Source: Fodinibius salsisoli
Lineage (GTDB): Bacteria > Bacteroidota > Rhodothermia > Balneolales > Balneolaceae
Assembly: GCF_026229185.1 (NCBI RefSeq)
Contig: NZ_JAGGJA010000008.1
Span: 1-64,000 of the forward strand
Reading direction: 5' to 3'
Length of the DNA stretch: 64,000 bases
Shown: piece after piece, positions 1 through 64,000 of the stretch
Position numbering within the stretch: position 1 is the stretch's first letter
Layout of the letters: each line of letters begins with the position of its first letter
The notes under the pieces: model-generated
Database searches by the model: none
Told to the model about the DNA's origin: nothing
The model's input: only the letters and a program-made list of their open reading frames with translations
Made by a program: the position numbers and the translations under genes

Positions 1-300
1 CATCGCAAAATAGCGGATCAGTTGCCGAAATTTAGCTTCAGAAATTTTTGAACGCTTATAATACTTATTATTCATTGCATAGCAATATGTTACAAACTTT
101 TATAATATGCTATGCTTCACTAGACCCTAATCAAAGTCGTTAGTTATTCTTCTTTACCACTTTTGTACAGCTTTTTATCCATATTTATATTCCACCTTTT
201 GGCATGATCCAAAAGAAATTTAAAAGTACTTTCCTGTGCGTATATAACTTATTGATAGGCAGTAATTTACAGGTATTTATTATTTTTACTTATATTGGTG
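1..300. other. Left flank, no supported gene
   Basis: No complete gene is visible. On the plus strand an open frame runs in from the window edge and stops at 49-51, which could be the last 16 codons of a gene, but this is too short to identify. An imperfect inverted repeat with arms around 77-88 and 106-116 (GCATAGC/GCTATGC) could form a hairpin. The 13-mer ATGATCCAAAAGA at 204-216 recurs exactly at 9219-9231, on the other side of the mobile element. Confidence 0.4.
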
Positions 301-321
301 AGGACAATCAAAGGACAATAT
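301..321. repeat. Left copy of 21-bp repeat, candidate att or integrase arm site
   Basis: Two AGGACAAT units lie in tandem 11 bp apart. The 21 bases match 8806-8826 at 17 positions, and the last ten (AGGACAATAT) are identical. The right copy sits at the integrase 5' end, where attachment or arm-type sites are usual. The paired unit structure fits arm-type integrase binding sites as well as a recombination core. No tRNA gene is seen at either end. Confidence 0.4.
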
Positions 322-327
322 TTAATT

Positions 328-849
328 TTAATGAGCGTCCCTTATAGCTTCTGATATTGTATTTAAATCTATTGTGATTTCTTGTTCTTCATTGTAGAAG
401 GATTCATAAGTACAGTAAATAGAAATATTTTCTATTACTTTGGCTAAAACATCCAAATCAATATCCATTATTCTTATTAAACAAAAACTTTCTCCAATCT
501 CTAAAGCGCTGTTATCACTTAACGCACTATATTCTAACTTGACACTTTTATCAATATCTAAACCTTTTATATTTTCCTCTAACTCTTTCTTTATCTTATT
601 CTGAATCTCTATTGAATTCTTTCCATCTATTTTTTCATCATTAATCTTTACATAGAATTCTGTTATTATAGCAGGGCCTAATCCTTTATTATAAATTTTG
701 ACATCAAAACCATTATCCAAATTGTGAATTGATTTTCTATGTTGTAGTAATGGTTTTACTGATTTACGATTATGTTCCTTCATTTTACTTAAGCCTCGAT
801 AAGTAAAGAAAACAGCTACTACTGATATAAATATTGAAATGTATTCCAT
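328..849 (-). CDS. Membrane-anchored protein of unknown function (element cargo)
   Basis: A 173-residue protein. Residues 2-19 form a single hydrophobic segment followed by a basic stretch (RGLSKMKEHNRKS), so the protein is probably anchored by its N-terminus with the rest in the cytoplasm. The remainder alternates strand-like segments (VKIYNKGLGPAIITEFYVKIND) with a charged helix near residues 78-100, and gives no family I recognise. It is the last gene at the left end of the mobile element, the usual place for accessory cargo such as phage-exclusion genes, but that role is only a guess from position. A terminator for the upstream gene lies just before its start. Confidence 0.6.
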   Translation of the reverse strand: MEYISIFISVVAVFFTYRGLSKMKEHNRKSVKPLLQHRKSIHNLDNGFDVKIYNKGLGPAIITEFYVKINDEKIDGKNSIEIQNKIKKELEENIKGLDIDKSVKLEYSALSDNSALEIGESFCLIRIMDIDLDVLAKVIENISIYCTYESFYNEEQEITIDLNTISEAIRDAH

Positions 850-869
850 AAATGAATTTTTGGATCTAA

Positions 870-911
870 AATAAAAATAGAAAAGCCGTGAAGCTACTAA
901 ACTTCACGGCT
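870..911 (-). terminator. Rho-independent terminator after the 75-residue protein gene
   Basis: A perfect 10-bp stem (AGCCGTGAAG at 884-893 with CTTCACGGCT at 902-911) is followed on the minus strand by a T-rich run (870-883). It lies 87 bases past the stop of the gene at 998-1225. Confidence 0.75.
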
Positions 912-997
912 CATATACGTTGGCTTATCTCATAACATCAAGACAATTCTAACATAGTATTTGCTTATTATTTTTCAAAATATTTACAGGATCATCT

Positions 998-1225
998 TTA
1001 TTCTGTATCTTCTAATAAATCCTCTCTTATCTGATTAAATATTTCCTCAGCTTCTTCTATTGAATCTGCTGTTAAAGTTTGATCCATATCGCTATAAATA
1101 AATTTACCTCTCCAGTCACGAATTAAATCATTAACAATCTTTTGAAAGTCTGATATTGTATTTTCTGGGGCATCATTTCTATTGTTAATCTTCTCTATTA
1201 ACTCAACTCTTGTAATTCTGAACAT
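998..1225 (-). CDS. Small acidic protein, unknown
   Basis: A 75-residue, strongly acidic protein (C-terminal half rich in E and D, ending EDLLEDTE) predicted to be mostly helical. No family is recognised. It is preceded by a 9-bp stem-loop at 1242-1267 and followed by a clear terminator at 870-911, so it is probably a single-gene transcript inside the mobile element. Small acidic proteins in phages and satellites are often inhibitors or DNA mimics, but nothing in the sequence shows that here. Confidence 0.55.
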   Translation of the reverse strand: MFRITRVELIEKINNRNDAPENTISDFQKIVNDLIRDWRGKFIYSDMDQTLTADSIEEAEEIFNQIREDLLEDTE

Positions 1226-1241
1226 ACTGATATGTATTTTT

Positions 1242-1267
1242 ATTAATCTTGGTGAAGTAAGATTAAT
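1242..1267. promoter_or_regulatory. 9-bp palindromic stem-loop upstream of small gene
   Basis: ATTAATCTT and AAGATTAAT form a perfect inverted repeat around an 8-base loop, 17 bases upstream of the start at 1225. No T-run follows on either strand, so an operator or 5'-UTR structure is more likely than a terminator. Confidence 0.35.
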
Positions 1268-1425
1268 AGGGTAGCCATCAAAATGATGATTATCAAATAA
1301 ATGTCATTATATGCTATAAATGCCGTTTATTTGATTTTTTGACTTTGTAGGATTGATTCTAAAGACCTTAAAAAATTTAGTAATGGTTATGTATGCCTTA
1401 TCTATTCCCACATGTGATATGTATG

Positions 1426-1731
1426 CTATATAGCACTTGCTGACTCTGTAAACTCATCTAATGATTGTATAGATAGCTGTTTATGCCAGTCGTTAATCTC
1501 TACATCATATTTCACAATCTGCTGATGTAGATCCGTATAATAATCTGTTGCTAAATCTTTAATATCTGCTGAATTGTATTCCTCCTGCATCTCCTTGAGA
1601 AGTTGAACTAAATATGCAACTGATGATATATCTCTGTCTGTTAATTCGTCGTATGAATCATTCTCTTTAAGTTGATACTGGTAACAATGATATACTTTTT
1701 TTCCGTATTCGTTTAAGGTTTCAATATCCAT
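1426..1731 (-). CDS. Small helical protein, unknown (element gene)
   Basis: A 101-residue protein, mostly helical, with the segment LTDRDISSVAYLVQLLKEM in the middle. Its ATG overlaps the stop of the preceding 132-residue gene by one base (TAATG), so the two are probably translationally coupled and may act together. The pattern of a D-x-x-x-V-A-Y-L helix near residues 33-47 loosely recalls phage terminase small subunits of the P27 type, but this is too weak to assign a function. Confidence 0.6.
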   Translation of the reverse strand: MDIETLNEYGKKVYHCYQYQLKENDSYDELTDRDISSVAYLVQLLKEMQEEYNSADIKDLATDYYTDLHQQIVKYDVEINDWHKQLSIQSLDEFTESASAI

Positions 1732-2129
1732 TAGCCTAATAGTTTTTCTTTAGCTTTCTGTTTTTCCTGTTGCTCTCTTTCTTCATCTCTTTTTTTCTGC
1801 TGTCTGGTGGAATCTGGATTGATAAAATTTGTTGCTAAAGGATAAAGTTTTAACTCTCCTATAAGCTTAGATATTTTGACCTCATAGCGAAAGTATGCTT
1901 TTCTTAGATCTGCTAAAGCTGACTCATCATCTGTAGTTATCATTTTTTGAATTACTTCTTTCTGCTGTACTTCCATGAAAATTAAATTTTCAATTCTACT
2001 AAGGAATGCCTTATCTAAATTTTCTCTTTCGAGATAATATTTACAATAAACCCGCCATTGGGATTTAGCGTATTCAGAATCTAACTGTTTTAATAATTTT
2101 GGTAATTGTGGTACTGATTTATATTTCAT
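1731..2129 (-). CDS. Putative phage terminase small-subunit-like protein
   Basis: A 132-residue protein with a good ribosome binding site (AGGAG, 4 bases before ATG). The N-terminus YKSVPQLPK, then WRVYCKYYLE and a helix SRIENLIFMEVQ, align with the 104-residue protein encoded at 3662-3976 (YKTIPNVPK, FRKYCQKKL, SDIRSIRTLCFLE), so the two look like paralogues. The segment LIGELKLYPLATNFINPDS followed by a basic tail is reminiscent of the end of P27-type small terminase subunits, which select DNA for packaging. A satellite carrying its own TerS to redirect packaging would fit, but the assignment rests on pattern only. Coupled by a TAATG overlap to the next gene. Confidence 0.5.
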   Translation of the reverse strand: MKYKSVPQLPKLLKQLDSEYAKSQWRVYCKYYLERENLDKAFLSRIENLIFMEVQQKEVIQKMITTDDESALADLRKAYFRYEVKISKLIGELKLYPLATNFINPDSTRQQKKRDEEREQQEKQKAKEKLLG

Positions 2130-2147
2130 CTCTCCTGATTTTTAAGT

Positions 2148-2237
2148 TTAAAAATTTACCCCCCAAACGTTTTTTGATTTTTTTTTCTGCTGAGTCGGTG
2201 ATTTATAGAATCGACCTTTAGAGCCTGAAAACGGCAT
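2148..2237 (-). CDS. 29-residue basic peptide with strong Shine-Dalgarno
   Basis: A very short frame beginning MPFSGSKGRFYKS with a run of four lysines or serine-lysine pairs in the middle, ending GVNF. The strongest ribosome binding site of the element precedes it (AGGTAGGGGGA directly before ATG). Its stop lies 18 bases before the start of the 132-residue gene, which has its own AGGAG site. The peptide is highly basic and could bind nucleic acid. Evidence that it is expressed is the SD sequence, spacing and operon position. Function unknown. Confidence 0.5.
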   Translation of the reverse strand: MPFSGSKGRFYKSPTQQKKKSKNVWGVNF

Positions 2238-2283
2238 TCCCCCTACCTTTTTGTATGTTATATAATAGTGTTGTTAAGCAAAG

Positions 2284-2319
2284 AGAGCCTGCCAACCTCG
2301 ATGGACTGACAGGCTCTAC
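2284..2319 (-). terminator. Hairpin between capsid gene and downstream genes
   Basis: AGAGCCTG (2284-2291) pairs with CAGGCTCT (2312-2319). The minus strand continues with CTCTTTGCTT, a weak T-rich tail. It could attenuate transcription from the capsid gene into the 29- and 132-residue genes. Confidence 0.4.
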
Positions 2320-2403
2320 AATCATATACTAAGACAGTTCTAAAACTTTTCAATGACTAAAAGAAACTACACCTGCCTGTTTTTTGCTCTCTCATTAAGA
2401 GAG

Positions 2404-2482
2404 ATTAAAAGAACCTGAAGGCAGTTTGAGATAGATAATCTATAAAAACATATAAATGCAATAGATGTGCTGACTGCCTTCA
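2404..2482 (-). terminator. Probable terminator of the capsid gene
   Basis: GAAGGCAGT (2417-2425) and ACTGCCTTC (2473-2481) form a 9-bp stem starting 11 bases after the capsid stop codon, with an AT-rich 47-base loop, and the minus strand then reads GGTTCTTTTAATC. The long loop makes it a less typical intrinsic terminator. A second small hairpin (CTCTCT/AGAGAG) lies just beyond at about 2388-2404. Confidence 0.45.
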
Positions 2483-2491
2483 TTAATTTGT

Positions 2492-3649
2492 TTACTGACT
2501 TTCAATACGTACGAAGCTGGAAGGATCTAAGTGAAGTAGATCATATCGTGCTACTGCCAGCCACGTGGTTCCGAATCTATTTGCGGTAACTGAATTGTAC
2601 TTCTCTAACGTTACGTTCATCTGAAAAGCATAGATCAAGTTACTTGCATCTCCTACGTAAGCAGTACCATTTGACAAATTAGCATCTGTAAATGTGGGAA
2701 CATCTCTAATCGTTGAGGGTGCATCTTGGTACCTGCCGTTATTATCTGTAGATAATGAAATATCTTCCCACGTCGCTGGGCTATAGATAAAGCTTACGTT
2801 CTCCTGCTCTACATTTTGTTCAATCAATTGCCTGTTCGCTTTAACAAATTCACCGTGTGTAACCGAACCGCTATAAGTCTGGGTTTGTGTTACTTTTGAA
2901 TTTAAAGCTGATGGTTCGGCACTGCCTGATGCAGTATAACTTTTCTCCATAATAGCATTTGAAAGACTATTTGTTAAGGCCAATGATAAAGCATCTCCAC
3001 CATTGCGACTATCCTGCATCATCTCTCTTGAGACTACAAAGTGACTCATTACAGTATTTGAATCTACTTTGATACTGCCGAAGTGATCGCCTGTGTCTGC
3101 TGTTTCTTCAACTAATTCTTCATGAAATACAGCATTAGGAGTTGAATCTACTGTGATATACTTCGTGTTATTATCGACTTGTGCCGTTAGTGCTCCCGCC
3201 TGGATTAACTTATTTTTCTTTCGTACTCGGTCGATAATTTGAGATGAAACGACTTCTGAAAGTTCGTAATTATCTGACGTTACACTGTTGTTAATGAAGT
3301 CTTTTTGCTCATCTGTAATGGGCTTATCTACAATAGCCGTTAAAGCATCTTCGAGCTGGATATCACTGTTTGAAGGTGTGTAAAGTCTATCCGCTGAATT
3401 GTATAATTTTGTCTTCTTTTTGTTGTCGTTCATTTGAATCTCTTGATTTAAATTATTGCTTCCTATTTTTTCGTAATTATCGTCGTTTATCTCTCTATCT
3501 TTTTTGGCTTCGTTATACTTCTTTTCTAACTCTTTAAATTCCTTTTCTGCTGAGTTATAAGCTTCAACGTTATTTGACTCATTATGCTGAGTCATTTCAT
3601 TTAGTTTATCGTTCATTTCTGTTTTTATTTCTCTTAATGTCTTTCTCAT
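2492..3649 (-). CDS. HK97-family phage major capsid protein
   Basis: A 385-residue protein with the layout of an HK97-fold major capsid protein. Residues 1-75 are a charged, coiled-coil-like delta (scaffold) domain. The shell domain follows from about residue 100, with the N-arm and spine region (SSQIIDRVRKKNKLIQAGAL), an E-loop-like stretch around TKYITVDSTPNAVFHEELVE, and the axial part with SFIYSPATWEDI and the C-terminal FGTTWLAVARYDLLHLDPSS. Such proteins assemble the icosahedral head and are normally cleaved after the delta domain by a prohead protease. No protease or portal gene is visible beside it. Flanked by two related small terminase-like proteins. In a satellite it may build a small capsid or remodel a helper head. 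Confidence 0.8.
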   Translation of the reverse strand: MRKTLREIKTEMNDKLNEMTQHNESNNVEAYNSAEKEFKELEKKYNEAKKDREINDDNYEKIGSNNLNQEIQMNDNKKKTKLYNSADRLYTPSNSDIQLEDALTAIVDKPITDEQKDFINNSVTSDNYELSEVVSSQIIDRVRKKNKLIQAGALTAQVDNNTKYITVDSTPNAVFHEELVEETADTGDHFGSIKVDSNTVMSHFVVSREMMQDSRNGGDALSLALTNSLSNAIMEKSYTASGSAEPSALNSKVTQTQTYSGSVTHGEFVKANRQLIEQNVEQENVSFIYSPATWEDISLSTDNNGRYQDAPSTIRDVPTFTDANLSNGTAYVGDASNLIYAFQMNVTLEKYNSVTANRFGTTWLAVARYDLLHLDPSSFVRIESQ

Positions 3650-3661
3650 TTTTAAAATAAT

Positions 3662-3976
3662 TTAGTTGTTAAAAATTTGGTTCTTAAGTTCTCTAATCTC
3701 TTTTGACAGTTTTATGTATGTATCATAATCTGCTAAATCATTGTAGTACTCATTGTCTTCGTCTTTCTCGTGTATTACATAGATTGCAAATTCAATCCTA
3801 TGCAGTATAACACCCTCTAAAAAACACAGTGTTCTAATTGATCGTATATCTGATGATCTTAATTCACCATTATTTAATTTTTTCTGGCAATACTTTCTAA
3901 AAAGCTTGACCGAATAACCATTAAAAACTTTTGGTACGTTGGGGATGGTCTTATATAATTTTTCTTGTTCTGCCAT
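3662..3976 (-). CDS. Small protein, paralogue of the 132-residue terminase-like protein
   Basis: A 104-residue protein starting MAEQEKLYKTIPNVPK. The block YKTIPNVPK, FRKYCQKKL and SDIRSIRTLCFLE matches the protein encoded at 1731-2129 in order and spacing, so they appear to have arisen by duplication. It lies 12 bases before the capsid start, which is where phages commonly have packaging or head genes. A terminase small-subunit or scaffold-type role is possible; I cannot assign one firmly. Part of an operon with the 47-residue gene upstream (39 bases apart). Confidence 0.55.
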   Translation of the reverse strand: MAEQEKLYKTIPNVPKVFNGYSVKLFRKYCQKKLNNGELRSSDIRSIRTLCFLEGVILHRIEFAIYVIHEKDEDNEYYNDLADYDTYIKLSKEIRELKNQIFNN

Positions 3977-4015
3977 TTTTTTATTCTCTCTTGAATAGTT
4001 CTAATTCCTGTTTAC

Positions 4016-4159
4016 TTACTTGCTCAATAAATAGTCTAACTTCGTTTGATACATCGATATATAGAAGTGTTTTTGCTCATCTTTTAAAGCCGGATTTTGG
4101 GCAAAGTCTTCTATCTTCTCTCTTAAATGTTTTATCTGTTTTTCTACTTTCTCCATCAT
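4016..4159 (-). CDS. 47-residue coiled-coil small protein
   Basis: A short frame beginning with two methionines (MMEKVEKQIKHLREKIEDF). The first 20 residues form an amphipathic charged helix, and a second helix ends the protein. AAGGAAG lies directly before the first ATG, so the second ATG at 4156 has the better spacing and may be the true start. The gene is 39 bases upstream of the 104-residue gene and the capsid gene and probably is the first gene of that operon. No family is recognised. Confidence 0.55.
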   Translation of the reverse strand: MMEKVEKQIKHLREKIEDFAQNPALKDEQKHFYISMYQTKLDYLLSK

Positions 4160-4308
4160 CTTCCTTGCTTAATCCTTTATCGATTGCTTACTATTACATA
4201 TAGATTAGCATAACTTTTCAGGTATATTTATTTGATATTTATTGGGCTTTATAGGCTATAAGAAGGGATTTAGTAAGGAAGTGCTGGAAGGGGATATATA
4301 TTTGTGCG

Positions 4309-4362
4309 TATATAGAAAAGGCTCAACCTGATATTGAATTGTTTTCTACAGGTTGAGCCTTT
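4309..4362 (-). terminator. Strong hairpin terminator
   Basis: AAGGCTCAACCTG and CAGGTTGAGCCTT form a 13-bp stem (4318-4330 and 4349-4361). The minus strand continues TTTTCTATATA. It lies downstream of the small minus-strand gene at 4457-4600 and separates it from the capsid operon. Confidence 0.6.
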
Positions 4363-4456
4363 CTGTAACGTAACAAAGTAAGTAATGAATTAGGAAAGCA
4401 AGTGAAGCACTCTGATGCTATTACATTTAAGTATTGATCAAAAGCATTTCATATCA

Positions 4457-4600
4457 TCATTGAATATTAATACAGTCAGATGCTTTCGTCGTTTTATCGT
4501 TTCCCTTTCTGGTAGATCCTTTGTTTTTTATTTCTTCCAAATAATATCGTGCTACATATTCGGCAAATCTATCAATCTTCTTATCAATGTAATGTATCAT
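4457..4600 (-). CDS. 47-residue small protein, unknown
   Basis: A short minus-strand frame (MIHYIDKKIDRFAEYVARYY at the start, then a lysine-rich region ending NIQ). The first half is an amphipathic helix with regular hydrophobic spacing, which is not expected by chance in such AT-rich DNA. A strong terminator follows 95 bases after the stop. No Shine-Dalgarno sequence precedes the ATG. The opposite-strand frame over the same bases is low-complexity and hydrophobic, and is taken to be its shadow. Confidence 0.4.
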   Translation of the reverse strand: MIHYIDKKIDRFAEYVARYYLEEIKNKGSTRKGNDKTTKASDCINIQ

Positions 4601-4898
4601 AATTATATTTTTTATTTGATGATTATTTTATTTCTGATGTATCGTTAATTATCAGTGATTTTATTTTATATTTATGTCTAAATGACAGCTTTTAATAATC
4701 ATCATATACATTAACACGTCTTCTATTTCATTAACGTTTTAGATAGTTATTTATTTGATTATTAATTTATCTTTTGATCATGGATGAAGTAAGAAGGAAG
4801 TGTATGAAATATTTTCTCTAAGTCTTTGGTGGGTGTGGGATCTATGTTATTTATGTTTATATAATATATATTAAATATACTACATTAAATCACTATAC

Positions 4899-4970
4899 GT
4901 TCCACGAGCTGAAGCGAAGCGAAAGCGTTATGCGTAGCGAAGCGGAGCGTCGGGGAGACAGGAGGGCAGA
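4899..4970. repeat. GC-rich patch with repeated GCGAAGCG units
   Basis: Inside a very AT-rich stretch, the bases around 4911-4951 repeat the unit GCGAAGCG (GAAGCGAAGCG, then GTAGCGAAGCGGAGCG). No reading frame explains it. It may be a protein-binding or packaging-type site, or recently inserted host DNA. Confidence 0.4.
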
Positions 4971-5055
4971 CACTATGATGCTCTTAGAGTAGCGCTTAAA
5001 TACTACCAACATAGTAGAAAGAAAATCGGCCTCTGTATGCTTCAGAGTTAATTTT

Positions 5056-5082
5056 AGCCTACCTCAAACGATCTCATATTTT
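5056..5082 (+). repeat. Iteron-like direct repeat, copy 1
   Basis: AGCCTACCT, six variable bases (CAAACG), then ATCTCATATTTT. The two fixed blocks (21 bases) are identical in all three copies. The motif TTTTAGGG follows about 12 bases after this copy and also follows copy 3. Confidence 0.7.
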
Positions 5083-5140
5083 TTTCCTATTTTTAGGGCT
5101 ATTTAAGTAACTACATTTAATGTTATTTTGTAATATATAG

Positions 5141-5167
5141 AGCCTACCTAAATCAATCTCATATTTT
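5141..5167 (+). repeat. Iteron-like direct repeat, copy 2
   Basis: Same bipartite motif with spacer AAATCA, 85 bases downstream of copy 1 (start to start). Confidence 0.7.
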
Positions 5168-5283
5168 ATACATATATGTTACCATTCCTTTCTTAATTTA
5201 TGCTCTTAGAAGTGAAGCCATCCCCTTAATATAGGCATTTATAGGCTTCAATAAGGGATATCTATTAATTGTGATTTATGTAG

Positions 5284-5310
5284 AGCCTACCTATATAGAT
5301 CTCATATTTT
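5284..5310 (+). repeat. Iteron-like direct repeat, copy 3
   Basis: Same bipartite motif with spacer ATATAG, 143 bases downstream of copy 2. It is the copy nearest to the replication-type gene, 219 bases before its ATG. Confidence 0.7.
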
Positions 5311-5400
5311 ATTCCATTTCGCACAATTTTAGGGACTTTCTATTTAGTTTAATATTGAAGTATATTAGCTAAGTTGTTGTTTTTATTCATCTTATTCTAA

Positions 5401-5486
5401 GTAAATATATTTACATAAAGTTGAATCTCAAACGTATGTAAATATAGACGATCAATAGAAATAAAATATAACTTATAATTGATCGT
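5401..5486. promoter_or_regulatory. Palindromes before the putative replication gene
   Basis: GTAAATATATTTAC at 5401-5414 is a perfect 14-bp palindrome. ACGATCAAT (5448-5456) and ATTGATCGT (5478-5486) form a perfect 9-bp inverted repeat around 21 A/T-rich bases. GTAAATATA also recurs near 5437. They lie 40-130 bases before the ATG at 5529 and may be an operator or an origin unwinding region. Confidence 0.45.
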
Positions 5487-5528
5487 TATATAAACTCAAT
5501 AACATTTAAATTTTGCAACTACAACTAC

Positions 5529-7049
5529 ATGAAACAACTAACTATTTATAAACTTCAGAACTATAACCTAAAGTCAGAATTCAGAAAATTTCTTTATTCA
5601 GGAGAGTTTTTAAATCATCTGAAAAGTAAAGATGAGGAACACTATCAGAATGCAAAAAAAGACGAACTGGAAGCCGTTGACAAGTGGCTGAGGGATCAAG
5701 AAGAACAGAACTATAAACGACTGTTATTGCTACTGCATTCCCTTTATAATCCTTCACAAAAGTATGATGAACTTGTGGAGATGGTTCCACAGATGGCATC
5801 AATTCAGGAATCTTATTTAACTCCTAAATATCGGATGCTATTCCTTCGATTCCTTCAGCGAAAGAAGATAATAAACGTTAATGATTCATACACTTCAACA
5901 GAACATGCTAATGTAAACAGAGCTGAAGCAAAGAAGTATTGTATTGATCATAACTTTTACCACCAGAAATGGGATTGGGAACTTGAGACTATTAAAGTTA
6001 AAGATTCACTTTTCAATAAGTTTACTGGTAAAGAAGGTCCTTCTAAATTTGATAACTACCCAAAATGGACTTATAAAATCATTGACCAGCTGGACAGATG
6101 GTCGGTTGATGATGAAGGAATTGAGGATGTGGAAGGCATAAAAAAGTATCATTCGAGAAAACAGGGACAAGAGAAATTCACGTTTAAAAACTTTCGGGTT
6201 CACTGTGCCGAAGGTGGATTAGATTCAGATTTTAGGGATAGATTATTCCATACTGATCATCCTAATTTAGAGTACATAAGCTGGGATATAGATAACTCTT
6301 TCCCCTACTCTTTAGCTAACCAGCTTATCACGGCAACAAAGAAATATACTTCAACATCTATCTATAGTAATAAGAAATATAGATATGCAAAAGTTCAGTC
6401 TGATTTGGATGTGATTAATGAAACTGCTGAAATACTTCATACTGCCTGCAAGGATGATGAAAAAAAGGAAATAATAGTGAACAGTTTAACCAGCTTTTTT
6501 AAAAAAGGCGATGGAATAACTACGGAATTTATATTTCTTGACCTTAACGCTCAACTACTTGTGCAGTGTAATGATGAGTTAGATTTTCCGTCTGGACTGG
6601 TGGAAACTCTTGAGTATGATAATATATACTTATATATGTTACTTGCCTGTAGCGGGCTAATTTACGACGTTCCTGCGAATTACTTAGGAGTTGATAGAAA
6701 GGAATTTAAAAAGCCTTTTAATAAGTGTTTAAACTTTGAACCTAATGTGATATATCATAATGATGATCATATAGGAATTAAATTTTTAAAAGATTTTTTC
6801 CCTAAAATTATTAAAAGACTGATGAAAATAAACAAGAATGATAACGGACAATTTAACAACAGGATGGCCAGAATTGAGTTAACAAATACACGTGTTGTTA
6901 CTGACTATCTTATCGATAATAACCAGCCGTTCGTTCCTTTACAGGATGGAATTATGATTCCTAATAGGGTTAGAAATGAAGTAGATAATTTATTTCCAGC
7001 CGGGAATAAGCAACGGTTATTTTTGCCCTACAGTTTCGAAAAAATTTAA
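5529..7049 (+). CDS. Putative replication protein with single-subunit-polymerase-like palm motifs
   Basis: A 506-residue soluble protein, not matched to a named family. Its second half shows three blocks in the order expected for palm domains of A-family/T7-type polymerases. Block A is YISWDIDNSFPYSLA at about 249-263 (candidate metal-binding D253). Block B is VDRKEFKKPFNKCLNF at 388-403, an R/K-rich helix. Block C runs from ARIELTNTRVV (447-457) to PLQDGIMIP (470-478) with D473 where many such enzymes have HDS or HDE. Residues 1-200 are helical and charged. It is the only plus-strand gene of the element and follows the iteron-like region, which suits an origin-dependent replication protein. 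The palm assignment is inference. Q-D-G instead of H-D-S is unusual. Followed by a strong terminator. Confidence 0.5.
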   Translation: MKQLTIYKLQNYNLKSEFRKFLYSGEFLNHLKSKDEEHYQNAKKDELEAVDKWLRDQEEQNYKRLLLLLHSLYNPSQKYDELVEMVPQMASIQESYLTPKYRMLFLRFLQRKKIINVNDSYTSTEHANVNRAEAKKYCIDHNFYHQKWDWELETIKVKDSLFNKFTGKEGPSKFDNYPKWTYKIIDQLDRWSVDDEGIEDVEGIKKYHSRKQGQEKFTFKNFRVHCAEGGLDSDFRDRLFHTDHPNLEYISWDIDNSFPYSLANQLITATKKYTSTSIYSNKKYRYAKVQSDLDVINETAEILHTACKDDEKKEIIVNSLTSFFKKGDGITTEFIFLDLNAQLLVQCNDELDFPSGLVETLEYDNIYLYMLLACSGLIYDVPANYLGVDRKEFKKPFNKCLNFEPNVIYHNDDHIGIKFLKDFFPKIIKRLMKINKNDNGQFNNRMARIELTNTRVVTDYLIDNNQPFVPLQDGIMIPNRVRNEVDNLFPAGNKQRLFLPYSFEKI

Positions 7050-7125
7050 TAATTATTTATGGTTATGAACGTTTAAAAAGTGTTATTGAGAAGTTCTAAT
7101 AGAGTAGTTGCTATTTAGGACTTGA

Positions 7126-7159
7126 AGCCGTTAAGTTGATAGCTTGACGGCTTTTTTTA
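7126..7159 (+). terminator. Rho-independent terminator after the replication-type gene
   Basis: AGCCGTTAAG and CTTGACGGCT form a 10-bp stem with one G-T pair, followed by seven T residues. It ends the plus-strand transcript that stops at 7049. The remaining bases between 7050 and 7396 hold the integrase terminator and no gene. Confidence 0.85.
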
Positions 7160-7224
7160 TTTCCTCAAATCCAATATAACAGTCTAAAATTATAAAAAGT
7201 CTGGAATGTTGGATACCCATATTT

Positions 7225-7264
7225 CCAAAAATAAAGAACCCCGCTCAATTTTATTTAAACGGGG
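7225..7264 (-). terminator. Probable terminator of the integrase gene
   Basis: CCCCG (7239-7243) pairs with CGGGG (7260-7264), and the minus strand continues TTCTTTATTTTT. It lies about 130 bases after the integrase stop and faces the plus-strand terminator at 7126-7159. Confidence 0.5.
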
Positions 7265-7396
7265 ATTCCCTACTGTAGGATTCAATTCTAAGAGCTTAAA
7301 ATCTGTAAGTAAGGGTAGGACATGCCTGTATTTTTGTTATTTCCGTGAAAAGGTTGAAATATTGTGTTTGTGGGCTATATAAGGGGATTTTTGGGA

Positions 7397-8812
7397 TTAG
7401 AAAGGTAAAGATTCATCATCCGTTTTCTTCTGCTGTTGAGAAAGGTTTACAGACTCTTTTTTATCTGTAAATTTGGTGGCTTTATTAATACTGATCCCTC
7501 CTAATTTATCATCAATATCAGTTAATGGATTTTCGTCTTTAAGCTCCTGTTTTCTGAACTTTGAAAACTGTTTAAATAGTTCGTCGTGATAAGCATTTAA
7601 CGCTCTTTTTTTGGATGGAATATACTGACTCTTGACATACCATTTTTCCGTAACGTCTTGTTTGATTTTATGGTTTAGAACATACGAAATAGAAAAGGGA
7701 TCTACTTCTATATCTGCCATATGGGATGCCATAGAATGCCGTATCAAATGATTATTAAAATCATCTATTCCAGTTATGTTTTTAAGCTTCGATTGATAAT
7801 AATGAGTTGAGCTAAAAGGCTTATTGTTTCCCCTTGAAGATTCGAAAATATAATTTGAATTCCCTGTAAATTGATGCTGTTCCACAAACATATTTTTTAT
7901 TCTTTCGCTCATGGGTAGCACGTGAGGTTTACCGTTTTTTGTTGATTCTGCTGGAATGGTTATTTGCATATCATCTGATGATAAATCATCCCATTTAAGG
8001 TGCATAGTTTCGGTTGTTCTACTGCCTAATAGAATTAAAATTTTATAGTAAAGGGATAAGGGATTTTTTAAATCGTTTGAGGCTTTCCAGACTTTGTAAA
8101 GCTCTTTGAATGATAAATACCTGTCATCATTATCATCATCTTTTGATTTGACTTTATAGGGGCTGGTATCTGAAATGATATTTTCTGTAACGTATCCCCT
8201 GTCTTTAGCATAGTTGAATAATATATGTGATACGCGCCGGATATTATTCGCCATGTAATTTTTTCCCTTATTGGCATAACTATCTAAAAAGTTTGTTATA
8301 TCCTCTGAGGTAATATCATCAATTCTTCTTTTATGAAATGGTTTCAAATGATTGTCCAGAATCTGCCTATATGAATCTTTTGTAGCTTTTCTAAGGTGGC
8401 CGAAATGGATATTTTTAAATTTGGGAATGACATCAATTAATTTAGTACCAGCGTTCTTTCGTTTGTTTCTTTGTTTTCGAACGTTGAGATCTATCCCTTT
8501 TGCCACATCTTTTTTTAAATTGTGGGCTTCCTGCCTTGCTTCTTTGATACCTATGGTAGGGAAACGGCCTATTGTGTAGCGTTTGGCATAGCCGTTGATA
8601 CTATACCTATAGATCCAACTTTTTGTGCCTGATTCAAAAATTCTAATTCCTAAATTTGTTATTTCTGAATCCTTTATTGTGATACTTTTTTTATCTGTCG
8701 GGGATGGATGAGATTCTATAAATTCGTTTGTTAACTTGAGTCTCATATTATATTTTGTCTTAAATTGATGCTTACAGGCTTTCAGGGCCATTCCATCCCT
8801 ATTATAGGACAT
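7397..8812 (-). CDS. int: P4-type tyrosine site-specific integrase
   Basis: A 471-residue tyrosine recombinase that integrates and excises the element. From about residue 24 to 110 it has an arm-type DNA-binding domain of the P4-integrase sort (LGIRIFESGTKSWIYRYSI, IGIKEARQEA), then a core-binding helical domain (about 125-215) and the catalytic domain. Active residues visible are R265 (GSRTTE), H355 and R358 (HLIRH), H381 (LNHK) and the likely nucleophile Y392 (KWYVKSQY). The C-terminus has an extra 60 residues of polar sequence. The start is uncertain: ATG at 8812 has no SD, ATG at 8791 has AGGG in front, and ATG at 8746 (MRLKL) matches the usual family N-terminus. It is the right-most gene of the element. 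Confidence 0.9.
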   Translation of the reverse strand: MSYNRDGMALKACKHQFKTKYNMRLKLTNEFIESHPSPTDKKSITIKDSEITNLGIRIFESGTKSWIYRYSINGYAKRYTIGRFPTIGIKEARQEAHNLKKDVAKGIDLNVRKQRNKRKNAGTKLIDVIPKFKNIHFGHLRKATKDSYRQILDNHLKPFHKRRIDDITSEDITNFLDSYANKGKNYMANNIRRVSHILFNYAKDRGYVTENIISDTSPYKVKSKDDDNDDRYLSFKELYKVWKASNDLKNPLSLYYKILILLGSRTTETMHLKWDDLSSDDMQITIPAESTKNGKPHVLPMSERIKNMFVEQHQFTGNSNYIFESSRGNNKPFSSTHYYQSKLKNITGIDDFNNHLIRHSMASHMADIEVDPFSISYVLNHKIKQDVTEKWYVKSQYIPSKKRALNAYHDELFKQFSKFRKQELKDENPLTDIDDKLGGISINKATKFTDKKESVNLSQQQKKTDDESLPF

Positions 8813-8826
8813 TTTGAGGACAATAT
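8806..8826. repeat. Right copy of 21-bp repeat, candidate att or arm site
   Basis: AGGACATT, a short spacer and AGGACAATAT. It matches 301-321 at 17 of 21 positions. It overlaps the first possible integrase start codon, but lies just upstream if the integrase starts at 8791 or 8746. It could be an attachment site, an arm site or an integrase autoregulatory operator. Confidence 0.4.
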
Positions 8827-9593
8827 ATAACTGATATAGGGTGTATAAAGTGCCGTTTAAATCGTATGAAGGGCATTAAATCTTTTAGTCTTAATCCAAA
8901 AGGCTTTTAAAAAATCTAGGCTGATCCCTGACTTTTCAAGGCCAATAGGTCTCTTCTTGAGATATGGTGCTTTTGATTCTTCTTCCGGCCTAACGAATCA
9001 TGGGCGGAGGTTCGAAGGATGATCAGGATCATTTCACACCGGTGGCATTTGTGAAGCTGCTCTCTAACGGGAAGGACCATTGAAGTGATCCCATCCGAGA
9101 CCGGAGCGCTCCATGATTCTCAGCCGGTGAGTTTTTGGATTACTTTTTTGTCATTCAAAAAAGTGATAGAAGTACGACATTGTTCTAAAAATGGAGCAAC
9201 AGTTTTCTTACGCCTCGTATGATCCAAAAGACACCATAAAACAAAGAGCTTCATTCCTTCACCCTCTTGACCTCCCTCCGTAATAAATACAGGCTACTGA
9301 CCCTTATACTGGAAGTGACCGCTTAGTTTTAATATCATCCCATTCATAAACTAAATCTTTATTTAGTACCGTTTGAGCTATGACACAACCCGATACCTTA
9401 TCTCAATCCAGGAGTCAACAGGTGCAGCAGTGGCGCTGCCAGACTGTTTGTAAAAACCGTACATCGTAATCTATTTATGATAGAGGGGCATCCTGAAGAA
9501 CTGATCAGGAATTATAAAATTATAAGTCCCCGGATACCGAAAATAATAAGCTGCGACAGTACCTAATCCAGAATCTTAGACCTTAACCAGACG
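8827..9593. other. Intergenic region without genes
   Basis: No gene is supported on either strand. The middle (8985-9164) has strong nested inverted repeats described separately. The rest (9232-9593), which leads into the nitrilase gene, shows no tRNA, no clear promoter and no terminator that I can support. Confidence 0.6.
8985..9164. repeat. Long nested inverted repeat, possible structured RNA or interspersed repeat
   Basis: Helices nest in order: CCGGC/GCCGG (8985-8989, 9123-9127), GAATCATGG/CCATGATTC (8995-9003, 9111-9119, perfect) and GGATCATTTCA with TGAAGTGATCC (9026-9036, 9081-9091, one G-T pair). Next to it ACTTTTTTG/CAAAAAAGT (9142-9150, 9156-9164) is a perfect 9-bp hairpin. The layout could be a stable RNA or a dispersed palindromic repeat. 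It matches no RNA class I can name (not tRNA, tmRNA, SRP or a common riboswitch). Confidence 0.5.
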
Positions 9594-10574
9594 ATGAGCA
9601 ACCACCAAGAAAATCAACACCTCAATATTGCAGTTGCCCAGTTTCAACCCAAAGACGGAGATAAAGCCTATAACCTGTCTGTCATTGAAAAACTGACCAG
9701 GCAGGCCAAACAAGAAGGAGCAGACCTCATCAGTTTCCACGAAATGTGCATCACAGCCTATACTTTTACCAAAGATCTGGCCCTCAAGGAGATGAACGAA
9801 CTGGCAGAAGAGGTACCCGATGGCGAAAGTACGCAGAAGTTAATGCACCTGTCAAAACAATACGATATCCCTATACTCGCCGGACTGGTAGAACAGGAGA
9901 ATGACACCTTCTACAATACCTACATTGCGGTCTCAGGGGATGGAGTCCTGGCCAAATTCAGAAAGCTGCATCCCTTCATCAATGGTCATATCTCACCGGG
10001 TAACGAATACGTCGTCTTCGATCTGCTCGGATGGAAATGTGGCATCCTCATTTGCTATGACAACAATATCATCGAAAATGTGCGTGCAACGGCCCTGTTG
10101 GGCGCCGAGGTGATCTTTGCGCCTCATGTGACCGGTTGTACTCCCTCCACCATGCCTGGCAGAGGTTTTGTAGATGATGCGCTGTGGCAAAACCGCGAAG
10201 ACGATCCCGTTTCACTGCGCCTCGAATTTGACGGCCCCAAGGGACGACGATGGCTTATGCGATGGCTACCCGCCCGCTCCTATGACAACGGCGTGTATTA
10301 CGCCTTCACCAACCCGATAGGCTACGATGGGGATCAGCTCAAAAATGGCAATTCCATGATCCTCGATCCCTATGGCGAAGTTCTCTCCGAGATAAAATCC
10401 TTTGATGATAAGATAACCGTTGCACGAATTACCAGGGAAAAGCTGAAACAGTCCGGTGGATGGCGATACCGCAACGCCCGCCGGCCGCAGCTGTACCAGG
10501 ATATCCTCGGGCAGGACCATCAGTCGGAAACCAAGCCCGTTTGGATGAAGAACGAAGAAGAGGGATCAAAATGA
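9594..10574 (+). CDS. Nitrilase-superfamily amidohydrolase (carbon-nitrogen hydrolase)
   Basis: A 326-residue cytoplasmic enzyme of the carbon-nitrogen hydrolase family, which cleaves amides or nitriles through a cysteine thioester. The catalytic triad is visible as E50 (ISFHE), K124 (KFRKLHPF) and C154 (LICYDNN). The whole alpha-beta-beta-alpha domain is present, up to the DPYGEVLSE strand near residue 260. The substrate cannot be told from sequence; beta-ureidopropionase, N-carbamoylputrescine amidase and aliphatic amidase are all related. It stands alone: the next gene (ctaA) runs towards it and ends nine bases after its stop. The insert with GRGFVDDALWQNREDDP is compatible with an amidase acting on a medium-size substrate. 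Confidence 0.85.
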   Translation: MSNHQENQHLNIAVAQFQPKDGDKAYNLSVIEKLTRQAKQEGADLISFHEMCITAYTFTKDLALKEMNELAEEVPDGESTQKLMHLSKQYDIPILAGLVEQENDTFYNTYIAVSGDGVLAKFRKLHPFINGHISPGNEYVVFDLLGWKCGILICYDNNIIENVRATALLGAEVIFAPHVTGCTPSTMPGRGFVDDALWQNREDDPVSLRLEFDGPKGRRWLMRWLPARSYDNGVYYAFTNPIGYDGDQLKNGNSMILDPYGEVLSEIKSFDDKITVARITREKLKQSGGWRYRNARRPQLYQDILGQDHQSETKPVWMKNEEEGSK

Positions 10575-10583
10575 ATTGGCTTC

Positions 10584-11522
10584 CTATCCTACAGCATGTT
10601 TCTCATCGGCCTGCATTACCAGCAACAGCAGCACAAACTCCAGTGCAATAATAAGAGCTATGCCGACTAAGTGAACGACCTGATAAACCGGCGGCATGCC
10701 CAGGTAGTAAAGCCCTATGCCGGTAGCGGTCTGGAACAGGAGTAAGCCAAAGATCCAGTTACCTATTTTTGACAACAACGGCGACTGGGCGTGCCATCGG
10801 GCAAAATACAAGGTGATTGCCCCACAGATCAGCACGCCCCAGGAAAAGGATCGATGCAGCTCATCCACAGAACCTACCTGGGAAATCCAAGTAGCGCGGT
10901 CGGGCGGTGAAGCCATATTCTTAAGCAGATCAATGGCTTCGCGCACTTGAGTACCGATGCTGAGTTGTACAAATGTTATGAGCAGCAGCAGTCCCCCACT
11001 TATCAACAGCCAGCGACGGGCTGAGCGGGAGAGCTGAATGGAAAACTGCTGCTCTGATGCTTTAAAGACGGCGAAAATGAGGATCATCATGATGAACATC
11101 GCCAGCAGCATATGAAGGGTAATCAACCACTCATTAAGGCCTGTGATCACGACCTGCCCGCCGAGCCAGCCCTGCACTAAAACAAGCACAAAGGCAGCCC
11201 CAGAATTGTAGAATACGGCGGATTCTTCTTCTCGATATCGGAATGAAAGCACAAAGGTGGCAGTTATTAATAAGCCGATGATGGCACCAATCAGCCGATT
11301 AATATATTCGGTCCAGGTTTTAAGGGCATTAAAGGCCGAAGCATCAAAGCCGGGCGGCAGCTCAGCAACAGTTGTAGGTGGGATCCACATGCCAAAGCAT
11401 TTGGGCCAGTCCGGGCAACCGAGCCCCGCGCCGGACGCGCGCACAAGCCCCCCGACGAAGATCAGGAAAATCGTTGCTCCTACTGTAGTTAAGGCTACTT
11501 TTTGATACGTATTAAGCGTCAT
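10584..11522 (-). CDS. ctaA: Heme A synthase (CtaA/COX15)
   Basis: A membrane enzyme of about 312 residues that oxidises the C8 methyl of heme O to the formyl of heme A, needed for aa3-type cytochrome oxidase. Eight hydrophobic segments are visible, with the family signature GGLVRASGAGLGCPDWPKC close to the N-terminus and conserved heme-ligand histidines in TLHMLLAMF, DELHRSFSWG and YQVVHLVG. The frame can start at 11573, but the ATG at 11522 (MTLNTYQKVAL) is chosen because AAAAAGG lies just before it and the extra 17 residues do not fit the family. Divergent from ctaB; the 95 bases between them must hold both promoters. Confidence 0.9.
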   Translation of the reverse strand: MTLNTYQKVALTTVGATIFLIFVGGLVRASGAGLGCPDWPKCFGMWIPPTTVAELPPGFDASAFNALKTWTEYINRLIGAIIGLLITATFVLSFRYREEESAVFYNSGAAFVLVLVQGWLGGQVVITGLNEWLITLHMLLAMFIMMILIFAVFKASEQQFSIQLSRSARRWLLISGGLLLLITFVQLSIGTQVREAIDLLKNMASPPDRATWISQVGSVDELHRSFSWGVLICGAITLYFARWHAQSPLLSKIGNWIFGLLLFQTATGIGLYYLGMPPVYQVVHLVGIALIIALEFVLLLLVMQADEKHAVG

Positions 11523-11617
11523 ACCTTTTTGATTCAACAAAATCGATCCATTCTTTAGAGTACCACTTTTCAATAAATATTGCTACCTTAAGGCCTTCCA
11601 AAATTTATTGATTTGGC

Positions 11618-12523
11618 ATGAAGTTAAGCACAGATTTTACTCTTTCAAAGTTTCTAAACACCGAAAAGCTGACAGCCTATTATGAGCTGACCAAGCCGGG
11701 CATTACGCTTACGGTTTTGGCCAGTATGCTGATCGGCTTTATCCTTGGTTCTGGCAGTAGTATCGACTATATACTGATGCTTCATGCTGCCTTTGGCACC
11801 TGGATGATTGCCGGGGGGACTGCCGCCCATAACCAATTTTTAGAATGGCGTTTTGATCGACGAATGAAACGAACTCAAAAACGTCCGGTCCCCTCCAGTA
11901 AAATCTCTCCTCGCCAAAGTGTTCTATTTTCTCTTGGACTTATCTTTGCCGGGTTGATCTACCTGATGTTTGTAGTCAATTATGTAGCTGCGATTGTTTC
12001 GCTCCTCACCACATTGATTTATCTTGGAGTCTATACCCCTATGAAAAGGGTATCCGTTGTGAATGTGTTTATTGGTGCCATTCCCGGGGCCTTACCCCCT
12101 GTTGGCGGCTGGGCAGCCGCTACCGGACATTTAGGTAGTACCGCCATGTGGATACTGTTTGCCATCGTATTTTTGTGGCAGGTCCCTCACGTGATGGCTA
12201 TTGCCTGGGTTTGTAAAGATGACTACTCCAATGCAGGCTTTCGCATGCTCCCCAGAAACGATTCTTCCGGATTCAAAGCAACGGCACTGATTCTCCCCTG
12301 CCTGCTTGCCCTTCTTCCTATCTGCTATGGTTTATTTTACGTAGGCATGAACAGCTGGCTTTACCTGGCGGGCGCCCTCATCAGTAGCATAATATTTCTC
12401 TTTTATGGTCTTATCTTTAGTATAAACCGTGATAAAGCCTCCGCCAAGAAGCTAATGTTTGCCTCTTTTGGTTACCTTCCTGCTATCTGGGCCTTTGTGA
12501 TTCTCGATTTATTGCTGCTCTAA
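11618..12523 (+). CDS. ctaB: Protoheme IX farnesyltransferase (heme O synthase)
   Basis: A 301-residue UbiA-superfamily prenyltransferase that attaches farnesyl diphosphate to protoheme to make heme O, the substrate of CtaA. The prenyl-diphosphate-binding motif is visible as NQFLEWRFDRRMKRTQKRP near residues 72-90, and the second aspartate-rich region as WVCKDDYSNAGFRMLP near 197-212. About eight to nine membrane segments follow. It is divergently transcribed from ctaA, the partner enzyme of the same pathway, so the pair probably shares regulation. Oxidase structural genes are not in this window. Confidence 0.93.
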   Translation: MKLSTDFTLSKFLNTEKLTAYYELTKPGITLTVLASMLIGFILGSGSSIDYILMLHAAFGTWMIAGGTAAHNQFLEWRFDRRMKRTQKRPVPSSKISPRQSVLFSLGLIFAGLIYLMFVVNYVAAIVSLLTTLIYLGVYTPMKRVSVVNVFIGAIPGALPPVGGWAAATGHLGSTAMWILFAIVFLWQVPHVMAIAWVCKDDYSNAGFRMLPRNDSSGFKATALILPCLLALLPICYGLFYVGMNSWLYLAGALISSIIFLFYGLIFSINRDKASAKKLMFASFGYLPAIWAFVILDLLLL

Positions 12524-12657
12524 ATAGAAAAGTCCTTGAGAGTTCAATAGGTATAAGTCAATAGATCTTTCTCACTGGTAGTATACTCACACAAACTTTT
12601 ATAGATAAATTATCTCACCTTCATTTTGGCTCGGTCCGAAAATGAACTAAAAGGTCA

Positions 12658-12688
12658 CGGCAAGAAATTCGTTTGCCGCGTTTGTTTT
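12658..12688 (+). terminator. Possible terminator between ctaB and the GDPD gene
   Basis: CGGCAA and TTGCCG form a 6-bp stem with a 9-base loop, followed by CGTTTGTTTT. It lies between two convergent genes, 130 bases after ctaB. Confidence 0.4.
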
Positions 12689-12738
12689 AGCTGCACTGCA
12701 TAATTTCTGATGGTCCTTACCACTATACCTCAGTAAAG

Positions 12739-13599
12739 TTACTTCAACACCTCTTTTGCTCGTGTTATGCGGTCGGTAGTAATACCATCTACGCCCATTT
12801 TGGCCATACGATTCATAGCTTTACCTTCATTGACGGTCCACACATACAGCTTCATCCCGGCCTCATGGCTCGCTTTTACCAGTTCTGGGGTAGCCCCTTC
12901 AAAATGAATATCCAGACCATCGATATTATGATCTTTTACCTTTTGAAGGAGTTCTGCATCAATAGGTTCATACTGACCCATCGCATTCCGTGAAGCCGAG
13001 CGCAACCAGTAGGCCGGTACCTCCGGCAACTGCTCTTTACTGGCTTTTACCACTTCCCAATCAAAGGCAATGATTACCATCTGTTCCTTCTTATCGCTCT
13101 GCTCAATAATCTCTTTGATATAGGGTACCGCACGCTCCGAATCCTTTATTTCGATAAACAATTGTTTGCCCTTGGGGACGGAAGCCACTATCTCTTCCAA
13201 AAAGGGGATCTTCTCGCCTTTAAACGCTTCATCTTTGAATGAACCCACATCCACCGTTCGCAGTTCTTCTGAACTGGTTTCCATAACCGATAAGTCTTTA
13301 TCACCGGTACGGTCAGTCGTTTTATCGTGAATGCCCACAACCCTTTTATCGGCTGATAAATATACATCCACTTCTACCGCATCGGCATCTTTTTGCCAGG
13401 CCGACTCTACCGCAGCCATCGTGTTTTCCGGATTCTTATAGGAATCCCCGCGATGGGCGATAATTTCGATGGAGGGGGGTACCTTTGCCTGATTATCCTG
13501 CTGTTCAGAAGTCTCGCCTTCACTGCTCCCGCATCCCTGGAGTACCAGCAGACAGCATAATGTAGATAACAACAATCCCAATTTTGAGCTCATATTCAT
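12739..13599 (-). CDS. Lipoprotein glycerophosphodiester phosphodiesterase
   Basis: A 286-residue exported lipoprotein (hydrophobic N-terminus, lipobox LQGC at about 20-23). The rest is a GDPD TIM barrel that hydrolyses glycerophosphodiesters to sn-glycerol 3-phosphate and an alcohol. The catalytic motif HRGDSYKNPENT, the metal residues in VEVDVYLS and the histidine in GIHDKTTDR are all present, as is the closing IDGITTDR-like end (VDGITTDRITRAKEVL). It is the last gene of the minus-strand block with PhoD and SusCD. With glpF and glpK further upstream, a role in using extracellular phospholipid headgroups for phosphate and glycerol is likely. Confidence 0.92.
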   Translation of the reverse strand: MNMSSKLGLLLSTLCCLLVLQGCGSSEGETSEQQDNQAKVPPSIEIIAHRGDSYKNPENTMAAVESAWQKDADAVEVDVYLSADKRVVGIHDKTTDRTGDKDLSVMETSSEELRTVDVGSFKDEAFKGEKIPFLEEIVASVPKGKQLFIEIKDSERAVPYIKEIIEQSDKKEQMVIIAFDWEVVKASKEQLPEVPAYWLRSASRNAMGQYEPIDAELLQKVKDHNIDGLDIHFEGATPELVKASHEAGMKLYVWTVNEGKAMNRMAKMGVDGITTDRITRAKEVLK

Positions 13600-13699
13600 C
13601 TTAAAAAAGTTTTTATTTACGTTTAAGAGGCTTTTGCAAAAGCCTTCGTTTAAATTACCATGATAATCATATTGTCAAAATATAGGAAAAAGCTAACCG

Positions 13700-15373
13700 C
13701 TATACCCGCTTTGCTCCCGGGGTGCCATTTTCAACCACAAACGAGGCCCTTGTTTTTATAGGAGCGCCCTTTTTCTCTACATAGGGCATGACCCGAAAGT
13801 CGGCTTTGAGCTGTTCCGGTGTTACCTGGCAGCGCACATAGCCCCGCTGGCGATTAACGAATTTTATCCACGGATTTTCGGCTAAATACTTCTTCCCGGA
13901 TGCGGTTATATCAGCCCCGTCACCAGCAGATGAGATGCTTGTTCCCACCAGTTCCGTTCCCAACACCGGCGATTGTGGATCACTAAAATCTTCTAACAAA
14001 TCGCTCACAAAATTACGATGGATATCTCCGGTTAAGACTACAAAGTTTGAGACTTCATGCTCTTTGACAGCCTCAAATAGTCGGTTACGTGATGCGGTGT
14101 AACCATCCCACTTATCCATGCTATAGCTCTCACCCGGACCTTCCTTGCGATCCATTTGTCCCATAAATACCTGCTGGGGCAAGATATCCCACACCGCTGA
14201 TGATTCCTGCAGCTCATTAAATAGCCACTGCTCCTGCTCATCTCCGAGCATTGTACGCGCCGGATCCAGTCGCTCAGCACAGTTTGCACTATGACTTGTT
14301 CCACATGCAAAATCAGTTCGGAACTGGCGGGTGTCAAGCACATTGAATTGTGCCAGATTCCCATAAATAAATCGCCGGTACAACTGTGTCTCAATATCAG
14401 CGCCCGGCTTGGCCGGCATCCGCAACGGCATATGCTCATAATAAGCCTTGAACGCTCGCGCTTTCAGATCCTGGAATGCAGCTTCATTTTGAGGATCAGC
14501 CGATTCATTTATTCCCGCCCAATTATTTTTCACCTCGTGGTCATCCATCGTCACAACCCAAGGGAAAGCTGCATGGGCTGCTTGCAGGGAAGGATCGCTC
14601 TTATATTGCGCATGCCGGATACGAAAATCAGCCAGTGAGTGAATAGTCTTCTTGGGAATATGTCCCCGTCCTATATGTCCTTGTCCATCGCCTTCATAAA
14701 TATAATCCCCCAGGAAGAAGACGACATCCAGGTCTTCATTAATCATGTGATCATAGGCCGTATAATAGCCTGAGGCGTAATTTTGGCAAGAGGCAAAGGC
14801 AAAATTAAGCTGACTGACCATCTCATTGGCCGCTGGAGTGGTTTTTGTCCGCCCCACGGGACTCACTTCCGATCCGGCCTTAAATCGATAGTAGTATTCA
14901 CGGTTTGGTTGTAGACCTTCAACTTCGATATGTACCGAATGGGCCCATTGTGATTTCGCGATAGCAGTACCGCTTTTCACAATGTTATTAAACGAATCAT
15001 CCTCGGCTATTTCCCATTGTACTTCACGAGGTTCAGATTCCATGCCGCCCCCAATAGTGAGCGGTTCGGGAGCCAGGCGTGTCCACAGCACAACGCCATC
15101 AGGCAGGGGATCGCCCGAAGCAACTCCCAGTTGAAATGGGTAACCTTCCGTTTTAGAAGGCGTATGAGGAACCGGGGCATTGGTTGCTTTGCTATTACTA
15201 CACGCGAGAGGCCATAATGATCCGATGATACCACCACCGATCACAAAACTGCCCAGCCGCCGGGTTCTTTTCAAAAAGCCCTTTCGATCTATAGACTCTG
15301 ACAGCCAACCCTGTTCCCTGGACTGTTCGTGTTCTGATGACTTTTTCCCATCGTCGTTATTTTTATTGCTCAT
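13700..15373 (-). CDS. phoD: PhoD-family alkaline phosphatase/phosphodiesterase
   Basis: A 557-residue exported metallophosphoesterase. The N-terminal region RKGFLKRTRRLGSF followed by a hydrophobic stretch and PLACS looks like a Tat-type lipoprotein signal, so the enzyme is probably folded before export and membrane-anchored. An N-terminal beta-sandwich (PhoD_N, about 75-170) precedes the catalytic domain with ASCQNY, FFLGDYIYEGDG, TMDDHEVKNNW and TGDIHRNF, which carry the Fe/Ca ligands of PhoD. Such enzymes release phosphate from mono- and diesters, including phospholipids and teichoic acids. It sits between SusD and the glycerophosphodiesterase, 100 bases from the latter. Confidence 0.9.
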   Translation of the reverse strand: MSNKNNDDGKKSSEHEQSREQGWLSESIDRKGFLKRTRRLGSFVIGGGIIGSLWPLACSNSKATNAPVPHTPSKTEGYPFQLGVASGDPLPDGVVLWTRLAPEPLTIGGGMESEPREVQWEIAEDDSFNNIVKSGTAIAKSQWAHSVHIEVEGLQPNREYYYRFKAGSEVSPVGRTKTTPAANEMVSQLNFAFASCQNYASGYYTAYDHMINEDLDVVFFLGDYIYEGDGQGHIGRGHIPKKTIHSLADFRIRHAQYKSDPSLQAAHAAFPWVVTMDDHEVKNNWAGINESADPQNEAAFQDLKARAFKAYYEHMPLRMPAKPGADIETQLYRRFIYGNLAQFNVLDTRQFRTDFACGTSHSANCAERLDPARTMLGDEQEQWLFNELQESSAVWDILPQQVFMGQMDRKEGPGESYSMDKWDGYTASRNRLFEAVKEHEVSNFVVLTGDIHRNFVSDLLEDFSDPQSPVLGTELVGTSISSAGDGADITASGKKYLAENPWIKFVNRQRGYVRCQVTPEQLKADFRVMPYVEKKGAPIKTRASFVVENGTPGAKRV

Positions 15374-15471
15374 TGTTAATACATTGTTATTTACAATCTA
15401 CCTTATATTTCTATTCTCCATCTGACCGCCAAAGCAGCGGTCAAATGGGATCGTTGCTTATCCCACTACTT

Positions 15472-17211
15472 TTACCAGCCCGGATTCTGTTCTAAATTTT
15501 GGTTTAATTCTAAATCTTCTTTTGGTAACGGATAATAATAGTCCTTGGGCTCCTCAAATGTGCCACCGGAGAACAGTTTTAAGTTTCCGGATGTCCCATT
15601 GGTAAGAGGTCGTTCATTAATATTAATTTTTGCCGTTACTTCCGCAGGTGCTCCCGAGTCATCTCCATCATGTACATAGACATCATAATTACCATCCTTA
15701 TTAAAGTCATGGGCTCCCAAACCTGAGAAGTATATACCCCTTATCGGTTTTTCAACCTTTTTGCCTTCTTTCCATCTCATTAAGTCGCTCCAACGCAGCC
15801 CTTCATTAACCATTTCTACTCTACGTTCCCGTCGGATCTCCAGAATTACGCCTTTATTGGCCCCCTGCTCAAGATTCTGATACATAGCCTCCTGATAAGG
15901 ATCGGGGTTCGCATTGGCATCGGCCATATTTAAGTGGGGCATACCCACACGATCTCTCAATTTATTAATCGACATATCCAAATCTGCTTGCGTAAGCGTT
16001 CCTAACTCTGCTTTTGCTTCAGCATAAATCAGTAACGCCTCGGCATAACGGAAAAGGATAACATCGTTATACGATCCACCCGAGCCCCATTGTGGCCCTT
16101 TCGGGGGCAACGCTTTTATCACTCTGTATCCTGTTCTCGTTATATCTAAATTGACGGGTTCACGATCATCCGAACCATAGGTAGCATAATCAGGTCCTGC
16201 TGTAGTTTGGGTTAATCTTGGATCTCGATTCTGCATCTCCTCATAGAATCCAATGGTTTCATAATCAGCCTGATCGGTAAATCGGCTACCGTCACGCATT
16301 AAATAGCTATTGACAAGCTCTTTTGTGAGCCCCCACCGACCCTGCGTCGGTGCCGTCATCCTATAGGCTAAATCGTGCGTTCGTTTGCCAAATTCATAAT
16401 CCACAGCTAAAATGGTCTCAGTCATATCTTGATTACTTCTCGCAAACAAATCCAGATATGCCCGGTCTTCACCACCATTGATATACAAAGTGTACGCCCC
16501 GGAATCTATCAACTCCTCAGCAGCTGAGGCCGCCTCTATCAAGAATTTACCGGAACCTTCTAAATCATGATATTTTCTAAAAGTCCCTTCGAACAAACAG
16601 ATCCGGGCTTTTAAAATAAGTGCCGTGTATTTTGTAACCTCATTTAATTTTTTTTCTGCAGGAATATTATCGACAGCATAATTTATATCGGTAAGAACGG
16701 AGTCCATGACTAATGCTCGTGAGTCCCGGGCTTTATTCAGTAATTCTTCATCATCCGCTTCCAACACTTCGCTATACCAGGGGACATCTCCAAACCGTTT
16801 CACTTTCTCGTAATAAAAATAGGCTCGAAAAAACCTGGCTATGCCAGAGTATTTGGCCTTGGCACCCGCATCATCTACCCTGTCATAGTTTTCGAGGAAA
16901 TAGTTTATTCTTCGCAGATACCCCCAAGACCATCCTCCGCTACCTCTGCCTGTTGGTACCGTACGTGAGCCTTCAACTCTGCTGGCAGCACTCACTCCCA
17001 GAATATTATCTGAAGCGGCGTCATCCATATACACCGATTTCTTGGGCAATACAGCATACAAATCATTGGTGTACACTCTTAAATCATCACCTGTATTGAA
17101 AAATTCTTCTGCTGTTATAGCATCATCAGGAGGTTGATTAAGTATATCCTGACAGCTTGCAGCTATTAGGAACAACATTACGATTGTTGACAATTGTATT
17201 ATCCTACTCAT
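15472..17211 (-). CDS. SusD/RagB-family outer-membrane nutrient-binding lipoprotein
   Basis: A 579-residue surface lipoprotein that captures the ligand over the SusC channel. The signal peptide ends in the lipobox AASC, and the SusD helices with TPR-like repeats (FFRAYFYYEKVKRFGDVPWY, LILKARICLFEGTF) and C-terminal region (LLIYAEAKAELGTLTQADLDMSINKLRDR; RRERRVEMVNEGLRWSDLMRW) are typical. The frame is open to 17283, where it touches the SusC stop, but ATG at 17211 gives a clean signal peptide and has AGG eight bases upstream. No substrate-specific feature is visible; the neighbouring phosphatases suggest an organophosphate rather than a glycan. Confidence 0.93.
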   Translation of the reverse strand: MSRIIQLSTIVMLFLIAASCQDILNQPPDDAITAEEFFNTGDDLRVYTNDLYAVLPKKSVYMDDAASDNILGVSAASRVEGSRTVPTGRGSGGWSWGYLRRINYFLENYDRVDDAGAKAKYSGIARFFRAYFYYEKVKRFGDVPWYSEVLEADDEELLNKARDSRALVMDSVLTDINYAVDNIPAEKKLNEVTKYTALILKARICLFEGTFRKYHDLEGSGKFLIEAASAAEELIDSGAYTLYINGGEDRAYLDLFARSNQDMTETILAVDYEFGKRTHDLAYRMTAPTQGRWGLTKELVNSYLMRDGSRFTDQADYETIGFYEEMQNRDPRLTQTTAGPDYATYGSDDREPVNLDITRTGYRVIKALPPKGPQWGSGGSYNDVILFRYAEALLIYAEAKAELGTLTQADLDMSINKLRDRVGMPHLNMADANANPDPYQEAMYQNLEQGANKGVILEIRRERRVEMVNEGLRWSDLMRWKEGKKVEKPIRGIYFSGLGAHDFNKDGNYDVYVHDGDDSGAPAEVTAKININERPLTNGTSGNLKLFSGGTFEEPKDYYYPLPKEDLELNQNLEQNPGW

Positions 17212-17282
17212 TGTGATACCTATTTTCATTATATAGTTAAAAAATTCGCTGATAAATCTGCTTAGAGATTGGCGGGGAACCA

Positions 17283-20200
17283 TTACAGGCTAATTTGCAC
17301 ACCTGCAGAATACGTCTTACCCATGGGATATAGCTGTGTATTGGTAGCAGGTTTGGCACTAACACCATTGGGATTTGAATAACTTACATGGGCCCCTACT
17401 GCTTCAGGATCCAGGTAATCCGTTAACCCTCCAAAGGTCCAGGTAAATAAATTTTCACCACTAAAGAAGATTCTTAACCGTTTGACATTAATTTTTTGTG
17501 TGAGGCTCAGCGGAAGGGTGTAGCCCAAAGTTAAATTTTTGATTCTCAGATAACCTATATTTGTTAAATAGTGGTCATTGAGATTAGCTGACATACGTCC
17601 TGAACTAAGGGCATTATACGCCCTTTGCCGTTGAGGATAAATTCTATTGGGATCATTCGGATGTTTCGGATCCCAGACTTTATCCAACAAATCTTTCCTG
17701 ATAAAAGATACATATGGTCTGTGAAAAGTAGCCCAATACAATGGACCTGACGGGTACCAATGTTGTTTCGCAACGCCCTGCCCAATTACAGAGAGATCGA
17801 AATATTTCCAGTCGGCATTGATGTTGAAGCCAAAAGGAAACTGTGGCATGGCGTTTCCGATGGGTACCAGATCTCCACGGTCTTCCAGGGTATTAGCGCC
17901 GTTGTTAATCATACCATCTCCATTTACGTCCACATACTTAAGATCTCCTCCCTTCAGGTAATTCCAATCAGAATTTGACCCGTAGTCAAGTATTCCCCTG
18001 TAAACTTCAACTAAATTATCTCGGCCAAACTTATTCTCAAATGCCGCTGCAGCTTCATTTGATTGAAATTGGCCATCAATACGATAGCCCCAAATTTCGC
18101 CAACTTCCTGTCCTTCCCAAAAGGTGCTTAGTAAACCATTTGGATTATCAAATTTTGTGATGACAGCCTTATTGTTTGATACATTTGCTTGTATATTAAA
18201 AGAAAGTTCAGAACCCATGACATCAAACTGGTCATTATAACCAACGGTTAATTCAAACCCTCTGTTTCGCATAGATGCATAGTTTCTTCTCGGCTCTGAA
18301 GCGCCAAATACAGCAGGCAGTGGCCTTCCGGGCAGATACATATCGCTGGTATTGCGTTCATACAGATCAACAGAAGCCGATAGTTTATCCTCAAGAAACC
18401 CCATGTCAACACCTATGTTCGTTGACGTAATTTTTTCCCAGGCAATATTCGCCGGAAGTGGTTCTGGTGCCCGGGCATAATTAACTTCTTGACCATCAAC
18501 TAACCAAGATTTCCTACCCATCCCTATAAGTTCTCTGAAGGTGTTTACCCCTACACTTTGGTTGCCCAGCTTTCCGTATGAAGCCCTCAACTTTAATGAG
18601 GAAATCACATTGTCTACAGCGGAGGTCCAAAATTTTTCATTATCTACTTGCCAACCTATACCTACTGACGGAAACAATCCCCACCGATTATCCTTTGGAA
18701 AACGAGATGATCCATCATAACGGGTATTCACCTCCAGTAAATATTTGCCATCATAATTGTAATTAAAACGGCCGAAATAACCTTGAAGAGCCCAGTCTAA
18801 TGTCGATCCTGACATATCTAACATTTCAGTTCCAAATGAGATATTGGCCTTATCCCTTGTGAGCAGATCCTCAATTCTCGCTCCCACTCTGTCACGGTCA
18901 AACACCTCTTGGTTATAACCAAGCATTAACTTAAAATTATGCTTGTCTGCAATATCCTGGGTATATGTTCCATACATATTCAAAGCCTGGTAATAATCCT
19001 TCCAACGCCACTCATTATGCCGATTAAGGCCAGCCCCCTCTATTAATTCAAGTTCATTACCTGACAGATAAGAAAAGGGGGTATAGGTATATGTGCGATC
19101 ATTTCTGTCAATGGAGTAGCTGTAATCCATCTTAAGCTCTAATCCCTGAACAGGGTTTACCTCAGCTTTTAATGTATTTGTCTGCTTTTCGTACTTCCAT
19201 CGGCGATGAGCAGCTCCCTCTTTCAAGGCCCCCATGCGGCCTACATACCCATTTCTGGTTCGTCCAATACTTACGCCATACCCGTCTATAAAAGCTGGAT
19301 AATTGGGAAAAGCATCACGCCATTTACTAACACCAAAGGTACCGCCCCAACCATTTTTGGTGCCAGCAAATTCTTCATTAAACCTGCTACTGAATTTGCT
19401 GATAGCAGATAGTTTTAACCAGTCATAGGGAGTGATATTCAAGCTAACCTGGAGGTTATATCGCTTTAGCTTAGAATCCTGAATATTTTGAACTTTATCC
19501 CGCTGGTATATCCTCCCTGATATAAATCCATTAATTTTATCAGAGCCTCCGGAGACAGATATATTATGCATCACATGTGGACGCCGTTTCTTAAACAGGA
19601 GATCATAATAATCAGTTTTCCCATAGAATTTATAGGTCCCATCCGGTTGCTCCTCATAATAGGGTTCTATCTCACCCTTCCCCACTTGTTCGGCAATATC
19701 CCAATCCTCACCCTCATAACACACATAACAACCACTATGATACGAACCAATGGCTTCATCCGCCCACCGGGCATAGGTAGCGGGATTAGTCACAAAATCC
19801 GTACGAGTCGTATTGGTTGTAAAACCGGTATTATTGGAATATTCTACTTCAAACTCTCCCTCCGTACCCGTTTTGGTAGTTATCAAAATGACTCCAAAAG
19901 AACCTCGCGCGCCATAAATAGCTGCAGCTTCAGCATCTTTCAAGACCGTAACACTTTCAATATCATTGGGATTTACATTCGCAAGATCTTCCTCGATTCC
20001 ATCAACTAAAACAAGAGGCGATCCGCCATTTATCGAGTTAAAACCACGAATATTAATGGAAGCCGTCTTCGATGGATCTCCACCACCTGCATTTCTAACA
20101 TTTAAACCCGGAATAGCTCCCTGCAAAGAACTTGCTATATCAGCAGACGGACGCGTTGCAATATCCTCAACTTCCATTTCACTAACCGAGCCAACCAGAT

Positions 20201-20876
20201 TTTCTTCTTTTTGGGTACCATAGCCGACTACAACCATTTCTTCTCCAGTAATAGCCTCCTGCTGCATTTCAATATTGATTTTCTCACGTTCATTTATAGG
20301 TATAACTTTCGTTTTATACCCCACAAATGTGGCTATCAACGTATCCTGCAGGCTCTCGACAGTAAGCTCAAAAGCTCCCTCACTATCAGTAGAGGTCCCT
20401 GTCGTAGTTCCCTTAACCATAATATTAACACCAGGCAGACTCTCTTGAGTATTAGCGTCATAAACAGTTCCTTCCACGGTCTCTGCAACCGGATCATCTT
20501 TTCCTACCGTTTTAAAATCAGATACGTTAACCGTTATCGTTTTATTAATCTGCCTAAATTTTAGGCCGGTCTCTCTTGCAACCAACCTTAAAATGTCAGC
20601 TACAGAACGTCGTTTGTCTGTGAATGATACACGATAAGGCATCGCTTCTATCCGATATTTGCTATATAGAAAAGAAAAAGACGTCTCAGATTCGATACCG
20701 CTAAAAACACTTTCAACTGAGTTATTTTCAGCAGCAATCTCGACAAAAACATCTTCTATGCTTTGGGCAGAGCTATGTTCTGCCATGACTAATGGAGCTA
20801 ACAAACAACACATTAGTAATCCCAGTAAGGCATCACGTGACATACGATAGGCTGTTCTTAGTATTGTTTTTTTCAT
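17283..20876 (-). CDS. SusC/RagA-family TonB-dependent receptor with STN signalling domain
   Basis: A 1197-residue outer-membrane transporter. After the signal peptide (to about residue 38) comes an STN domain (about 45-112), which contacts a FecR-type anti-sigma factor, then a carboxypeptidase-like domain (GTVYDANTQESLPGVNIMVKGT, about 135-210), the plug (VVVGYGTQKEENLVGSVSEM and VLVDGIEEDLANVNPNDIESVTVLKDAEAAAIYGARG region) and a 22-strand barrel ending in the expected aromatic-rich terminus YSAGVQISL. It pairs with the SusD gene downstream. With the ECF sigma and FecR genes directly upstream, ligand binding should switch on its own operon by trans-envelope signalling. Confidence 0.95.
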   Translation of the reverse strand: MKKTILRTAYRMSRDALLGLLMCCLLAPLVMAEHSSAQSIEDVFVEIAAENNSVESVFSGIESETSFSFLYSKYRIEAMPYRVSFTDKRRSVADILRLVARETGLKFRQINKTITVNVSDFKTVGKDDPVAETVEGTVYDANTQESLPGVNIMVKGTTTGTSTDSEGAFELTVESLQDTLIATFVGYKTKVIPINEREKINIEMQQEAITGEEMVVVGYGTQKEENLVGSVSEMEVEDIATRPSADIASSLQGAIPGLNVRNAGGGDPSKTASINIRGFNSINGGSPLVLVDGIEEDLANVNPNDIESVTVLKDAEAAAIYGARGSFGVILITTKTGTEGEFEVEYSNNTGFTTNTTRTDFVTNPATYARWADEAIGSYHSGCYVCYEGEDWDIAEQVGKGEIEPYYEEQPDGTYKFYGKTDYYDLLFKKRRPHVMHNISVSGGSDKINGFISGRIYQRDKVQNIQDSKLKRYNLQVSLNITPYDWLKLSAISKFSSRFNEEFAGTKNGWGGTFGVSKWRDAFPNYPAFIDGYGVSIGRTRNGYVGRMGALKEGAAHRRWKYEKQTNTLKAEVNPVQGLELKMDYSYSIDRNDRTYTYTPFSYLSGNELELIEGAGLNRHNEWRWKDYYQALNMYGTYTQDIADKHNFKLMLGYNQEVFDRDRVGARIEDLLTRDKANISFGTEMLDMSGSTLDWALQGYFGRFNYNYDGKYLLEVNTRYDGSSRFPKDNRWGLFPSVGIGWQVDNEKFWTSAVDNVISSLKLRASYGKLGNQSVGVNTFRELIGMGRKSWLVDGQEVNYARAPEPLPANIAWEKITSTNIGVDMGFLEDKLSASVDLYERNTSDMYLPGRPLPAVFGASEPRRNYASMRNRGFELTVGYNDQFDVMGSELSFNIQANVSNNKAVITKFDNPNGLLSTFWEGQEVGEIWGYRIDGQFQSNEAAAAFENKFGRDNLVEVYRGILDYGSNSDWNYLKGGDLKYVDVNGDGMINNGANTLEDRGDLVPIGNAMPQFPFGFNINADWKYFDLSVIGQGVAKQHWYPSGPLYWATFHRPYVSFIRKDLLDKVWDPKHPNDPNRIYPQRQRAYNALSSGRMSANLNDHYLTNIGYLRIKNLTLGYTLPLSLTQKINVKRLRIFFSGENLFTWTFGGLTDYLDPEAVGAHVSYSNPNGVSAKPATNTQLYPMGKTYSAGVQISL

Positions 20877-20920
20877 ATCTTATAAAAGATTAATGGGTTC
20901 TTTATTACTCGTTAATTGAC

Positions 20921-20969
20921 GGCTCGCTTACTACATGCGCCAACATTGTTAGGTAAGCGGGCCTTTTTT
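20921..20969 (+). terminator. Hairpin with T-run between fecR and susC, facing the plus strand
   Basis: GGCTCGCTTAC (20921-20931) and GTAAGCGGGCC (20953-20963) form an 11-bp stem with one G-T pair. The T-run follows on the plus strand, although both neighbouring genes are on the minus strand. On the minus strand it is preceded by an A-run and could be a 5'-UTR structure of susC or an attenuator. Confidence 0.5.
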
Positions 20970-20991
20970 ATTCGTATATGTTATAACCGGT

Positions 20992-22029
20992 TTATTTACA
21001 TCTTCCTCCTGTTATAATTATCCCCCCTTCTGTGGATTTATAATCCACATCCAGAGCAAACTGCATAGCTTCTAACACATTTTCTAAACTTTCTTCCTGT
21101 TGTTCGCCATGTAACACACAACTTTTTATGGCCTCATTTTCGATGCTAATTTCTGTGCCGTACCATCGCTCCAGGGTTGCCACAATCTCTGCTACAGTTT
21201 TATTGTGGAAATATAAAACTCCATCCCTCCAGGATATTAGCCGGCGAATGTCACCAGATTCTTTTGTAAACTTTTGGCTTTTTTTGTCAAATGCAGCCCA
21301 TTGGTTGCGGGTTAATAACATTGCATCTGGAGAGTCAGCCTGCCCCTTTTCTACCGATACCTTTCCATGCTCAACCGCCACTTTCACATCTTGTTCACCA
21401 GGAAATGCTTTTATATTAAAAGCGGTGCCTAAAACGGTAGTCTTTAAATTACCGGCATGAACTTTGAAAGGACGTTCCTCATCTGGTGCCACTTCAAAGA
21501 AGGCTTCACCTTCCAAAAATATTTTACGACTTGCAGTTCCAAACTTTTCAGGAAAGCGTAACGTACTTTCCGAGTTTAGATGTACCTTACTTCCATCACT
21601 TAATGTTAGTATTGCCGTTTTACCAGCCGGCATCGTGCGTTCCACATAGGTAATTTCTTGGTCTAAAAAATGACTTTGCCATACATAAATACCCACGCTC
21701 GCTGAGAGTGTTAACAGTATAACCGCTGCCGTAGCGACCCATTGGTATTTATCTTTTTTGTGTAAATAGGTATTTGGAAGAGATGATATTGATGAGTCAG
21801 CTGTTGCATCAGGAGTCCTATCATCGATCTTCTGCAACAAGGTTGCTTTAATATGTCCTTCATCAATGTTTCCTGTACTACTACCGGCATTTCTGATAGC
21901 AAACTGCTCCAATCGATCAGCATGTGAAGAATCCTGTTGCAGCCAAGCCTCTATTTGTTCCTCTTCGGCCTGGGTACAGCTTCCTTCTAAATAACGCCTG
22001 AGTAATATGTCGCCGGGGTCGTTCATCAT
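20992..22029 (-). CDS. FecR-family anti-sigma factor
   Basis: A 345-residue inner-membrane regulator. Residues 1-85 form the cytoplasmic sigma-binding part (YLEGSCTQAEEEQIEAWL), one membrane helix lies at about 94-115 (VATAAVILLTLSASVGIYVW), and the periplasmic FecR domain (about 125-260, with LTLSDGSKVHLNSESTLRFPEKF and EGEAFFEV) is followed by a C-terminal STN-like DUF4974 domain (about 270-340). It should hold the ECF sigma factor inactive until the STN domain of SusC signals. The gene lies between the sigma gene and susC in the expected order. Confidence 0.93.
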   Translation of the reverse strand: MMNDPGDILLRRYLEGSCTQAEEEQIEAWLQQDSSHADRLEQFAIRNAGSSTGNIDEGHIKATLLQKIDDRTPDATADSSISSLPNTYLHKKDKYQWVATAAVILLTLSASVGIYVWQSHFLDQEITYVERTMPAGKTAILTLSDGSKVHLNSESTLRFPEKFGTASRKIFLEGEAFFEVAPDEERPFKVHAGNLKTTVLGTAFNIKAFPGEQDVKVAVEHGKVSVEKGQADSPDAMLLTRNQWAAFDKKSQKFTKESGDIRRLISWRDGVLYFHNKTVAEIVATLERWYGTEISIENEAIKSCVLHGEQQEESLENVLEAMQFALDVDYKSTEGGIIITGGRCK

Positions 22030-22273
22030 ACATTAGATTCTTTTCTTCCTTCCATTTATATATATGCTTAAAACCCAAGGGTACCCTCATAATTTTTTTA
22101 TTTTTTTAAATGAGGTTTTATCAACATGAGGGACAGAAAAATCACCTGCTGACTGATTTTCATATGCCAATGAAGGTGATGGATTAAGAAGTGAAGGAGA
22201 ATCTCAGCGATTAAAGACAGGACGTCCACCTTCAAGAAGTTGTGGAAAAGGAACTTACAAAGAAGCTAAGATC
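22030..22273. promoter_or_regulatory. Sigma-fecR intergenic region
   Basis: A gap of 244 bases, longer than is usual between coupled sigma and fecR genes, so fecR-susC-susD may have its own promoter here that is read by the ECF sigma factor. I could not identify -35/-10 elements. Confidence 0.3.
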
Positions 22274-22786
22274 TCAGACTCGAAACTCATCCAACTCTAC
22301 GCGTAATATTTTCAACGTATGACTAATTTGCCCCTCTACCGTTTTTGGAGAGATGCCCATTTGGTCTGCTATCTGATTGTACGTCAGACCTTTATCCCGG
22401 CTTAACCTAAAGGCTTGCTTTGCCCTGGTGGGCACCTGTTCCAGCGCCTGCTGATAGGCATTAGATAACTCTTTTTTTGCTAATTGGCCATCAACGGTAT
22501 GAACTGAGACGGGTACCTTTTTAGCATAATCATAATCGAAGGAGGGTTTTCTCTTTTTGCTTCGGAGGGAATATAGCGCATGGTTTCGGGCCATTTTGAG
22601 TATATAACCCTTCACTTTTGGATGGTCAGGATTTATGATTTCTCTCTTTTCCCAGACCTTAATAAATACTTCCTGCACCCAATCTTCTAATTCTGTCTTA
22701 TCGGATGTATAGTACGAGAGCAAGTTAGATACCGCCTGGACGTGGGTATCAAAAAGCTTGTTGAACTGTCTTTTAGAGAGCATCAC
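22274..22786 (-). CDS. ECF RNA polymerase sigma factor (Bacteroidota FecI-type)
   Basis: A 170-residue sigma-70 family factor with region 2 (about 10-75, TELEDWVQEVFIKVWEKRE) and region 4 (about 110-165, GLTYNQIADQMGISPKTVEGQI helix-turn-helix) and nothing else, as in ECF sigma factors of Bacteroidota nutrient-uptake loci. It should direct transcription of the downstream fecR-susC-susD genes when FecR releases it. Two methionines begin the frame; either could be the start. It is the first gene of the regulated block on the minus strand. Confidence 0.93.
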   Translation of the reverse strand: MMLSKRQFNKLFDTHVQAVSNLLSYYTSDKTELEDWVQEVFIKVWEKREIINPDHPKVKGYILKMARNHALYSLRSKKRKPSFDYDYAKKVPVSVHTVDGQLAKKELSNAYQQALEQVPTRAKQAFRLSRDKGLTYNQIADQMGISPKTVEGQISHTLKILRVELDEFRV

Positions 22787-22981
22787 GAACCAATCGTCAT
22801 CTTATAAGCCGTTAAAAGTTCAGCCAGTTAGAATATCATTTACTATCCTTCATTCCTTAATGGGTTCAAATATAATTGCTCCAAACCATTTAGTCTTTAC
22901 CAAAATATTAAGTAAATGTTATGAACATTTTTTGATAAAGGTTTCTTTGTTGCTATTCAATTCTTCTCCTATGGTCCTGAC

Positions 22982-23752
22982 TTATGTTGATAACAGGATA
23001 TAAATACCGGCAGCCAATATTCCTCCTGCAATAGGAGCCAGTACCGGAATCCAGGAATAGCTCCAATCACTGGTGCCTTTATTAGTAATGGGCAAAAGAG
23101 CATGCATGATTCTTGGACCTAAATCCCGCGCCGGATTTATGGCATACCCCGTTGGACCGCCAAGCGATAATCCTATCCCCAGAACTAACAGTCCTACAGG
23201 GAGAGCCGATAAGGCCCCTAACCCAAAGCCTACTTCCTTACCACCAATCGTAATGGTCTCTAAAAGCTGGCCGTTGGCTCCAATAAATCCCGGTGATACT
23301 AAATACAGCACACCCAATACAAGGATTAGCGTGCCAATTGCTTCGGTTAAGAAATTAGAGGAATACCTCCTGATATTGGGAATTGTACTATGACAGGCTA
23401 AAATAAGTCCTTCATCTGTTGTCTCTTGAAAGTGGTCGCGATACGATAACCATACCAATAAAGCTCCAAGGGCACCTCCAATGAGCTGTGCTACAATATA
23501 AGGGAACACCAGGGACCACTTAAACAAACCTGCTGCTGCAAGCCCAACGGTCACAGCCGGATTAATGTGGGCACCGCTAAACTGTCCCATAGTAAATACT
23601 GCTACAAAAACCGCGATTCCCCATCCCCAGGTTATGACAATCCATCCGCTGTCTTTTCCTTTTGTCTTATTCAACAAAACGTTTGCTACTACTCCATTTC
23701 CGAGTAGTATCAGGATGGCTGTGCCAATGATTTCTGCAATAAATGGAGACAT
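22982..23752 (-). CDS. glpF: Glycerol uptake facilitator (aquaglyceroporin)
   Basis: A 256-residue inner-membrane MIP-family channel with six membrane segments and two half-helices carrying NPA motifs at residues 64-66 (GAHINPAVTVG) and 206-210 (INPARDLGPR). The aspartate after the second NPAR is typical of glycerol facilitators rather than strict water channels. Located 83 bases after glpK on the same strand, so the two form an operon for passive entry and trapping of glycerol. It lies directly upstream of the sigma/FecR/SusCD/PhoD/GDPD block. Confidence 0.93.
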   Translation of the reverse strand: MSPFIAEIIGTAILILLGNGVVANVLLNKTKGKDSGWIVITWGWGIAVFVAVFTMGQFSGAHINPAVTVGLAAAGLFKWSLVFPYIVAQLIGGALGALLVWLSYRDHFQETTDEGLILACHSTIPNIRRYSSNFLTEAIGTLILVLGVLYLVSPGFIGANGQLLETITIGGKEVGFGLGALSALPVGLLVLGIGLSLGGPTGYAINPARDLGPRIMHALLPITNKGTSDWSYSWIPVLAPIAGGILAAGIYILLST

Positions 23753-23835
23753 AAATATTTCGTAATTATAGAGTTAAAGATATTAGCTTATTGATTACCA
23801 ATATTTCAGCTACATACATCACTTTTCACTGGGAG

Positions 23836-25341
23836 TCATTGCTTAGCCCCATTTTTGGACCAGCTTAAAGCGGTTTCCAAGGCTCTATTCCATTCTCCCT
23901 TCATTGGTTCTATTTCATCATCAGAAAGCTGGGGAACAAACTTTTCATCTTGTTGCCACTGGCTGTTAATTTCTTCTTGGCTTTCCCAATAATTCACAGC
24001 TAAACCCGCCAGGTAAGCCGCTCCTAATGCCGTTGTTTCCAGTGTTTTAGGCCTTAATACCGGTACTTGCAATAAATCAGACTGAAACTGTACTAGCAGA
24101 TCATTGGCTGCTGCCCCACCATCTACCCGTAACTCTTTAATTTCTATGTTCGAATCAGCCTCCATTGCCGTAATTACATCCATTGTTTGATAGGCAATAC
24201 TCTCGAGCGCGGCCCGGGCTATATGCCCGGCATTGGCACCACGCGTTAACCCAACCATAGTACCGCGGGCATGCTGATTCCAGTGAGGAGCACCCAGCCC
24301 CGCAAAGGCAGGAACTAAATAGACTCCGTTGTTATCTTCCACAGAAGCAGCCAGGGCTTCTATTTCTGAAGCTTCACGGATTAACCCCAGCTCATCACGC
24401 AGCCACTGAACCACCGCCCCGGCAATAAAGATGCTCCCCTCAAGGGCGTATTCTACGCTACCGTCAATTTCCCAGGCTATCGTCGTTAATAAATTATTTT
24501 CTGAAGTAATGGGCTTTTGTCCGGTGTTCATAATCATAAAACAGCCCGTCCCATAGGTATTTTTTACCATCCCCGATTCAATGCACCGCTGACCAAAAAG
24601 AGCTGCCTGTTGATCGCCGGCAATACCAGAAATAGGAATATTATCCGCAAGAATTTTGGTTTCTCCGTAGACCTCGCTCGAAGATTTTACTTCAGGAAGC
24701 AGTGCTTTGGGAATATCTAACAAATCCAGAATTTCACGGTCCCATTCCCCTTTTTTGATATTATACAGCATCGTTCTGGAAGCATTTGTTGCATCCGTAA
24801 CATGCGTATCGCCGCGCGTAAAGTTCCAAATAAGCCAGGTATCCATAGTACCAAAGGCAAGCTCCCCGTTTTCGGCACGCTCCCGACCCCCTTCTACATT
24901 ATCGAGGATCCACTTTATTTTAGTTGCTGAGAAATAGGCATCAATAATAAGCCCCGTCTTATCCCGAATCTTTTCAACTAATCCCTCTTGCTCCTTCAGT
25001 GCATCGCAAAATTTTGAGGTTCTTCGATCTTGCCACACAATGGCATTATAGACGGGCTTACCGGTTTTACGATCCCAGAGAAGGGTAGTCTCACGCTGAT
25101 TGGTGATGCCTATAGCTGCAATATCTTCGGCATGCAACCCGGCCTCAGTTATTGCTTCTGCGGCTACCGAGGATTGGCTAGACCAAATTTTGAGGCCGTC
25201 ATGCTCTACCCATCCGGGTTTGGGATAAATTTGTTGGAATTCTTTTTGGGCTATCGATTTAGTATTCCCTTGCTTATCAAAAATAATTGCTCTTGAACTT
25301 GTCGTTCCCTGGTCCAGAGCCAAAATATATTTGTCGGCCAT
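23836..25341 (-). CDS. glpK: Glycerol kinase
   Basis: A 501-residue FGGY-family kinase that converts glycerol and ATP to sn-glycerol 3-phosphate in the cytoplasm. Family marks are [15 protein letters not shown] at 7-21, the substrate motif [12 protein letters not shown] (80-91), [31 protein letters not shown] and the C-terminal ATPase motif [20 protein letters not shown]-type region near 397-416. Full length. First gene of the glpK-glpF operon. The regulator and the glycerol 3-phosphate dehydrogenase are not in the window. Confidence 0.96.
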
Positions 25342-25570
25342 CCCTTTTACTTATCCCTTAGTTTTTCTTTCAATGTAAGGACAAGCTTAGATAAACCAAC
25401 TCATCATTTCAAATTATTTTTGCAAATTTTTAAAATAATGGCAAAATAATTTTACTCAGCCACCGGATGAGTATGGAGAGATAATCAACTATTGGTGCTT
25501 AATTATTTATCCAATGCCAATATCTACGAGTAGATCACAGATCTAACTTTTTCGGCATAAATAGCTCAGT

Positions 25571-28027
25571 TTACGAGTAAATGGGCGGATATTTTGCTGG
25601 GTCTGCCTCACTCATAATTCCATATATAGCTTCAAAAATATCCTCTTCGTTGGGCTTTGAGAAGTAGTCACCATCCGACCCATAGGCCCCGCGATGCTCT
25701 TTGGCAGTGAGACATTGTGGTTCAGAATCAAGATGATAGTATCCCTTCTGCTCCTGCAACACCTGGTTAAGCATGAAAGCTGAAGCCCCACCAGGGACAT
25801 CTTCATCCACAAAGAGAATACGATTTGTCTTTTTTAGCGACTCAACAATCATATGCTTGCGGTCGAACGGCAGCAGTGTTCGGGCATCAATTAACTCTAC
25901 CGATATACCAATATCTTCGATCTGAGGCAAGACGGTTTCACATACATTGCAGGTAGAACCATAGGAGACAACAGTGATATCCTGACCCTCCGAAATAATT
26001 TCAGGAATTCCAAGTGGTACCGTAAATTCTCCAAGATTCTCAGGCATCTTTTCTTTAAGACGATAAGCGTTGAGTGGCTCAACGACCAATGCAGGATCAT
26101 CACCCTTTAAAAGTGTATTATACATACCGGCAGCATCAGTGAGGGTTCGGGGAACACACAAATGGATGCCCCGAATGCCATTCAAAATCATTCCCATCGG
26201 TGAACCGGTATGCCAGATACCTTCCAGCCGGTGCCCGCGGGTACGAACAATCACAGGGGCCTTCTGCCCGCCCATACTGCGATAGCGCATGGTTGCAAGG
26301 TCATCACTTAACCCCTGGAAACAGTACAACAGGTAATCTAAATACTGGATTTCGGCAATGGGACGAAGTCCCCGCAAGGCCATGCCAACGCCTTGACCTA
26401 ATATCGTGGCTTCCCGGATGCCCGTATCACTTACCCGAAGCTCGCCAAATTTCTGTTGCATATTTTCAAGCCCTTTGTTGACATCTCCAAGCTTTCCGGT
26501 ATCTTCTCCAAAAGCCAGCGTCTGTGGATATTTGTCAAAAAGCCTCTCAAAGTTATCCCGTAGTACAATGCGTCCATCAACCTGCTTGGGATCTGCGTTA
26601 TATTCGGGTTTTACTTCTTCAATGTTTAATGGAGATTGCTCTGTCTCACTGTAAAGGTGCGAATGGTACCTTTCTTTATTTGCTTTGTGGCTTTCTTCCA
26701 ACCAAGCCAGTAACTCTTTCTTGGCAGGTAAATCTTCATCACGGATAATTCGGCAAGCCCGACGAGCCCCGGATACAGTATGTCGGCGTAACGGGACCAT
26801 CGATGCATTCATCTGTCGTTTTACCGTTCGCAATAATTTACTGTGAGAACTCTCTTTAATAATCTTGTCTAAGATCTCATTAACCTCCTCAAGATCTTCA
26901 CCAAGTTCTGAAGTAAAAGATTGCCAGGCAGCCTTTTTTGCCGACCGTGCCTCTTTTTTTCCCTCTTCTTGCAGCGCTTCTAATTCTTCAGCCGTTGCTA
27001 TACCTTCCTCCAAAATCCAGTCTCGCATCTTGGCGATACAGCAATGCTCTTCTTCCCAATCTAATCGTTCATCCGACTTATACCGTTCATGCGAGCCCGA
27101 AGTAGAATGCCCCTGAGGTTGTGTCACTTCCTGCACATGCACAAGGACCGGAACATGTTCCTCCCGAGCCAATTCAGCAGCCTCTTGATAGGTCTGCAAC
27201 AACGCTTGGTAATCCCAGGCTTTGACCGTAAGGATCTCCAGCCCATCCTTCTCTTCGGTTCGCTGAAATCCAGACAACACTTCAGAAATACTCTCTTTTG
27301 TTGTCTGATATTTGCGTGGCACAGAGATACCGTACCCATCATCCCAGACAGACAATACCATCGGCACCTGTAACACACCTGCGGCATTCACCGTCTCCCA
27401 AAAAATACCTTCGGAAGTACTGGCGTCACCTATCGTCCCCCAGCCAATCTCTTTTCCTTCGGTCGAAAATTTTTGGAACTCTTCCTGATCTAATAAGGTC
27501 TCATGCTCGCGATAGATTTTCGAGGCCTGGGCTAACCCTAACAGACGCGACATTTGTCCGGCAGTGGGGGAAATATCAGGCGAGGTATTTTTAATCTGTG
27601 TCAGATCCTTCCAACTACCATCATCGTTGAGGCTTCGTGTACTGAAATGGGCATTCATCTGACGCCCCCCGGAATGTGGATCAGCTTCTACATTGGCATG
27701 GGCATAAAGCTGTGCAAAAAACTGTTGCACAGTAACTTCGCCAATCGCCATCATAAAGGTTTGGTCTCGATAATAGCCAGATCTAAAATCCCCCGTTTGA
27801 AAGTATTTGGCCATAGCGATCTGTGGTAATTCCTTACCATCACCGAAAATACCGAACTTAGCCTTACCGGTCAGCGTTTCTTTTCGGCCAATATAAGAAA
27901 CCTCCCGGCTGGTAACAGCCAACTTATAATCTGCCAGGATCTGCTGGATTTCCGTCTCCGTGAAATTGACATCAGAGGTACCGTTCGACCAGGTAATATC
28001 TTTTTTCGTCGTTTCCGTAGGTGCCAT
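25571..28027 (-). CDS. Fused alpha/beta E1 component of a branched-chain or related 2-oxoacid dehydrogenase
   Basis: An 818-residue thiamine-diphosphate enzyme in which the E1 alpha (about 1-440) and E1 beta (about 470-818) chains, normally separate, are one polypeptide. The alpha part has the TPP/metal motif GDASTSEGIFWETVNAAGV and QPQGHSTSGSHERYKSDE. The beta part has FGEDTGKLGDVNKGL, GIREATILGQGVGMAL and the C-terminal domain with VVSYGSTCNVCE. GDAST replaces the usual GDGAT. The reaction is decarboxylation of a 2-oxoacid and transfer to the lipoyl E2. Branched-chain acids are more likely than pyruvate, but substrate cannot be fixed by eye. No E2 or E3 gene is nearby. Confidence 0.85.
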   Translation of the reverse strand: MAPTETTKKDITWSNGTSDVNFTETEIQQILADYKLAVTSREVSYIGRKETLTGKAKFGIFGDGKELPQIAMAKYFQTGDFRSGYYRDQTFMMAIGEVTVQQFFAQLYAHANVEADPHSGGRQMNAHFSTRSLNDDGSWKDLTQIKNTSPDISPTAGQMSRLLGLAQASKIYREHETLLDQEEFQKFSTEGKEIGWGTIGDASTSEGIFWETVNAAGVLQVPMVLSVWDDGYGISVPRKYQTTKESISEVLSGFQRTEEKDGLEILTVKAWDYQALLQTYQEAAELAREEHVPVLVHVQEVTQPQGHSTSGSHERYKSDERLDWEEEHCCIAKMRDWILEEGIATAEELEALQEEGKKEARSAKKAAWQSFTSELGEDLEEVNEILDKIIKESSHSKLLRTVKRQMNASMVPLRRHTVSGARRACRIIRDEDLPAKKELLAWLEESHKANKERYHSHLYSETEQSPLNIEEVKPEYNADPKQVDGRIVLRDNFERLFDKYPQTLAFGEDTGKLGDVNKGLENMQQKFGELRVSDTGIREATILGQGVGMALRGLRPIAEIQYLDYLLYCFQGLSDDLATMRYRSMGGQKAPVIVRTRGHRLEGIWHTGSPMGMILNGIRGIHLCVPRTLTDAAGMYNTLLKGDDPALVVEPLNAYRLKEKMPENLGEFTVPLGIPEIISEGQDITVVSYGSTCNVCETVLPQIEDIGISVELIDARTLLPFDRKHMIVESLKKTNRILFVDEDVPGGASAFMLNQVLQEQKGYYHLDSEPQCLTAKEHRGAYGSDGDYFSKPNEEDIFEAIYGIMSEADPAKYPPIYS

Positions 28028-28131
28028 AATATCTTTATTTCAGTTCAGCCACAAATCAGCTGCGGCATAATCAATATCGCTTAAATACAAAATAACCAAG
28101 ACCGGGAGACCTGCTCCCATTCAGTAAACTG

Positions 28132-29526
28132 TTACTCCATAAAACCACCTTTAGTCATTTTTATTGGATCCAGCGCTTCATCCAGCTCTGCATCAGAAAG
28201 ATCCGTCATTTCCCGGGCCACTTCTTTCACGGGTCGGCCCTCTTTAAAAGCTTTTTTGGCTATTTTTGATCCCAAGTCATAGCCGATAATCGGGTTAAGC
28301 GCAGTTACCAATACCGGATTGCGTTCAACCATATCTGCTACTCTTTCCTTGTTAACGGTCAGCCTGGATACGGAACGATCAGCAAGATTTCGTATTGCAT
28401 TACCTAAAATGGTTATGGATTCCAGCAGGTTATGAGCCACGACCGGCAGCATCACATTCAATTCAAAATTGCCCGATTGCGCCGCTACCGTAATGGCCGA
28501 ATCATTACCAATTACCTGTGCACACACCATAGTGATAGATTCTTCAATAACCGGATTTATTTTACCTGGCATAATGGAAGAACCGGGCTGAAGGGCTTCC
28601 AGCGTAATTTCACTGAGACCACTATTAGGACCAGAATTCATCCACCGCAGATCGTTGCCGATCTTCATCAATCCGGTGGCGATGGTTTTAAGCTGTCCAC
28701 TCAGCTCAGCAGGTGCATCCACCGTTGACTGTGCCTCAAAATGGTTTTCGGCTTCCCTCAGTTCAAAGTCGATATCCTTTGAGAGACCTTCAGCCATCCC
28801 GGAACCAAAAGCGGCGTTGGTATTAAGCCCCGTACCGACGGCCGTCCCGCCCTGGGGCAGTTCAGAAACTCGTTCCAACGCAGATTCCAGCCGTTCTATA
28901 CCCAGCTGTAGTTGGCGGGCATAGCCATCAAATTCCTGTTTGATAGTAACCGGCATGGCATCCATGAGGTGTGTTCGGCCGGTTTTAACTACATCCGAAA
29001 ATTCATTCCCTTTGGTTTCAAAAGCTTCCTTGAGATGCGATAGTGCTGGAATCAGATTTTCCTGAACAGCCATAATGGCTGCAACCCGGATAGACGTTGG
29101 GATTACGTCATTAGAACTCTGACCATAATTCACGTGATCGTTGGGATGAATCTCCGTCTCTACATCCTCTGCTTTGAGCTCGTTGGCACGCTTGGCAATA
29201 ATCTCATTAGCATTCATATTTGTAGAGGTGCCCGAACCGGTCTGGAAGATATCTACGGCAAAATCGTGATCAAATTTCCCTTCACTCACCTCTTGGGCCG
29301 CTTTTTGGATCGCCTTACCGACCCCTTCCTCAATTTCACCGAGCTTAGCGTTCACTGATGCCGCATTCTTTTTTACCAGCCCCAATGCTTTAATGAAACC
29401 ACGGCTAAATCGCAGGTTGCTGACCGGAAAATTATCCACAGCACGCTGGGTCTGGGCACCGTAATAGGCATCTTTAGGCACTTTTACATCTCCCATTGAA
29501 TCTTTCTCGATTCGGTATTCACTCAT
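28132..29526 (-). CDS. fumC: Class II fumarate hydratase
   Basis: A 464-residue TCA-cycle enzyme for fumarate to malate, homotetrameric and iron-independent. Present are the three conserved regions of the superfamily: TGSGTSTNMNANEIIAKRA (about 98-116), GRTHLMDAMPVT (about 182-193) and the signature GSSIMPGKINPV near 314-325. Full length and without odd changes. It stands about 100 bases after the E1 gene on the same strand and may be read together with it as a central-carbon pair. Confidence 0.96.
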   Translation of the reverse strand: MSEYRIEKDSMGDVKVPKDAYYGAQTQRAVDNFPVSNLRFSRGFIKALGLVKKNAASVNAKLGEIEEGVGKAIQKAAQEVSEGKFDHDFAVDIFQTGSGTSTNMNANEIIAKRANELKAEDVETEIHPNDHVNYGQSSNDVIPTSIRVAAIMAVQENLIPALSHLKEAFETKGNEFSDVVKTGRTHLMDAMPVTIKQEFDGYARQLQLGIERLESALERVSELPQGGTAVGTGLNTNAAFGSGMAEGLSKDIDFELREAENHFEAQSTVDAPAELSGQLKTIATGLMKIGNDLRWMNSGPNSGLSEITLEALQPGSSIMPGKINPVIEESITMVCAQVIGNDSAITVAAQSGNFELNVMLPVVAHNLLESITILGNAIRNLADRSVSRLTVNKERVADMVERNPVLVTALNPIIGYDLGSKIAKKAFKEGRPVKEVAREMTDLSDAELDEALDPIKMTKGGFME

Positions 29527-29779
29527 AATACACTATTGTTCTATTCTAAAAATTTGGATTTATACTGCAACCAATGTGCAATCTTAGCAGGCACTCAAAG
29601 GTAGCAAATTTTTAGGAAAATTTGGAGTTTTAAAGAGAGGAAAGTCGCTGCGCGAGCGTCAATAGCCCAAAATTTAATATAGGTTAAGCCTGGCGAAGCC
29701 AAGCAAAGATCTTTCGGCCTACGTTTAAATGGGGCTCATAGGGCGCTTAAGCACTATTTTTTCTAAAATGAAGGGAAAA

Positions 29780-30916
29780 TTAAAGCTCTTTAGCGTACAT
29801 CCGATACGTCTTTTCAATTTGAGCTCCAATCTTCTCAGCTACCCGCATCATTCCCTTATTGGACTCAAGCACCCAGCTTAGCTCAGAAGATCTATATCCT
29901 TCCTGCTTGCCACTAATGATAGCTTCTTTATGCAGTAACGCATCGATACCCTTCCCCTGGTATTCCGGTATAACGCCCATCAGTGCCGTCCGAATCTGGT
30001 TAATATTGCGTTTGTGCCAAAGCAACTTAAAAATCCCCGTGGGGAAGAGGGTCCCATCCAGATGCCTGAGTGCCTGGTTAAGATCTGGAAGTGCAATAGA
30101 GAAAGCTACCGGCTCTCCGTTTATTTCGGCAATATGGGCCACCTTGGGGTCAAGGATAAGCTTCAAATCTTTGGCCAAATCCTCTAATTCTTTCTTCGTC
30201 ATGGGGATAAACCCCCAGTTCCCTGACCATGCTTTATTATAGATATCCCGGACGATCTTTACTTCTTCATCCAGGTTTTTAAGATTTACTTCTCGAATTT
30301 TAAGCATGGGCAACCGGCGGCGCACCACTTCTTCGGCACGGTACATACGATCCAGCGATACCGTGGCCTGCGTAACCCGATAGGCGTATAAGTCCATCTC
30401 TTTCCGGAAGCCCGCATTTTTTATCAGCTTGTCGTAATAGGGCTTATGGTAAGGCATCATAATGCTGGGATCATGATCAAACCCATCCACTAAAACACCA
30501 ATTTCGTCCATCATACTCGGATTGGAAGGCCCCAGCACATCAGTATGTCCTCGTTCCTGGAGCCATCCGGAGGCTACTTTAAGCAACAGGTTGGCTACCG
30601 ATTGCTCATTAACGCACTCAAAAAAACCGAAGAAACCGGTTTTATTGTTATGGTGTTCATTGTACCGATGATCTCGAATAGCGGCTATCCGTCCGCATAC
30701 TTCTCCATCACGTTCGGCTAAAAACAGGGCTATTTCCCCGTTTTCAAAGAAGGGGTTGTCATCTTCATCGATAAGCTTTTTTTGCTCCATCTTCAGGGGG
30801 GCGATCCAGTGCTCATCGTCAGCATAATGCTGATATGGAAATTCAAGGAATCGCTTACGATCCTGTTTTTCCCTGACCAGTGTGATCTTTAGTGTACGTT
30901 GCGAAGATTTCACCAT
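29780..30916 (-). CDS. GNAT-fold N-acyltransferase, candidate bacterial ceramide synthase
   Basis: A 378-residue protein with an acyl-CoA N-acyltransferase-like fold. Its first part (about 1-140) includes FLEFPYQHYADDEHWIAPLKMEQKKLID and FFENGEIALFLAERDGEVCGRIAAI; the second includes IAEINGEPVAFSIALPD and a CoA-loop-like GVIPEYQGKGIDALLHKEA near 318-336. Its ATG follows directly on the stop of the serine palmitoyltransferase gene (TAGATG), so the two are co-translated and probably work on the same pathway. Bacterial ceramide synthases described in Caulobacter are unrelated to the eukaryotic enzymes and belong to this acyltransferase superfamily; that function is inferred from context and not shown by the sequence alone. 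Confidence 0.65.
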   Translation of the reverse strand: MVKSSQRTLKITLVREKQDRKRFLEFPYQHYADDEHWIAPLKMEQKKLIDEDDNPFFENGEIALFLAERDGEVCGRIAAIRDHRYNEHHNNKTGFFGFFECVNEQSVANLLLKVASGWLQERGHTDVLGPSNPSMMDEIGVLVDGFDHDPSIMMPYHKPYYDKLIKNAGFRKEMDLYAYRVTQATVSLDRMYRAEEVVRRRLPMLKIREVNLKNLDEEVKIVRDIYNKAWSGNWGFIPMTKKELEDLAKDLKLILDPKVAHIAEINGEPVAFSIALPDLNQALRHLDGTLFPTGIFKLLWHKRNINQIRTALMGVIPEYQGKGIDALLHKEAIISGKQEGYRSSELSWVLESNKGMMRVAEKIGAQIEKTYRMYAKEL

Positions 30917-32161
30917 CTATTCATTTTCCAGCAAGGAATGACCATTTTGATCGATGATGCCTTGGTCAATACCAACTTTACGAAATGCTTCCAGGATACG
31001 ATCGAGATGCTCATCCGTATGGGTTGCCATATAACTAGTCCGCAACAACGACATGCCCTGGGGTACCGCTGGAGGTACCACGGCATTGACATAGACACCG
31101 GCCTCAAGCAGCTTCTTCCAAAATCTAAAACACTCTTCCATTTCGCCAATCACTACGGGAATGATAGGCGTCTCACTGCTCCAAACGTTAAAGCCCATAT
31201 CACGCAGCTCTGTGCGCATGTAATCAGAAATTTCTTTCAGTCGATCCAGGCGCCAGGTTTCTTCTTTTAAAATCTCTAACGCCTTAAGGACGGTCGCTAC
31301 ATTGGCCGGGGGCATTGAAGCACTGAATATATGAGCTGGCGAATTATGACGGATATACTCTATCACTTCTCTATCACCAACCAAAAAGCCGCCTAATGAG
31401 GCAAAGGACTTAGAAAATGTTCCACTGATCAGATCCACATCATCCATCATACCGTGGGTAGATGCCGATCCGCGTCCTCCCTCTCCAACAACGCCAATGG
31501 CGTGAGCATCATCGAGATACAAGCGCGCACCAAACTCTTCTTTTAAGCGGACTAATTCGGGGACCTTGGCAATGGTTCCTGACATGGAAAAGACACCATC
31601 ACTAACAATAATCTTTCCGGCCTGCTCATCTGCTCTATTCAACAGCTTTTCCAGCTGCTCCATATTATTATGCTGGTAACGCATAGTCTTGGCATTCGAG
31701 ACAAGTGTACCAGTTACAATACAAGCATGGTTATCTTTGTCCGAAAATATAATGTCTTTACGTCCGGCAATAGTTTGAATAGAACCTTCATTCGTCTGAT
31801 ACCCGGTGCTAAAAAGAACACAGGAATCTTTGCGCATAAAGTCGGCAAGCTTATCTTCTAACTCGAGGTGTAAATCAAGCGTGCCGTTCAGATAACGCGA
31901 ACCTGTGCAGCCGGTTCCATATACTTTAATGACATCCCGTGCAGCCTCAATCACCCTGGGATCGTTCGTCAGTCCGAGATAATTATTAGACCCAGCCATT
32001 ATCACATCATTACCATCAATTTGGACAATGGTCCCATCAGTGGCTTGTAAAGGCTTAAAATAAGGATATAAACCTTCGGATTTTATTTCTTCAGCCTTGG
32101 TAAAATTATAGGCTTTAGAAAAAATATCTTTTGTTGTAACGTCGGATTTGGAGTTGGCCAT
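30917..32161 (-). CDS. spt: Serine palmitoyltransferase (alpha-oxoamine synthase family)
   Basis: A 414-residue PLP enzyme of the alpha-oxoamine synthase group. Features are GSNNYLGLTNDP (57-68), YGTGCTGSRYLNGTLDLH (81-98), H146 stacking on PLP (DKDNHACIV), LDDAHAIGV (216-224) and the Schiff-base lysine K251 in SGTFSKSFASLGG. The GSNNYLGL and long N-terminus (TKAEEIKSEGLYPYFKPLQ) match Bacteroidota serine palmitoyltransferases better than KBL or BioF. The enzyme condenses serine with a fatty acyl-CoA or -ACP to 3-ketosphinganine, the first step to ceramides. Its promoter at 32203-32234 is a good match to the Bacteroidota consensus. Co-transcribed with the acyltransferase downstream. Confidence 0.85.
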   Translation of the reverse strand: MANSKSDVTTKDIFSKAYNFTKAEEIKSEGLYPYFKPLQATDGTIVQIDGNDVIMAGSNNYLGLTNDPRVIEAARDVIKVYGTGCTGSRYLNGTLDLHLELEDKLADFMRKDSCVLFSTGYQTNEGSIQTIAGRKDIIFSDKDNHACIVTGTLVSNAKTMRYQHNNMEQLEKLLNRADEQAGKIIVSDGVFSMSGTIAKVPELVRLKEEFGARLYLDDAHAIGVVGEGGRGSASTHGMMDDVDLISGTFSKSFASLGGFLVGDREVIEYIRHNSPAHIFSASMPPANVATVLKALEILKEETWRLDRLKEISDYMRTELRDMGFNVWSSETPIIPVVIGEMEECFRFWKKLLEAGVYVNAVVPPAVPQGMSLLRTSYMATHTDEHLDRILEAFRKVGIDQGIIDQNGHSLLENE

Positions 32162-32202
32162 TCGTTCCTACTTTCGACTTTTTATATGAGTGCGTATCGT
32201 TG

Positions 32203-32234
32203 CAAATATACTTCCATATTAAGCATCAATCAAA
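32203..32234 (-). promoter_or_regulatory. Bacteroidota-type promoter of the serine palmitoyltransferase operon
   Basis: On the minus strand TTTG (32234-32231), 20 bases, then TATATTTG (32210-32203), a perfect match to the -33 TTTG / -7 TANNTTTG consensus. Transcription would begin about 35 bases before the ATG at 32161. Confidence 0.65.
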
Positions 32235-32256
32235 TTATGAATAAGATAATGTTATT

Positions 32257-33384
32257 TTACCCATATTGATCAGCTACCTGCTGTAGATAGTGTACGTACT
32301 GATCGGCTACATGGTTCCAGCTAAATTGGGTCTGCACATACTCCCGTGTTGTCTGCGACAGCTTCTGCAACTCGCCATTGCTTAAAATCGTTCGTACTCT
32401 CGCGGCAAATTCATCTGCATTTTGTGCTGGTACGCGATAGCCGTTCTTTCCTTGGGCTATCACATCTTTAATTCCCTCCAGGTCCGCTGCCACGGCCGGT
32501 GTCTGGGCCATATTAGCCTCCAGCAGTACAATGCCAAATCCTTCCATATCTCCTTCTACCGGAATATTGGGCATCACAAAAAGGTCAGCCGCAGCGTATG
32601 CCTGCTTTAAGACTTCATCAGGCTGACGCCCCAGCAAAAAGATACGATCGCTGCAGCCCATATCTTCGGAGGCCTCGGATATGTTATCGTATTGCGGTCC
32701 ATCACCTACGGTCACATAAACAACTTGATCCCCCAGCTTCGGCATCACTTCCCGGATAAACCACTCATGCCCTTTACGTTTAACCTTGCGGCCAACGGTG
32801 AGCAGCATAAGCTTTTGGTCCAGTGGAATATTAAAATTTCGCTTCAGCCGATCACGTGATTCTTTCTTATCTGGGAAGTGCCCCAGCCTGTTTAAATCGA
32901 AGCCATTAGGCAGGGCTACTCCTTTTTCGGGAGGCATACCTCGCTTAATACATTCTTCCCGGGTGGCTCTGGATACTGATATTACGCCATCCAGCTTATC
33001 AAAAACCCTGGGTACCAACCACTGATAGATCCCAACCGGCAGTGTTACATCACGGCCGTGGTTAATCGTTACCATTGGGATATTTATGCGGCTTCGAACC
33101 AAATAGGCCAGGCTGGCGGTAACCATAGAAGAAAATAAGACAATATCAGCTTGGTGCTCCCGCACCTGATGCGGCAGTTCCATAAGCTCCTTAAATAAAA
33201 AAGAAGCAGTCTTTGCCACGATCTTACCTTTGCCGGAGGCATTTACCGTTTCTTTAAATACCTGTACGGAATCTTTTCGCTCTAATTCCCGGATAAGCTG
33301 TTGGCTTACCCGCTGCATTCCGCCAACGTTGTCAAGAATCTCCCCTTCATCCGGGTGACTATGTGATACATATAGTATGCGCAA
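32257..33384 (-). CDS. GT4-family glycosyltransferase
   Basis: A 375-residue GT-B glycosyltransferase. The N-terminal Rossmann domain begins MRILYVSHSHPDEGEILDNVGG with the GG acceptor loop; the C-terminal domain has TVGRKVKRKGHEWFI (about 190-204) and the nucleotide-sugar-binding motif EGDMEGFGIVLLEANM (E-x7-E, about 285-300). It probably transfers a hexose or uronic acid from a nucleotide sugar to a lipid or oligosaccharide acceptor. It follows another GT4 gene by 15 bases and lies between that gene and the sphingolipid pair, so glycosylation of ceramide or another membrane lipid is a reasonable guess. Confidence 0.85.
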   Translation of the reverse strand: MRILYVSHSHPDEGEILDNVGGMQRVSQQLIRELERKDSVQVFKETVNASGKGKIVAKTASFLFKELMELPHQVREHQADIVLFSSMVTASLAYLVRSRINIPMVTINHGRDVTLPVGIYQWLVPRVFDKLDGVISVSRATREECIKRGMPPEKGVALPNGFDLNRLGHFPDKKESRDRLKRNFNIPLDQKLMLLTVGRKVKRKGHEWFIREVMPKLGDQVVYVTVGDGPQYDNISEASEDMGCSDRIFLLGRQPDEVLKQAYAAADLFVMPNIPVEGDMEGFGIVLLEANMAQTPAVAADLEGIKDVIAQGKNGYRVPAQNADEFAARVRTILSNGELQKLSQTTREYVQTQFSWNHVADQYVHYLQQVADQYG

Positions 33385-33399
33385 AAGAAATAGGTTGAC

Positions 33400-34554
33400 T
33401 TAAAATTTCAATTGAGGCCGTGGCTCGCTTAACGCTTCACGGTAATCATCCAACAGCTTACCGTTGACGTTCTCCCAAGAATAAGCCAGCGCTTTTTGAC
33501 GAGCTGCCTGGCTCATCTCATCCCATAAAGACTCCTCTTCAATAATCTTAGAAACACATTGAGCAAACTCTTGGGTATCTCGTGGAGCTGCCAAATACCC
33601 ATTCACACCAGATTCAACCAGTGAGCGGCTGCCCGTTGCATCAGCTACTACACACGGCAACCCACTAGACATCGCCTCGAGGGTAACATTCCCAAACGTT
33701 TCGGTCTCGGATGGAAATAGGAAGACATCGCTGCTGGCATAAGCTTTGCTCAGCTCTTCGCCAGTGATAAAGCCGGTGAAATGAGCTTCCGGAAGCATAT
33801 GTTCAAGTTCTTTCTTCGCCGGCCCATCACCCACGATCATTGCTTTTATATCTTCATTTTCTTGCTGTAACCGTTTGACAGTATCCACAAACGTCTGCAG
33901 ATTTTTCTCCCATACCAACCTGGAAACAAAACTCACTACTCTATCCGAGTCCTGGAAACCAACGGAACGTCGCCATTCCATATCCCGGTGTTTGGGATTA
34001 AATTCATCGGTATTAACCCCCCGCGCCCAAATTCGGATTCCTTCATCAATTCCCTCTTCGTTCAATTCATTCGCCATCGAGGGGGAAGGCACATAAATAT
34101 GCTTACACTGGCTGTAGAACCACTCCAGGTATTTCCATCCCAACATTTTAAGCATATCTAAGTTGTAGTATTTGAGATAGCTGGTAAAGTGTGTATGGTA
34201 CGAAGCCACGATCTGAATGTTATTTGCTTGTGCCCAACGCATGGCACGAAATCCTAACACATCGGGGGTTGCCAGATGAATGAGGGTGGGCTCAAATTCC
34301 CGCAACCTGTTCTGGGCCGACTCCGGAAATCCCACGGTAACACGATATTCTGGTCGGCCGGGTACCGGCATAGATGGTACGGGCACAAATTCTCCTTCGT
34401 GATCAATAGCCGGCTCATCTATGGTTGGGCCAAAAACAATGACAGGAATATTCTTTGACTCCAAATAAGCTACCAGCCGATTTAAAGTCAGGGAAACCCC
34501 ATCCTGAATATGGTTATAATTACCAGTAAAAATTGCTACTCGTGGATCAATCAT
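33400..34554 (-). CDS. GT4-family glycosyltransferase, MgtA/SqdX-like
   Basis: A 384-residue GT-B glycosyltransferase. The N-terminus (VAIFTGNYNHIQDGVSLTL), the segment SYHTHFTSYLKYY and the donor site FPSETETFGNVTLEAMSSG resemble lipid glycosyltransferases such as SqdX, MgtA and diacylglycerol or ceramide glycosyltransferases. It acts at the cytoplasmic membrane face. First gene of a two-gene operon with the other GT4, and divergent from the NAD(P)-dependent reductase gene at 34650. Confidence 0.85.
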   Translation of the reverse strand: MIDPRVAIFTGNYNHIQDGVSLTLNRLVAYLESKNIPVIVFGPTIDEPAIDHEGEFVPVPSMPVPGRPEYRVTVGFPESAQNRLREFEPTLIHLATPDVLGFRAMRWAQANNIQIVASYHTHFTSYLKYYNLDMLKMLGWKYLEWFYSQCKHIYVPSPSMANELNEEGIDEGIRIWARGVNTDEFNPKHRDMEWRRSVGFQDSDRVVSFVSRLVWEKNLQTFVDTVKRLQQENEDIKAMIVGDGPAKKELEHMLPEAHFTGFITGEELSKAYASSDVFLFPSETETFGNVTLEAMSSGLPCVVADATGSRSLVESGVNGYLAAPRDTQEFAQCVSKIIEEESLWDEMSQAARQKALAYSWENVNGKLLDDYREALSEPRPQLKF

Positions 34555-34649
34555 AAATTTTCCAATGCATCATTGAGATTTGTATCTTTGCGGCATAACC
34601 CTGATCACTGTTGGGCAACACCTTAACTTAGTCACCAAATATACAAAAT
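34555..34649. promoter_or_regulatory. Divergent promoter region, GT operon and CerR-like gene
   Basis: A 95-base divergent intergenic region. TATCTTTG at 34583-34590 matches the -7 element TANNTTTG for the plus strand, with TTTC rather than TTTG 20 bases earlier. TATATTTG on the minus strand at 34636-34643 is a possible -7 element for the glycosyltransferase operon, without a clear -33. Confidence 0.35.
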
Positions 34650-35627
34650 TTGATGAAAGCCTTCGTAACCGGCGGCACAGGTTTTATTGGAAGCCACCTT
34701 GTGGATGCCTTGCTACAGCATAATGCCTATTCTGAAGTGCGTTGTTTGATCCGAAATAATCAGAAATGGTTAAAAGATAAAGATATCACCCCCATTCGGG
34801 GCAACCTGGACGATTTTTCGACCCTCAAACAAGCGGTGGAAGGTGTTGACGTCATCTTTCATATTGCAGGCCGTGTTAAAGCACCTACGTATAAACAGCT
34901 GAAACGTGCCAATGTGGACGCCACCGAAAACCTGTTGCGAGTGGCACAAAAGGCCGGCACCCCCAAAGTAGTGGTTCTTTCTTCCCTGGCGGCGGCAGGG
35001 CCAAGCAAAGGGCAACCCGTTACCGAAGACGACCCTTTGGAGCCGGTCAGTATGTACGGAAAATCAAAAAAACAGATGGAACAGCGCATCCATGAGCTGA
35101 TTGATAACAAAATGTCGGTCACTATTTTACGTCCGCCTGCGGTATATGGCCCGCGGGAAGATCAGATTTATTCATTTTTCAAGATGGTCAGCAAACGAAT
35201 CTGTCCGATTATTGGAGACGGCGAAAAACCTAAAATATCGATGATTTATGTAGGCGATGTCGTTCAGGCTATCTTAAAGGCTTCCCAACAGAATGAACCC
35301 GGTATCCATACGTATTTTATATCTGATGGCGAACCCCATACCTGGAATAAGATTCGTGAAACAGCAACGATGGTTTTTGGTAAAAAAGCTATCCCTATTT
35401 ATGTAAAGCCGGATTGGGTTCAAAAAATTGCCGGTATTGTGGAAAAAACCGGATCATTTTTTGGGATCTACCCCGTTCTTAATAAAGAAAAGGCCAAAGA
35501 AATGATTTTGGAATGGACCTGCTCCAGCGATAAAGCCCAACAAGAGCTTGGTTATAAGCCTGAATTTTCGCTGGAAGAGGGTATCTCACGAACAATTCAC
35601 TGGTATCAACGACATCATTGGTTATAA
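34650..35627 (+). CDS. NAD(P)-dependent epimerase/dehydratase family protein, CerR-like
   Basis: A 325-residue extended short-chain dehydrogenase. The dinucleotide-binding motif TGGTGFIGSH lies at 8-17, and the active-site S and Y-x3-K appear as VLSSLAAAG and MYGKSK near 110-140. The family includes sugar epimerases, 3-beta-hydroxysteroid dehydrogenases and the bacterial ceramide-pathway reductase CerR. A ketone-reducing role on 3-keto sphinganine or ketoceramide fits the neighbouring serine palmitoyltransferase, acyltransferase and glycosyltransferase genes. This is inferred from context. The next gene starts five bases after its stop. Confidence 0.7.
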   Translation: MMKAFVTGGTGFIGSHLVDALLQHNAYSEVRCLIRNNQKWLKDKDITPIRGNLDDFSTLKQAVEGVDVIFHIAGRVKAPTYKQLKRANVDATENLLRVAQKAGTPKVVVLSSLAAAGPSKGQPVTEDDPLEPVSMYGKSKKQMEQRIHELIDNKMSVTILRPPAVYGPREDQIYSFFKMVSKRICPIIGDGEKPKISMIYVGDVVQAILKASQQNEPGIHTYFISDGEPHTWNKIRETATMVFGKKAIPIYVKPDWVQKIAGIVEKTGSFFGIYPVLNKEKAKEMILEWTCSSDKAQQELGYKPEFSLEEGISRTIHWYQRHHWL

Positions 35628-35632
35628 AATCT

Positions 35633-37189
35633 ATGAAATTAATGCGTTCCTGTATTCTTCTTATTCTCTTAATGGCGACGACTGTTTCGCTCAAAGCTCA
35701 AATGACGCTGACTAAGGACTTTTCCTTTGTTATGGATATTCCTTCGGTCAAAACCATAGCCAGCTCGCCGGCTCATTTTTATGCTCTCTCTGAAACTGAG
35801 GGGATGGCGGTGTTCCGGTCTCGCCCCGACTCGCTGCAGTGGCTGTATTCTTCGACTGGCATGCAGCGACGCGGTGATAAGGTAATTGCTGACATCCGTT
35901 TTGCCTATCTTTTTGGTGATGACAACCGCCTCACCGTACTTGAACCTACTTCCGTTTTGGGCGTCTACTCTTCAACCAACTTGCCATCCCAGCCGCTGGA
36001 TGTCAAAAGAATAAGCACCAACCTCTTTATAGCCCTTGGCAATCGTGGACTTGGTGAACTTTCGCTGGAATCACCTGAAGCCGTTGATTCTACGCTTACC
36101 TTTGTCGCAGAACAAGAATTGGGTAATCATGCCATCATCAACCTTGAAGGTACCAGCGACCAGCTTTTTGCCTTAACGGATAGCAACCAGTTGCTGCAAC
36201 TCAATCTTGAGGATGAAAAACTAACTCTAAACCGAACGCTCTCGTTATCCGAAGAGGTTGATAACCTATTCTTGATTGGGCAAACACTTTATGGGTCCAA
36301 TGCCAACGGCGATATCTTTGAGGTTGAAGGAGATGGAAACCTCTCCCAATTGGGTAACATTGCTGAAGAAGTAACACATATTGTAAAATGGGAGGACTGG
36401 CTGGTTATCAGAGGAGTATCGAATCGGTTGTGGACTTCCTATCAAAATCAACAGCCCCAGCTCTGGAAAGAGAACAAAGAGGCCGGAAACTACGTGGCGA
36501 TTAGTAAAGGCCAGCTGTGGCTCAGTGAGTACAACCAGATAACCAAAATAAACGCTTCAAAAGCAGCCAAGCCCTCCGAAAGTGTTGATAGTAACATCCC
36601 AAATAATAGCGGCACGATAGCCCTTGAAGAAATACAAGATTTCACCGTCCCGCATTCTAAAAGTCTGCTTTTCCCCATTAAACTAAAAGGTCTGCAGGCC
36701 GGTCAAAACATACAGTTCACCTATCAGTCGCCCGATATACAGCAAGCTGAATTGCGAGGACAAAGTTTCTACTGGGAACCGAGCTCTGATGATGTGGGCT
36801 CTCACCGGGTAACCATTATTGCTTCTGCGCAAAATGGTCAGACGGCAACAACCAGTTTTGATATCCATGTGCGTTCATACAATGCCCCCCCGCGATTTAC
36901 CCCTATTCGGTCGATCAGCATTCCGGTTGGTGAGGAGTTTTCTTTTCCACTTAATGCTGTTGACCCGGATGGCATCAATAAAAATTTGATCCGATTTCTT
37001 GGCGTAAATCTACCCAGCGGGGCCTCTCTCAATGAATCGACCGGAATGGTCCGATGGACCCCAACTCCACGCCAGACTGGTGAAAATACCTTCCGTGTTA
37101 TTGCTACCGACCAGTATGGCGCAGCTTCTTCAGTTGATGTCACTATCAATGTGGTGGAAAATGTAAAGCGCGGTAACCCAGGACAATAG
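35633..37189 (+). CDS. Exported protein with propeller-like repeats and two Ig-like domains
   Basis: About 518 residues after choosing the ATG at 35633 (MKLMRSC), because the signal peptide starts there and the earlier start overlaps the reductase gene. Signal peptide to about residue 23 (VSLKAQ). Residues 30-330 consist of short repeating strands such as YALSETEGMAVF, LFALTDSNQLLQLN and LYGSNANGDIFEVEG, typical of a beta-propeller. Two cadherin/He_PIG-like Ig domains follow (about 345-425 and 430-512, the latter with FPLNAVDPDG and GMVRWTPTPRQTGENTF). Such proteins usually stand on the cell surface or in the periplasm. Ligand unknown. Confidence 0.75.
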   Translation: MKLMRSCILLILLMATTVSLKAQMTLTKDFSFVMDIPSVKTIASSPAHFYALSETEGMAVFRSRPDSLQWLYSSTGMQRRGDKVIADIRFAYLFGDDNRLTVLEPTSVLGVYSSTNLPSQPLDVKRISTNLFIALGNRGLGELSLESPEAVDSTLTFVAEQELGNHAIINLEGTSDQLFALTDSNQLLQLNLEDEKLTLNRTLSLSEEVDNLFLIGQTLYGSNANGDIFEVEGDGNLSQLGNIAEEVTHIVKWEDWLVIRGVSNRLWTSYQNQQPQLWKENKEAGNYVAISKGQLWLSEYNQITKINASKAAKPSESVDSNIPNNSGTIALEEIQDFTVPHSKSLLFPIKLKGLQAGQNIQFTYQSPDIQQAELRGQSFYWEPSSDDVGSHRVTIIASAQNGQTATTSFDIHVRSYNAPPRFTPIRSISIPVGEEFSFPLNAVDPDGINKNLIRFLGVNLPSGASLNESTGMVRWTPTPRQTGENTFRVIATDQYGAASSVDVTINVVENVKRGNPGQ

Positions 37190-37224
37190 TAATTTCAATT
37201 CGATTTAATAGTTAAACTAATCCA

Positions 37225-38319
37225 TTGAACAGAACTGACTTTCAGTCTCGTTTACTCAGCTGGTACGATCAAAATAAGCGCGAAATGCCCTGGCGGGATT
37301 GCGGCGATCCTTACAAAATATGGCTTTCTGAAATCATGCTGCAACAGACGCGTGTAAACCAAGCCACCCCCTATTTTGAACGCTTTGTATCAACCTTTCC
37401 TACGGTGCATGATTTAGCCGCGGCCGATCAGCAGGAGGTGCTCAAAGTATGGGAAGGCTTAGGCTATTACAGTCGTGCCCGCAATCTCCATGCAGCTTCG
37501 AAACTGGTGGTAGATAAATTTGACGGCAAAGTGCCCGACAACTGGGACGAAATCAATGAACTGAAAGGTGTAGGGCCTTATACCGCCTCAGCCGTATTGA
37601 GTATTGCCTTCCAAAAAAAACATGCGGTTGTAGATGGAAATGTCATTCGAGTATTAAGCCGTTATTATGGTATTGAAGACAATGTGCGCAGTACCAAGAC
37701 GAAGAATGCGATACAGGATTACGCTGATGAACTGATATCCGATGATAGACCCGGCGACTTTAATCAGGCTGTAATGGAGCTGGGTGCAACCGTTTGCACG
37801 CCCTCCAATCCTGATTGTGAAGAGTGTCCTATCCAGGAAGACTGTGTAGCATATAAGACCGTCCGGACTGATGAAATTCCGTATAAATCCAAGAAAAAGA
37901 AACGGCCTCACCACCAGATTGGTGTTGGCATTATCATGCGTGAAGATGACAACGTTTTGATTGCCTTACGCCCCGATGATGCGATGCTCGGCGGACTTTG
38001 GGAGTTTCCCGGTGGCAAACAGGAAGAAGATGAGCAAATGGAAGACACCGTCAAACGGGAATTGCAAGAAGAGCTAAATGTTGAGGTTTCTATCACAAAG
38101 CCTTTTATGAAGCTGGATCACGCCTATTCCCATTTCAAAATCACCATGCATGCCTATCTCTGTGAACTGGAGAGCGGCACCCCAAAACCCAAAAGCAGCC
38201 AGGAAATCCGCTGGATCCCAATTGACGAGCTGGAAGACTACCCTTTTCCCAAGGCCAATCGTAAACTCACCGAAAAGCTGATGAATGTCAATAAAGGCCA
38301 ACAGGAGCTGGAGATTTAG
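37225..38319 (+). CDS. mutY: A/G-specific adenine DNA glycosylase
   Basis: A 364-residue base-excision repair enzyme that removes adenine paired with 8-oxoguanine. The helix-hairpin-helix region (ELKGVGPYTASAVLSIA, about 112-128) is followed by the catalytic aspartate in VDGNVIRVLSRYY, the iron-sulfur cluster cysteines in CTPSNPDCEECPIQEDC (about 192-208), and a C-terminal NUDIX-like domain (about 230-350, with GGLWEFPGGKQEEDE) that recognises oxoG. The first codon is TTG. Possibly in an operon with the next gene. Confidence 0.95.
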   Translation: MNRTDFQSRLLSWYDQNKREMPWRDCGDPYKIWLSEIMLQQTRVNQATPYFERFVSTFPTVHDLAAADQQEVLKVWEGLGYYSRARNLHAASKLVVDKFDGKVPDNWDEINELKGVGPYTASAVLSIAFQKKHAVVDGNVIRVLSRYYGIEDNVRSTKTKNAIQDYADELISDDRPGDFNQAVMELGATVCTPSNPDCEECPIQEDCVAYKTVRTDEIPYKSKKKKRPHHQIGVGIIMREDDNVLIALRPDDAMLGGLWEFPGGKQEEDEQMEDTVKRELQEELNVEVSITKPFMKLDHAYSHFKITMHAYLCELESGTPKPKSSQEIRWIPIDELEDYPFPKANRKLTEKLMNVNKGQQELEI

Positions 38320-38369
38320 AATTAGATGCTATTGGTGACTAACTCACTTCTGAAACTAATTTTGATAAT

Positions 38370-38480
38370 CAATCCTCCTGTCCTCCTTCTCCAAGGAGGA
38401 ACTCCTCATCACGAATTTAACATTTAAGTATAACCTCATTGAAGTCCCTCTTGGAGAAGAGGGATTTAGGGAGATTGAAT
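38370..38480. repeat. Pair of inverted hairpin repeats (REP/REPIN-like)
   Basis: Two perfect 8-bp hairpins: TCCTCCTT-CTCC-AAGGAGGA (38381-38400) and TCCCTCTT-GGAG-AAGAGGGA (38445-38464). The second is an inverted near-copy of the first, and the two 4-base loops are complementary. This is the look of an extragenic palindromic repeat pair between mutY and the next gene. Confidence 0.6.
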
Positions 38481-38493
38481 TCATAAAATAATC

Positions 38494-39327
38494 ATGCCTA
38501 AAAACCTCAAAAAACGATCCCAAGAAGAGATCAAAAAACTTAAACCCTTTCTGGATGAATGGGTAGAGCGCATCGAAAAGCCCGATTATATAGACTCCGA
38601 TCCAGTGCTGTTCATGCACGCTTTTAATAAGAAAGAAGATCGGTTGCTGGCCGGCTTTTTTGCAGCCACCATGGCGTGGGGCCGCCGTGATGTGGTCATC
38701 CGAAAGGTACGCGATTTCCTGAACCGGATGGATAATCGGCCTACCGATTTTATCACCAACTTTTCGGATCGTGATGCCAAACGGTTTGACGGATTCAAAC
38801 ACCGCACCTTCAAGCCCGTGGATATGAAATGGCTGACAAAAATCCTGCAAACTATTCTGCTGGATTACGGCTCCTTCGAAGACTTCTGGGAAGCCTGTTA
38901 CCAAAAAGCAGGGCAGCAGGAGCGTCCCCTGATGGCCATTTTTCATGAAGATTTTTTTGCCCTTCAGCCTGATACGCCAAGACGAACATTCAAACATGTT
39001 TCCAATGCCGAAAAAAAGAGCTCCTGCAAACGGTTGTATCTTTATCTCCGCTGGGCGATTCGTCAAAACAGTGCCGTTGACCTTGGTCTCATGAATTTTA
39101 TGTCGCCCTCCGAGCTGATGATCCCCCTGGATGTGCATGTAGCACGACAAGCGCGTAAGCTGGGATTACTTGGCCGGACCTATAACGACTGGTGGGCAGT
39201 ACAAGAGCTGACCGAGTCGCTTAATTTACTGGATCCAAAAGATCCCGCTAAATATGATTATGCCCTCTTTGGCCTGGGGGTAGCAGAAAATGGATTACCC
39301 GAAAAATTCGTGATAAATAGCATTTAG
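38494..39327 (+). CDS. TIGR02757 (DUF2400) family protein
   Basis: A 277-residue conserved protein, cytoplasmic, of unknown function. Typical features are DYIDSDPVLFMHAFNKKEDRLLAGFFAATMAWGRR near 27-64 and PLDVHVARQARKLGLLGR near 210-227, as in helix-hairpin-helix DNA glycosylase-like folds. The neighbouring mutY is compatible with a DNA-related role, but no catalytic aspartate can be assigned by eye. The long opposite-strand frame across it (38356-39150) is a shadow. Confidence 0.85.
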   Translation: MPKNLKKRSQEEIKKLKPFLDEWVERIEKPDYIDSDPVLFMHAFNKKEDRLLAGFFAATMAWGRRDVVIRKVRDFLNRMDNRPTDFITNFSDRDAKRFDGFKHRTFKPVDMKWLTKILQTILLDYGSFEDFWEACYQKAGQQERPLMAIFHEDFFALQPDTPRRTFKHVSNAEKKSSCKRLYLYLRWAIRQNSAVDLGLMNFMSPSELMIPLDVHVARQARKLGLLGRTYNDWWAVQELTESLNLLDPKDPAKYDYALFGLGVAENGLPEKFVINSI

Positions 39328-39426
39328 AATATTTACACAGGCATAACGCACTTTTAATCTTTACTACAATAAATAAAAGTATTTTTATATGTTTGCGTGA
39401 ATTATATCATCTAATCATTATTCCAT

Positions 39427-40137
39427 ATGAAAACGAAATCTTTAATTTTATTCCTTTGCCTTTCTTTTTCTTTAACATCCGTCAGTTGGTCACAAACAAC
39501 CTATAAAAGTGATCCTGGCTATTTTACTCCGGTTGTTAAATCCTTCTATCTACAAGGTGGCTCTTTTGAAAATACCCAGTTAATTGGTCCCGCAATAGGC
39601 TACCGGATTAATGAAAATCATGACCTTACGCTCCATGCCGAATACCTCTCCAGCGATCTTGGCAGTGAGGACGATGATACCCATAATTATTCAGGATTAA
39701 ATGTGGGCTTTATCCTCGGCCATAGTTCTGCTGATTTTGCCAAAAGCTGGCTCATCCGATCGGAACTATCGGTCTATAAGTCCTTTAATTTTGATGCTTC
39801 GGGTTACTCAAGTCTCAACTTAGATAAACCTAACCTATTTTCAGGACAGGGATCTTCAGCAATATATATCCGCGTGCCGGTTTCCACTTCTATTTCTCTG
39901 CTCCCCAATGCCGGTGGCTTTTTAGGCTATGGTGATTATTCTCCTGCCTATGCTTTAGCTCATTTCCGCCAGGGTTTTGACGGATTTCAACTAGGTCCTC
40001 AACTGGGATTAGACCTGCTATTTAAGTTTTCCCGGGATTTTTATTTGGCACTTAAGCCCCAGTATCATATTCAGTATAACCTTACCCATGACACCTCGGG
40101 CGGCACGCTGTTCTTCAATACGCAGTTTAATTTTTAG
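39427..40137 (+). CDS. Outer-membrane beta-barrel-like protein, pair A copy 1
   Basis: A 236-residue exported protein: signal peptide to about residue 22 (SVSWSQ), then TTYKSDPGYFTPVVKSFYL and alternating amphipathic strands (GPAIGYRINENHDLTLHAEYLSS, LNVGFILGHS, FLGYGDYSPAYALAHFRQGFDGFQLGPQLGLDLLFKFS) ending in a strand with terminal phenylalanine (LFFNTQFNF). That is the pattern of a small outer-membrane barrel. It is clearly paralogous along its length to the next gene. TATGTTTG at 39388-39395 is a possible -7 promoter element. Function unknown. Confidence 0.75.
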   Translation: MKTKSLILFLCLSFSLTSVSWSQTTYKSDPGYFTPVVKSFYLQGGSFENTQLIGPAIGYRINENHDLTLHAEYLSSDLGSEDDDTHNYSGLNVGFILGHSSADFAKSWLIRSELSVYKSFNFDASGYSSLNLDKPNLFSGQGSSAIYIRVPVSTSISLLPNAGGFLGYGDYSPAYALAHFRQGFDGFQLGPQLGLDLLFKFSRDFYLALKPQYHIQYNLTHDTSGGTLFFNTQFNF

Positions 40138-40361
40138 TATTTGGTATCCCCTTCTTGGTTAAAATCATGCATACGCTTCAAGTGGGGATATTTACAATCA
40201 CTGGAGAGTTTATCCCTATAAATAAATGGAATACCTAAGAAGCTTATAGCCTATTTCTTTTGTTTATGGATTTAGCTATCCAATGGAAAGACATACCTGA
40301 AAAACGACCTTCTTTTTTATATTATAGGTAAAACTATATTCTTCAATAGACTATTTATCTT

Positions 40362-41063
40362 ATGAAAAAGAACGCTACTGTTCTATTTTTACTTTTATTT
40401 TTGGGATTTTCATCAATTTCACATGCACAAACCACCTACAAAAGCGACCCCGGCTTCTATACACCCGTGGTAAAATCGCTGTACCTGCGTGGCGGTGTTT
40501 TTGAAGATGCTCAGCTTATCGGTCCTGCGGTGGGTTACCGTTTCAACGAACGGTATGACGTAACGGTCCATACCGAATTTCTGTCCAATGAATATAAATT
40601 CAATAATAGTCCAAATCCTAAAACGACTCTCCTTAACCTTGGAGTTATCTTGGGTCGTACTACCGATCTTTCTGACCAGTTCTTACTGCGTTCGGAACTT
40701 TCTGTTTATCAAGCTATAACTTTTAATACGGAAGCCTATAATGATATTTCGGAACCGTCTTTGACCTCCGGGATAATCTCCTCTTCGCTGTATCGAAACT
40801 TCCCATTATCCGGCTCTATTTCCCTCCTGCCCAATATTGGAGCCTTTTTGGGCTACGGCAATTATACCACGCCTTACAGTTCCGCACATCTACGGCAGGG
40901 ATTTGACGGTTTTGTTGTTGGTCCAAAGTTCGGTTTTGATCTGTCTTTCAAACTGTCGGACTCCTTCTACCTGGTTGCTAACCCCGAAGTCAGCGTCCCT
41001 TTGAATAAAGATAGTAATGAGTACGGAAGCACATTACTCTTCAACGTTCAGCTTAACTTTTAA
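40362..41063 (+). CDS. Outer-membrane beta-barrel-like protein, pair A copy 2
   Basis: A 233-residue exported protein and tandem paralogue of the previous gene: shared TTYKSDPGFYTPVVKSLYL, LIGPAVGYRFNERYDVTVHTEFLS, SISLLPNIGAFLGYGNYTTPY and RQGFDGFVVGPKFGFDLSFKL. Signal peptide to about residue 23, C-terminal phenylalanine after LLFNVQLN. It lies six bases before pair B copy 1 and so belongs to the same operon. A 224-base gap separates it from copy 1, in which no gene is seen. Confidence 0.75.
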   Translation: MKKNATVLFLLLFLGFSSISHAQTTYKSDPGFYTPVVKSLYLRGGVFEDAQLIGPAVGYRFNERYDVTVHTEFLSNEYKFNNSPNPKTTLLNLGVILGRTTDLSDQFLLRSELSVYQAITFNTEAYNDISEPSLTSGIISSSLYRNFPLSGSISLLPNIGAFLGYGNYTTPYSSAHLRQGFDGFVVGPKFGFDLSFKLSDSFYLVANPEVSVPLNKDSNEYGSTLLFNVQLNF

Positions 41064-41069
41064 CATTTT

Positions 41070-41675
41070 ATGCGTTTACTGCTTAGCTGTGCAACGCTTA
41101 TTCTATTCGCCTCCAACCTGTATGCCCAGGAACATGAGGGCATTTTAGTCAGCTTTCAGCAAAAGAGGGCCCCAAACTTTGAGCTCTATAACCAAAGCCA
41201 TAGCAGTATAACTCCATGGGAACTGGAAATTTCTGCCTATGGTTTGGAAGAAACTCCTTTTGAATTGGGTGCTTATCTTTCCGATGGTTATGACTCATCC
41301 ATAACCATTGCCTATGGACTAAATTTTGCCTATCTGTATCCAATCAATGATGTACAGCTGCTTAAGGCCGGGCTCAATGCCGGGCGTTTCAAAATGAAAT
41401 CTTTTAAGGATACCGTTGAGCTTGGCGCCCTGCTGGAAGATGAATACCATGAATCTTTTAAACCTTTCCTGGAATGGCAGTGGGATTTTACGCGTTACTT
41501 CTCCCTTTTTGCGCAAGCCGGTTACCGCTTTATCCGAACAGAAACAGGAGTGGTTGAAAAAATACTTTCCCGCTATGAAAATGGCTCAATCAGATCGTAT
41601 CGAGTAGACCGCGATTACGACTTCTACAGCTCGGGCTTTGAGTTTGGAGCCGGCATAAGTATTCGTATCCACTAA
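41070..41675 (+). CDS. Outer-membrane beta-barrel-like protein, pair B copy 1
   Basis: A 201-residue exported protein (signal peptide ending NLYAQ) with amphipathic strands: LELGAYLSDGYDSSITIAYGLNF-type region, LKAGLNAGRFKMKSF, FKPFLEWQWDFTRYFSLFAQAGYR and FYSSGFEFGAGISIRI at the end. Paralogous to the next gene in the order LS(D/R)GYDSSI, E-x-F-x-PYLEWEW and YGSGFELGIGLS. A predicted outer-membrane barrel of unknown function. Confidence 0.7.
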   Translation: MRLLLSCATLILFASNLYAQEHEGILVSFQQKRAPNFELYNQSHSSITPWELEISAYGLEETPFELGAYLSDGYDSSITIAYGLNFAYLYPINDVQLLKAGLNAGRFKMKSFKDTVELGALLEDEYHESFKPFLEWQWDFTRYFSLFAQAGYRFIRTETGVVEKILSRYENGSIRSYRVDRDYDFYSSGFEFGAGISIRIH

Positions 41676-41689
41676 AACACAACTCACAG

Positions 41690-42295
41690 ATGCGCTACCT
41701 TTTTTGTACAATCGTATTTTGCCTCATTTCAGGAGTATCCTTTGGTCAATACGCTGTTACCCTAGATACACAGATGAATTATCTGCCCTCTTTTCAAATT
41801 AATAGTGATATCCATCGAGGAGCTTCTGCACAAAAAGTTTCACTCTCAGCAACGAATTATTCTGTAGAAGCAGGCCTGCACCTTTCCCGGGGATACGATT
41901 CTTCTATAGACTTTTCTTATGGCTTCAACGCTGCAAAGGTTTTTGCAGAAACTTACCATAGTATCTTCAAAGTTGGCTTCGAGTTCGATCGATTCTTTGT
42001 TAATGATTACAAACGGAGTTACGAAGAGATTGGCAGTATCATCGAAGACGATATTACTGAGTCATTTCAACCTTACCTGGAATGGGAATGGGCTTTCAGC
42101 CGTTCGGTGTCTCTCTTCACACAGACCGGATACCGAATCATGACTAGCGTAACACGCCGCGTTACCGACATCAAGTATGAGACAAACCCCGTAACGGGCG
42201 AAAAAACGCCGGTAAATCACCGCACTAAAGAGACCCAGAGTTTTTACGGTTCGGGCTTTGAATTAGGGATTGGTTTAAGCGTTATCATTTATTAG
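41690..42295 (+). CDS. Outer-membrane beta-barrel-like protein, pair B copy 2
   Basis: A 201-residue exported protein, same length and strand pattern as the gene before it: HLSRGYDSSIDFSYGFNAAKVF, FKVGFEFDRFFVNDYKRSYEEIGSIIEDDITESFQPYLEWEW and SFYGSGFELGIGLSVIIY. The terminal aromatic residue is typical of BAM-recognised barrels. Last of the four tandem genes; the spacing of 14 bases from the previous stop indicates an operon. Confidence 0.7.
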   Translation: MRYLFCTIVFCLISGVSFGQYAVTLDTQMNYLPSFQINSDIHRGASAQKVSLSATNYSVEAGLHLSRGYDSSIDFSYGFNAAKVFAETYHSIFKVGFEFDRFFVNDYKRSYEEIGSIIEDDITESFQPYLEWEWAFSRSVSLFTQTGYRIMTSVTRRVTDIKYETNPVTGEKTPVNHRTKETQSFYGSGFELGIGLSVIIY

Positions 42296-42337
42296 ACTAT
42301 AGATCGTTAAAAAATTAAATAGCAGAGACTATAGCCC

Positions 42338-42823
42338 TTGTTTGACACTATAAAGCATAACCTGCACTCCCTGGTAGATTTACTGCACCAGCTCTCCAAT
42401 CAGCAGTATAGCAAATCCTGTACCGCCTTAAGCGATGCCAGTATCGGCAAACACTACCGGCATATTATTGAAATCTTTGGCTGCCTTTTAGAGGGGTACG
42501 ACGAAGGGCTTGTCAACTATGATCACAGAGCACGCAATCAAACGATAGAAACTAATAGTAGGATTGCCCTGCAAAAATTAGAATGGCTGACGGAAGAAAT
42601 TGAAAGACCAAATAAAAATATTTCGATAGAGCAGACACTTGCCGGACAGACGCTGCTGGTAGAAAGCAATTATTACCGGGAGTTACTATTTAACTTAGAT
42701 CATAGTATCCATCACCAAGCCCTGATAAAAGTTGGCGTAGCTGAATATGACAACATCCTTCTGGATGAGGATTTTGGAGTAGCCCCTTCTACTATCAGCT
42801 ACAGAAAACAAAATGCCGGATAA
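42338..42823 (+). CDS. DinB-superfamily-like protein
   Basis: A 161-residue helical protein, first codon TTG. Four-helix-bundle pattern with histidines in GKHYRHIIEIF (about 32-42) and LDHSIHHQALIKVG (about 125-138), the place of the metal-binding triad of DinB-like enzymes. Members include thiol transferases such as bacillithiol transferases and many proteins of unknown role. No close functional assignment is possible. It follows the barrel genes by 42 bases. Confidence 0.6.
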   Translation: MFDTIKHNLHSLVDLLHQLSNQQYSKSCTALSDASIGKHYRHIIEIFGCLLEGYDEGLVNYDHRARNQTIETNSRIALQKLEWLTEEIERPNKNISIEQTLAGQTLLVESNYYRELLFNLDHSIHHQALIKVGVAEYDNILLDEDFGVAPSTISYRKQNAG

Positions 42824-42875
42824 GCATTCTTCGTAGGTTTATAGAGACCTTGGCGGAACCATCATATTCTCGACG

Positions 42876-42961
42876 GGTCATTTCGAACGATAGAGAGAAA
42901 TCTTCTACTGTTCTGTTTAGTCTTATAGTTAGACGATCTCTCCCCCCCGGTCGAGATGACG
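42876..42961. repeat. Extragenic palindromic repeat
   Basis: GTCATTTCGA (42877-42886) and TCGAGATGAC (42951-42960) form the arms, with GAGAGA...TCTCTC inside. The GTCATTTCGA...GAGAAATCT type of element is common as an intergenic repeat in Bacteroidota-group genomes. The rest of the gap 42824-43238 contains no gene. Confidence 0.6.
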
Positions 42962-43191
42962 GTGTGGATCGTCACAAGAAATATCGCATGATAACTTGAG
43001 AATATTAGAGCATTCGGGATTACATCAAGCTAAAAGGAACACTACTATTATATAGCTTTGAAAACAGTTCCCAACTAATGCAGATCGGTTAGCAAAAACA
43101 ATTCTCCCCTCATTCAGAACGAAGTTGAAGATAAATAATCATCACGGAAATAAATTCGCCTAAATAAGTGTACATTTATTAAAATCATGCT

Positions 43192-43199
43192 TATATTTG
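43192..43199 (+). promoter_or_regulatory. Possible -7 element of rpsU
   Basis: TATATTTG matches the TANNTTTG element 40 bases before the rpsU ATG. No clear TTTG is found about 20 bases earlier. Confidence 0.35.
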
Positions 43200-43238
43200 G
43201 CGTCCAAGAACGAAAAAGAACTTAATTTTTACATCAAC

Positions 43239-43433
43239 ATGGTCGGAGTTAAAGTCAAAGATAACGAAAGCATTGATCGAGCAGTGAACCGCTTTAAGAA
43301 GCTGGTTGCTCGTTCACGCATTCTCAACGAATACAAAGATAATCAGCAGTATACCAAGCCTTCTAAAGAACGACGTGAGGCTTTAAAGAAAAGTATTCGT
43401 GAACAGAAGCGCCGTCAGCGTCACCAGTACTAA
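43239..43433 (+). CDS. rpsU: Small ribosomal subunit protein bS21
   Basis: A 64-residue very basic ribosomal protein (MVGVKVKDNESIDRAVNRF, RRFK-type core, C-terminal KKSIREQKRRQRHQY). bS21 helps mRNA binding near the anti-Shine-Dalgarno end of 16S rRNA. The frame can be extended upstream to a TTG at 43197, but the ATG at 43239 matches the family N-terminus exactly, and the TTG would overlap the probable promoter. No SD sequence precedes it. Followed directly by an intrinsic terminator. Confidence 0.95.
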   Translation: MVGVKVKDNESIDRAVNRFKKLVARSRILNEYKDNQQYTKPSKERREALKKSIREQKRRQRHQY

Positions 43434-43455
43434 GCGCCGATGATTCTTGCTATAA

Positions 43456-43487
43456 AGCTCTTTAGCTTTTGCTAAAGGGCTTTTTTT
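43456..43487 (+). terminator. Rho-independent terminator of rpsU
   Basis: AGCTCTTTAGC and GCTAAAGGGCT form an 11-bp stem with one wobble pair and a TTTT loop, followed by a run of seven T residues. The run reaches into the last codons of the convergent radA gene. Confidence 0.9.
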
Positions 43488-44836
43488 ATGGCCGCCATAA
43501 TATTGGACACCCCAAGAAACTGGAGATCATGGTTTCGCTCGGGGCTGCTGGCCTTTGGAATTATTGCTTTGCCAAACCCCATCTTCTCTATTTCACCCAG
43601 CCGTTGATCTACCTGGTTGACCGCACGGATTTCACCTCCCAAACCGACTTCGCCCAAAAAAGCAATCTTACTGTCGATAGACTCATCCAGCAGGCTTGAA
43701 ACCAGCGCACAGACGACGCCCAAATCGGCCGCCGGATCATTAACTTTCAACCCACCGGCTACATTCAGGTAGACATCCTGTCCCGAAAACTGGTAGCCTC
43801 CTCTTTTTTCCAACACCGCCAGCAGGAGCGAAAGCCGGCGATGATCAAATCCATTGGCCGTCCGCTGCGGCGTGCCATAATTACTGGGTGTGGCCAGCGC
43901 CTGTACCTCCACCAGCAGGGGACGTGATCCTTCGATCGAGCAGATCACCGCATTGCCGCTCACGCTGCTGTCATAATCCGATAAGAACAGCTGAGAGGGA
44001 TTTAATACATCCACCAAACCTGACTGCTTCATCTCAAAAACGCCCACTTCCTGGGCCGGACCAAACCGGTTCTTCAAACTGCGCAACATGCGGTAGTTAT
44101 AGTTGCTATCGCCCTCAAACTGAAGCACCGTATCCACCATATGTTCCAGCACACGGGGACCGGCAATGCTCCCCTCTTTGGTTACGTGTCCAATCACCAG
44201 CGTAGTAATATCCTGTTTCTTAGCCAGCTGCTGAAGTAAGGCCGCACATTCTTTTACCTGCTGGATGCTGCCCGCCATGCTTGTCAACTCTGTACGGTAT
44301 ACCGTCTGGATGGAATCGACAATGAGCAGATCCGGATCAAGCTTGCGAGCCTCTTTGAGCACCTTGTTGATATCCGTATCGGTGTAGACATAAAAGTTAT
44401 CCGAATTGACGCCCAGACGCTTGGCCCGCTGCTTAATTTGGCCCGCAGACTCTTCGCCAGCACAATACAAAATCTTTAAATCCGGGTTCGCTTTACCTAT
44501 CTGCAGAGTAAGCGTACTCTTTCCGATACCGGGATCGCCTCCAATAAGCACAAAAGAACCGGAAACAAATCCACCGCCCAACACACGGTCAAGTTCTTGA
44601 ATTTTACTTATAAACCGATCATCGGACTGCGATTCGATCTCTTCTAACTTCTGGGGATCCGGTGATTTATCCAGTCCCTCCACCTTCCCCTTATGCTCTT
44701 TCTCAGACTTGGTTTTTCGTTCTACCTTAAACTCTTTAAAACTGTGCCAACTTCCACAATTGGGGCAATTTCCTAACCATTCTGTTGAGGTGTGTCCACA
44801 TTCGTCGCAGACGTATTGCATTCGATCTTTGGGCAT
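43472..44836 (-). CDS. radA: DNA repair protein RadA (Sms)
   Basis: A 454-residue RecA-like helicase involved in recombination intermediate processing. The N-terminal zinc finger (C10, C13, C24, C27 in YVCDECG and GNCPNCG) is intact, Walker A is GGDPGIGKST (99-108), the RadA-specific KNRFG motif is at about 258-262, and the Lon-protease-like C-terminal domain (about 300-454, GGLKVNDPAADLGVVCALVSS) is complete. Its start lies seven bases after the stop of the upstream UPF0104 gene, indicating co-transcription. Confidence 0.96.
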   Translation of the reverse strand: MPKDRMQYVCDECGHTSTEWLGNCPNCGSWHSFKEFKVERKTKSEKEHKGKVEGLDKSPDPQKLEEIESQSDDRFISKIQELDRVLGGGFVSGSFVLIGGDPGIGKSTLTLQIGKANPDLKILYCAGEESAGQIKQRAKRLGVNSDNFYVYTDTDINKVLKEARKLDPDLLIVDSIQTVYRTELTSMAGSIQQVKECAALLQQLAKKQDITTLVIGHVTKEGSIAGPRVLEHMVDTVLQFEGDSNYNYRMLRSLKNRFGPAQEVGVFEMKQSGLVDVLNPSQLFLSDYDSSVSGNAVICSIEGSRPLLVEVQALATPSNYGTPQRTANGFDHRRLSLLLAVLEKRGGYQFSGQDVYLNVAGGLKVNDPAADLGVVCALVSSLLDESIDSKIAFLGEVGLGGEIRAVNQVDQRLGEIEKMGFGKAIIPKASSPERNHDLQFLGVSNIMAAIKKAL

Positions 44837-44843
44837 AATCTAT

Positions 44844-45956
44844 CTAAACAGATTTGGATGAAGTAATATCGTGCTCTATGGCCTCATCAGCATTACTACT
44901 GCGGTTTTCCAAGACCGACCGGTTGATGTACCAAGTGGTAGCCATCATCCCAAAGCCAATCGTTATGTAGTAACTGATTACTCTCCAAGCGAAAACAGCC
45001 AGACCGATAAAAGCTTTTCGGTCCATCAAGGGTCCCTGGAAAATTGCAAAAAGTCCTTCTACCCCTCCACTTCCACCGGGGGTTGGCATAATCAGGAAGG
45101 CTAAGTTCATAGCCAGACTCCGAAGCACCGATAAAATAACATCCGCAGGCAGCAAGCTGAGCACAACAATCGTTGGTAACGCAATACGAGCCAGCCACGA
45201 CATCGTTGAAAAGAAAAAGGTTTTCAGTAAAAAGCTTTTGGGTTTCTTACGCAGCTCATGAGAATACTCCACCAAGTTATCGACCTCCCCTTCCACTGTA
45301 TCTTTCCATCTTCGAAGAAGAGGCAGCTTAAATATTTTATTAACAACCTTCTTAATGGCATCCGGATTAATCAACACTCCATAAGCCATGAGTCCTGCAT
45401 AACTCAAGAGACCAATGTATAAAAGCAGCATGGAAGCGTGCCCAACCATCCCCGTATTATTCGGAACAACCTCAAAGAAAAGACCCGTCACAACCAGTAT
45501 AGGAACAGCCAACGCAAACCACAGCTGATCTAACAGCACACTATATAAAATGATAGCCGTGGATTGTCCCAGTTTAAAACCCTCTTTAGTCAATGCATAG
45601 GTTGCCATAGGCGCCCCTCCGATGGTTGAAGGCGTAATGGAAGAGGTGAAGTCCCAGCTCAGCATAACCCGAAACGAAGCCAACCAACCCAACTTTTTTT
45701 CTGACAAATAGCGAATTTTGGCTGCCACAAACCAGAGGCGCAGAAAAGAAACAATAACGGCAATGCCAAGCCCCGGTAATCGTTTAGGCTTCAAGTGCTT
45801 AAGGACGCCCGGAGTGTAGGTATAATAAATCAGAAAACCCATGGTAGCGATACTAAGCGCTATGGACAGGAAAAGGTATTTCTTTGAGAAATACTGATTA
45901 GGATTTTCTTGTATTTGTTCGTCACTATTTGCCAAGAAAGAGGGTTTTATGCTCAA
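44844..45956 (-). CDS. UPF0104/LPG synthase-like flippase-domain membrane protein
   Basis: A 370-residue integral membrane protein with about eight hydrophobic segments and the hallmark LIMPTPGGSGGVEGLFAIF near 285-303. The family (lysylphosphatidylglycerol synthase transmembrane region, AglD-like) includes lipid-carrier glycosyltransferase partners and lipid flippases. The catalytic domain of MprF is absent. It may translocate a lipid intermediate; there is no direct evidence. Upstream gene of radA. Confidence 0.85.
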   Translation of the reverse strand: MSIKPSFLANSDEQIQENPNQYFSKKYLFLSIALSIATMGFLIYYTYTPGVLKHLKPKRLPGLGIAVIVSFLRLWFVAAKIRYLSEKKLGWLASFRVMLSWDFTSSITPSTIGGAPMATYALTKEGFKLGQSTAIILYSVLLDQLWFALAVPILVVTGLFFEVVPNNTGMVGHASMLLLYIGLLSYAGLMAYGVLINPDAIKKVVNKIFKLPLLRRWKDTVEGEVDNLVEYSHELRKKPKSFLLKTFFFSTMSWLARIALPTIVVLSLLPADVILSVLRSLAMNLAFLIMPTPGGSGGVEGLFAIFQGPLMDRKAFIGLAVFAWRVISYYITIGFGMMATTWYINRSVLENRSSNADEAIEHDITSSKSV

Positions 45957-46078
45957 AATTAATCTAAAAACCGACAGGCCAAAATAACCATCAAAGCTAA
46001 CTAATAGAAATGAAAAATAGAAGCCTTTATATCAGCTTCTGGCCTAACTGACTATATAAAGCAGGCTCCTTATTCTTA

Positions 46079-46114
46079 TAAAAAAAGGCCCTATGGAAAA
46101 TTCCATAAGGCCTT
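46079..46114 (-). terminator. Terminator of the class I aldolase gene
   Basis: AAGGCC-C-TATGGA and TCCATA-AGGCCTT form a 12-bp stem with a one-base bulge; on the minus strand it is followed by a run of seven T residues. It lies 20 bases after the aldolase stop codon. Confidence 0.85.
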
Positions 46115-46134
46115 AAAAAGATTAGTGTATGAAA

Positions 46135-47211
46135 CTAAGCTACAGTAATATCATCATCCAGATACACGTCCTGGATAAAGTTCAAGAGCTTAACCCCTTC
46201 TTTCAATGGACGCTGAAACGCCTTACGACCACTAATAAGTCCCATACCGCCGGCACGTTTGTTAATTACCGCTGTACGGACCGCCTGAGCAAAGTCGTTA
46301 TCTCCGGAACCTCCTCCAGAATTAATCAGTCCGGCACGCCCCATATAGCAGTTTGCCACCTGGTAGCGAGTCAGGTCAATGGGGTGTTCACTGGCCAGCT
46401 TATTGTAGATATCCTCATCAAGCTTACCATAAGAAGAATCACCCATATTCAACGCCTTGTAACCGCCGTTGTTCACCGGCTGCTTTTGCTTAATAATATC
46501 GGCCTGAAGCGTTACTCCCAGGTGGTTGGCCTGCCCCGTAAGGTCGGCAGATGCATGATAATCTTCACCATCTACTTTGAACGCTGAATTACGGGTATAG
46601 CACCAAAGAATCGTAGCCAAACCTAATTCATGGGCTTTTTCAAATGCTTTAGCTACTTCCTGAATTTGACGGCTGGATTGTTCCGATCCAAAATAGATCG
46701 TAGCTCCTACTGCTGCCGCACCCATTTCGTAAGCCCGTTCAATTGAACCGAACATGACCTGGTCGTACGTATTCGGATAGGTCATCAGCTCGTTATGATT
46801 AATCTTAACAATAAATGGAATTTTGTGAGCATATTTCCGAGCTACCGAACCCAGCACTCCAAAAGTAGAAGCCACCCCGTTACAGCCGCCTTCAATAGCA
46901 AGCTTTACAATATTTTCGGGATCAAAATAATCCGGATTGGGTGCGAATGAGGCTCCGCCGGAGTGTTCGACTCCCTGATCCACCGGTAAAATTGAAGTAT
47001 ATCCTGTGCCTCCCAGCCGGCCATGATCCAGCAACGCCTGCAGATTCCGTAGCACGCGCGCATTCCGGTCGGAATGGTACCATACCTCATCTACGTAAGA
47101 GCCAGAAGGTAAATGGAGGTTTTCTTTGGATATTGTTTCACATTTGTGAGTCAGCAAATCTTCTGCTTCATCACCTAACAGTTCTTCGATACTTTTGGAT
47201 GCTAATGCCAT
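46135..47211 (-). CDS. fbaB: Class I fructose-bisphosphate aldolase (DhnA/FbaB type)
   Basis: A 358-residue Schiff-base aldolase of the archaeal/DhnA type, cleaving fructose 1,6-bisphosphate in glycolysis or acting in the reverse direction. Visible motifs are [28 protein letters not shown] (about 80-105), a lysine in [46 protein letters not shown] and the phosphate-binding [14 protein letters not shown] (about 295-308). Full length. It ends in a clear terminator and is divergent from dusB. Confidence 0.92.
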
Positions 47212-47504
47212 GATCCCGTTTTCTGATAATTAAAATGAAATTAAGGGTTAAAGCGCTATTATAACAATTTTCGAAGTTGATGTCATTAATGAAATTATGA
47301 TTACCATATTCACTGCCTAATCTCCCTTTATACAATCAGTTAGAACGATTGAGGGCTTTTCAAATACCATAATATCGCTTCTACCCTTTTCATCCGTGTC
47401 CAATATTGAGCATCATCTTTCTGTTTGCCAGCTCATTATAACTTTATGTTATAAATTTTGTATTTTCCCAACCTCTAAATATCCAAATATTCAATCACTT
47501 TCTG

Positions 47505-48497
47505 ATGAAAATTGCTGATCTCGACTTAGGTCATAAACCATTGCTGTTGGCTCCTATGGAGGATGTCACAGATTCCCCTTTCCGCACTATTTGCCGAAAA
47601 AGAGGTGCAAGTATTGTTTACACTGAATTTATCAGCTCTGAAGCCATCATCCGGGATGCCGACCAGGCTATGCATAAAATGGATTTTAGTGACGAGGAAC
47701 GTCCATTTGGCGTACAAATTTTTGGTGGACGTGAAGAAGCCATGGAGGGTGCTGCTAAAATTGCTGAATCTAACAATCCGGATGTGGTGGACATCAACTT
47801 TGGCTGCCCAGTGTACAAAATTGTCAAAACCGGGGCTGGCTGTGCCTGCCTAAAAGATATGGATCTGATGGAACGTATGGCCGGATCGGTAATCGATGCG
47901 GTTGAAGATAAGCCCGTTACTGTTAAAACACGGCTTGGATGGGACTATCGCAACATCTGGATCCAGGATGCCGCCCTGATGCTGCAAGACCTTGGTGTCA
48001 AGGCGCTAACGGTACATGCGCGTACCCGCAACCAAAAGTACAAGGGCGAAGCCGACTGGGAATGGCTGAAAAAACTTAAAAATACACCGGGACTCGAAAT
48101 TCCAATTATTGGCAATGGGGATGTGACCTCTCCCCAGGATGCCAAACGCATGTTCGACGAAACGGGTGTAGATGGCGTCATGATTGGCCGGGGTGCCATT
48201 GGGAACCCATGGATTTTTGAGCGGACCCATCATTATCTTGAAACCGGGGAGCTTTTGCCCGAACCCACGGTTGATGACCGTATTGACTTATGCGCAGAGC
48301 AGCTGCGTCGCTCCGTAAAACACCATGGCGAGCGGTACGGGGTTATCATCATGAAGAAACACTATGGCAATTACCTGAAGGGCGTTCGAAACAGCCGGGG
48401 CCTGCGTGGGGCCATTATGGAGGAAAGTGAAATGCAACCTATTCTGGATCTCCTGTATCAATTTAGAGACCAAAAAATGTATGCAGCAGCTTCCTAA
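47505..48497 (+). CDS. dusB: tRNA-dihydrouridine synthase (DusB-type)
   Basis: A 330-residue FMN enzyme that reduces uridines in the D-loop of tRNA. TIM-barrel motifs are LLAPMEDVTDSPFRTICRKRGA (about 15-36), the FMN-binding region DINFGCPVYKIVKTGAGCACL with the catalytic cysteine near residue 108, ALTVHARTR, IGNGDV and MIGRGAIGNPWIF. The usual APMAGVTD is APMEDVTD here. The first ATG lies after a region with a TAAATTTTG-like promoter element about 50 bases upstream. In many bacteria dusB precedes fis, but here it stands alone. Confidence 0.93.
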   Translation: MKIADLDLGHKPLLLAPMEDVTDSPFRTICRKRGASIVYTEFISSEAIIRDADQAMHKMDFSDEERPFGVQIFGGREEAMEGAAKIAESNNPDVVDINFGCPVYKIVKTGAGCACLKDMDLMERMAGSVIDAVEDKPVTVKTRLGWDYRNIWIQDAALMLQDLGVKALTVHARTRNQKYKGEADWEWLKKLKNTPGLEIPIIGNGDVTSPQDAKRMFDETGVDGVMIGRGAIGNPWIFERTHHYLETGELLPEPTVDDRIDLCAEQLRRSVKHHGERYGVIIMKKHYGNYLKGVRNSRGLRGAIMEESEMQPILDLLYQFRDQKMYAAAS

Positions 48498-48798
48498 TCT
48501 GGTTATTAGCTGATTGAGTAAATGGTAGGGTCAATCAAATAACAGATCCCAACCAAGTAGTGTAAGAGACCTATGCAAAACCTCCTTTTTGACTGGCTAT
48601 TTCAAGCGTCCACGCTTGGCACAGCCAATTACTATATTATAGGTTTGTAAAGGATCCTATGAACTCTATTCTATTAAATCTCCCGGTACTCCAAAAATAT
48701 TAGCCGGCATTTACCAAAACAGCCCATCAAAAAGAGCAACTGTACACGGGTTAAAATAGAACTATAATTTTATATCCAAATCATCTACTATTATTAAT
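48498..48798. other. Intergenic region, one hairpin, no gene
   Basis: No gene. A nested hairpin (TGGCT/AGCCA outside, CAAGCG/CGCTTG inside) lies at about 48593-48629. It has no T-run and its role is unknown. Confidence 0.4.
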
Positions 48799-51309
48799 TT
48801 GAACAACATCTATGTTTTTTGCGGTTTAATTTATCTATTTATCTCACCCGGATGTACCTCAAATAAGCTGACCGCATCGCAACAAGAGCCCGTACAGCAA
48901 GATACAATAAAGTATGAAGCCGGCTCTCGGTTCATTCGGGGGTTCGCCCGGGTTGAACAGGATTCCAGTTCATTTTATATCAATCAGGATGGCCAACGGG
49001 TATTTGACCAGTTTGTAATCGGAAATATAAGCCGGTTGTTGGAACCTAATGAGGAGCCCAGACCTGTCCCGGAAGGAAAGTTACCCCGTTATTTTAAGAA
49101 AGTTCGTAAAGACTCAAGCTTAGGAGTCTTGAACTCCACCGGCGATTGGCTGCTTAAACCTAAATATGATGTTATTGATACCCATTTGCCTAAATATAAT
49201 GTTCTTGATACCCACTCCTCTTCCCTTTGGAAAGTAACGGAAAACGGCAAGCAGTCCTATTATGGTCCAAATGGGTTTGTGCTTCCTTTTAAATTCGATT
49301 CGGTGAAGTACTTAGACGGGCGGCGGTTTGACGTAAAGAAAAACGGCGCCTGGGGCATCTATGATACTCAAACGGATAAAATAATCATTCCTGCAAAATA
49401 CCAGGCATTTGACTATTGCAGAACGTGCTTAGGAAAAGGGACCTATGTATTTGCCAAGAAGCAGGGCAAATGGGGCATTTTAAACTTTGACAATGAAGTA
49501 CTCATTCCTTTTGAATATGAGCACCGAGACGTCTATATGCAAAGCAGTGAGCGAGTAAAAACGCTTTATAAAAATGGGCAGCAGATGATCATTAACCTAA
49601 AAACGGGGGTGATTAAACCGGCCTCTAAGCTAGAAGAAGATCCCTCAGATAAGCGTACCGTAGAGCTGGCAGATGGATTTGTCAAAAAACGCCAAAATGG
49701 GAAATGGGGGCTGTTAAATCCGATTGGAGAATTAGTCTTGCCATACAAATACGATTTTATAGATTACAATGCTGATTCATCCGGCTTCCTGCTACCAGCA
49801 CCATTTGTACCACTTAGCAAAGATTCCAAAAGTGGTATTGCCGATACCACCGGCGCCATTATTGTTCCCTCACAATATGACCAGCCGTTTCGCCTTGCCT
49901 ACAATGGACATCTATTCCTATCATCCCAAAAGGGGCAAAAAGTAGTATTGGATAAAACCGGCCAAAGCGTTTTACCCGACGGCGCAACTGATCTCGGAAA
50001 ATATACGATAACCCCTCTCCTCTCTAATAAGGTGATAGAACTACTAACATTTAAGCTGAATAACCTTTACGGATTTTATAATCCAGAGACGGGAAAAACC
50101 GTAGATCCCCAGTATAGTAATCTCATTAACACCCGTATTTCCAGTTTAGATCCATATGTAAAAGTTACCAAAGGTGACCTTGTGGGATTGGTAGATAGCA
50201 ACGGTAAAACCGTGGTTCCACCAAAGTATGAAGAGATTACGATCCGCGATTATGATGCGCCATCTCTTGCCCGGGTAACTAAGAATCAAAAAGTGGGCTA
50301 TTACAACATTAAAAAGCAAGAGGAAGCTATCCCACCCTCCTATGATAATATTTCGATAAAAGGTCTGGGGGACGAATGGACCTATTTTTTGCTACAAAAA
50401 GGAGATTCCATTGGGGTAGCCGGAATCGATGGCAACCTATTGGTCCCCATTAAATATGCCGGTATAAATTACATTGGCGACTCACATATGGTGCTGTATG
50501 AATCTCGTAATGGATCGAGAAAAAATTACATATCCTTTGACATGAATACACACGAAGTGTATTCCCTGCCTAAGCATCAGGGCATAGAACTGGCCAATTC
50601 CGGTGACTTAGTTATTATTTTGCGTCCCGATGGAGGTCAACAGTTGTATAATATCGAAAGTCGAACCTTCATTGAAGGAGAATACACCCAAAATGGATTT
50701 CCCACGGCCATATCTTCCTTTCAAGAAGGATTAGCCAAGGTTCAGAAAGATGGAAAGATCGGGTTCATCAACCCGAACGGAGAAGTCGTCATTCCGTTTC
50801 AGTATGACGGCGCCACTTCCTTCTGGAAAGGCCTGGCAATGGTCAAAAAAGAACAGCCAGGCTCAGACCAATCCCTCTACGGATTCATTGATACCTCAGG
50901 AACAGCCGTAGTACCGGTTTCCTACGATTTTAAACCCAACAGCTACATGCCATACTACTTTACAGATGGTCATCTGCTGCTGTACAACTATTCGGATGAC
51001 CAGAAGAGTTACTTAAAAGGATATGCGACACCTGAAGGTGAGGTTTTGGTCAAACCGAAGTATGATGAAATTTATCCCTCTACCATTGCTAACCTTTTTC
51101 TGGTGCAAAAAGGTCAAAAGTTCGGAGTTGTCAATGACTCTGGAAAGGTCACTATTCCCGCTATCTGTGACGATATACCCAATAGACATAGTGGCCTGTA
51201 TAACTTCCCCCTGCCGTGCAAACAAGGCAGCAGCTGGAAATATTTCAACGAAGAGGGAGCCACACTGCCCATTCAGGTTAAAGAAACGATCCCATTTTAT
51301 AACCGGTAG
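48799..51309 (+). CDS. WG-repeat lipoprotein
   Basis: An 836-residue exported lipoprotein (signal sequence with lipobox SPGC at about 17-20; first codon TTG). Almost the whole rest is about thirteen WG repeats of the form W/hydrophobic-G-hydrophobic-h-x-x-x-G-x-x-hIP-x-x-Y-D. Examples are KWGILNFDNEVLIPFEYE, KWGLLNPIGELVLPYKYDF and KIGFINPNGEVVIPFQYDGA. WG repeats (KWG_Leptospira type) form beta-rich solenoid or propeller-like surfaces and probably bind proteins or polymers. No enzyme domain is present. The gene stands alone. Confidence 0.9.
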   Translation: MNNIYVFCGLIYLFISPGCTSNKLTASQQEPVQQDTIKYEAGSRFIRGFARVEQDSSSFYINQDGQRVFDQFVIGNISRLLEPNEEPRPVPEGKLPRYFKKVRKDSSLGVLNSTGDWLLKPKYDVIDTHLPKYNVLDTHSSSLWKVTENGKQSYYGPNGFVLPFKFDSVKYLDGRRFDVKKNGAWGIYDTQTDKIIIPAKYQAFDYCRTCLGKGTYVFAKKQGKWGILNFDNEVLIPFEYEHRDVYMQSSERVKTLYKNGQQMIINLKTGVIKPASKLEEDPSDKRTVELADGFVKKRQNGKWGLLNPIGELVLPYKYDFIDYNADSSGFLLPAPFVPLSKDSKSGIADTTGAIIVPSQYDQPFRLAYNGHLFLSSQKGQKVVLDKTGQSVLPDGATDLGKYTITPLLSNKVIELLTFKLNNLYGFYNPETGKTVDPQYSNLINTRISSLDPYVKVTKGDLVGLVDSNGKTVVPPKYEEITIRDYDAPSLARVTKNQKVGYYNIKKQEEAIPPSYDNISIKGLGDEWTYFLLQKGDSIGVAGIDGNLLVPIKYAGINYIGDSHMVLYESRNGSRKNYISFDMNTHEVYSLPKHQGIELANSGDLVIILRPDGGQQLYNIESRTFIEGEYTQNGFPTAISSFQEGLAKVQKDGKIGFINPNGEVVIPFQYDGATSFWKGLAMVKKEQPGSDQSLYGFIDTSGTAVVPVSYDFKPNSYMPYYFTDGHLLLYNYSDDQKSYLKGYATPEGEVLVKPKYDEIYPSTIANLFLVQKGQKFGVVNDSGKVTIPAICDDIPNRHSGLYNFPLPCKQGSSWKYFNEEGATLPIQVKETIPFYNR

Positions 51310-51544
51310 TAACGCGTCGAGTGGTTAAAATCCAAAAGAGATGTATGAGTTTCCAAATTATGCGGCAGGTAAACCCGTTTACCGAATCTGGCTCTAAAAA
51401 AGATGGAGTCCACCTTGTGTGGTGGGCTGGACCTTAGCAGTGCCTTTAAATTTATAGGATCTGATAATGGCCGTAAACGAATTATTAAAGCTATCAGTAT
51501 TTGATCAACCTTCCTGCCCGAAGCTATTTACAATTTTTTGAGAC

Positions 51545-52435
51545 TTATCCCAAAGTCTCTTCCCCATCCTCTGGATTTTCTTTTTCTGCCCCATCCACCA
51601 TCTGAATAGGAATGGGACTGGTCGCAGAGCCCGTGTATAAAGAGACGTGAGGAAATGGAATCTCAATATCTTTGTTATCGAAAGTTTGTTTAATCTCTTC
51701 CTGGATGGTATTTCTCAACAAAATATGCTCTTCCGATAGCGACCATACCTTGAACGAAAGATCGATGGAGGAAGCCCCGAACGCTTCAAAAACGATAAGA
51801 GGCTCAGGTTCTGAAAGGGCGTATTGATTCTTTTCAGCTACCTCCATTAAAATCTCTCGCACCTGACCAATATCTTCTTTATAAGCTACCGATACCTTGG
51901 CACTCAACCGGCGTATGGGGAAACGGGTGACATTTATTACTTCAGATTTTATAAGTGTCTCGTTGGGTATTCGTACGAATTGGTTATCGAATGTGCGTAG
52001 CTTCACAGAAAGCACATCAATAGACATAACGATGCCGGTAGTAGCATTGATAGTAATAATATCATCCACTTTAAAAGGTTGCTCGGCAATCAGAAATAAA
52101 CCACTGATGATATTGGAGACACTGGTCTGTGAGGCAAAACCAAGGGCAATACCGACGATGCCTGCAGCTCCCAGCAGAGGGGCCAGGCTAATCCCTAACT
52201 GGGTCATAACCGTAATAATAATGATCACTACTCCGGAATAGAGCACGACCTTCCCGGCCAGCATGCCATAGTGGGGAGCATATTTCTTGGTGAAAAACCG
52301 GCGGGCCCATCCTCTCAATAGAAAAATAACGGGTAATATTATAGCTATAAAAATAGCCAGCTTTATTGCTACCTGTATGGTTTCTTCGGATAGATAAGTG
52401 TTTATATCAAAAAGAGATTCTTGTAAGAAATCCAT
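51545..52435 (-). CDS. mscS: Small-conductance mechanosensitive channel (MscS family)
   Basis: A 296-residue inner-membrane channel that opens on hypo-osmotic shock. Three membrane helices lie at about 22-42, 60-80 and 85-115; the pore helix has the usual GAAGIVGIALGFASQTSVSNIISG pattern, followed by the beta domain (EQPFKVDDIITINATTGIVMSIDVLSVKLRTFDNQFVRIPNE) and the C-terminal alpha-beta domain. A 30-residue acidic tail ends the protein. Downstream partner of the DUF432 gene, two bases apart. Confidence 0.95.
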   Translation of the reverse strand: MDFLQESLFDINTYLSEETIQVAIKLAIFIAIILPVIFLLRGWARRFFTKKYAPHYGMLAGKVVLYSGVVIIIITVMTQLGISLAPLLGAAGIVGIALGFASQTSVSNIISGLFLIAEQPFKVDDIITINATTGIVMSIDVLSVKLRTFDNQFVRIPNETLIKSEVINVTRFPIRRLSAKVSVAYKEDIGQVREILMEVAEKNQYALSEPEPLIVFEAFGASSIDLSFKVWSLSEEHILLRNTIQEEIKQTFDNKDIEIPFPHVSLYTGSATSPIPIQMVDGAEKENPEDGEETLG

Positions 52436-52437
52436 AA

Positions 52438-53220
52438 TTAACGTCCCAGAGTCAAAGTATCTTCAAAAATTCGTTTAAAGGTTCGTGTTGCCAGACTTGA
52501 ATGGATTTGCATTCTTGGCTTGGCAAGCTGCATCTGTTTTTCAATGCCTTCCGGTAGCTTGCCCGTCATAATCACATCGCTGTGTTGCTCCTCTCCCCGA
52601 TAGGTAATCTGCGTTTCATCGGCCCACAAAGCATCGTTGTACTTATAGATTCCCAGTCGCTCTACCCGAAAACAAAAACGTTCGAAGTCGAGGGCTTCCG
52701 ATGACTTATTGGATATTGTAATGGGACAGCTGACTAAATGAGGCTCAGGAGTAATTTGAGACAGATCTCTGCGGGCTTTAGTGGTTGTATGGTAACAAAG
52801 CTCGCCTTCGAGTGGAGTCCCAAACCACGTTCGTGACAGTTTGGACACTGGCAACTCCAGCAACTTGTAGCCATTGTCAGCCAGCGAAATTGAAACCCAC
52901 AAAGGTACCCGGCTAAAAACCTGGATCTCGGTACGTGGACTTATGGTTAACGAATACTCCGAATGTACAATGAGCGGCAAGTCGGCCAAAGCCGGAAGCA
53001 GGCGTAACTGCTCATTCCCATTTTTATGCGCCCATCGGCTCCATTTTACCTCATCAGGTGGAACCGACTCATCAACAGCTTTGCTGATTTCATCAGTATA
53101 GCAATAGGCAATCCATATTTCAGTATTCCTGCTTTTGATCCATAGACACAGATCTCCTAACTGTAGAAAATGAGTATCCTTCTCTTTGAGATCTACTGTT
53201 CCCCAAATAGTATTTTCCAT
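52438..53220 (-). CDS. DUF432 family protein
   Basis: A 260-residue soluble protein of the DUF432 family by its pattern: RVPLWVSISL (about 110-119), LSRTWFGTPLEGELCYHTTTKARR (about 133-156) and FERFCFRVERLGIYKYND near 200-217. No signal or membrane segment. The function is unknown. It overlaps functionally with the mscS gene downstream (two bases apart), an arrangement I believe is recurrent, which hints at a modulator of the channel. Confidence 0.7.
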   Translation of the reverse strand: MENTIWGTVDLKEKDTHFLQLGDLCLWIKSRNTEIWIAYCYTDEISKAVDESVPPDEVKWSRWAHKNGNEQLRLLPALADLPLIVHSEYSLTISPRTEIQVFSRVPLWVSISLADNGYKLLELPVSKLSRTWFGTPLEGELCYHTTTKARRDLSQITPEPHLVSCPITISNKSSEALDFERFCFRVERLGIYKYNDALWADETQITYRGEEQHSDVIMTGKLPEGIEKQMQLAKPRMQIHSSLATRTFKRIFEDTLTLGR

Positions 53221-53436
53221 TGCTCTTTTCAGTTGTCGATAAATGTTAAATAACGTGTTAGGGGTTAAACCCTAACTAAAGACCGCCTGTCATCCCGGAT
53301 ACTCCCAATTTGTTGGGAATAAAATGCAGACCATCTTAAGGGTAGGCCGCACCGACTCTTTACGATTGCGTCTATATCCAATTTATTATCAGAGACCTTT
53401 GCAAAACCCCTGTCAACCACTAAACACGTTAAATGA

Positions 53437-54714
53437 TTATTCAGCACCGATAGTTTCCGTACCCATGAAGGGCTGTAAAACTTCGGGAACCTCAATGCTG
53501 CTATCTTCTTGTTGATAAATTTCCAGGATCGCAGCTAATACACGAGGTAGTGCCAGTCCTGAACCATTAAGTGTGTGCAAAATTTCGGTATCTCCTTCAT
53601 CATTACGGAACCGAAGCATCATCCGCCGGGCCTGAAAGCTACCGAAATTAGAGCAGGAACTCACTTCAAGCCATCGCTGCTGCGCCGGACTCCAAACCTC
53701 CAAGTCATACTTCTTAGTTTGTGTAAAGCCCATATCCCCCGTACACATCAGTAGTGTCCGGTAAGGAATATTGAGCTCTTCCAAAAGCGATTCCGCATAT
53801 TCCCGCAAATTTTCAAGTTCATCAAAAGCCGTATCCGGATGTACCATCTTCACTAATTCGACCTTATCGAACTGGTGCAGGCGGTTCAGACCACGAACAT
53901 CCTTTCCATAGGAACCCGCTTCCCTGCGCCAACATGGAGTATAGGCAACATATTTTAGTGGGAGATTCTCTTTTTGCAGAATTTCATCCCGATGAAAATT
54001 AGTTACCGGCACTTCGGCCGTTGGGATAGCAAAAAATTCATCCCGGGGAATTTCATACATCATATCTTCTTTATCAGGAATTTGTCCCGTACCACGCGCC
54101 GAATCTTCGTTGATAAAATAGGGTACCTGCAACTCGGTGTATCCTTGTTCACCGGCTTTATTCAGAAAATAATTGATCAATGCACGCTGTAACTTAGCAA
54201 TCGGCCCCACATAAAATGGAAAGCCCGCGCCGGTTACTTTTGCTCCGCGTTCAAAGTCAATCCATCCCTGTTCTTCCACCAACTCCCAATGGGGAATCCG
54301 CCAATCATTTTCTGCTGGTGTACCCCACGTTTTAAACACTTCATTATCTTCTTCGGAGCTTCCTACGGGCACTGATTCATGCGGCACATTTGGAATCTGG
54401 AGCAATAATTTCCCTCGGTCCTTTTTTAAGACATTCAGCTTCTCTTCTTTTTCTTTAATCTCTTGCTTCAGCTTGCTGGTATATTCAATGATTTTCTGGG
54501 CTTCATCCTTCTTGCCCTGCCCCATCAGCTCACCAATTTTCTGTGCCTTGGTATTACTTTCACTACGCAGATCGTCCGTCTTTTTCACCAATGAACGCCA
54601 CTCTTCATCAACCTCTATCAGTTGATCAACAATCCCGGAGTTTTCTTCTCCTTTATTACGCATTCCTTCTTTAACATGCTCAGCATGGTTACGAATATAT
54701 GTGACGTCTAACAT
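53437..54714 (-). CDS. serS: Seryl-tRNA synthetase
   Basis: A 425-residue class II aminoacyl-tRNA synthetase. N-terminal antiparallel coiled-coil arm for tRNA binding (about 25-105, rich in E and K), then the catalytic core with the motif 2 region TPCWRREAGSYGKDVRGLNRLHQFDKVE (about 255-282) and motif 3 NGSGLALPRVLAAILE (about 386-401). Full length with no odd residue. Monocistronic as far as visible. Confidence 0.97.
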   Translation of the reverse strand: MLDVTYIRNHAEHVKEGMRNKGEENSGIVDQLIEVDEEWRSLVKKTDDLRSESNTKAQKIGELMGQGKKDEAQKIIEYTSKLKQEIKEKEEKLNVLKKDRGKLLLQIPNVPHESVPVGSSEEDNEVFKTWGTPAENDWRIPHWELVEEQGWIDFERGAKVTGAGFPFYVGPIAKLQRALINYFLNKAGEQGYTELQVPYFINEDSARGTGQIPDKEDMMYEIPRDEFFAIPTAEVPVTNFHRDEILQKENLPLKYVAYTPCWRREAGSYGKDVRGLNRLHQFDKVELVKMVHPDTAFDELENLREYAESLLEELNIPYRTLLMCTGDMGFTQTKKYDLEVWSPAQQRWLEVSSCSNFGSFQARRMMLRFRNDEGDTEILHTLNGSGLALPRVLAAILEIYQQEDSSIEVPEVLQPFMGTETIGAE

Positions 54715-54916
54715 CTGTTTCTTTGCATTTTCTTTAATTAATAGTTTTGCTAAAGATAAAATAGTTTTATCAACGTTTTAACTGAAATTTTTGACTTTGT
54801 TTGGGCACAATAAATCTAAATTATCTCGCCTCTACCTATACTCTATATCTTGAAATCCTTATTATTTTAGTTTAATTTAAGCTAATCGTAGAAAATTTAG
54901 GAAGTAAAGGTTTGTT

Positions 54917-55393
54917 ATGGCAAAAGGACTGGACGAAATTGATATCAAAATATTAAAGCATCTGCAGAAAGAAGGCCGCGCTCAGCGGAATCAGTTGGCA
55001 GAGATTGTGCATCTGTCGGTGCCATCGGTTTCAGAACGTATGCGCAAGCTGGAAGAAAAGAACCTGATCAAAGGGTATCGGGCCATTTTGGATGGTAAGC
55101 TTTTTAAATTTGATATCACAGCCTTTGTCTTTGTAGAAGTCGATGGCTCGGAGAATTATCCTAAATTCATTGAACGCTCTTCCCAAGAACCCGAAATCCT
55201 GGAATGCCATTCTATTACCGGTGATGGCTCGCATATTCTTAAAATACGCACCGAGAATACCGACTCCTTTGAAACGCTGTTGTCCCGCATCCAATCCTGG
55301 GATGGCGTAAGCAAAAGTCGATCGAATGTGGTGTTAAGCAGCTTTAAGGAAACTACTGAGCTTCCGATCGAAAAAACTATTGATCCCAAATAA
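54917..55393 (+). CDS. Lrp/AsnC-family transcriptional regulator
   Basis: A 158-residue regulator with an N-terminal winged helix-turn-helix (IDIKILKHLQKEGRAQRNQLAEIVHLSVPSVSERMRKLEEKNLIKGYRA, residues 8-56) and the C-terminal RAM/ligand domain (about 65-150, AFVFVEVDGSE, CHSITGDGSHILKIRTENTDSFE). Such proteins respond to amino acids and control amino-acid metabolism or transport. It lies 25 bases before the membrane protein gene and may be co-transcribed with it. Confidence 0.93.
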   Translation: MAKGLDEIDIKILKHLQKEGRAQRNQLAEIVHLSVPSVSERMRKLEEKNLIKGYRAILDGKLFKFDITAFVFVEVDGSENYPKFIERSSQEPEILECHSITGDGSHILKIRTENTDSFETLLSRIQSWDGVSKSRSNVVLSSFKETTELPIEKTIDPK

Positions 55394-55418
55394 TTAGATT
55401 GAGGGTTTTGCATAATTT

Positions 55419-57050
55419 ATGAGTCACTCTTTGCAGCAGGACTCTCTAACCAAGGCTGACCAACAAAACAAGAGGCCTTGTCGAATATACTGCAAAGCTC
55501 TTAACGTTATAGGTTCTAGACTACAGTCATTGAGAAATCCGGCTTTATACATGCTCGTCGGTCTGGTCGGGTTTCTTCTACTGTCTGCCTGTTCCTTGCA
55601 AGCCCAACAGAACTTTGGCATCCAGTGGAATCCTCCTGAAAGTAATACTCAGGCCGTTGCAGAGCTTCAACAATTTCGGGAAGCCGGGGTTACCGCTATT
55701 GAGCTACAATCCGTGCCTTCCAATGAACTTTGGTCAACTATTCAAGATCAGGAACTGAAAGTCTACGGGAACCTTGGTCTCTCTTTTCCAACGATATTTA
55801 CGTTTTCTCAGGCCGACTCTTCTTTTAGAGAAGGTGTTCGCAAAAAATTCACAGCATTTGTCAGCCAGCCTTCCGTTCAGGCCATAAAGCTATTTGAGTT
55901 TGGGGCCATAGACCAAGCCCCTTTTCAAAAACAGGCTACCGCTTTTTTTAACGATATTGGGACATTAGACTCTATTCAGGCCTATTATTCGGACAATCGG
56001 ATAATAGAACCATCATCTGGCCTGCCCGTTGACTTTATGGTCTATGATATCGCACTTTCTTCAAATAATATCTACTCACTGGATATACCCACCGACGAGA
56101 CTATTGCTGCATATCGGTACTCCCCTTCCACGGAGCTTCAGTATAAGCTTAAGCCCCTAAAACAAGTCATCCAGCGGCTGTACGCTACAAGCTATAGCAG
56201 TCGGATTTTATTTTTTGATGGTCAGTGGCTATTAAATATGCTTGATGCCCATCCCCGCTTAAAAGAAACACTACATACCCTGGCTACGGATTCTGAATTT
56301 CTGTTTCCGGTTCCTGCCGAGTCTATGCCTACGGCAACCCAGCCCTCGCTGGCTATCATTATCCTTCTGCTGGTTTGGGGCACCCTGGCATACCATTACC
56401 ACATGAGCCCACTCTACCGAAAATCATTATTCCGATATTTTACCGGACATACGTTTTTTGTGAATGATATTTTCAAGAGGCATATTCGCTCTCCAATTCC
56501 AGCGCTTGTAATTATAGCTCAACATGCCTTGCTGGCCAGTGCCGCGCTGTATGCCATTTTTGATACTTATTGGTCACCGTTAGGCCTACAGGCATTGGCT
56601 ACTTACTTTCCCTCACTCTTTTTCCTTGGGGCCAAACCTTACGTTATTTTCGTCTTCATCCTCTGCTGTATCCTGCTCTTCTCGTTGATTAGCATTCTCT
56701 GGCTCTACTTCAGTCATAAATCACTTCGCTCTGTTACACAGATTATAACGCTTTTTGCCTGGCCCCTGCAACTTAACTTCCTATTTGCTACAGCAGCTAT
56801 AGCGCTATATGCTTCAGGCGGGACTGATTATATACTTTTGATACTCGCCACGCTCATTGTAACTGTTATCAGTGGTAGTTTTCTCATAACCGCATGGGAT
56901 GCCTCCCAATCACTGTCAACTAAAAACGTCAGGTATTTACTCTTAACGGCAGGATTGTATTTGCTCATTTTATTGGCAATCGTTATTTGGGTAACAGGAT
57001 TTAATAGCCCCTTTTGGGCTGCTATTGATTTAAGCCTGCAACTCAAATAA
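55419..57050 (+). CDS. Unrecognised exported and multi-pass membrane protein
   Basis: A 543-residue protein. A first hydrophobic segment at about 43-60 (MLVGLVGFLLLSACS) looks like a lipoprotein-type or membrane-anchoring signal; the first 40 residues may be a misassigned start, with ATG at 55551 as alternative. Residues 65-300 are extracytoplasmic and, with FGIQWNPPES and FREAGVTAIELQS, resemble the start of a TIM-barrel glycosidase-type domain. Residues 303-540 hold six or seven membrane helices (IIILLLVWGTLAYHYH, ALVIIAQHALLASAALYAI, VIFVFILCCILLFSLISIL). No known family is recognised. The stop overlaps the end of rpoN by eight bases. Confidence 0.65.
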   Translation: MSHSLQQDSLTKADQQNKRPCRIYCKALNVIGSRLQSLRNPALYMLVGLVGFLLLSACSLQAQQNFGIQWNPPESNTQAVAELQQFREAGVTAIELQSVPSNELWSTIQDQELKVYGNLGLSFPTIFTFSQADSSFREGVRKKFTAFVSQPSVQAIKLFEFGAIDQAPFQKQATAFFNDIGTLDSIQAYYSDNRIIEPSSGLPVDFMVYDIALSSNNIYSLDIPTDETIAAYRYSPSTELQYKLKPLKQVIQRLYATSYSSRILFFDGQWLLNMLDAHPRLKETLHTLATDSEFLFPVPAESMPTATQPSLAIIILLLVWGTLAYHYHMSPLYRKSLFRYFTGHTFFVNDIFKRHIRSPIPALVIIAQHALLASAALYAIFDTYWSPLGLQALATYFPSLFFLGAKPYVIFVFILCCILLFSLISILWLYFSHKSLRSVTQIITLFAWPLQLNFLFATAAIALYASGGTDYILLILATLIVTVISGSFLITAWDASQSLSTKNVRYLLLTAGLYLLILLAIVIWVTGFNSPFWAAIDLSLQLK

Positions 57051-58569
57051 TCTGTTTGCGAAGACGTGCTACCGGAATATTAAGCTTCTCTCTGTATTTG
57101 CTGACCGTTCTCCGGGCTACTTTATATCCTTCACCTTGTAACAAATCGGCAATAGCCTGGTCACTTAGTGGTTTATCTTTATCTTCATTATCCACAATAT
57201 CCTGAACCGCATTCTTCACTTCCCGACTGGAGACTTCCTCTCCACTCTCCGTTTCCAGCCCCTCACTAAAAAAATACTTTAATTCAAATACCCCAAAATG
57301 AGTTTGAACATACTTTCCGTTCACCACTCTGGATATGGTTGAAATATCTAAATTTACGCGCTCTGCAATGTCTTTCAGGATCATTGGCTTTAAGCCTTCG
57401 CCATGCTTGAAAAAATCTTCCTGAAGCGCAACAATCGTCTGCATAGTATTCATCAGGGTATTCTGGCGCTGGCGGATAGAATCAATAAACCACTGGGCAG
57501 ATTCTATCTTATTTTTGATAAACGATTTCGTTTCCTTCGTCTGTTTGTTCTGTTTCTTTTTTTTCTTTAAATCATCCCACATCTGTTTATAACGGGGTGA
57601 GATGTGTAACGGAGGCACATTGCTGTTATTCAAACTTATCACAAAGTCGCCTGCTTCCCCATCTTCATACTCCTCATTTTCCGCCGGTTGGTAATAGACC
57701 TCAAAATCTGGCTCAATATAATTCTGGGTATCATCTACTGCATTACCACCACCGCCCGGCTTAGGATCTAATCCTTTAACACAGTCAAAAGCTGACTTTA
57801 GCTCTTCATTATCAATGCCAAGTTTCTTTTTGAGCTTTTTAAAATGTTTCTTTTCAAATAATTTCCAATGATCACGAAGCATTGCAATCGCGTTCTTTTT
57901 CCCTTCGGCATCATGCTCCATCAATTTCAGCTGAATAAGCAGGCAGTCGCGCAAATCGCGGGAGGCTACACCCGGAGGGTCCAGACGCTGTATCTGTCTC
58001 CGGACTTTCTCTACTTCTTTTTTATTGGTTAACACTCCTTTATTAAAGGCAATATTATCAACTACGGCTTCAATTTCACGACGAAAATACCCATCCTGAT
58101 CCAGTGAACCCAAAATTTGATCGGCAATCAGCTTCTGTTCTTCATCCAGGTCGAGCAGACCTACTTGCTGCTCCAGCTCTTCTAAAAAAGACTCGTGATA
58201 GGGATCTGGCAGGTCGCGCCACTCCTGATTACCGGAATAGCCGGATCCACCGCTGTATTTTTCTCCTTCATAATCAGTATTCTGCATAAATTCATCCCAG
58301 TCCACCTCATCTTTCTGATCTACCGGTTCAAGCTCTTCGTTCTGGTTCGGTTCATCAGCTTCAGCCTCCCAGTCCGACGATTCCAACTCCTCAAGACTTT
58401 CGGAAGGGTCTCCCTCCTCTAGTACCGGATTGGCCTCCAGTTCTTCCTTAATCCGCTGTTCCAAGGCAACGGTAGGCAGCTGCAACAACTTAATATACTG
58501 TATTTGCTGCGGCGACAGACGCTGTTTCTGCGTCTGCTTTTGGTTCATCTGTTGACCCGTTTTAAGCAT
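57043..58569 (-). CDS. rpoN: RNA polymerase sigma-54 factor
   Basis: A 508-residue alternative sigma factor. The N-terminal activator-interacting domain (about 1-55, QRLSPQQIQYIKLLQLPTVALEQRIKEELEANPVLEEG), an acidic linker (about 55-125), the core-binding domain (about 130-320) and the DNA-binding part with helix-turn-helix (about 385-410) and RpoN box ARRTVSKYREKLNIP near the C-terminus are all present. It needs AAA+ enhancer-binding proteins, none of which lie in this window. An insertion of lysine-rich sequence (KKKKKQNKQTKETKS) is present in the middle. Confidence 0.96.
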   Translation of the reverse strand: MLKTGQQMNQKQTQKQRLSPQQIQYIKLLQLPTVALEQRIKEELEANPVLEEGDPSESLEELESSDWEAEADEPNQNEELEPVDQKDEVDWDEFMQNTDYEGEKYSGGSGYSGNQEWRDLPDPYHESFLEELEQQVGLLDLDEEQKLIADQILGSLDQDGYFRREIEAVVDNIAFNKGVLTNKKEVEKVRRQIQRLDPPGVASRDLRDCLLIQLKLMEHDAEGKKNAIAMLRDHWKLFEKKHFKKLKKKLGIDNEELKSAFDCVKGLDPKPGGGGNAVDDTQNYIEPDFEVYYQPAENEEYEDGEAGDFVISLNNSNVPPLHISPRYKQMWDDLKKKKKQNKQTKETKSFIKNKIESAQWFIDSIRQRQNTLMNTMQTIVALQEDFFKHGEGLKPMILKDIAERVNLDISTISRVVNGKYVQTHFGVFELKYFFSEGLETESGEEVSSREVKNAVQDIVDNEDKDKPLSDQAIADLLQGEGYKVARRTVSKYREKLNIPVARLRKQII

Positions 58570-58725
58570 ACTTTAAAAGCTTCTTACCTTCTTTTTGATT
58601 TGTGGTCTGAAAATATAATTTAATATAAAAAGAGTGCATCTCCATATAATACCAATCGAAAATACAATTTCTTAAAGCGAATCAAAATGTGAGCACCCCA
58701 TCAACTGTATTATAAAGCTTTAAGC

Positions 58726-63042
<4,317 letters not shown>

Positions 63043-63155
63043 AGTTGCTAACGTGGTTAAAAATTAGATCAGCTAATCCGCTTATACAAAAGGAGTACAT
63101 GCTAAACGTATTAGCCGTACGAGCATTGCAAAAAAATCAGGGCTTCACTCTACAA

Positions 63156-64000
63156 CTATTCTTCAAACTTGTGAAGCAGTATTTTCAGCAACTTAGTTAA
63201 TTCACTTTTCAGCTCATTACGAGGGGTAATAAAATCTAAAAAACCATGCTCAAGCAGGTATTCTGAGCGTTGAAATCCTTCAGGAAGGTCTCGCCCTATC
63301 GTCTGACGTATAACCCGTGGACCTGCAAAGCCTATCAAAGCTTCAGGTTCGGCAATATTAAAATCACCCAGCATCGCAAAACTGGCTGTCACACCACCTG
63401 TGGTGGGATTGGTCATCAATGAAATATAGGGCACGCCCGCTTCTTCCAGCTGTGCCAGTTTGGCCGAGGTCTTGGCCATCTGCATCAGGCTGAGCACGCT
63501 TTCCATCATCCGAGCGCCGCCGGACTGAGAAATAATAATCAGCGGTTTTTCCTGCTCCCGGGCATGATCAATAGCCATGCCAATGCGTTCACCCACAACG
63601 GATCCCATACTGCCTCCGATAAAATCGAAATCCATGCAGGCTATGACAATATCCAGCTCATTCATACTTCCAAGCCCTACGCGGACGGCATCAGAATGGC
63701 CGGTCTTTTCCTGGTACTCTTCCAATCGATCGCTATATTTTTTGCGATCTTCGAATTCGAGCGGATCGGTAGGCTTAATTTCCTCACCAATTTCTTCAAA
63801 TTCCCCATCGTCAAACAGGAAAGAAAAATACTCATCGCTGCCAATGCGAAAATGGTATCCGCTTAATGGATCCACCCACAGATTATCTTCTAATTCCCTG
63901 CGATGAACGGTTTCACCCGTCTTAGGAACTTTTACCCAGACGCCTTCCGGCATCTCTTTACGCTGATCGGTTTGTATATTCTTATCTTTTCGCTGAAACC
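63156..64000 (-). CDS. accD: Acetyl-CoA carboxylase carboxyltransferase beta subunit, 5' end outside window
   Basis: The frame stays open to the right edge: before the methionine at 63953 it reads FQRKDKNIQTDQRKE, the normal N-terminal lead of AccD, so the true start lies beyond the window. The carboxyltransferase core is complete (GSVVGERIGMAIDHA, SGGARMMESVLSLMQMAKT, GGVTASFAMLGDFNIAEPEALIGFAGPRVI). It transfers carboxyl from carboxybiotin to acetyl-CoA for fatty-acid synthesis. The zinc-ribbon cysteines are absent: the usual K-C-P-x-C is KVPKT and V-C-P-x-C-G is VDPLSG. Confidence 0.93.
   Translation of the reverse strand, partial: FQRKDKNIQTDQRKEMPEGVWVKVPKTGETVHRRELEDNLWVDPLSGYHFRIGSDEYFSFLFDDGEFEEIGEEIKPTDPLEFEDRKKYSDRLEEYQEKTGHSDAVRVGLGSMNELDIVIACMDFDFIGGSMGSVVGERIGMAIDHAREQEKPLIIISQSGGARMMESVLSLMQMAKTSAKLAQLEEAGVPYISLMTNPTTGGVTASFAMLGDFNIAEPEALIGFAGPRVIRQTIGRDLPEGFQRSEYLLEHGFLDFITPRNELKSELTKLLKILLHKFEE

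Follow-up and report, generated by a model that had tools for sequence, protein, structure and literature searches.

A block of about 8.7 kb in the window (the whole stretch of 64,000 nucleotides of Fodinibius salsisoli DNA that we analysed) is probably an integrated phage satellite, one member of a family of capsid-carrying islands in the Balneolaceae. The best reading of these islands is that they bring a capsid protein and a small terminase (TerS) of their own and take the portal, large terminase (TerL), connectors, tail and lysis functions from a putative helper phage. As is general for phage satellites, the element is bounded, bears an integrase and is without a full set of virion genes. 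The original prediction of a mobile satellite in a Balneolota setting is supported by the ends of the element inside the window, by relatives at other sites, by an empty site in relatives of one member and by the similar organisation of seven loci that lack a portal gene, and its description of a compact AT-rich element with a P4-type integrase, an HK97 capsid, TerS-like paralogues and iterons was confirmed by profile, BLASTP and repeat searches.

The element spans positions 207–8902 (8.7 kb), with both ends inside the window, and has a G+C content of 32.0% as against 46.3% in its flanks, the left one of which comprises 206 bases only. A 9-bp direct repeat, ATCCAAAAG, forms the attL core at 207–215 and the attR core at 8894–8902, and joining the flanks at this core yields an intact copy of a dispersed repeat that is present elsewhere in the genome. 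The ends had originally been placed at 301 and 8826, positions that turn out to belong to arm-type repeats (TGAGGACAAT) instead. These arm-type sites (TGAGGACAAT / AGGACAATAT) lie at 299–321 at the left end and are directly repeated at 8815–8826 at the right end, the copies of TGAGGACAAT being at 299–308 and 8815–8824. A 13-bp repeat, ATGATCCAAAAGA (204–216 and 9219–9231), was dropped as a candidate att core because it is the 9-bp core that restores the intact repeat. The stretch at 9219–9231 resembles another piece of the repeat family to which the genomic repeat at the att site belongs. Bases 1–127 are an IS-like repeat common to three contig ends. With the left end at 207, a prophage extending leftwards past base 1 is ruled out, and because this end lies inside the window, the concern that portal and TerL genes directly to the left of the window would make the block an ordinary prophage does not apply.

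The capsid gene (2492–3649, minus strand) encodes a 385-aa HK97-type major capsid protein that matches PF05065 (1.5e-16) and the major head protein family PHROG_10 (4.4e-29), and a profile built from five island capsids matches HK97 gp5 chains in the PDB (7e-6). Some 125 residues precede the PF05065 domain and constitute a candidate delta domain. Downstream of the capsid gene is a strong terminator-like hairpin (2255–2330, minus strand; fold z-score −4.5). For a conserved noncoding stretch that follows the L033/L034 capsid gene, neither folding (z-scores −0.05 and −1.2) nor an Rfam search, in which no family matched, supports a structured RNA.

Beside the capsid gene, a 104-aa protein (3662–3976, minus strand) qualifies as a P27/HK97-type TerS by sequence similarity and predicted fold. 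Specifically, it is similar to the TerS of a genus prophage (BLASTP E 1e-8, in a single comparison), and the best PDB match of its predicted structure (pLDDT 81) is the HK97 small terminase, with a Z-score of 10.4 over 93 residues and Foldseek E-values that are not significant. A 132-aa paralogue (1731–2129, minus strand) matches the 104-aa protein (BLASTP E 4e-6) but not the TerS of the prophage, and a 101-aa helical-looking protein (1426–1731, minus strand), which has no family match at its cut-off, aligns with the other two and may, weakly, be a third TerS-like paralogue. None of the TerS-like proteins in the window matches PF05119 directly, and a profile comparison with the TerS group of the other islands gave no match.

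Pfam and PHROG searches with the eight main ORFs of the element gave no match to a portal, TerL, protease, connector or tail family, in agreement with the original description of a block that lacks portal, TerL, protease and tail genes. Only one ORF, that of a 506-aa protein, is large enough to encode a portal or a TerL. Portal, TerL and tail genes of the kind that would make an ordinary prophage were thus not found inside the att-bounded element; by comparison, a prophage in genome G360 has TerS, TerL, portal, protease and capsid genes consecutively, and one in genome G293 has portal, protease and capsid genes.

The 471-aa tyrosine integrase (7397–8812, minus strand; PHROG_1, 1.1e-51) contains PF13356 (Arm-DNA-bind_3, 3.5e-17), PF22022 (6.6e-8) and PF00589 (1.5e-17), a domain set that we take to be the P4-type layout. 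The 506-aa protein (5529–7049, plus strand) is a candidate replication protein: another element in the genome of the window encodes a homologue with 27% identity to it, and upstream of its gene is a candidate origin (5040–5312, plus strand) that a repeat search resolved into three iteron-like 45-nt direct repeats (5040–5084, 5125–5169 and 5268–5312), of which the outer two share 69% and 82% identity with the central copy. Iterons do not generally accompany this type of protein, as the homologue in locus L021 has none. The 506-aa protein has no family match in Pfam and PHROG profile searches, no convincing match in a sequence search of the PDB and a structure model too poor to use (pLDDT 38); the palm domain once suggested for it therefore gains no support, though it is not refuted, whereas the suggestion of a different replication gene holds up, and judged by its sequence the gene does look new. 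The remaining ORFs encode a 173-aa accessory protein (328–849, minus strand) that matches a family of unknown function (phrog_35671, 2e-9) and a 75-aa product (998–1225, minus strand) taken from the ORF list with no significant family match. The accessory ORFs of the window have no PADLOC match, and the window ORFs match no AlpA or primase family in Pfam or PHROG.

To place the element among its relatives, we surveyed 92 Balneolaceae genomes and checked each PF05065 capsid gene for a PF04860 portal gene nearby. PF05065 was found in 7 of the 92 genomes, in 11 capsid genes, and portal-less capsid genes outnumber those with a nearby portal in this family (seven as against three with a portal within 2 kb, and one unresolved). 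Direct-repeat ends delimit six of the seven portal-less islands, with lengths of 8431–8920 bp (mean 8694, SD 161). With a similar gene plan, these six occupy different integration sites (four tRNA 3′ ends, the dnaJ start and one repeat), and the dnaJ site is empty in 10 of 11 other genomes of the genus. One member of the family resides in Fodinibius roseus DSM 21986. The HK97 fold is what an encapsulin-like or gene-transfer-agent-like host function would have in common with these genes, but the proteins match the phage capsid family PF05065 and HK97 gp5, the gene lies in islands beside an integrase and TerS, few genomes of the family have it, and the six bounded islands occupy different sites with no conserved chromosomal location, so that we regard such a function as extremely improbable.

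Decay does occur in these genomes: a broken capsid remnant lies near a tRNA in genome G108 (L015), and the kinase cargo of L013, at 91 aa, corresponds to just part of a longer relative. The islands might accordingly be remnants of prophages that lost portal and TerL genes, but this explanation is already largely refuted, and we consider it very unlikely, given that the islands end in direct repeats, keep their main ORFs intact and are of near-constant length, with a similar plan at different sites, and given also the seven of 11 family capsids without a nearby portal, and pN far below pS in the genes of relatives (in all eight tested pairs, none of which has a window gene).

The islands differ in their replication genes. 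One relative, L014, carries an AlpA-type HTH protein (PF12728, HTH_17, 1.1e-15) and a PriCT_2 primase (4.3e-13). Island L024 of F. roseus has a P27 TerS (5.8e-22) two genes before its capsid gene and, after it, a ClpP-type protease (1.2e-26) that is 51% identical to the protease of a genus prophage, and L050, another F. roseus element, carries its own TerL. The capsid tree places five of the seven island capsids together in a single clade (support 97/98), while the L050 capsid falls outside it and pairs with a phage-type capsid; a single clade for all island capsids is rejected (AU p 2.7e-10), which indicates at least two captures. Elsewhere, the window capsid, the L034 TerS-like protein and the 506-aa protein had no match in a phage collection, in which the L013 and L034 capsids match at about 24–32% identity among the matches listed; a plasmid search with the 506-aa protein gave no match; and IMG/VR scans found no island. 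The IMG/VR capsid match L053 and the extra phylum matches L059 and L060 were discarded, as their ORF lists place them in phages with portal and TerL.

Neither PF04860 nor PF03354 is matched in the genome of the window, indicating that a resident helper of that type is absent; each of the two is a single family, other portal and TerL families may exist elsewhere in the genomes, and the PF04466-type TerL that L050 carries in genome G394 likewise escaped detection with PF03354. No exact DNA word longer than 17 bases is common to any of the seven islands and the G360 prophage, the one prophage compared, so that this comparison revealed no shared packaging site.

We propose that a helper phage would induce the island, which its integrase would excise and the 506-aa protein would replicate from the iterons. 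The island TerS would then recruit helper TerL onto island DNA, and the island capsid protein would build, or force, a small shell with room for about 8.7 kb, assembled on the helper portal with the help of helper protease, connectors, tail and lysis proteins. The near-constant length of the islands despite different replication genes and sites points to a packaging limit, and thus their HK97-type heads may be unusually small. That the island capsid protein is the shell itself is the version we favour, with some reserve. It is possible, though less probable, that the protein is a size-switching or poisoning minority subunit of the helper capsid that forms no shell alone. The Ccm protein of the satellite SaPIbov5 sets a precedent for such a subunit: it is an HK97-fold homologue distantly related to the helper capsid, gives no SaPI-sized capsids alone, is proposed to enter the helper shell as a minor component that reduces its size, and blocks the helper (PMC5052747). 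The extension before PF05065 in the window capsid is also shorter than in three phage capsids (134, 151 and 183 residues), and that of L050 is 93 residues, but the other five islands have extensions of 145–169 residues, inside the phage range, so that a short delta domain is no general rule for islands. In addition, the protease and P27 TerS of L024 and the TerL of L050 fit a true head, and a separate clade unites five of the seven island capsids, though not that of L050.

The blocking of its own helper by Ccm (PMC5052747) would also suit an island that serves in phage defence, with the capsid protein acting as a decoy to spoil the assembly of the helper and with spread being incidental, as would the protein-kinase-fold cargo of L024 and L013, which matches the PADLOC defence-kinase models MkoA (3.6e-8) and mad6 (3.8e-9). 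A decoy, however, needs no TerS, integrase, att sites or near-constant length, and we consider this explanation unlikely. Returning to the satellite reading, we put forward tentatively, at somewhat less than even odds, that the islands are a distinct Balneolaceae class in which the island capsid forms the whole shell, sized near 8.7 kb, on a helper portal and with helper TerL guided by island TerS. If so, the class would be intermediate between classical PICIs, whose capsid is wholly borrowed, and cfPICIs, which need only tails from a helper. The islands extend capsid-carrying satellites to the Balneolota, and they allow tests of how a capsid protein obtains a portal when no matching portal gene accompanies it, and of how satellites make the transition from the borrowing of complete heads to that of tails alone.

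P4-like satellites are marked by a P4-type integrase, an alpha primase-helicase and Sid/Psu/Delta. The island resembles them in the domain layout of its integrase and differs in having its own capsid gene; the window ORFs have no Pfam or PHROG match to alpha primase-helicase or to Sid/Psu/Delta. With PICMIs it has in common a small size and few genes, and its relatives carry an integrase and an AlpA-type HTH protein, but it carries a capsid gene, whereas PICMIs have no capsid-remodelling gene and lie next to fis (PMC10803314). The comparison with capsid-forming PICIs made in the original prediction stands for the island's own capsid and TerS, and for the protease that L024 adds, and fails for the portal, TerL, connectors and HNH that cfPICIs encode along with a protease (PMC10690885), none of which was found in the island, protease included. 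The Gram-negative PICIs EcCICFT073 and PmCI172 encode a capsid homologue, and PmCI172 gives small heads; they are likened to the island by description, belong to the Proteobacteria, and the role of their capsid gene is not established there (PMC6092414). The nearest precedent, on our best reading, is SaPIbov5 with Ccm. Like this PICI, the island encodes an HK97-fold capsid homologue with no portal or TerL match, would rely on a helper for the rest and would follow a small-capsid strategy (PMC5052747); it differs, with Ccm set alongside by description, in its phylum, its size of about 8.7 kb, the TerS-like genes beside its capsid gene and its different replication genes.

The DNA between bases 207 and 8902, in the window at the start of contig C42 of the 4.85-Mb window genome, is an island with defined ends that encodes its own integrase and capsid protein and carries TerS-like genes. 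The ORF list gives eight main ORFs spanning 328-8812. According to Pfam the integrase has arm-binding, central and catalytic domains, a set that we take to be P4-type. The capsid gene has a clear match in both Pfam and PHROGs, and a PDB search with a profile built from five of the island capsids finds HK97 gp5 structures. Pfam and PHROGs searches of the island ORFs gave no match to a portal, TerL, protease, connector or tail family. The sole large unnamed ORF encodes a 506-aa protein and lies apart from the capsid gene, on the opposite strand.

Arm-type direct repeats (TGAGGACAAT) are found at 299-308 and 8815-8824, and outside them lies a 9-bp core (ATCCAAAAG) at 207-215 and 8894-8902. When the island flanks are joined at this core, they match an intergenic repeat dispersed in the genome. 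The alignment of the joined flanks to one genomic copy (L006) passes through the core with a score of 93, compared to 57 for the left junction alone and 65 for the right. Against a second copy (L007) the best alignment in the scored junction comparison (94; right junction alone 91) bypasses the core, and a core-spanning match to L007 is present in separate genome searches with the joined flanks. A whole-genome search with the joined flanks returned 11 rows: two are the island's own junctions, five are matches elsewhere that extend across the core (query 32-40) as far as base 58 or beyond, two end at base 50, a point that the island's own left junction reaches as well, and two do not convincingly span the core. 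The element is therefore 207-8902, with nothing left of base 1 belonging to it. The insertion site is this repeat, around CCTTTTGGCATGATCCAAAAGGCT, copies of which lie at C1:5166-5213, C41:103361-103403, C33:174457-174493, C11:388999-389046 and C2:125498-125539. Bases 1-127 of the window are a separate IS-like repeat that is common to three contig ends (including both ends of contig C43, L016 and L017) and reads YAMNNKYYKRSKISEAKFRQLIRYFAM on the reverse strand.

The 104-aa island protein resembles the TerS of a same-genus prophage (E 1e-8 in a single comparison, 5.6e-6 in an all-against-all set), which itself matches PF05119 (5.8e-9) and precedes TerL and portal genes. The 104-aa protein has no direct Pfam match and, in profile comparison, no match to the TerS group of the other islands. 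Its AlphaFold model is good (pLDDT 81), and the best PDB match of this model is the HK97 small terminase (Foldseek E 0.6), which aligns with Z 10.4 over 93 residues (rmsd 2.4) against 7.4 for the next unrelated row, middling Z values coming easily with helical folds. The best viral structure match is a P27 TerS (E 0.027). A 132-aa island protein resembles the 104-aa protein in sequence and has no direct similarity to the prophage TerS.

Searching 92 genomes of the family with PF05065 identified 11 capsids in 7 genomes. Three of these have a PF04860 portal within 2 kb (G293, the C1 capsid of G360, and G434), one (G406) is on a different contig from the portal, and seven have no PF04860 portal nearby: those of the window, L013 and L014 (same-genus genome G360), L024 and L050 (Fodinibius roseus), and L033 and L034 (both G414). 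Six of the seven portal-less loci are bounded by direct repeats 9 to 23 bp long, L050 having only a 13-bp candidate. The six bounded islands measure 8431-8920 bp (mean 8694, SD 161); adding L050 (about 9003) gives a mean of 8738. L014, L024, L033 and L034 occupy tRNA 3′ ends, L013 the start of dnaJ, and the window island the dispersed repeat. The empty-site search covered the dnaJ site alone. Among the 11 other genomes of the genus, 10 have this site without an insertion, and G394 gave a match to one side only. With island capsids as queries, islands turned up within this family alone; a broader search of 394 genomes drawn from the phylum added two weak matches, both in phages that have portal and TerL genes. 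In G108 (L015, 9939-10499) the remnant of a broken capsid of the island type lies near tRNA-Asn. The window genome has a second element (L021, contig C22; 8928-10457 and 13529-15190) adjoining tRNA-Asn, with a gene that reads as serine-recombinase-like and one encoding a homologue (27%) of the 506-aa protein; no PF05065 capsid was found there.

In a tree of 14 capsids (7 island, 7 phage-type, the latter provisionally counting G406, with capsid and portal on different contigs, and including the incomplete, long-branched G434 sequence), the window, L013, L014, L024 and L033 capsids form one clade (support 97/98), the L050 capsid groups with the phage-type capsid of G406 (100/100), and the L034 capsid falls outside both groups on a weakly supported branch. 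A single clade of all island capsids is rejected (AU p 2.7e-10), and there were therefore at least two captures.

Gene content shows that the islands differ in replication genes, cargo and capsid lineage but keep their length and overall plan. L024 carries a P27 TerS, a 138-aa gene, capsid, a ClpP-type protease and a kinase-fold protein; L014 carries an AlpA-type HTH, DUF3631, a PriCT_2 primase, a TerS-like gene (PF05119 8.8e-4, below cut-off) and capsid. L013 and L034 have one gene 58% identical, though their capsids are distant (25%); the L013 copy has a weak primase match (PHROG 0.005). L033 and L034 have a TerS-like gene 89% identical, capsids 21% identical, and about 250 bp of common noncoding DNA after the capsid gene (L034 about 10220-10490, L033 about 7930-8195), which, judged from sequence, is a candidate packaging or control site; no structural support was found for this stretch. 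L050 (6506-14380) is island-like, with capsid and TerL (PF04466 3.1e-10) and no PF04860 portal found. All eight gene pairs compared, which are relatives' genes, have pN 0.07-0.32 and pS 0.42-0.85; dS is saturated in four, and dN/dS is 0.07-0.16 in the others. Window genes are absent from these pairs because their nearest relatives are too distant. Kinase-fold cargo follows the capsid gene in L024 (12070-12750) and L013 (10392-10667, a 91-aa piece only), with matches to the defence kinases MkoA (3.6e-8) and mad6 (3.8e-9). Genes that we take to be RadC-like, 34% identical, lie near the L034 island end (10517-10984) and downstream of the tail genes in the G360 prophage (L039, 15995-16480).

We infer that a helper phage would induce the island, that the 506-aa protein may replicate it from iterons, and that helper TerL would package its DNA via the island TerS into heads that are probably small. 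Neither PF04860 nor PF03354 has a match in the window genome, an absence that is partial for helper TerL, as PF03354 also missed the TerL of L050; G360 has one prophage with both. No packaging site common to the island and the G360 prophage was found. The HK97 head is T=7 and holds about 40 kb. By simple arithmetic from these general values, and assuming that volume grows with T^1.5, the capacity would be about 11 kb for a T=3 head and about 17 kb for T=4, or one or two island lengths.

Among known systems, cfPICIs are described as carrying a full set of head and packaging genes (PMC10690885). SaPIbov5 encodes Ccm, an HK97-like capsid homologue reported to be required for small capsids and unable to form them alone, by a mechanism that its authors leave open (PMC5052747); capsid homologues are likewise reported for EcCICFT073 and PmCI172 (PMC6092414). 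No report of such islands, including for Bacteroidota/Balneolaceae, was found in searches of open-access literature, subscription papers and most preprints being outside their scope. Because cfPICIs, SaPIbov5 Ccm, EcCICFT073 and PmCI172 precede it, the kind of element is already known; its lineage, phylum, gene set and tight length may, tentatively and as far as our searches reach, be new.
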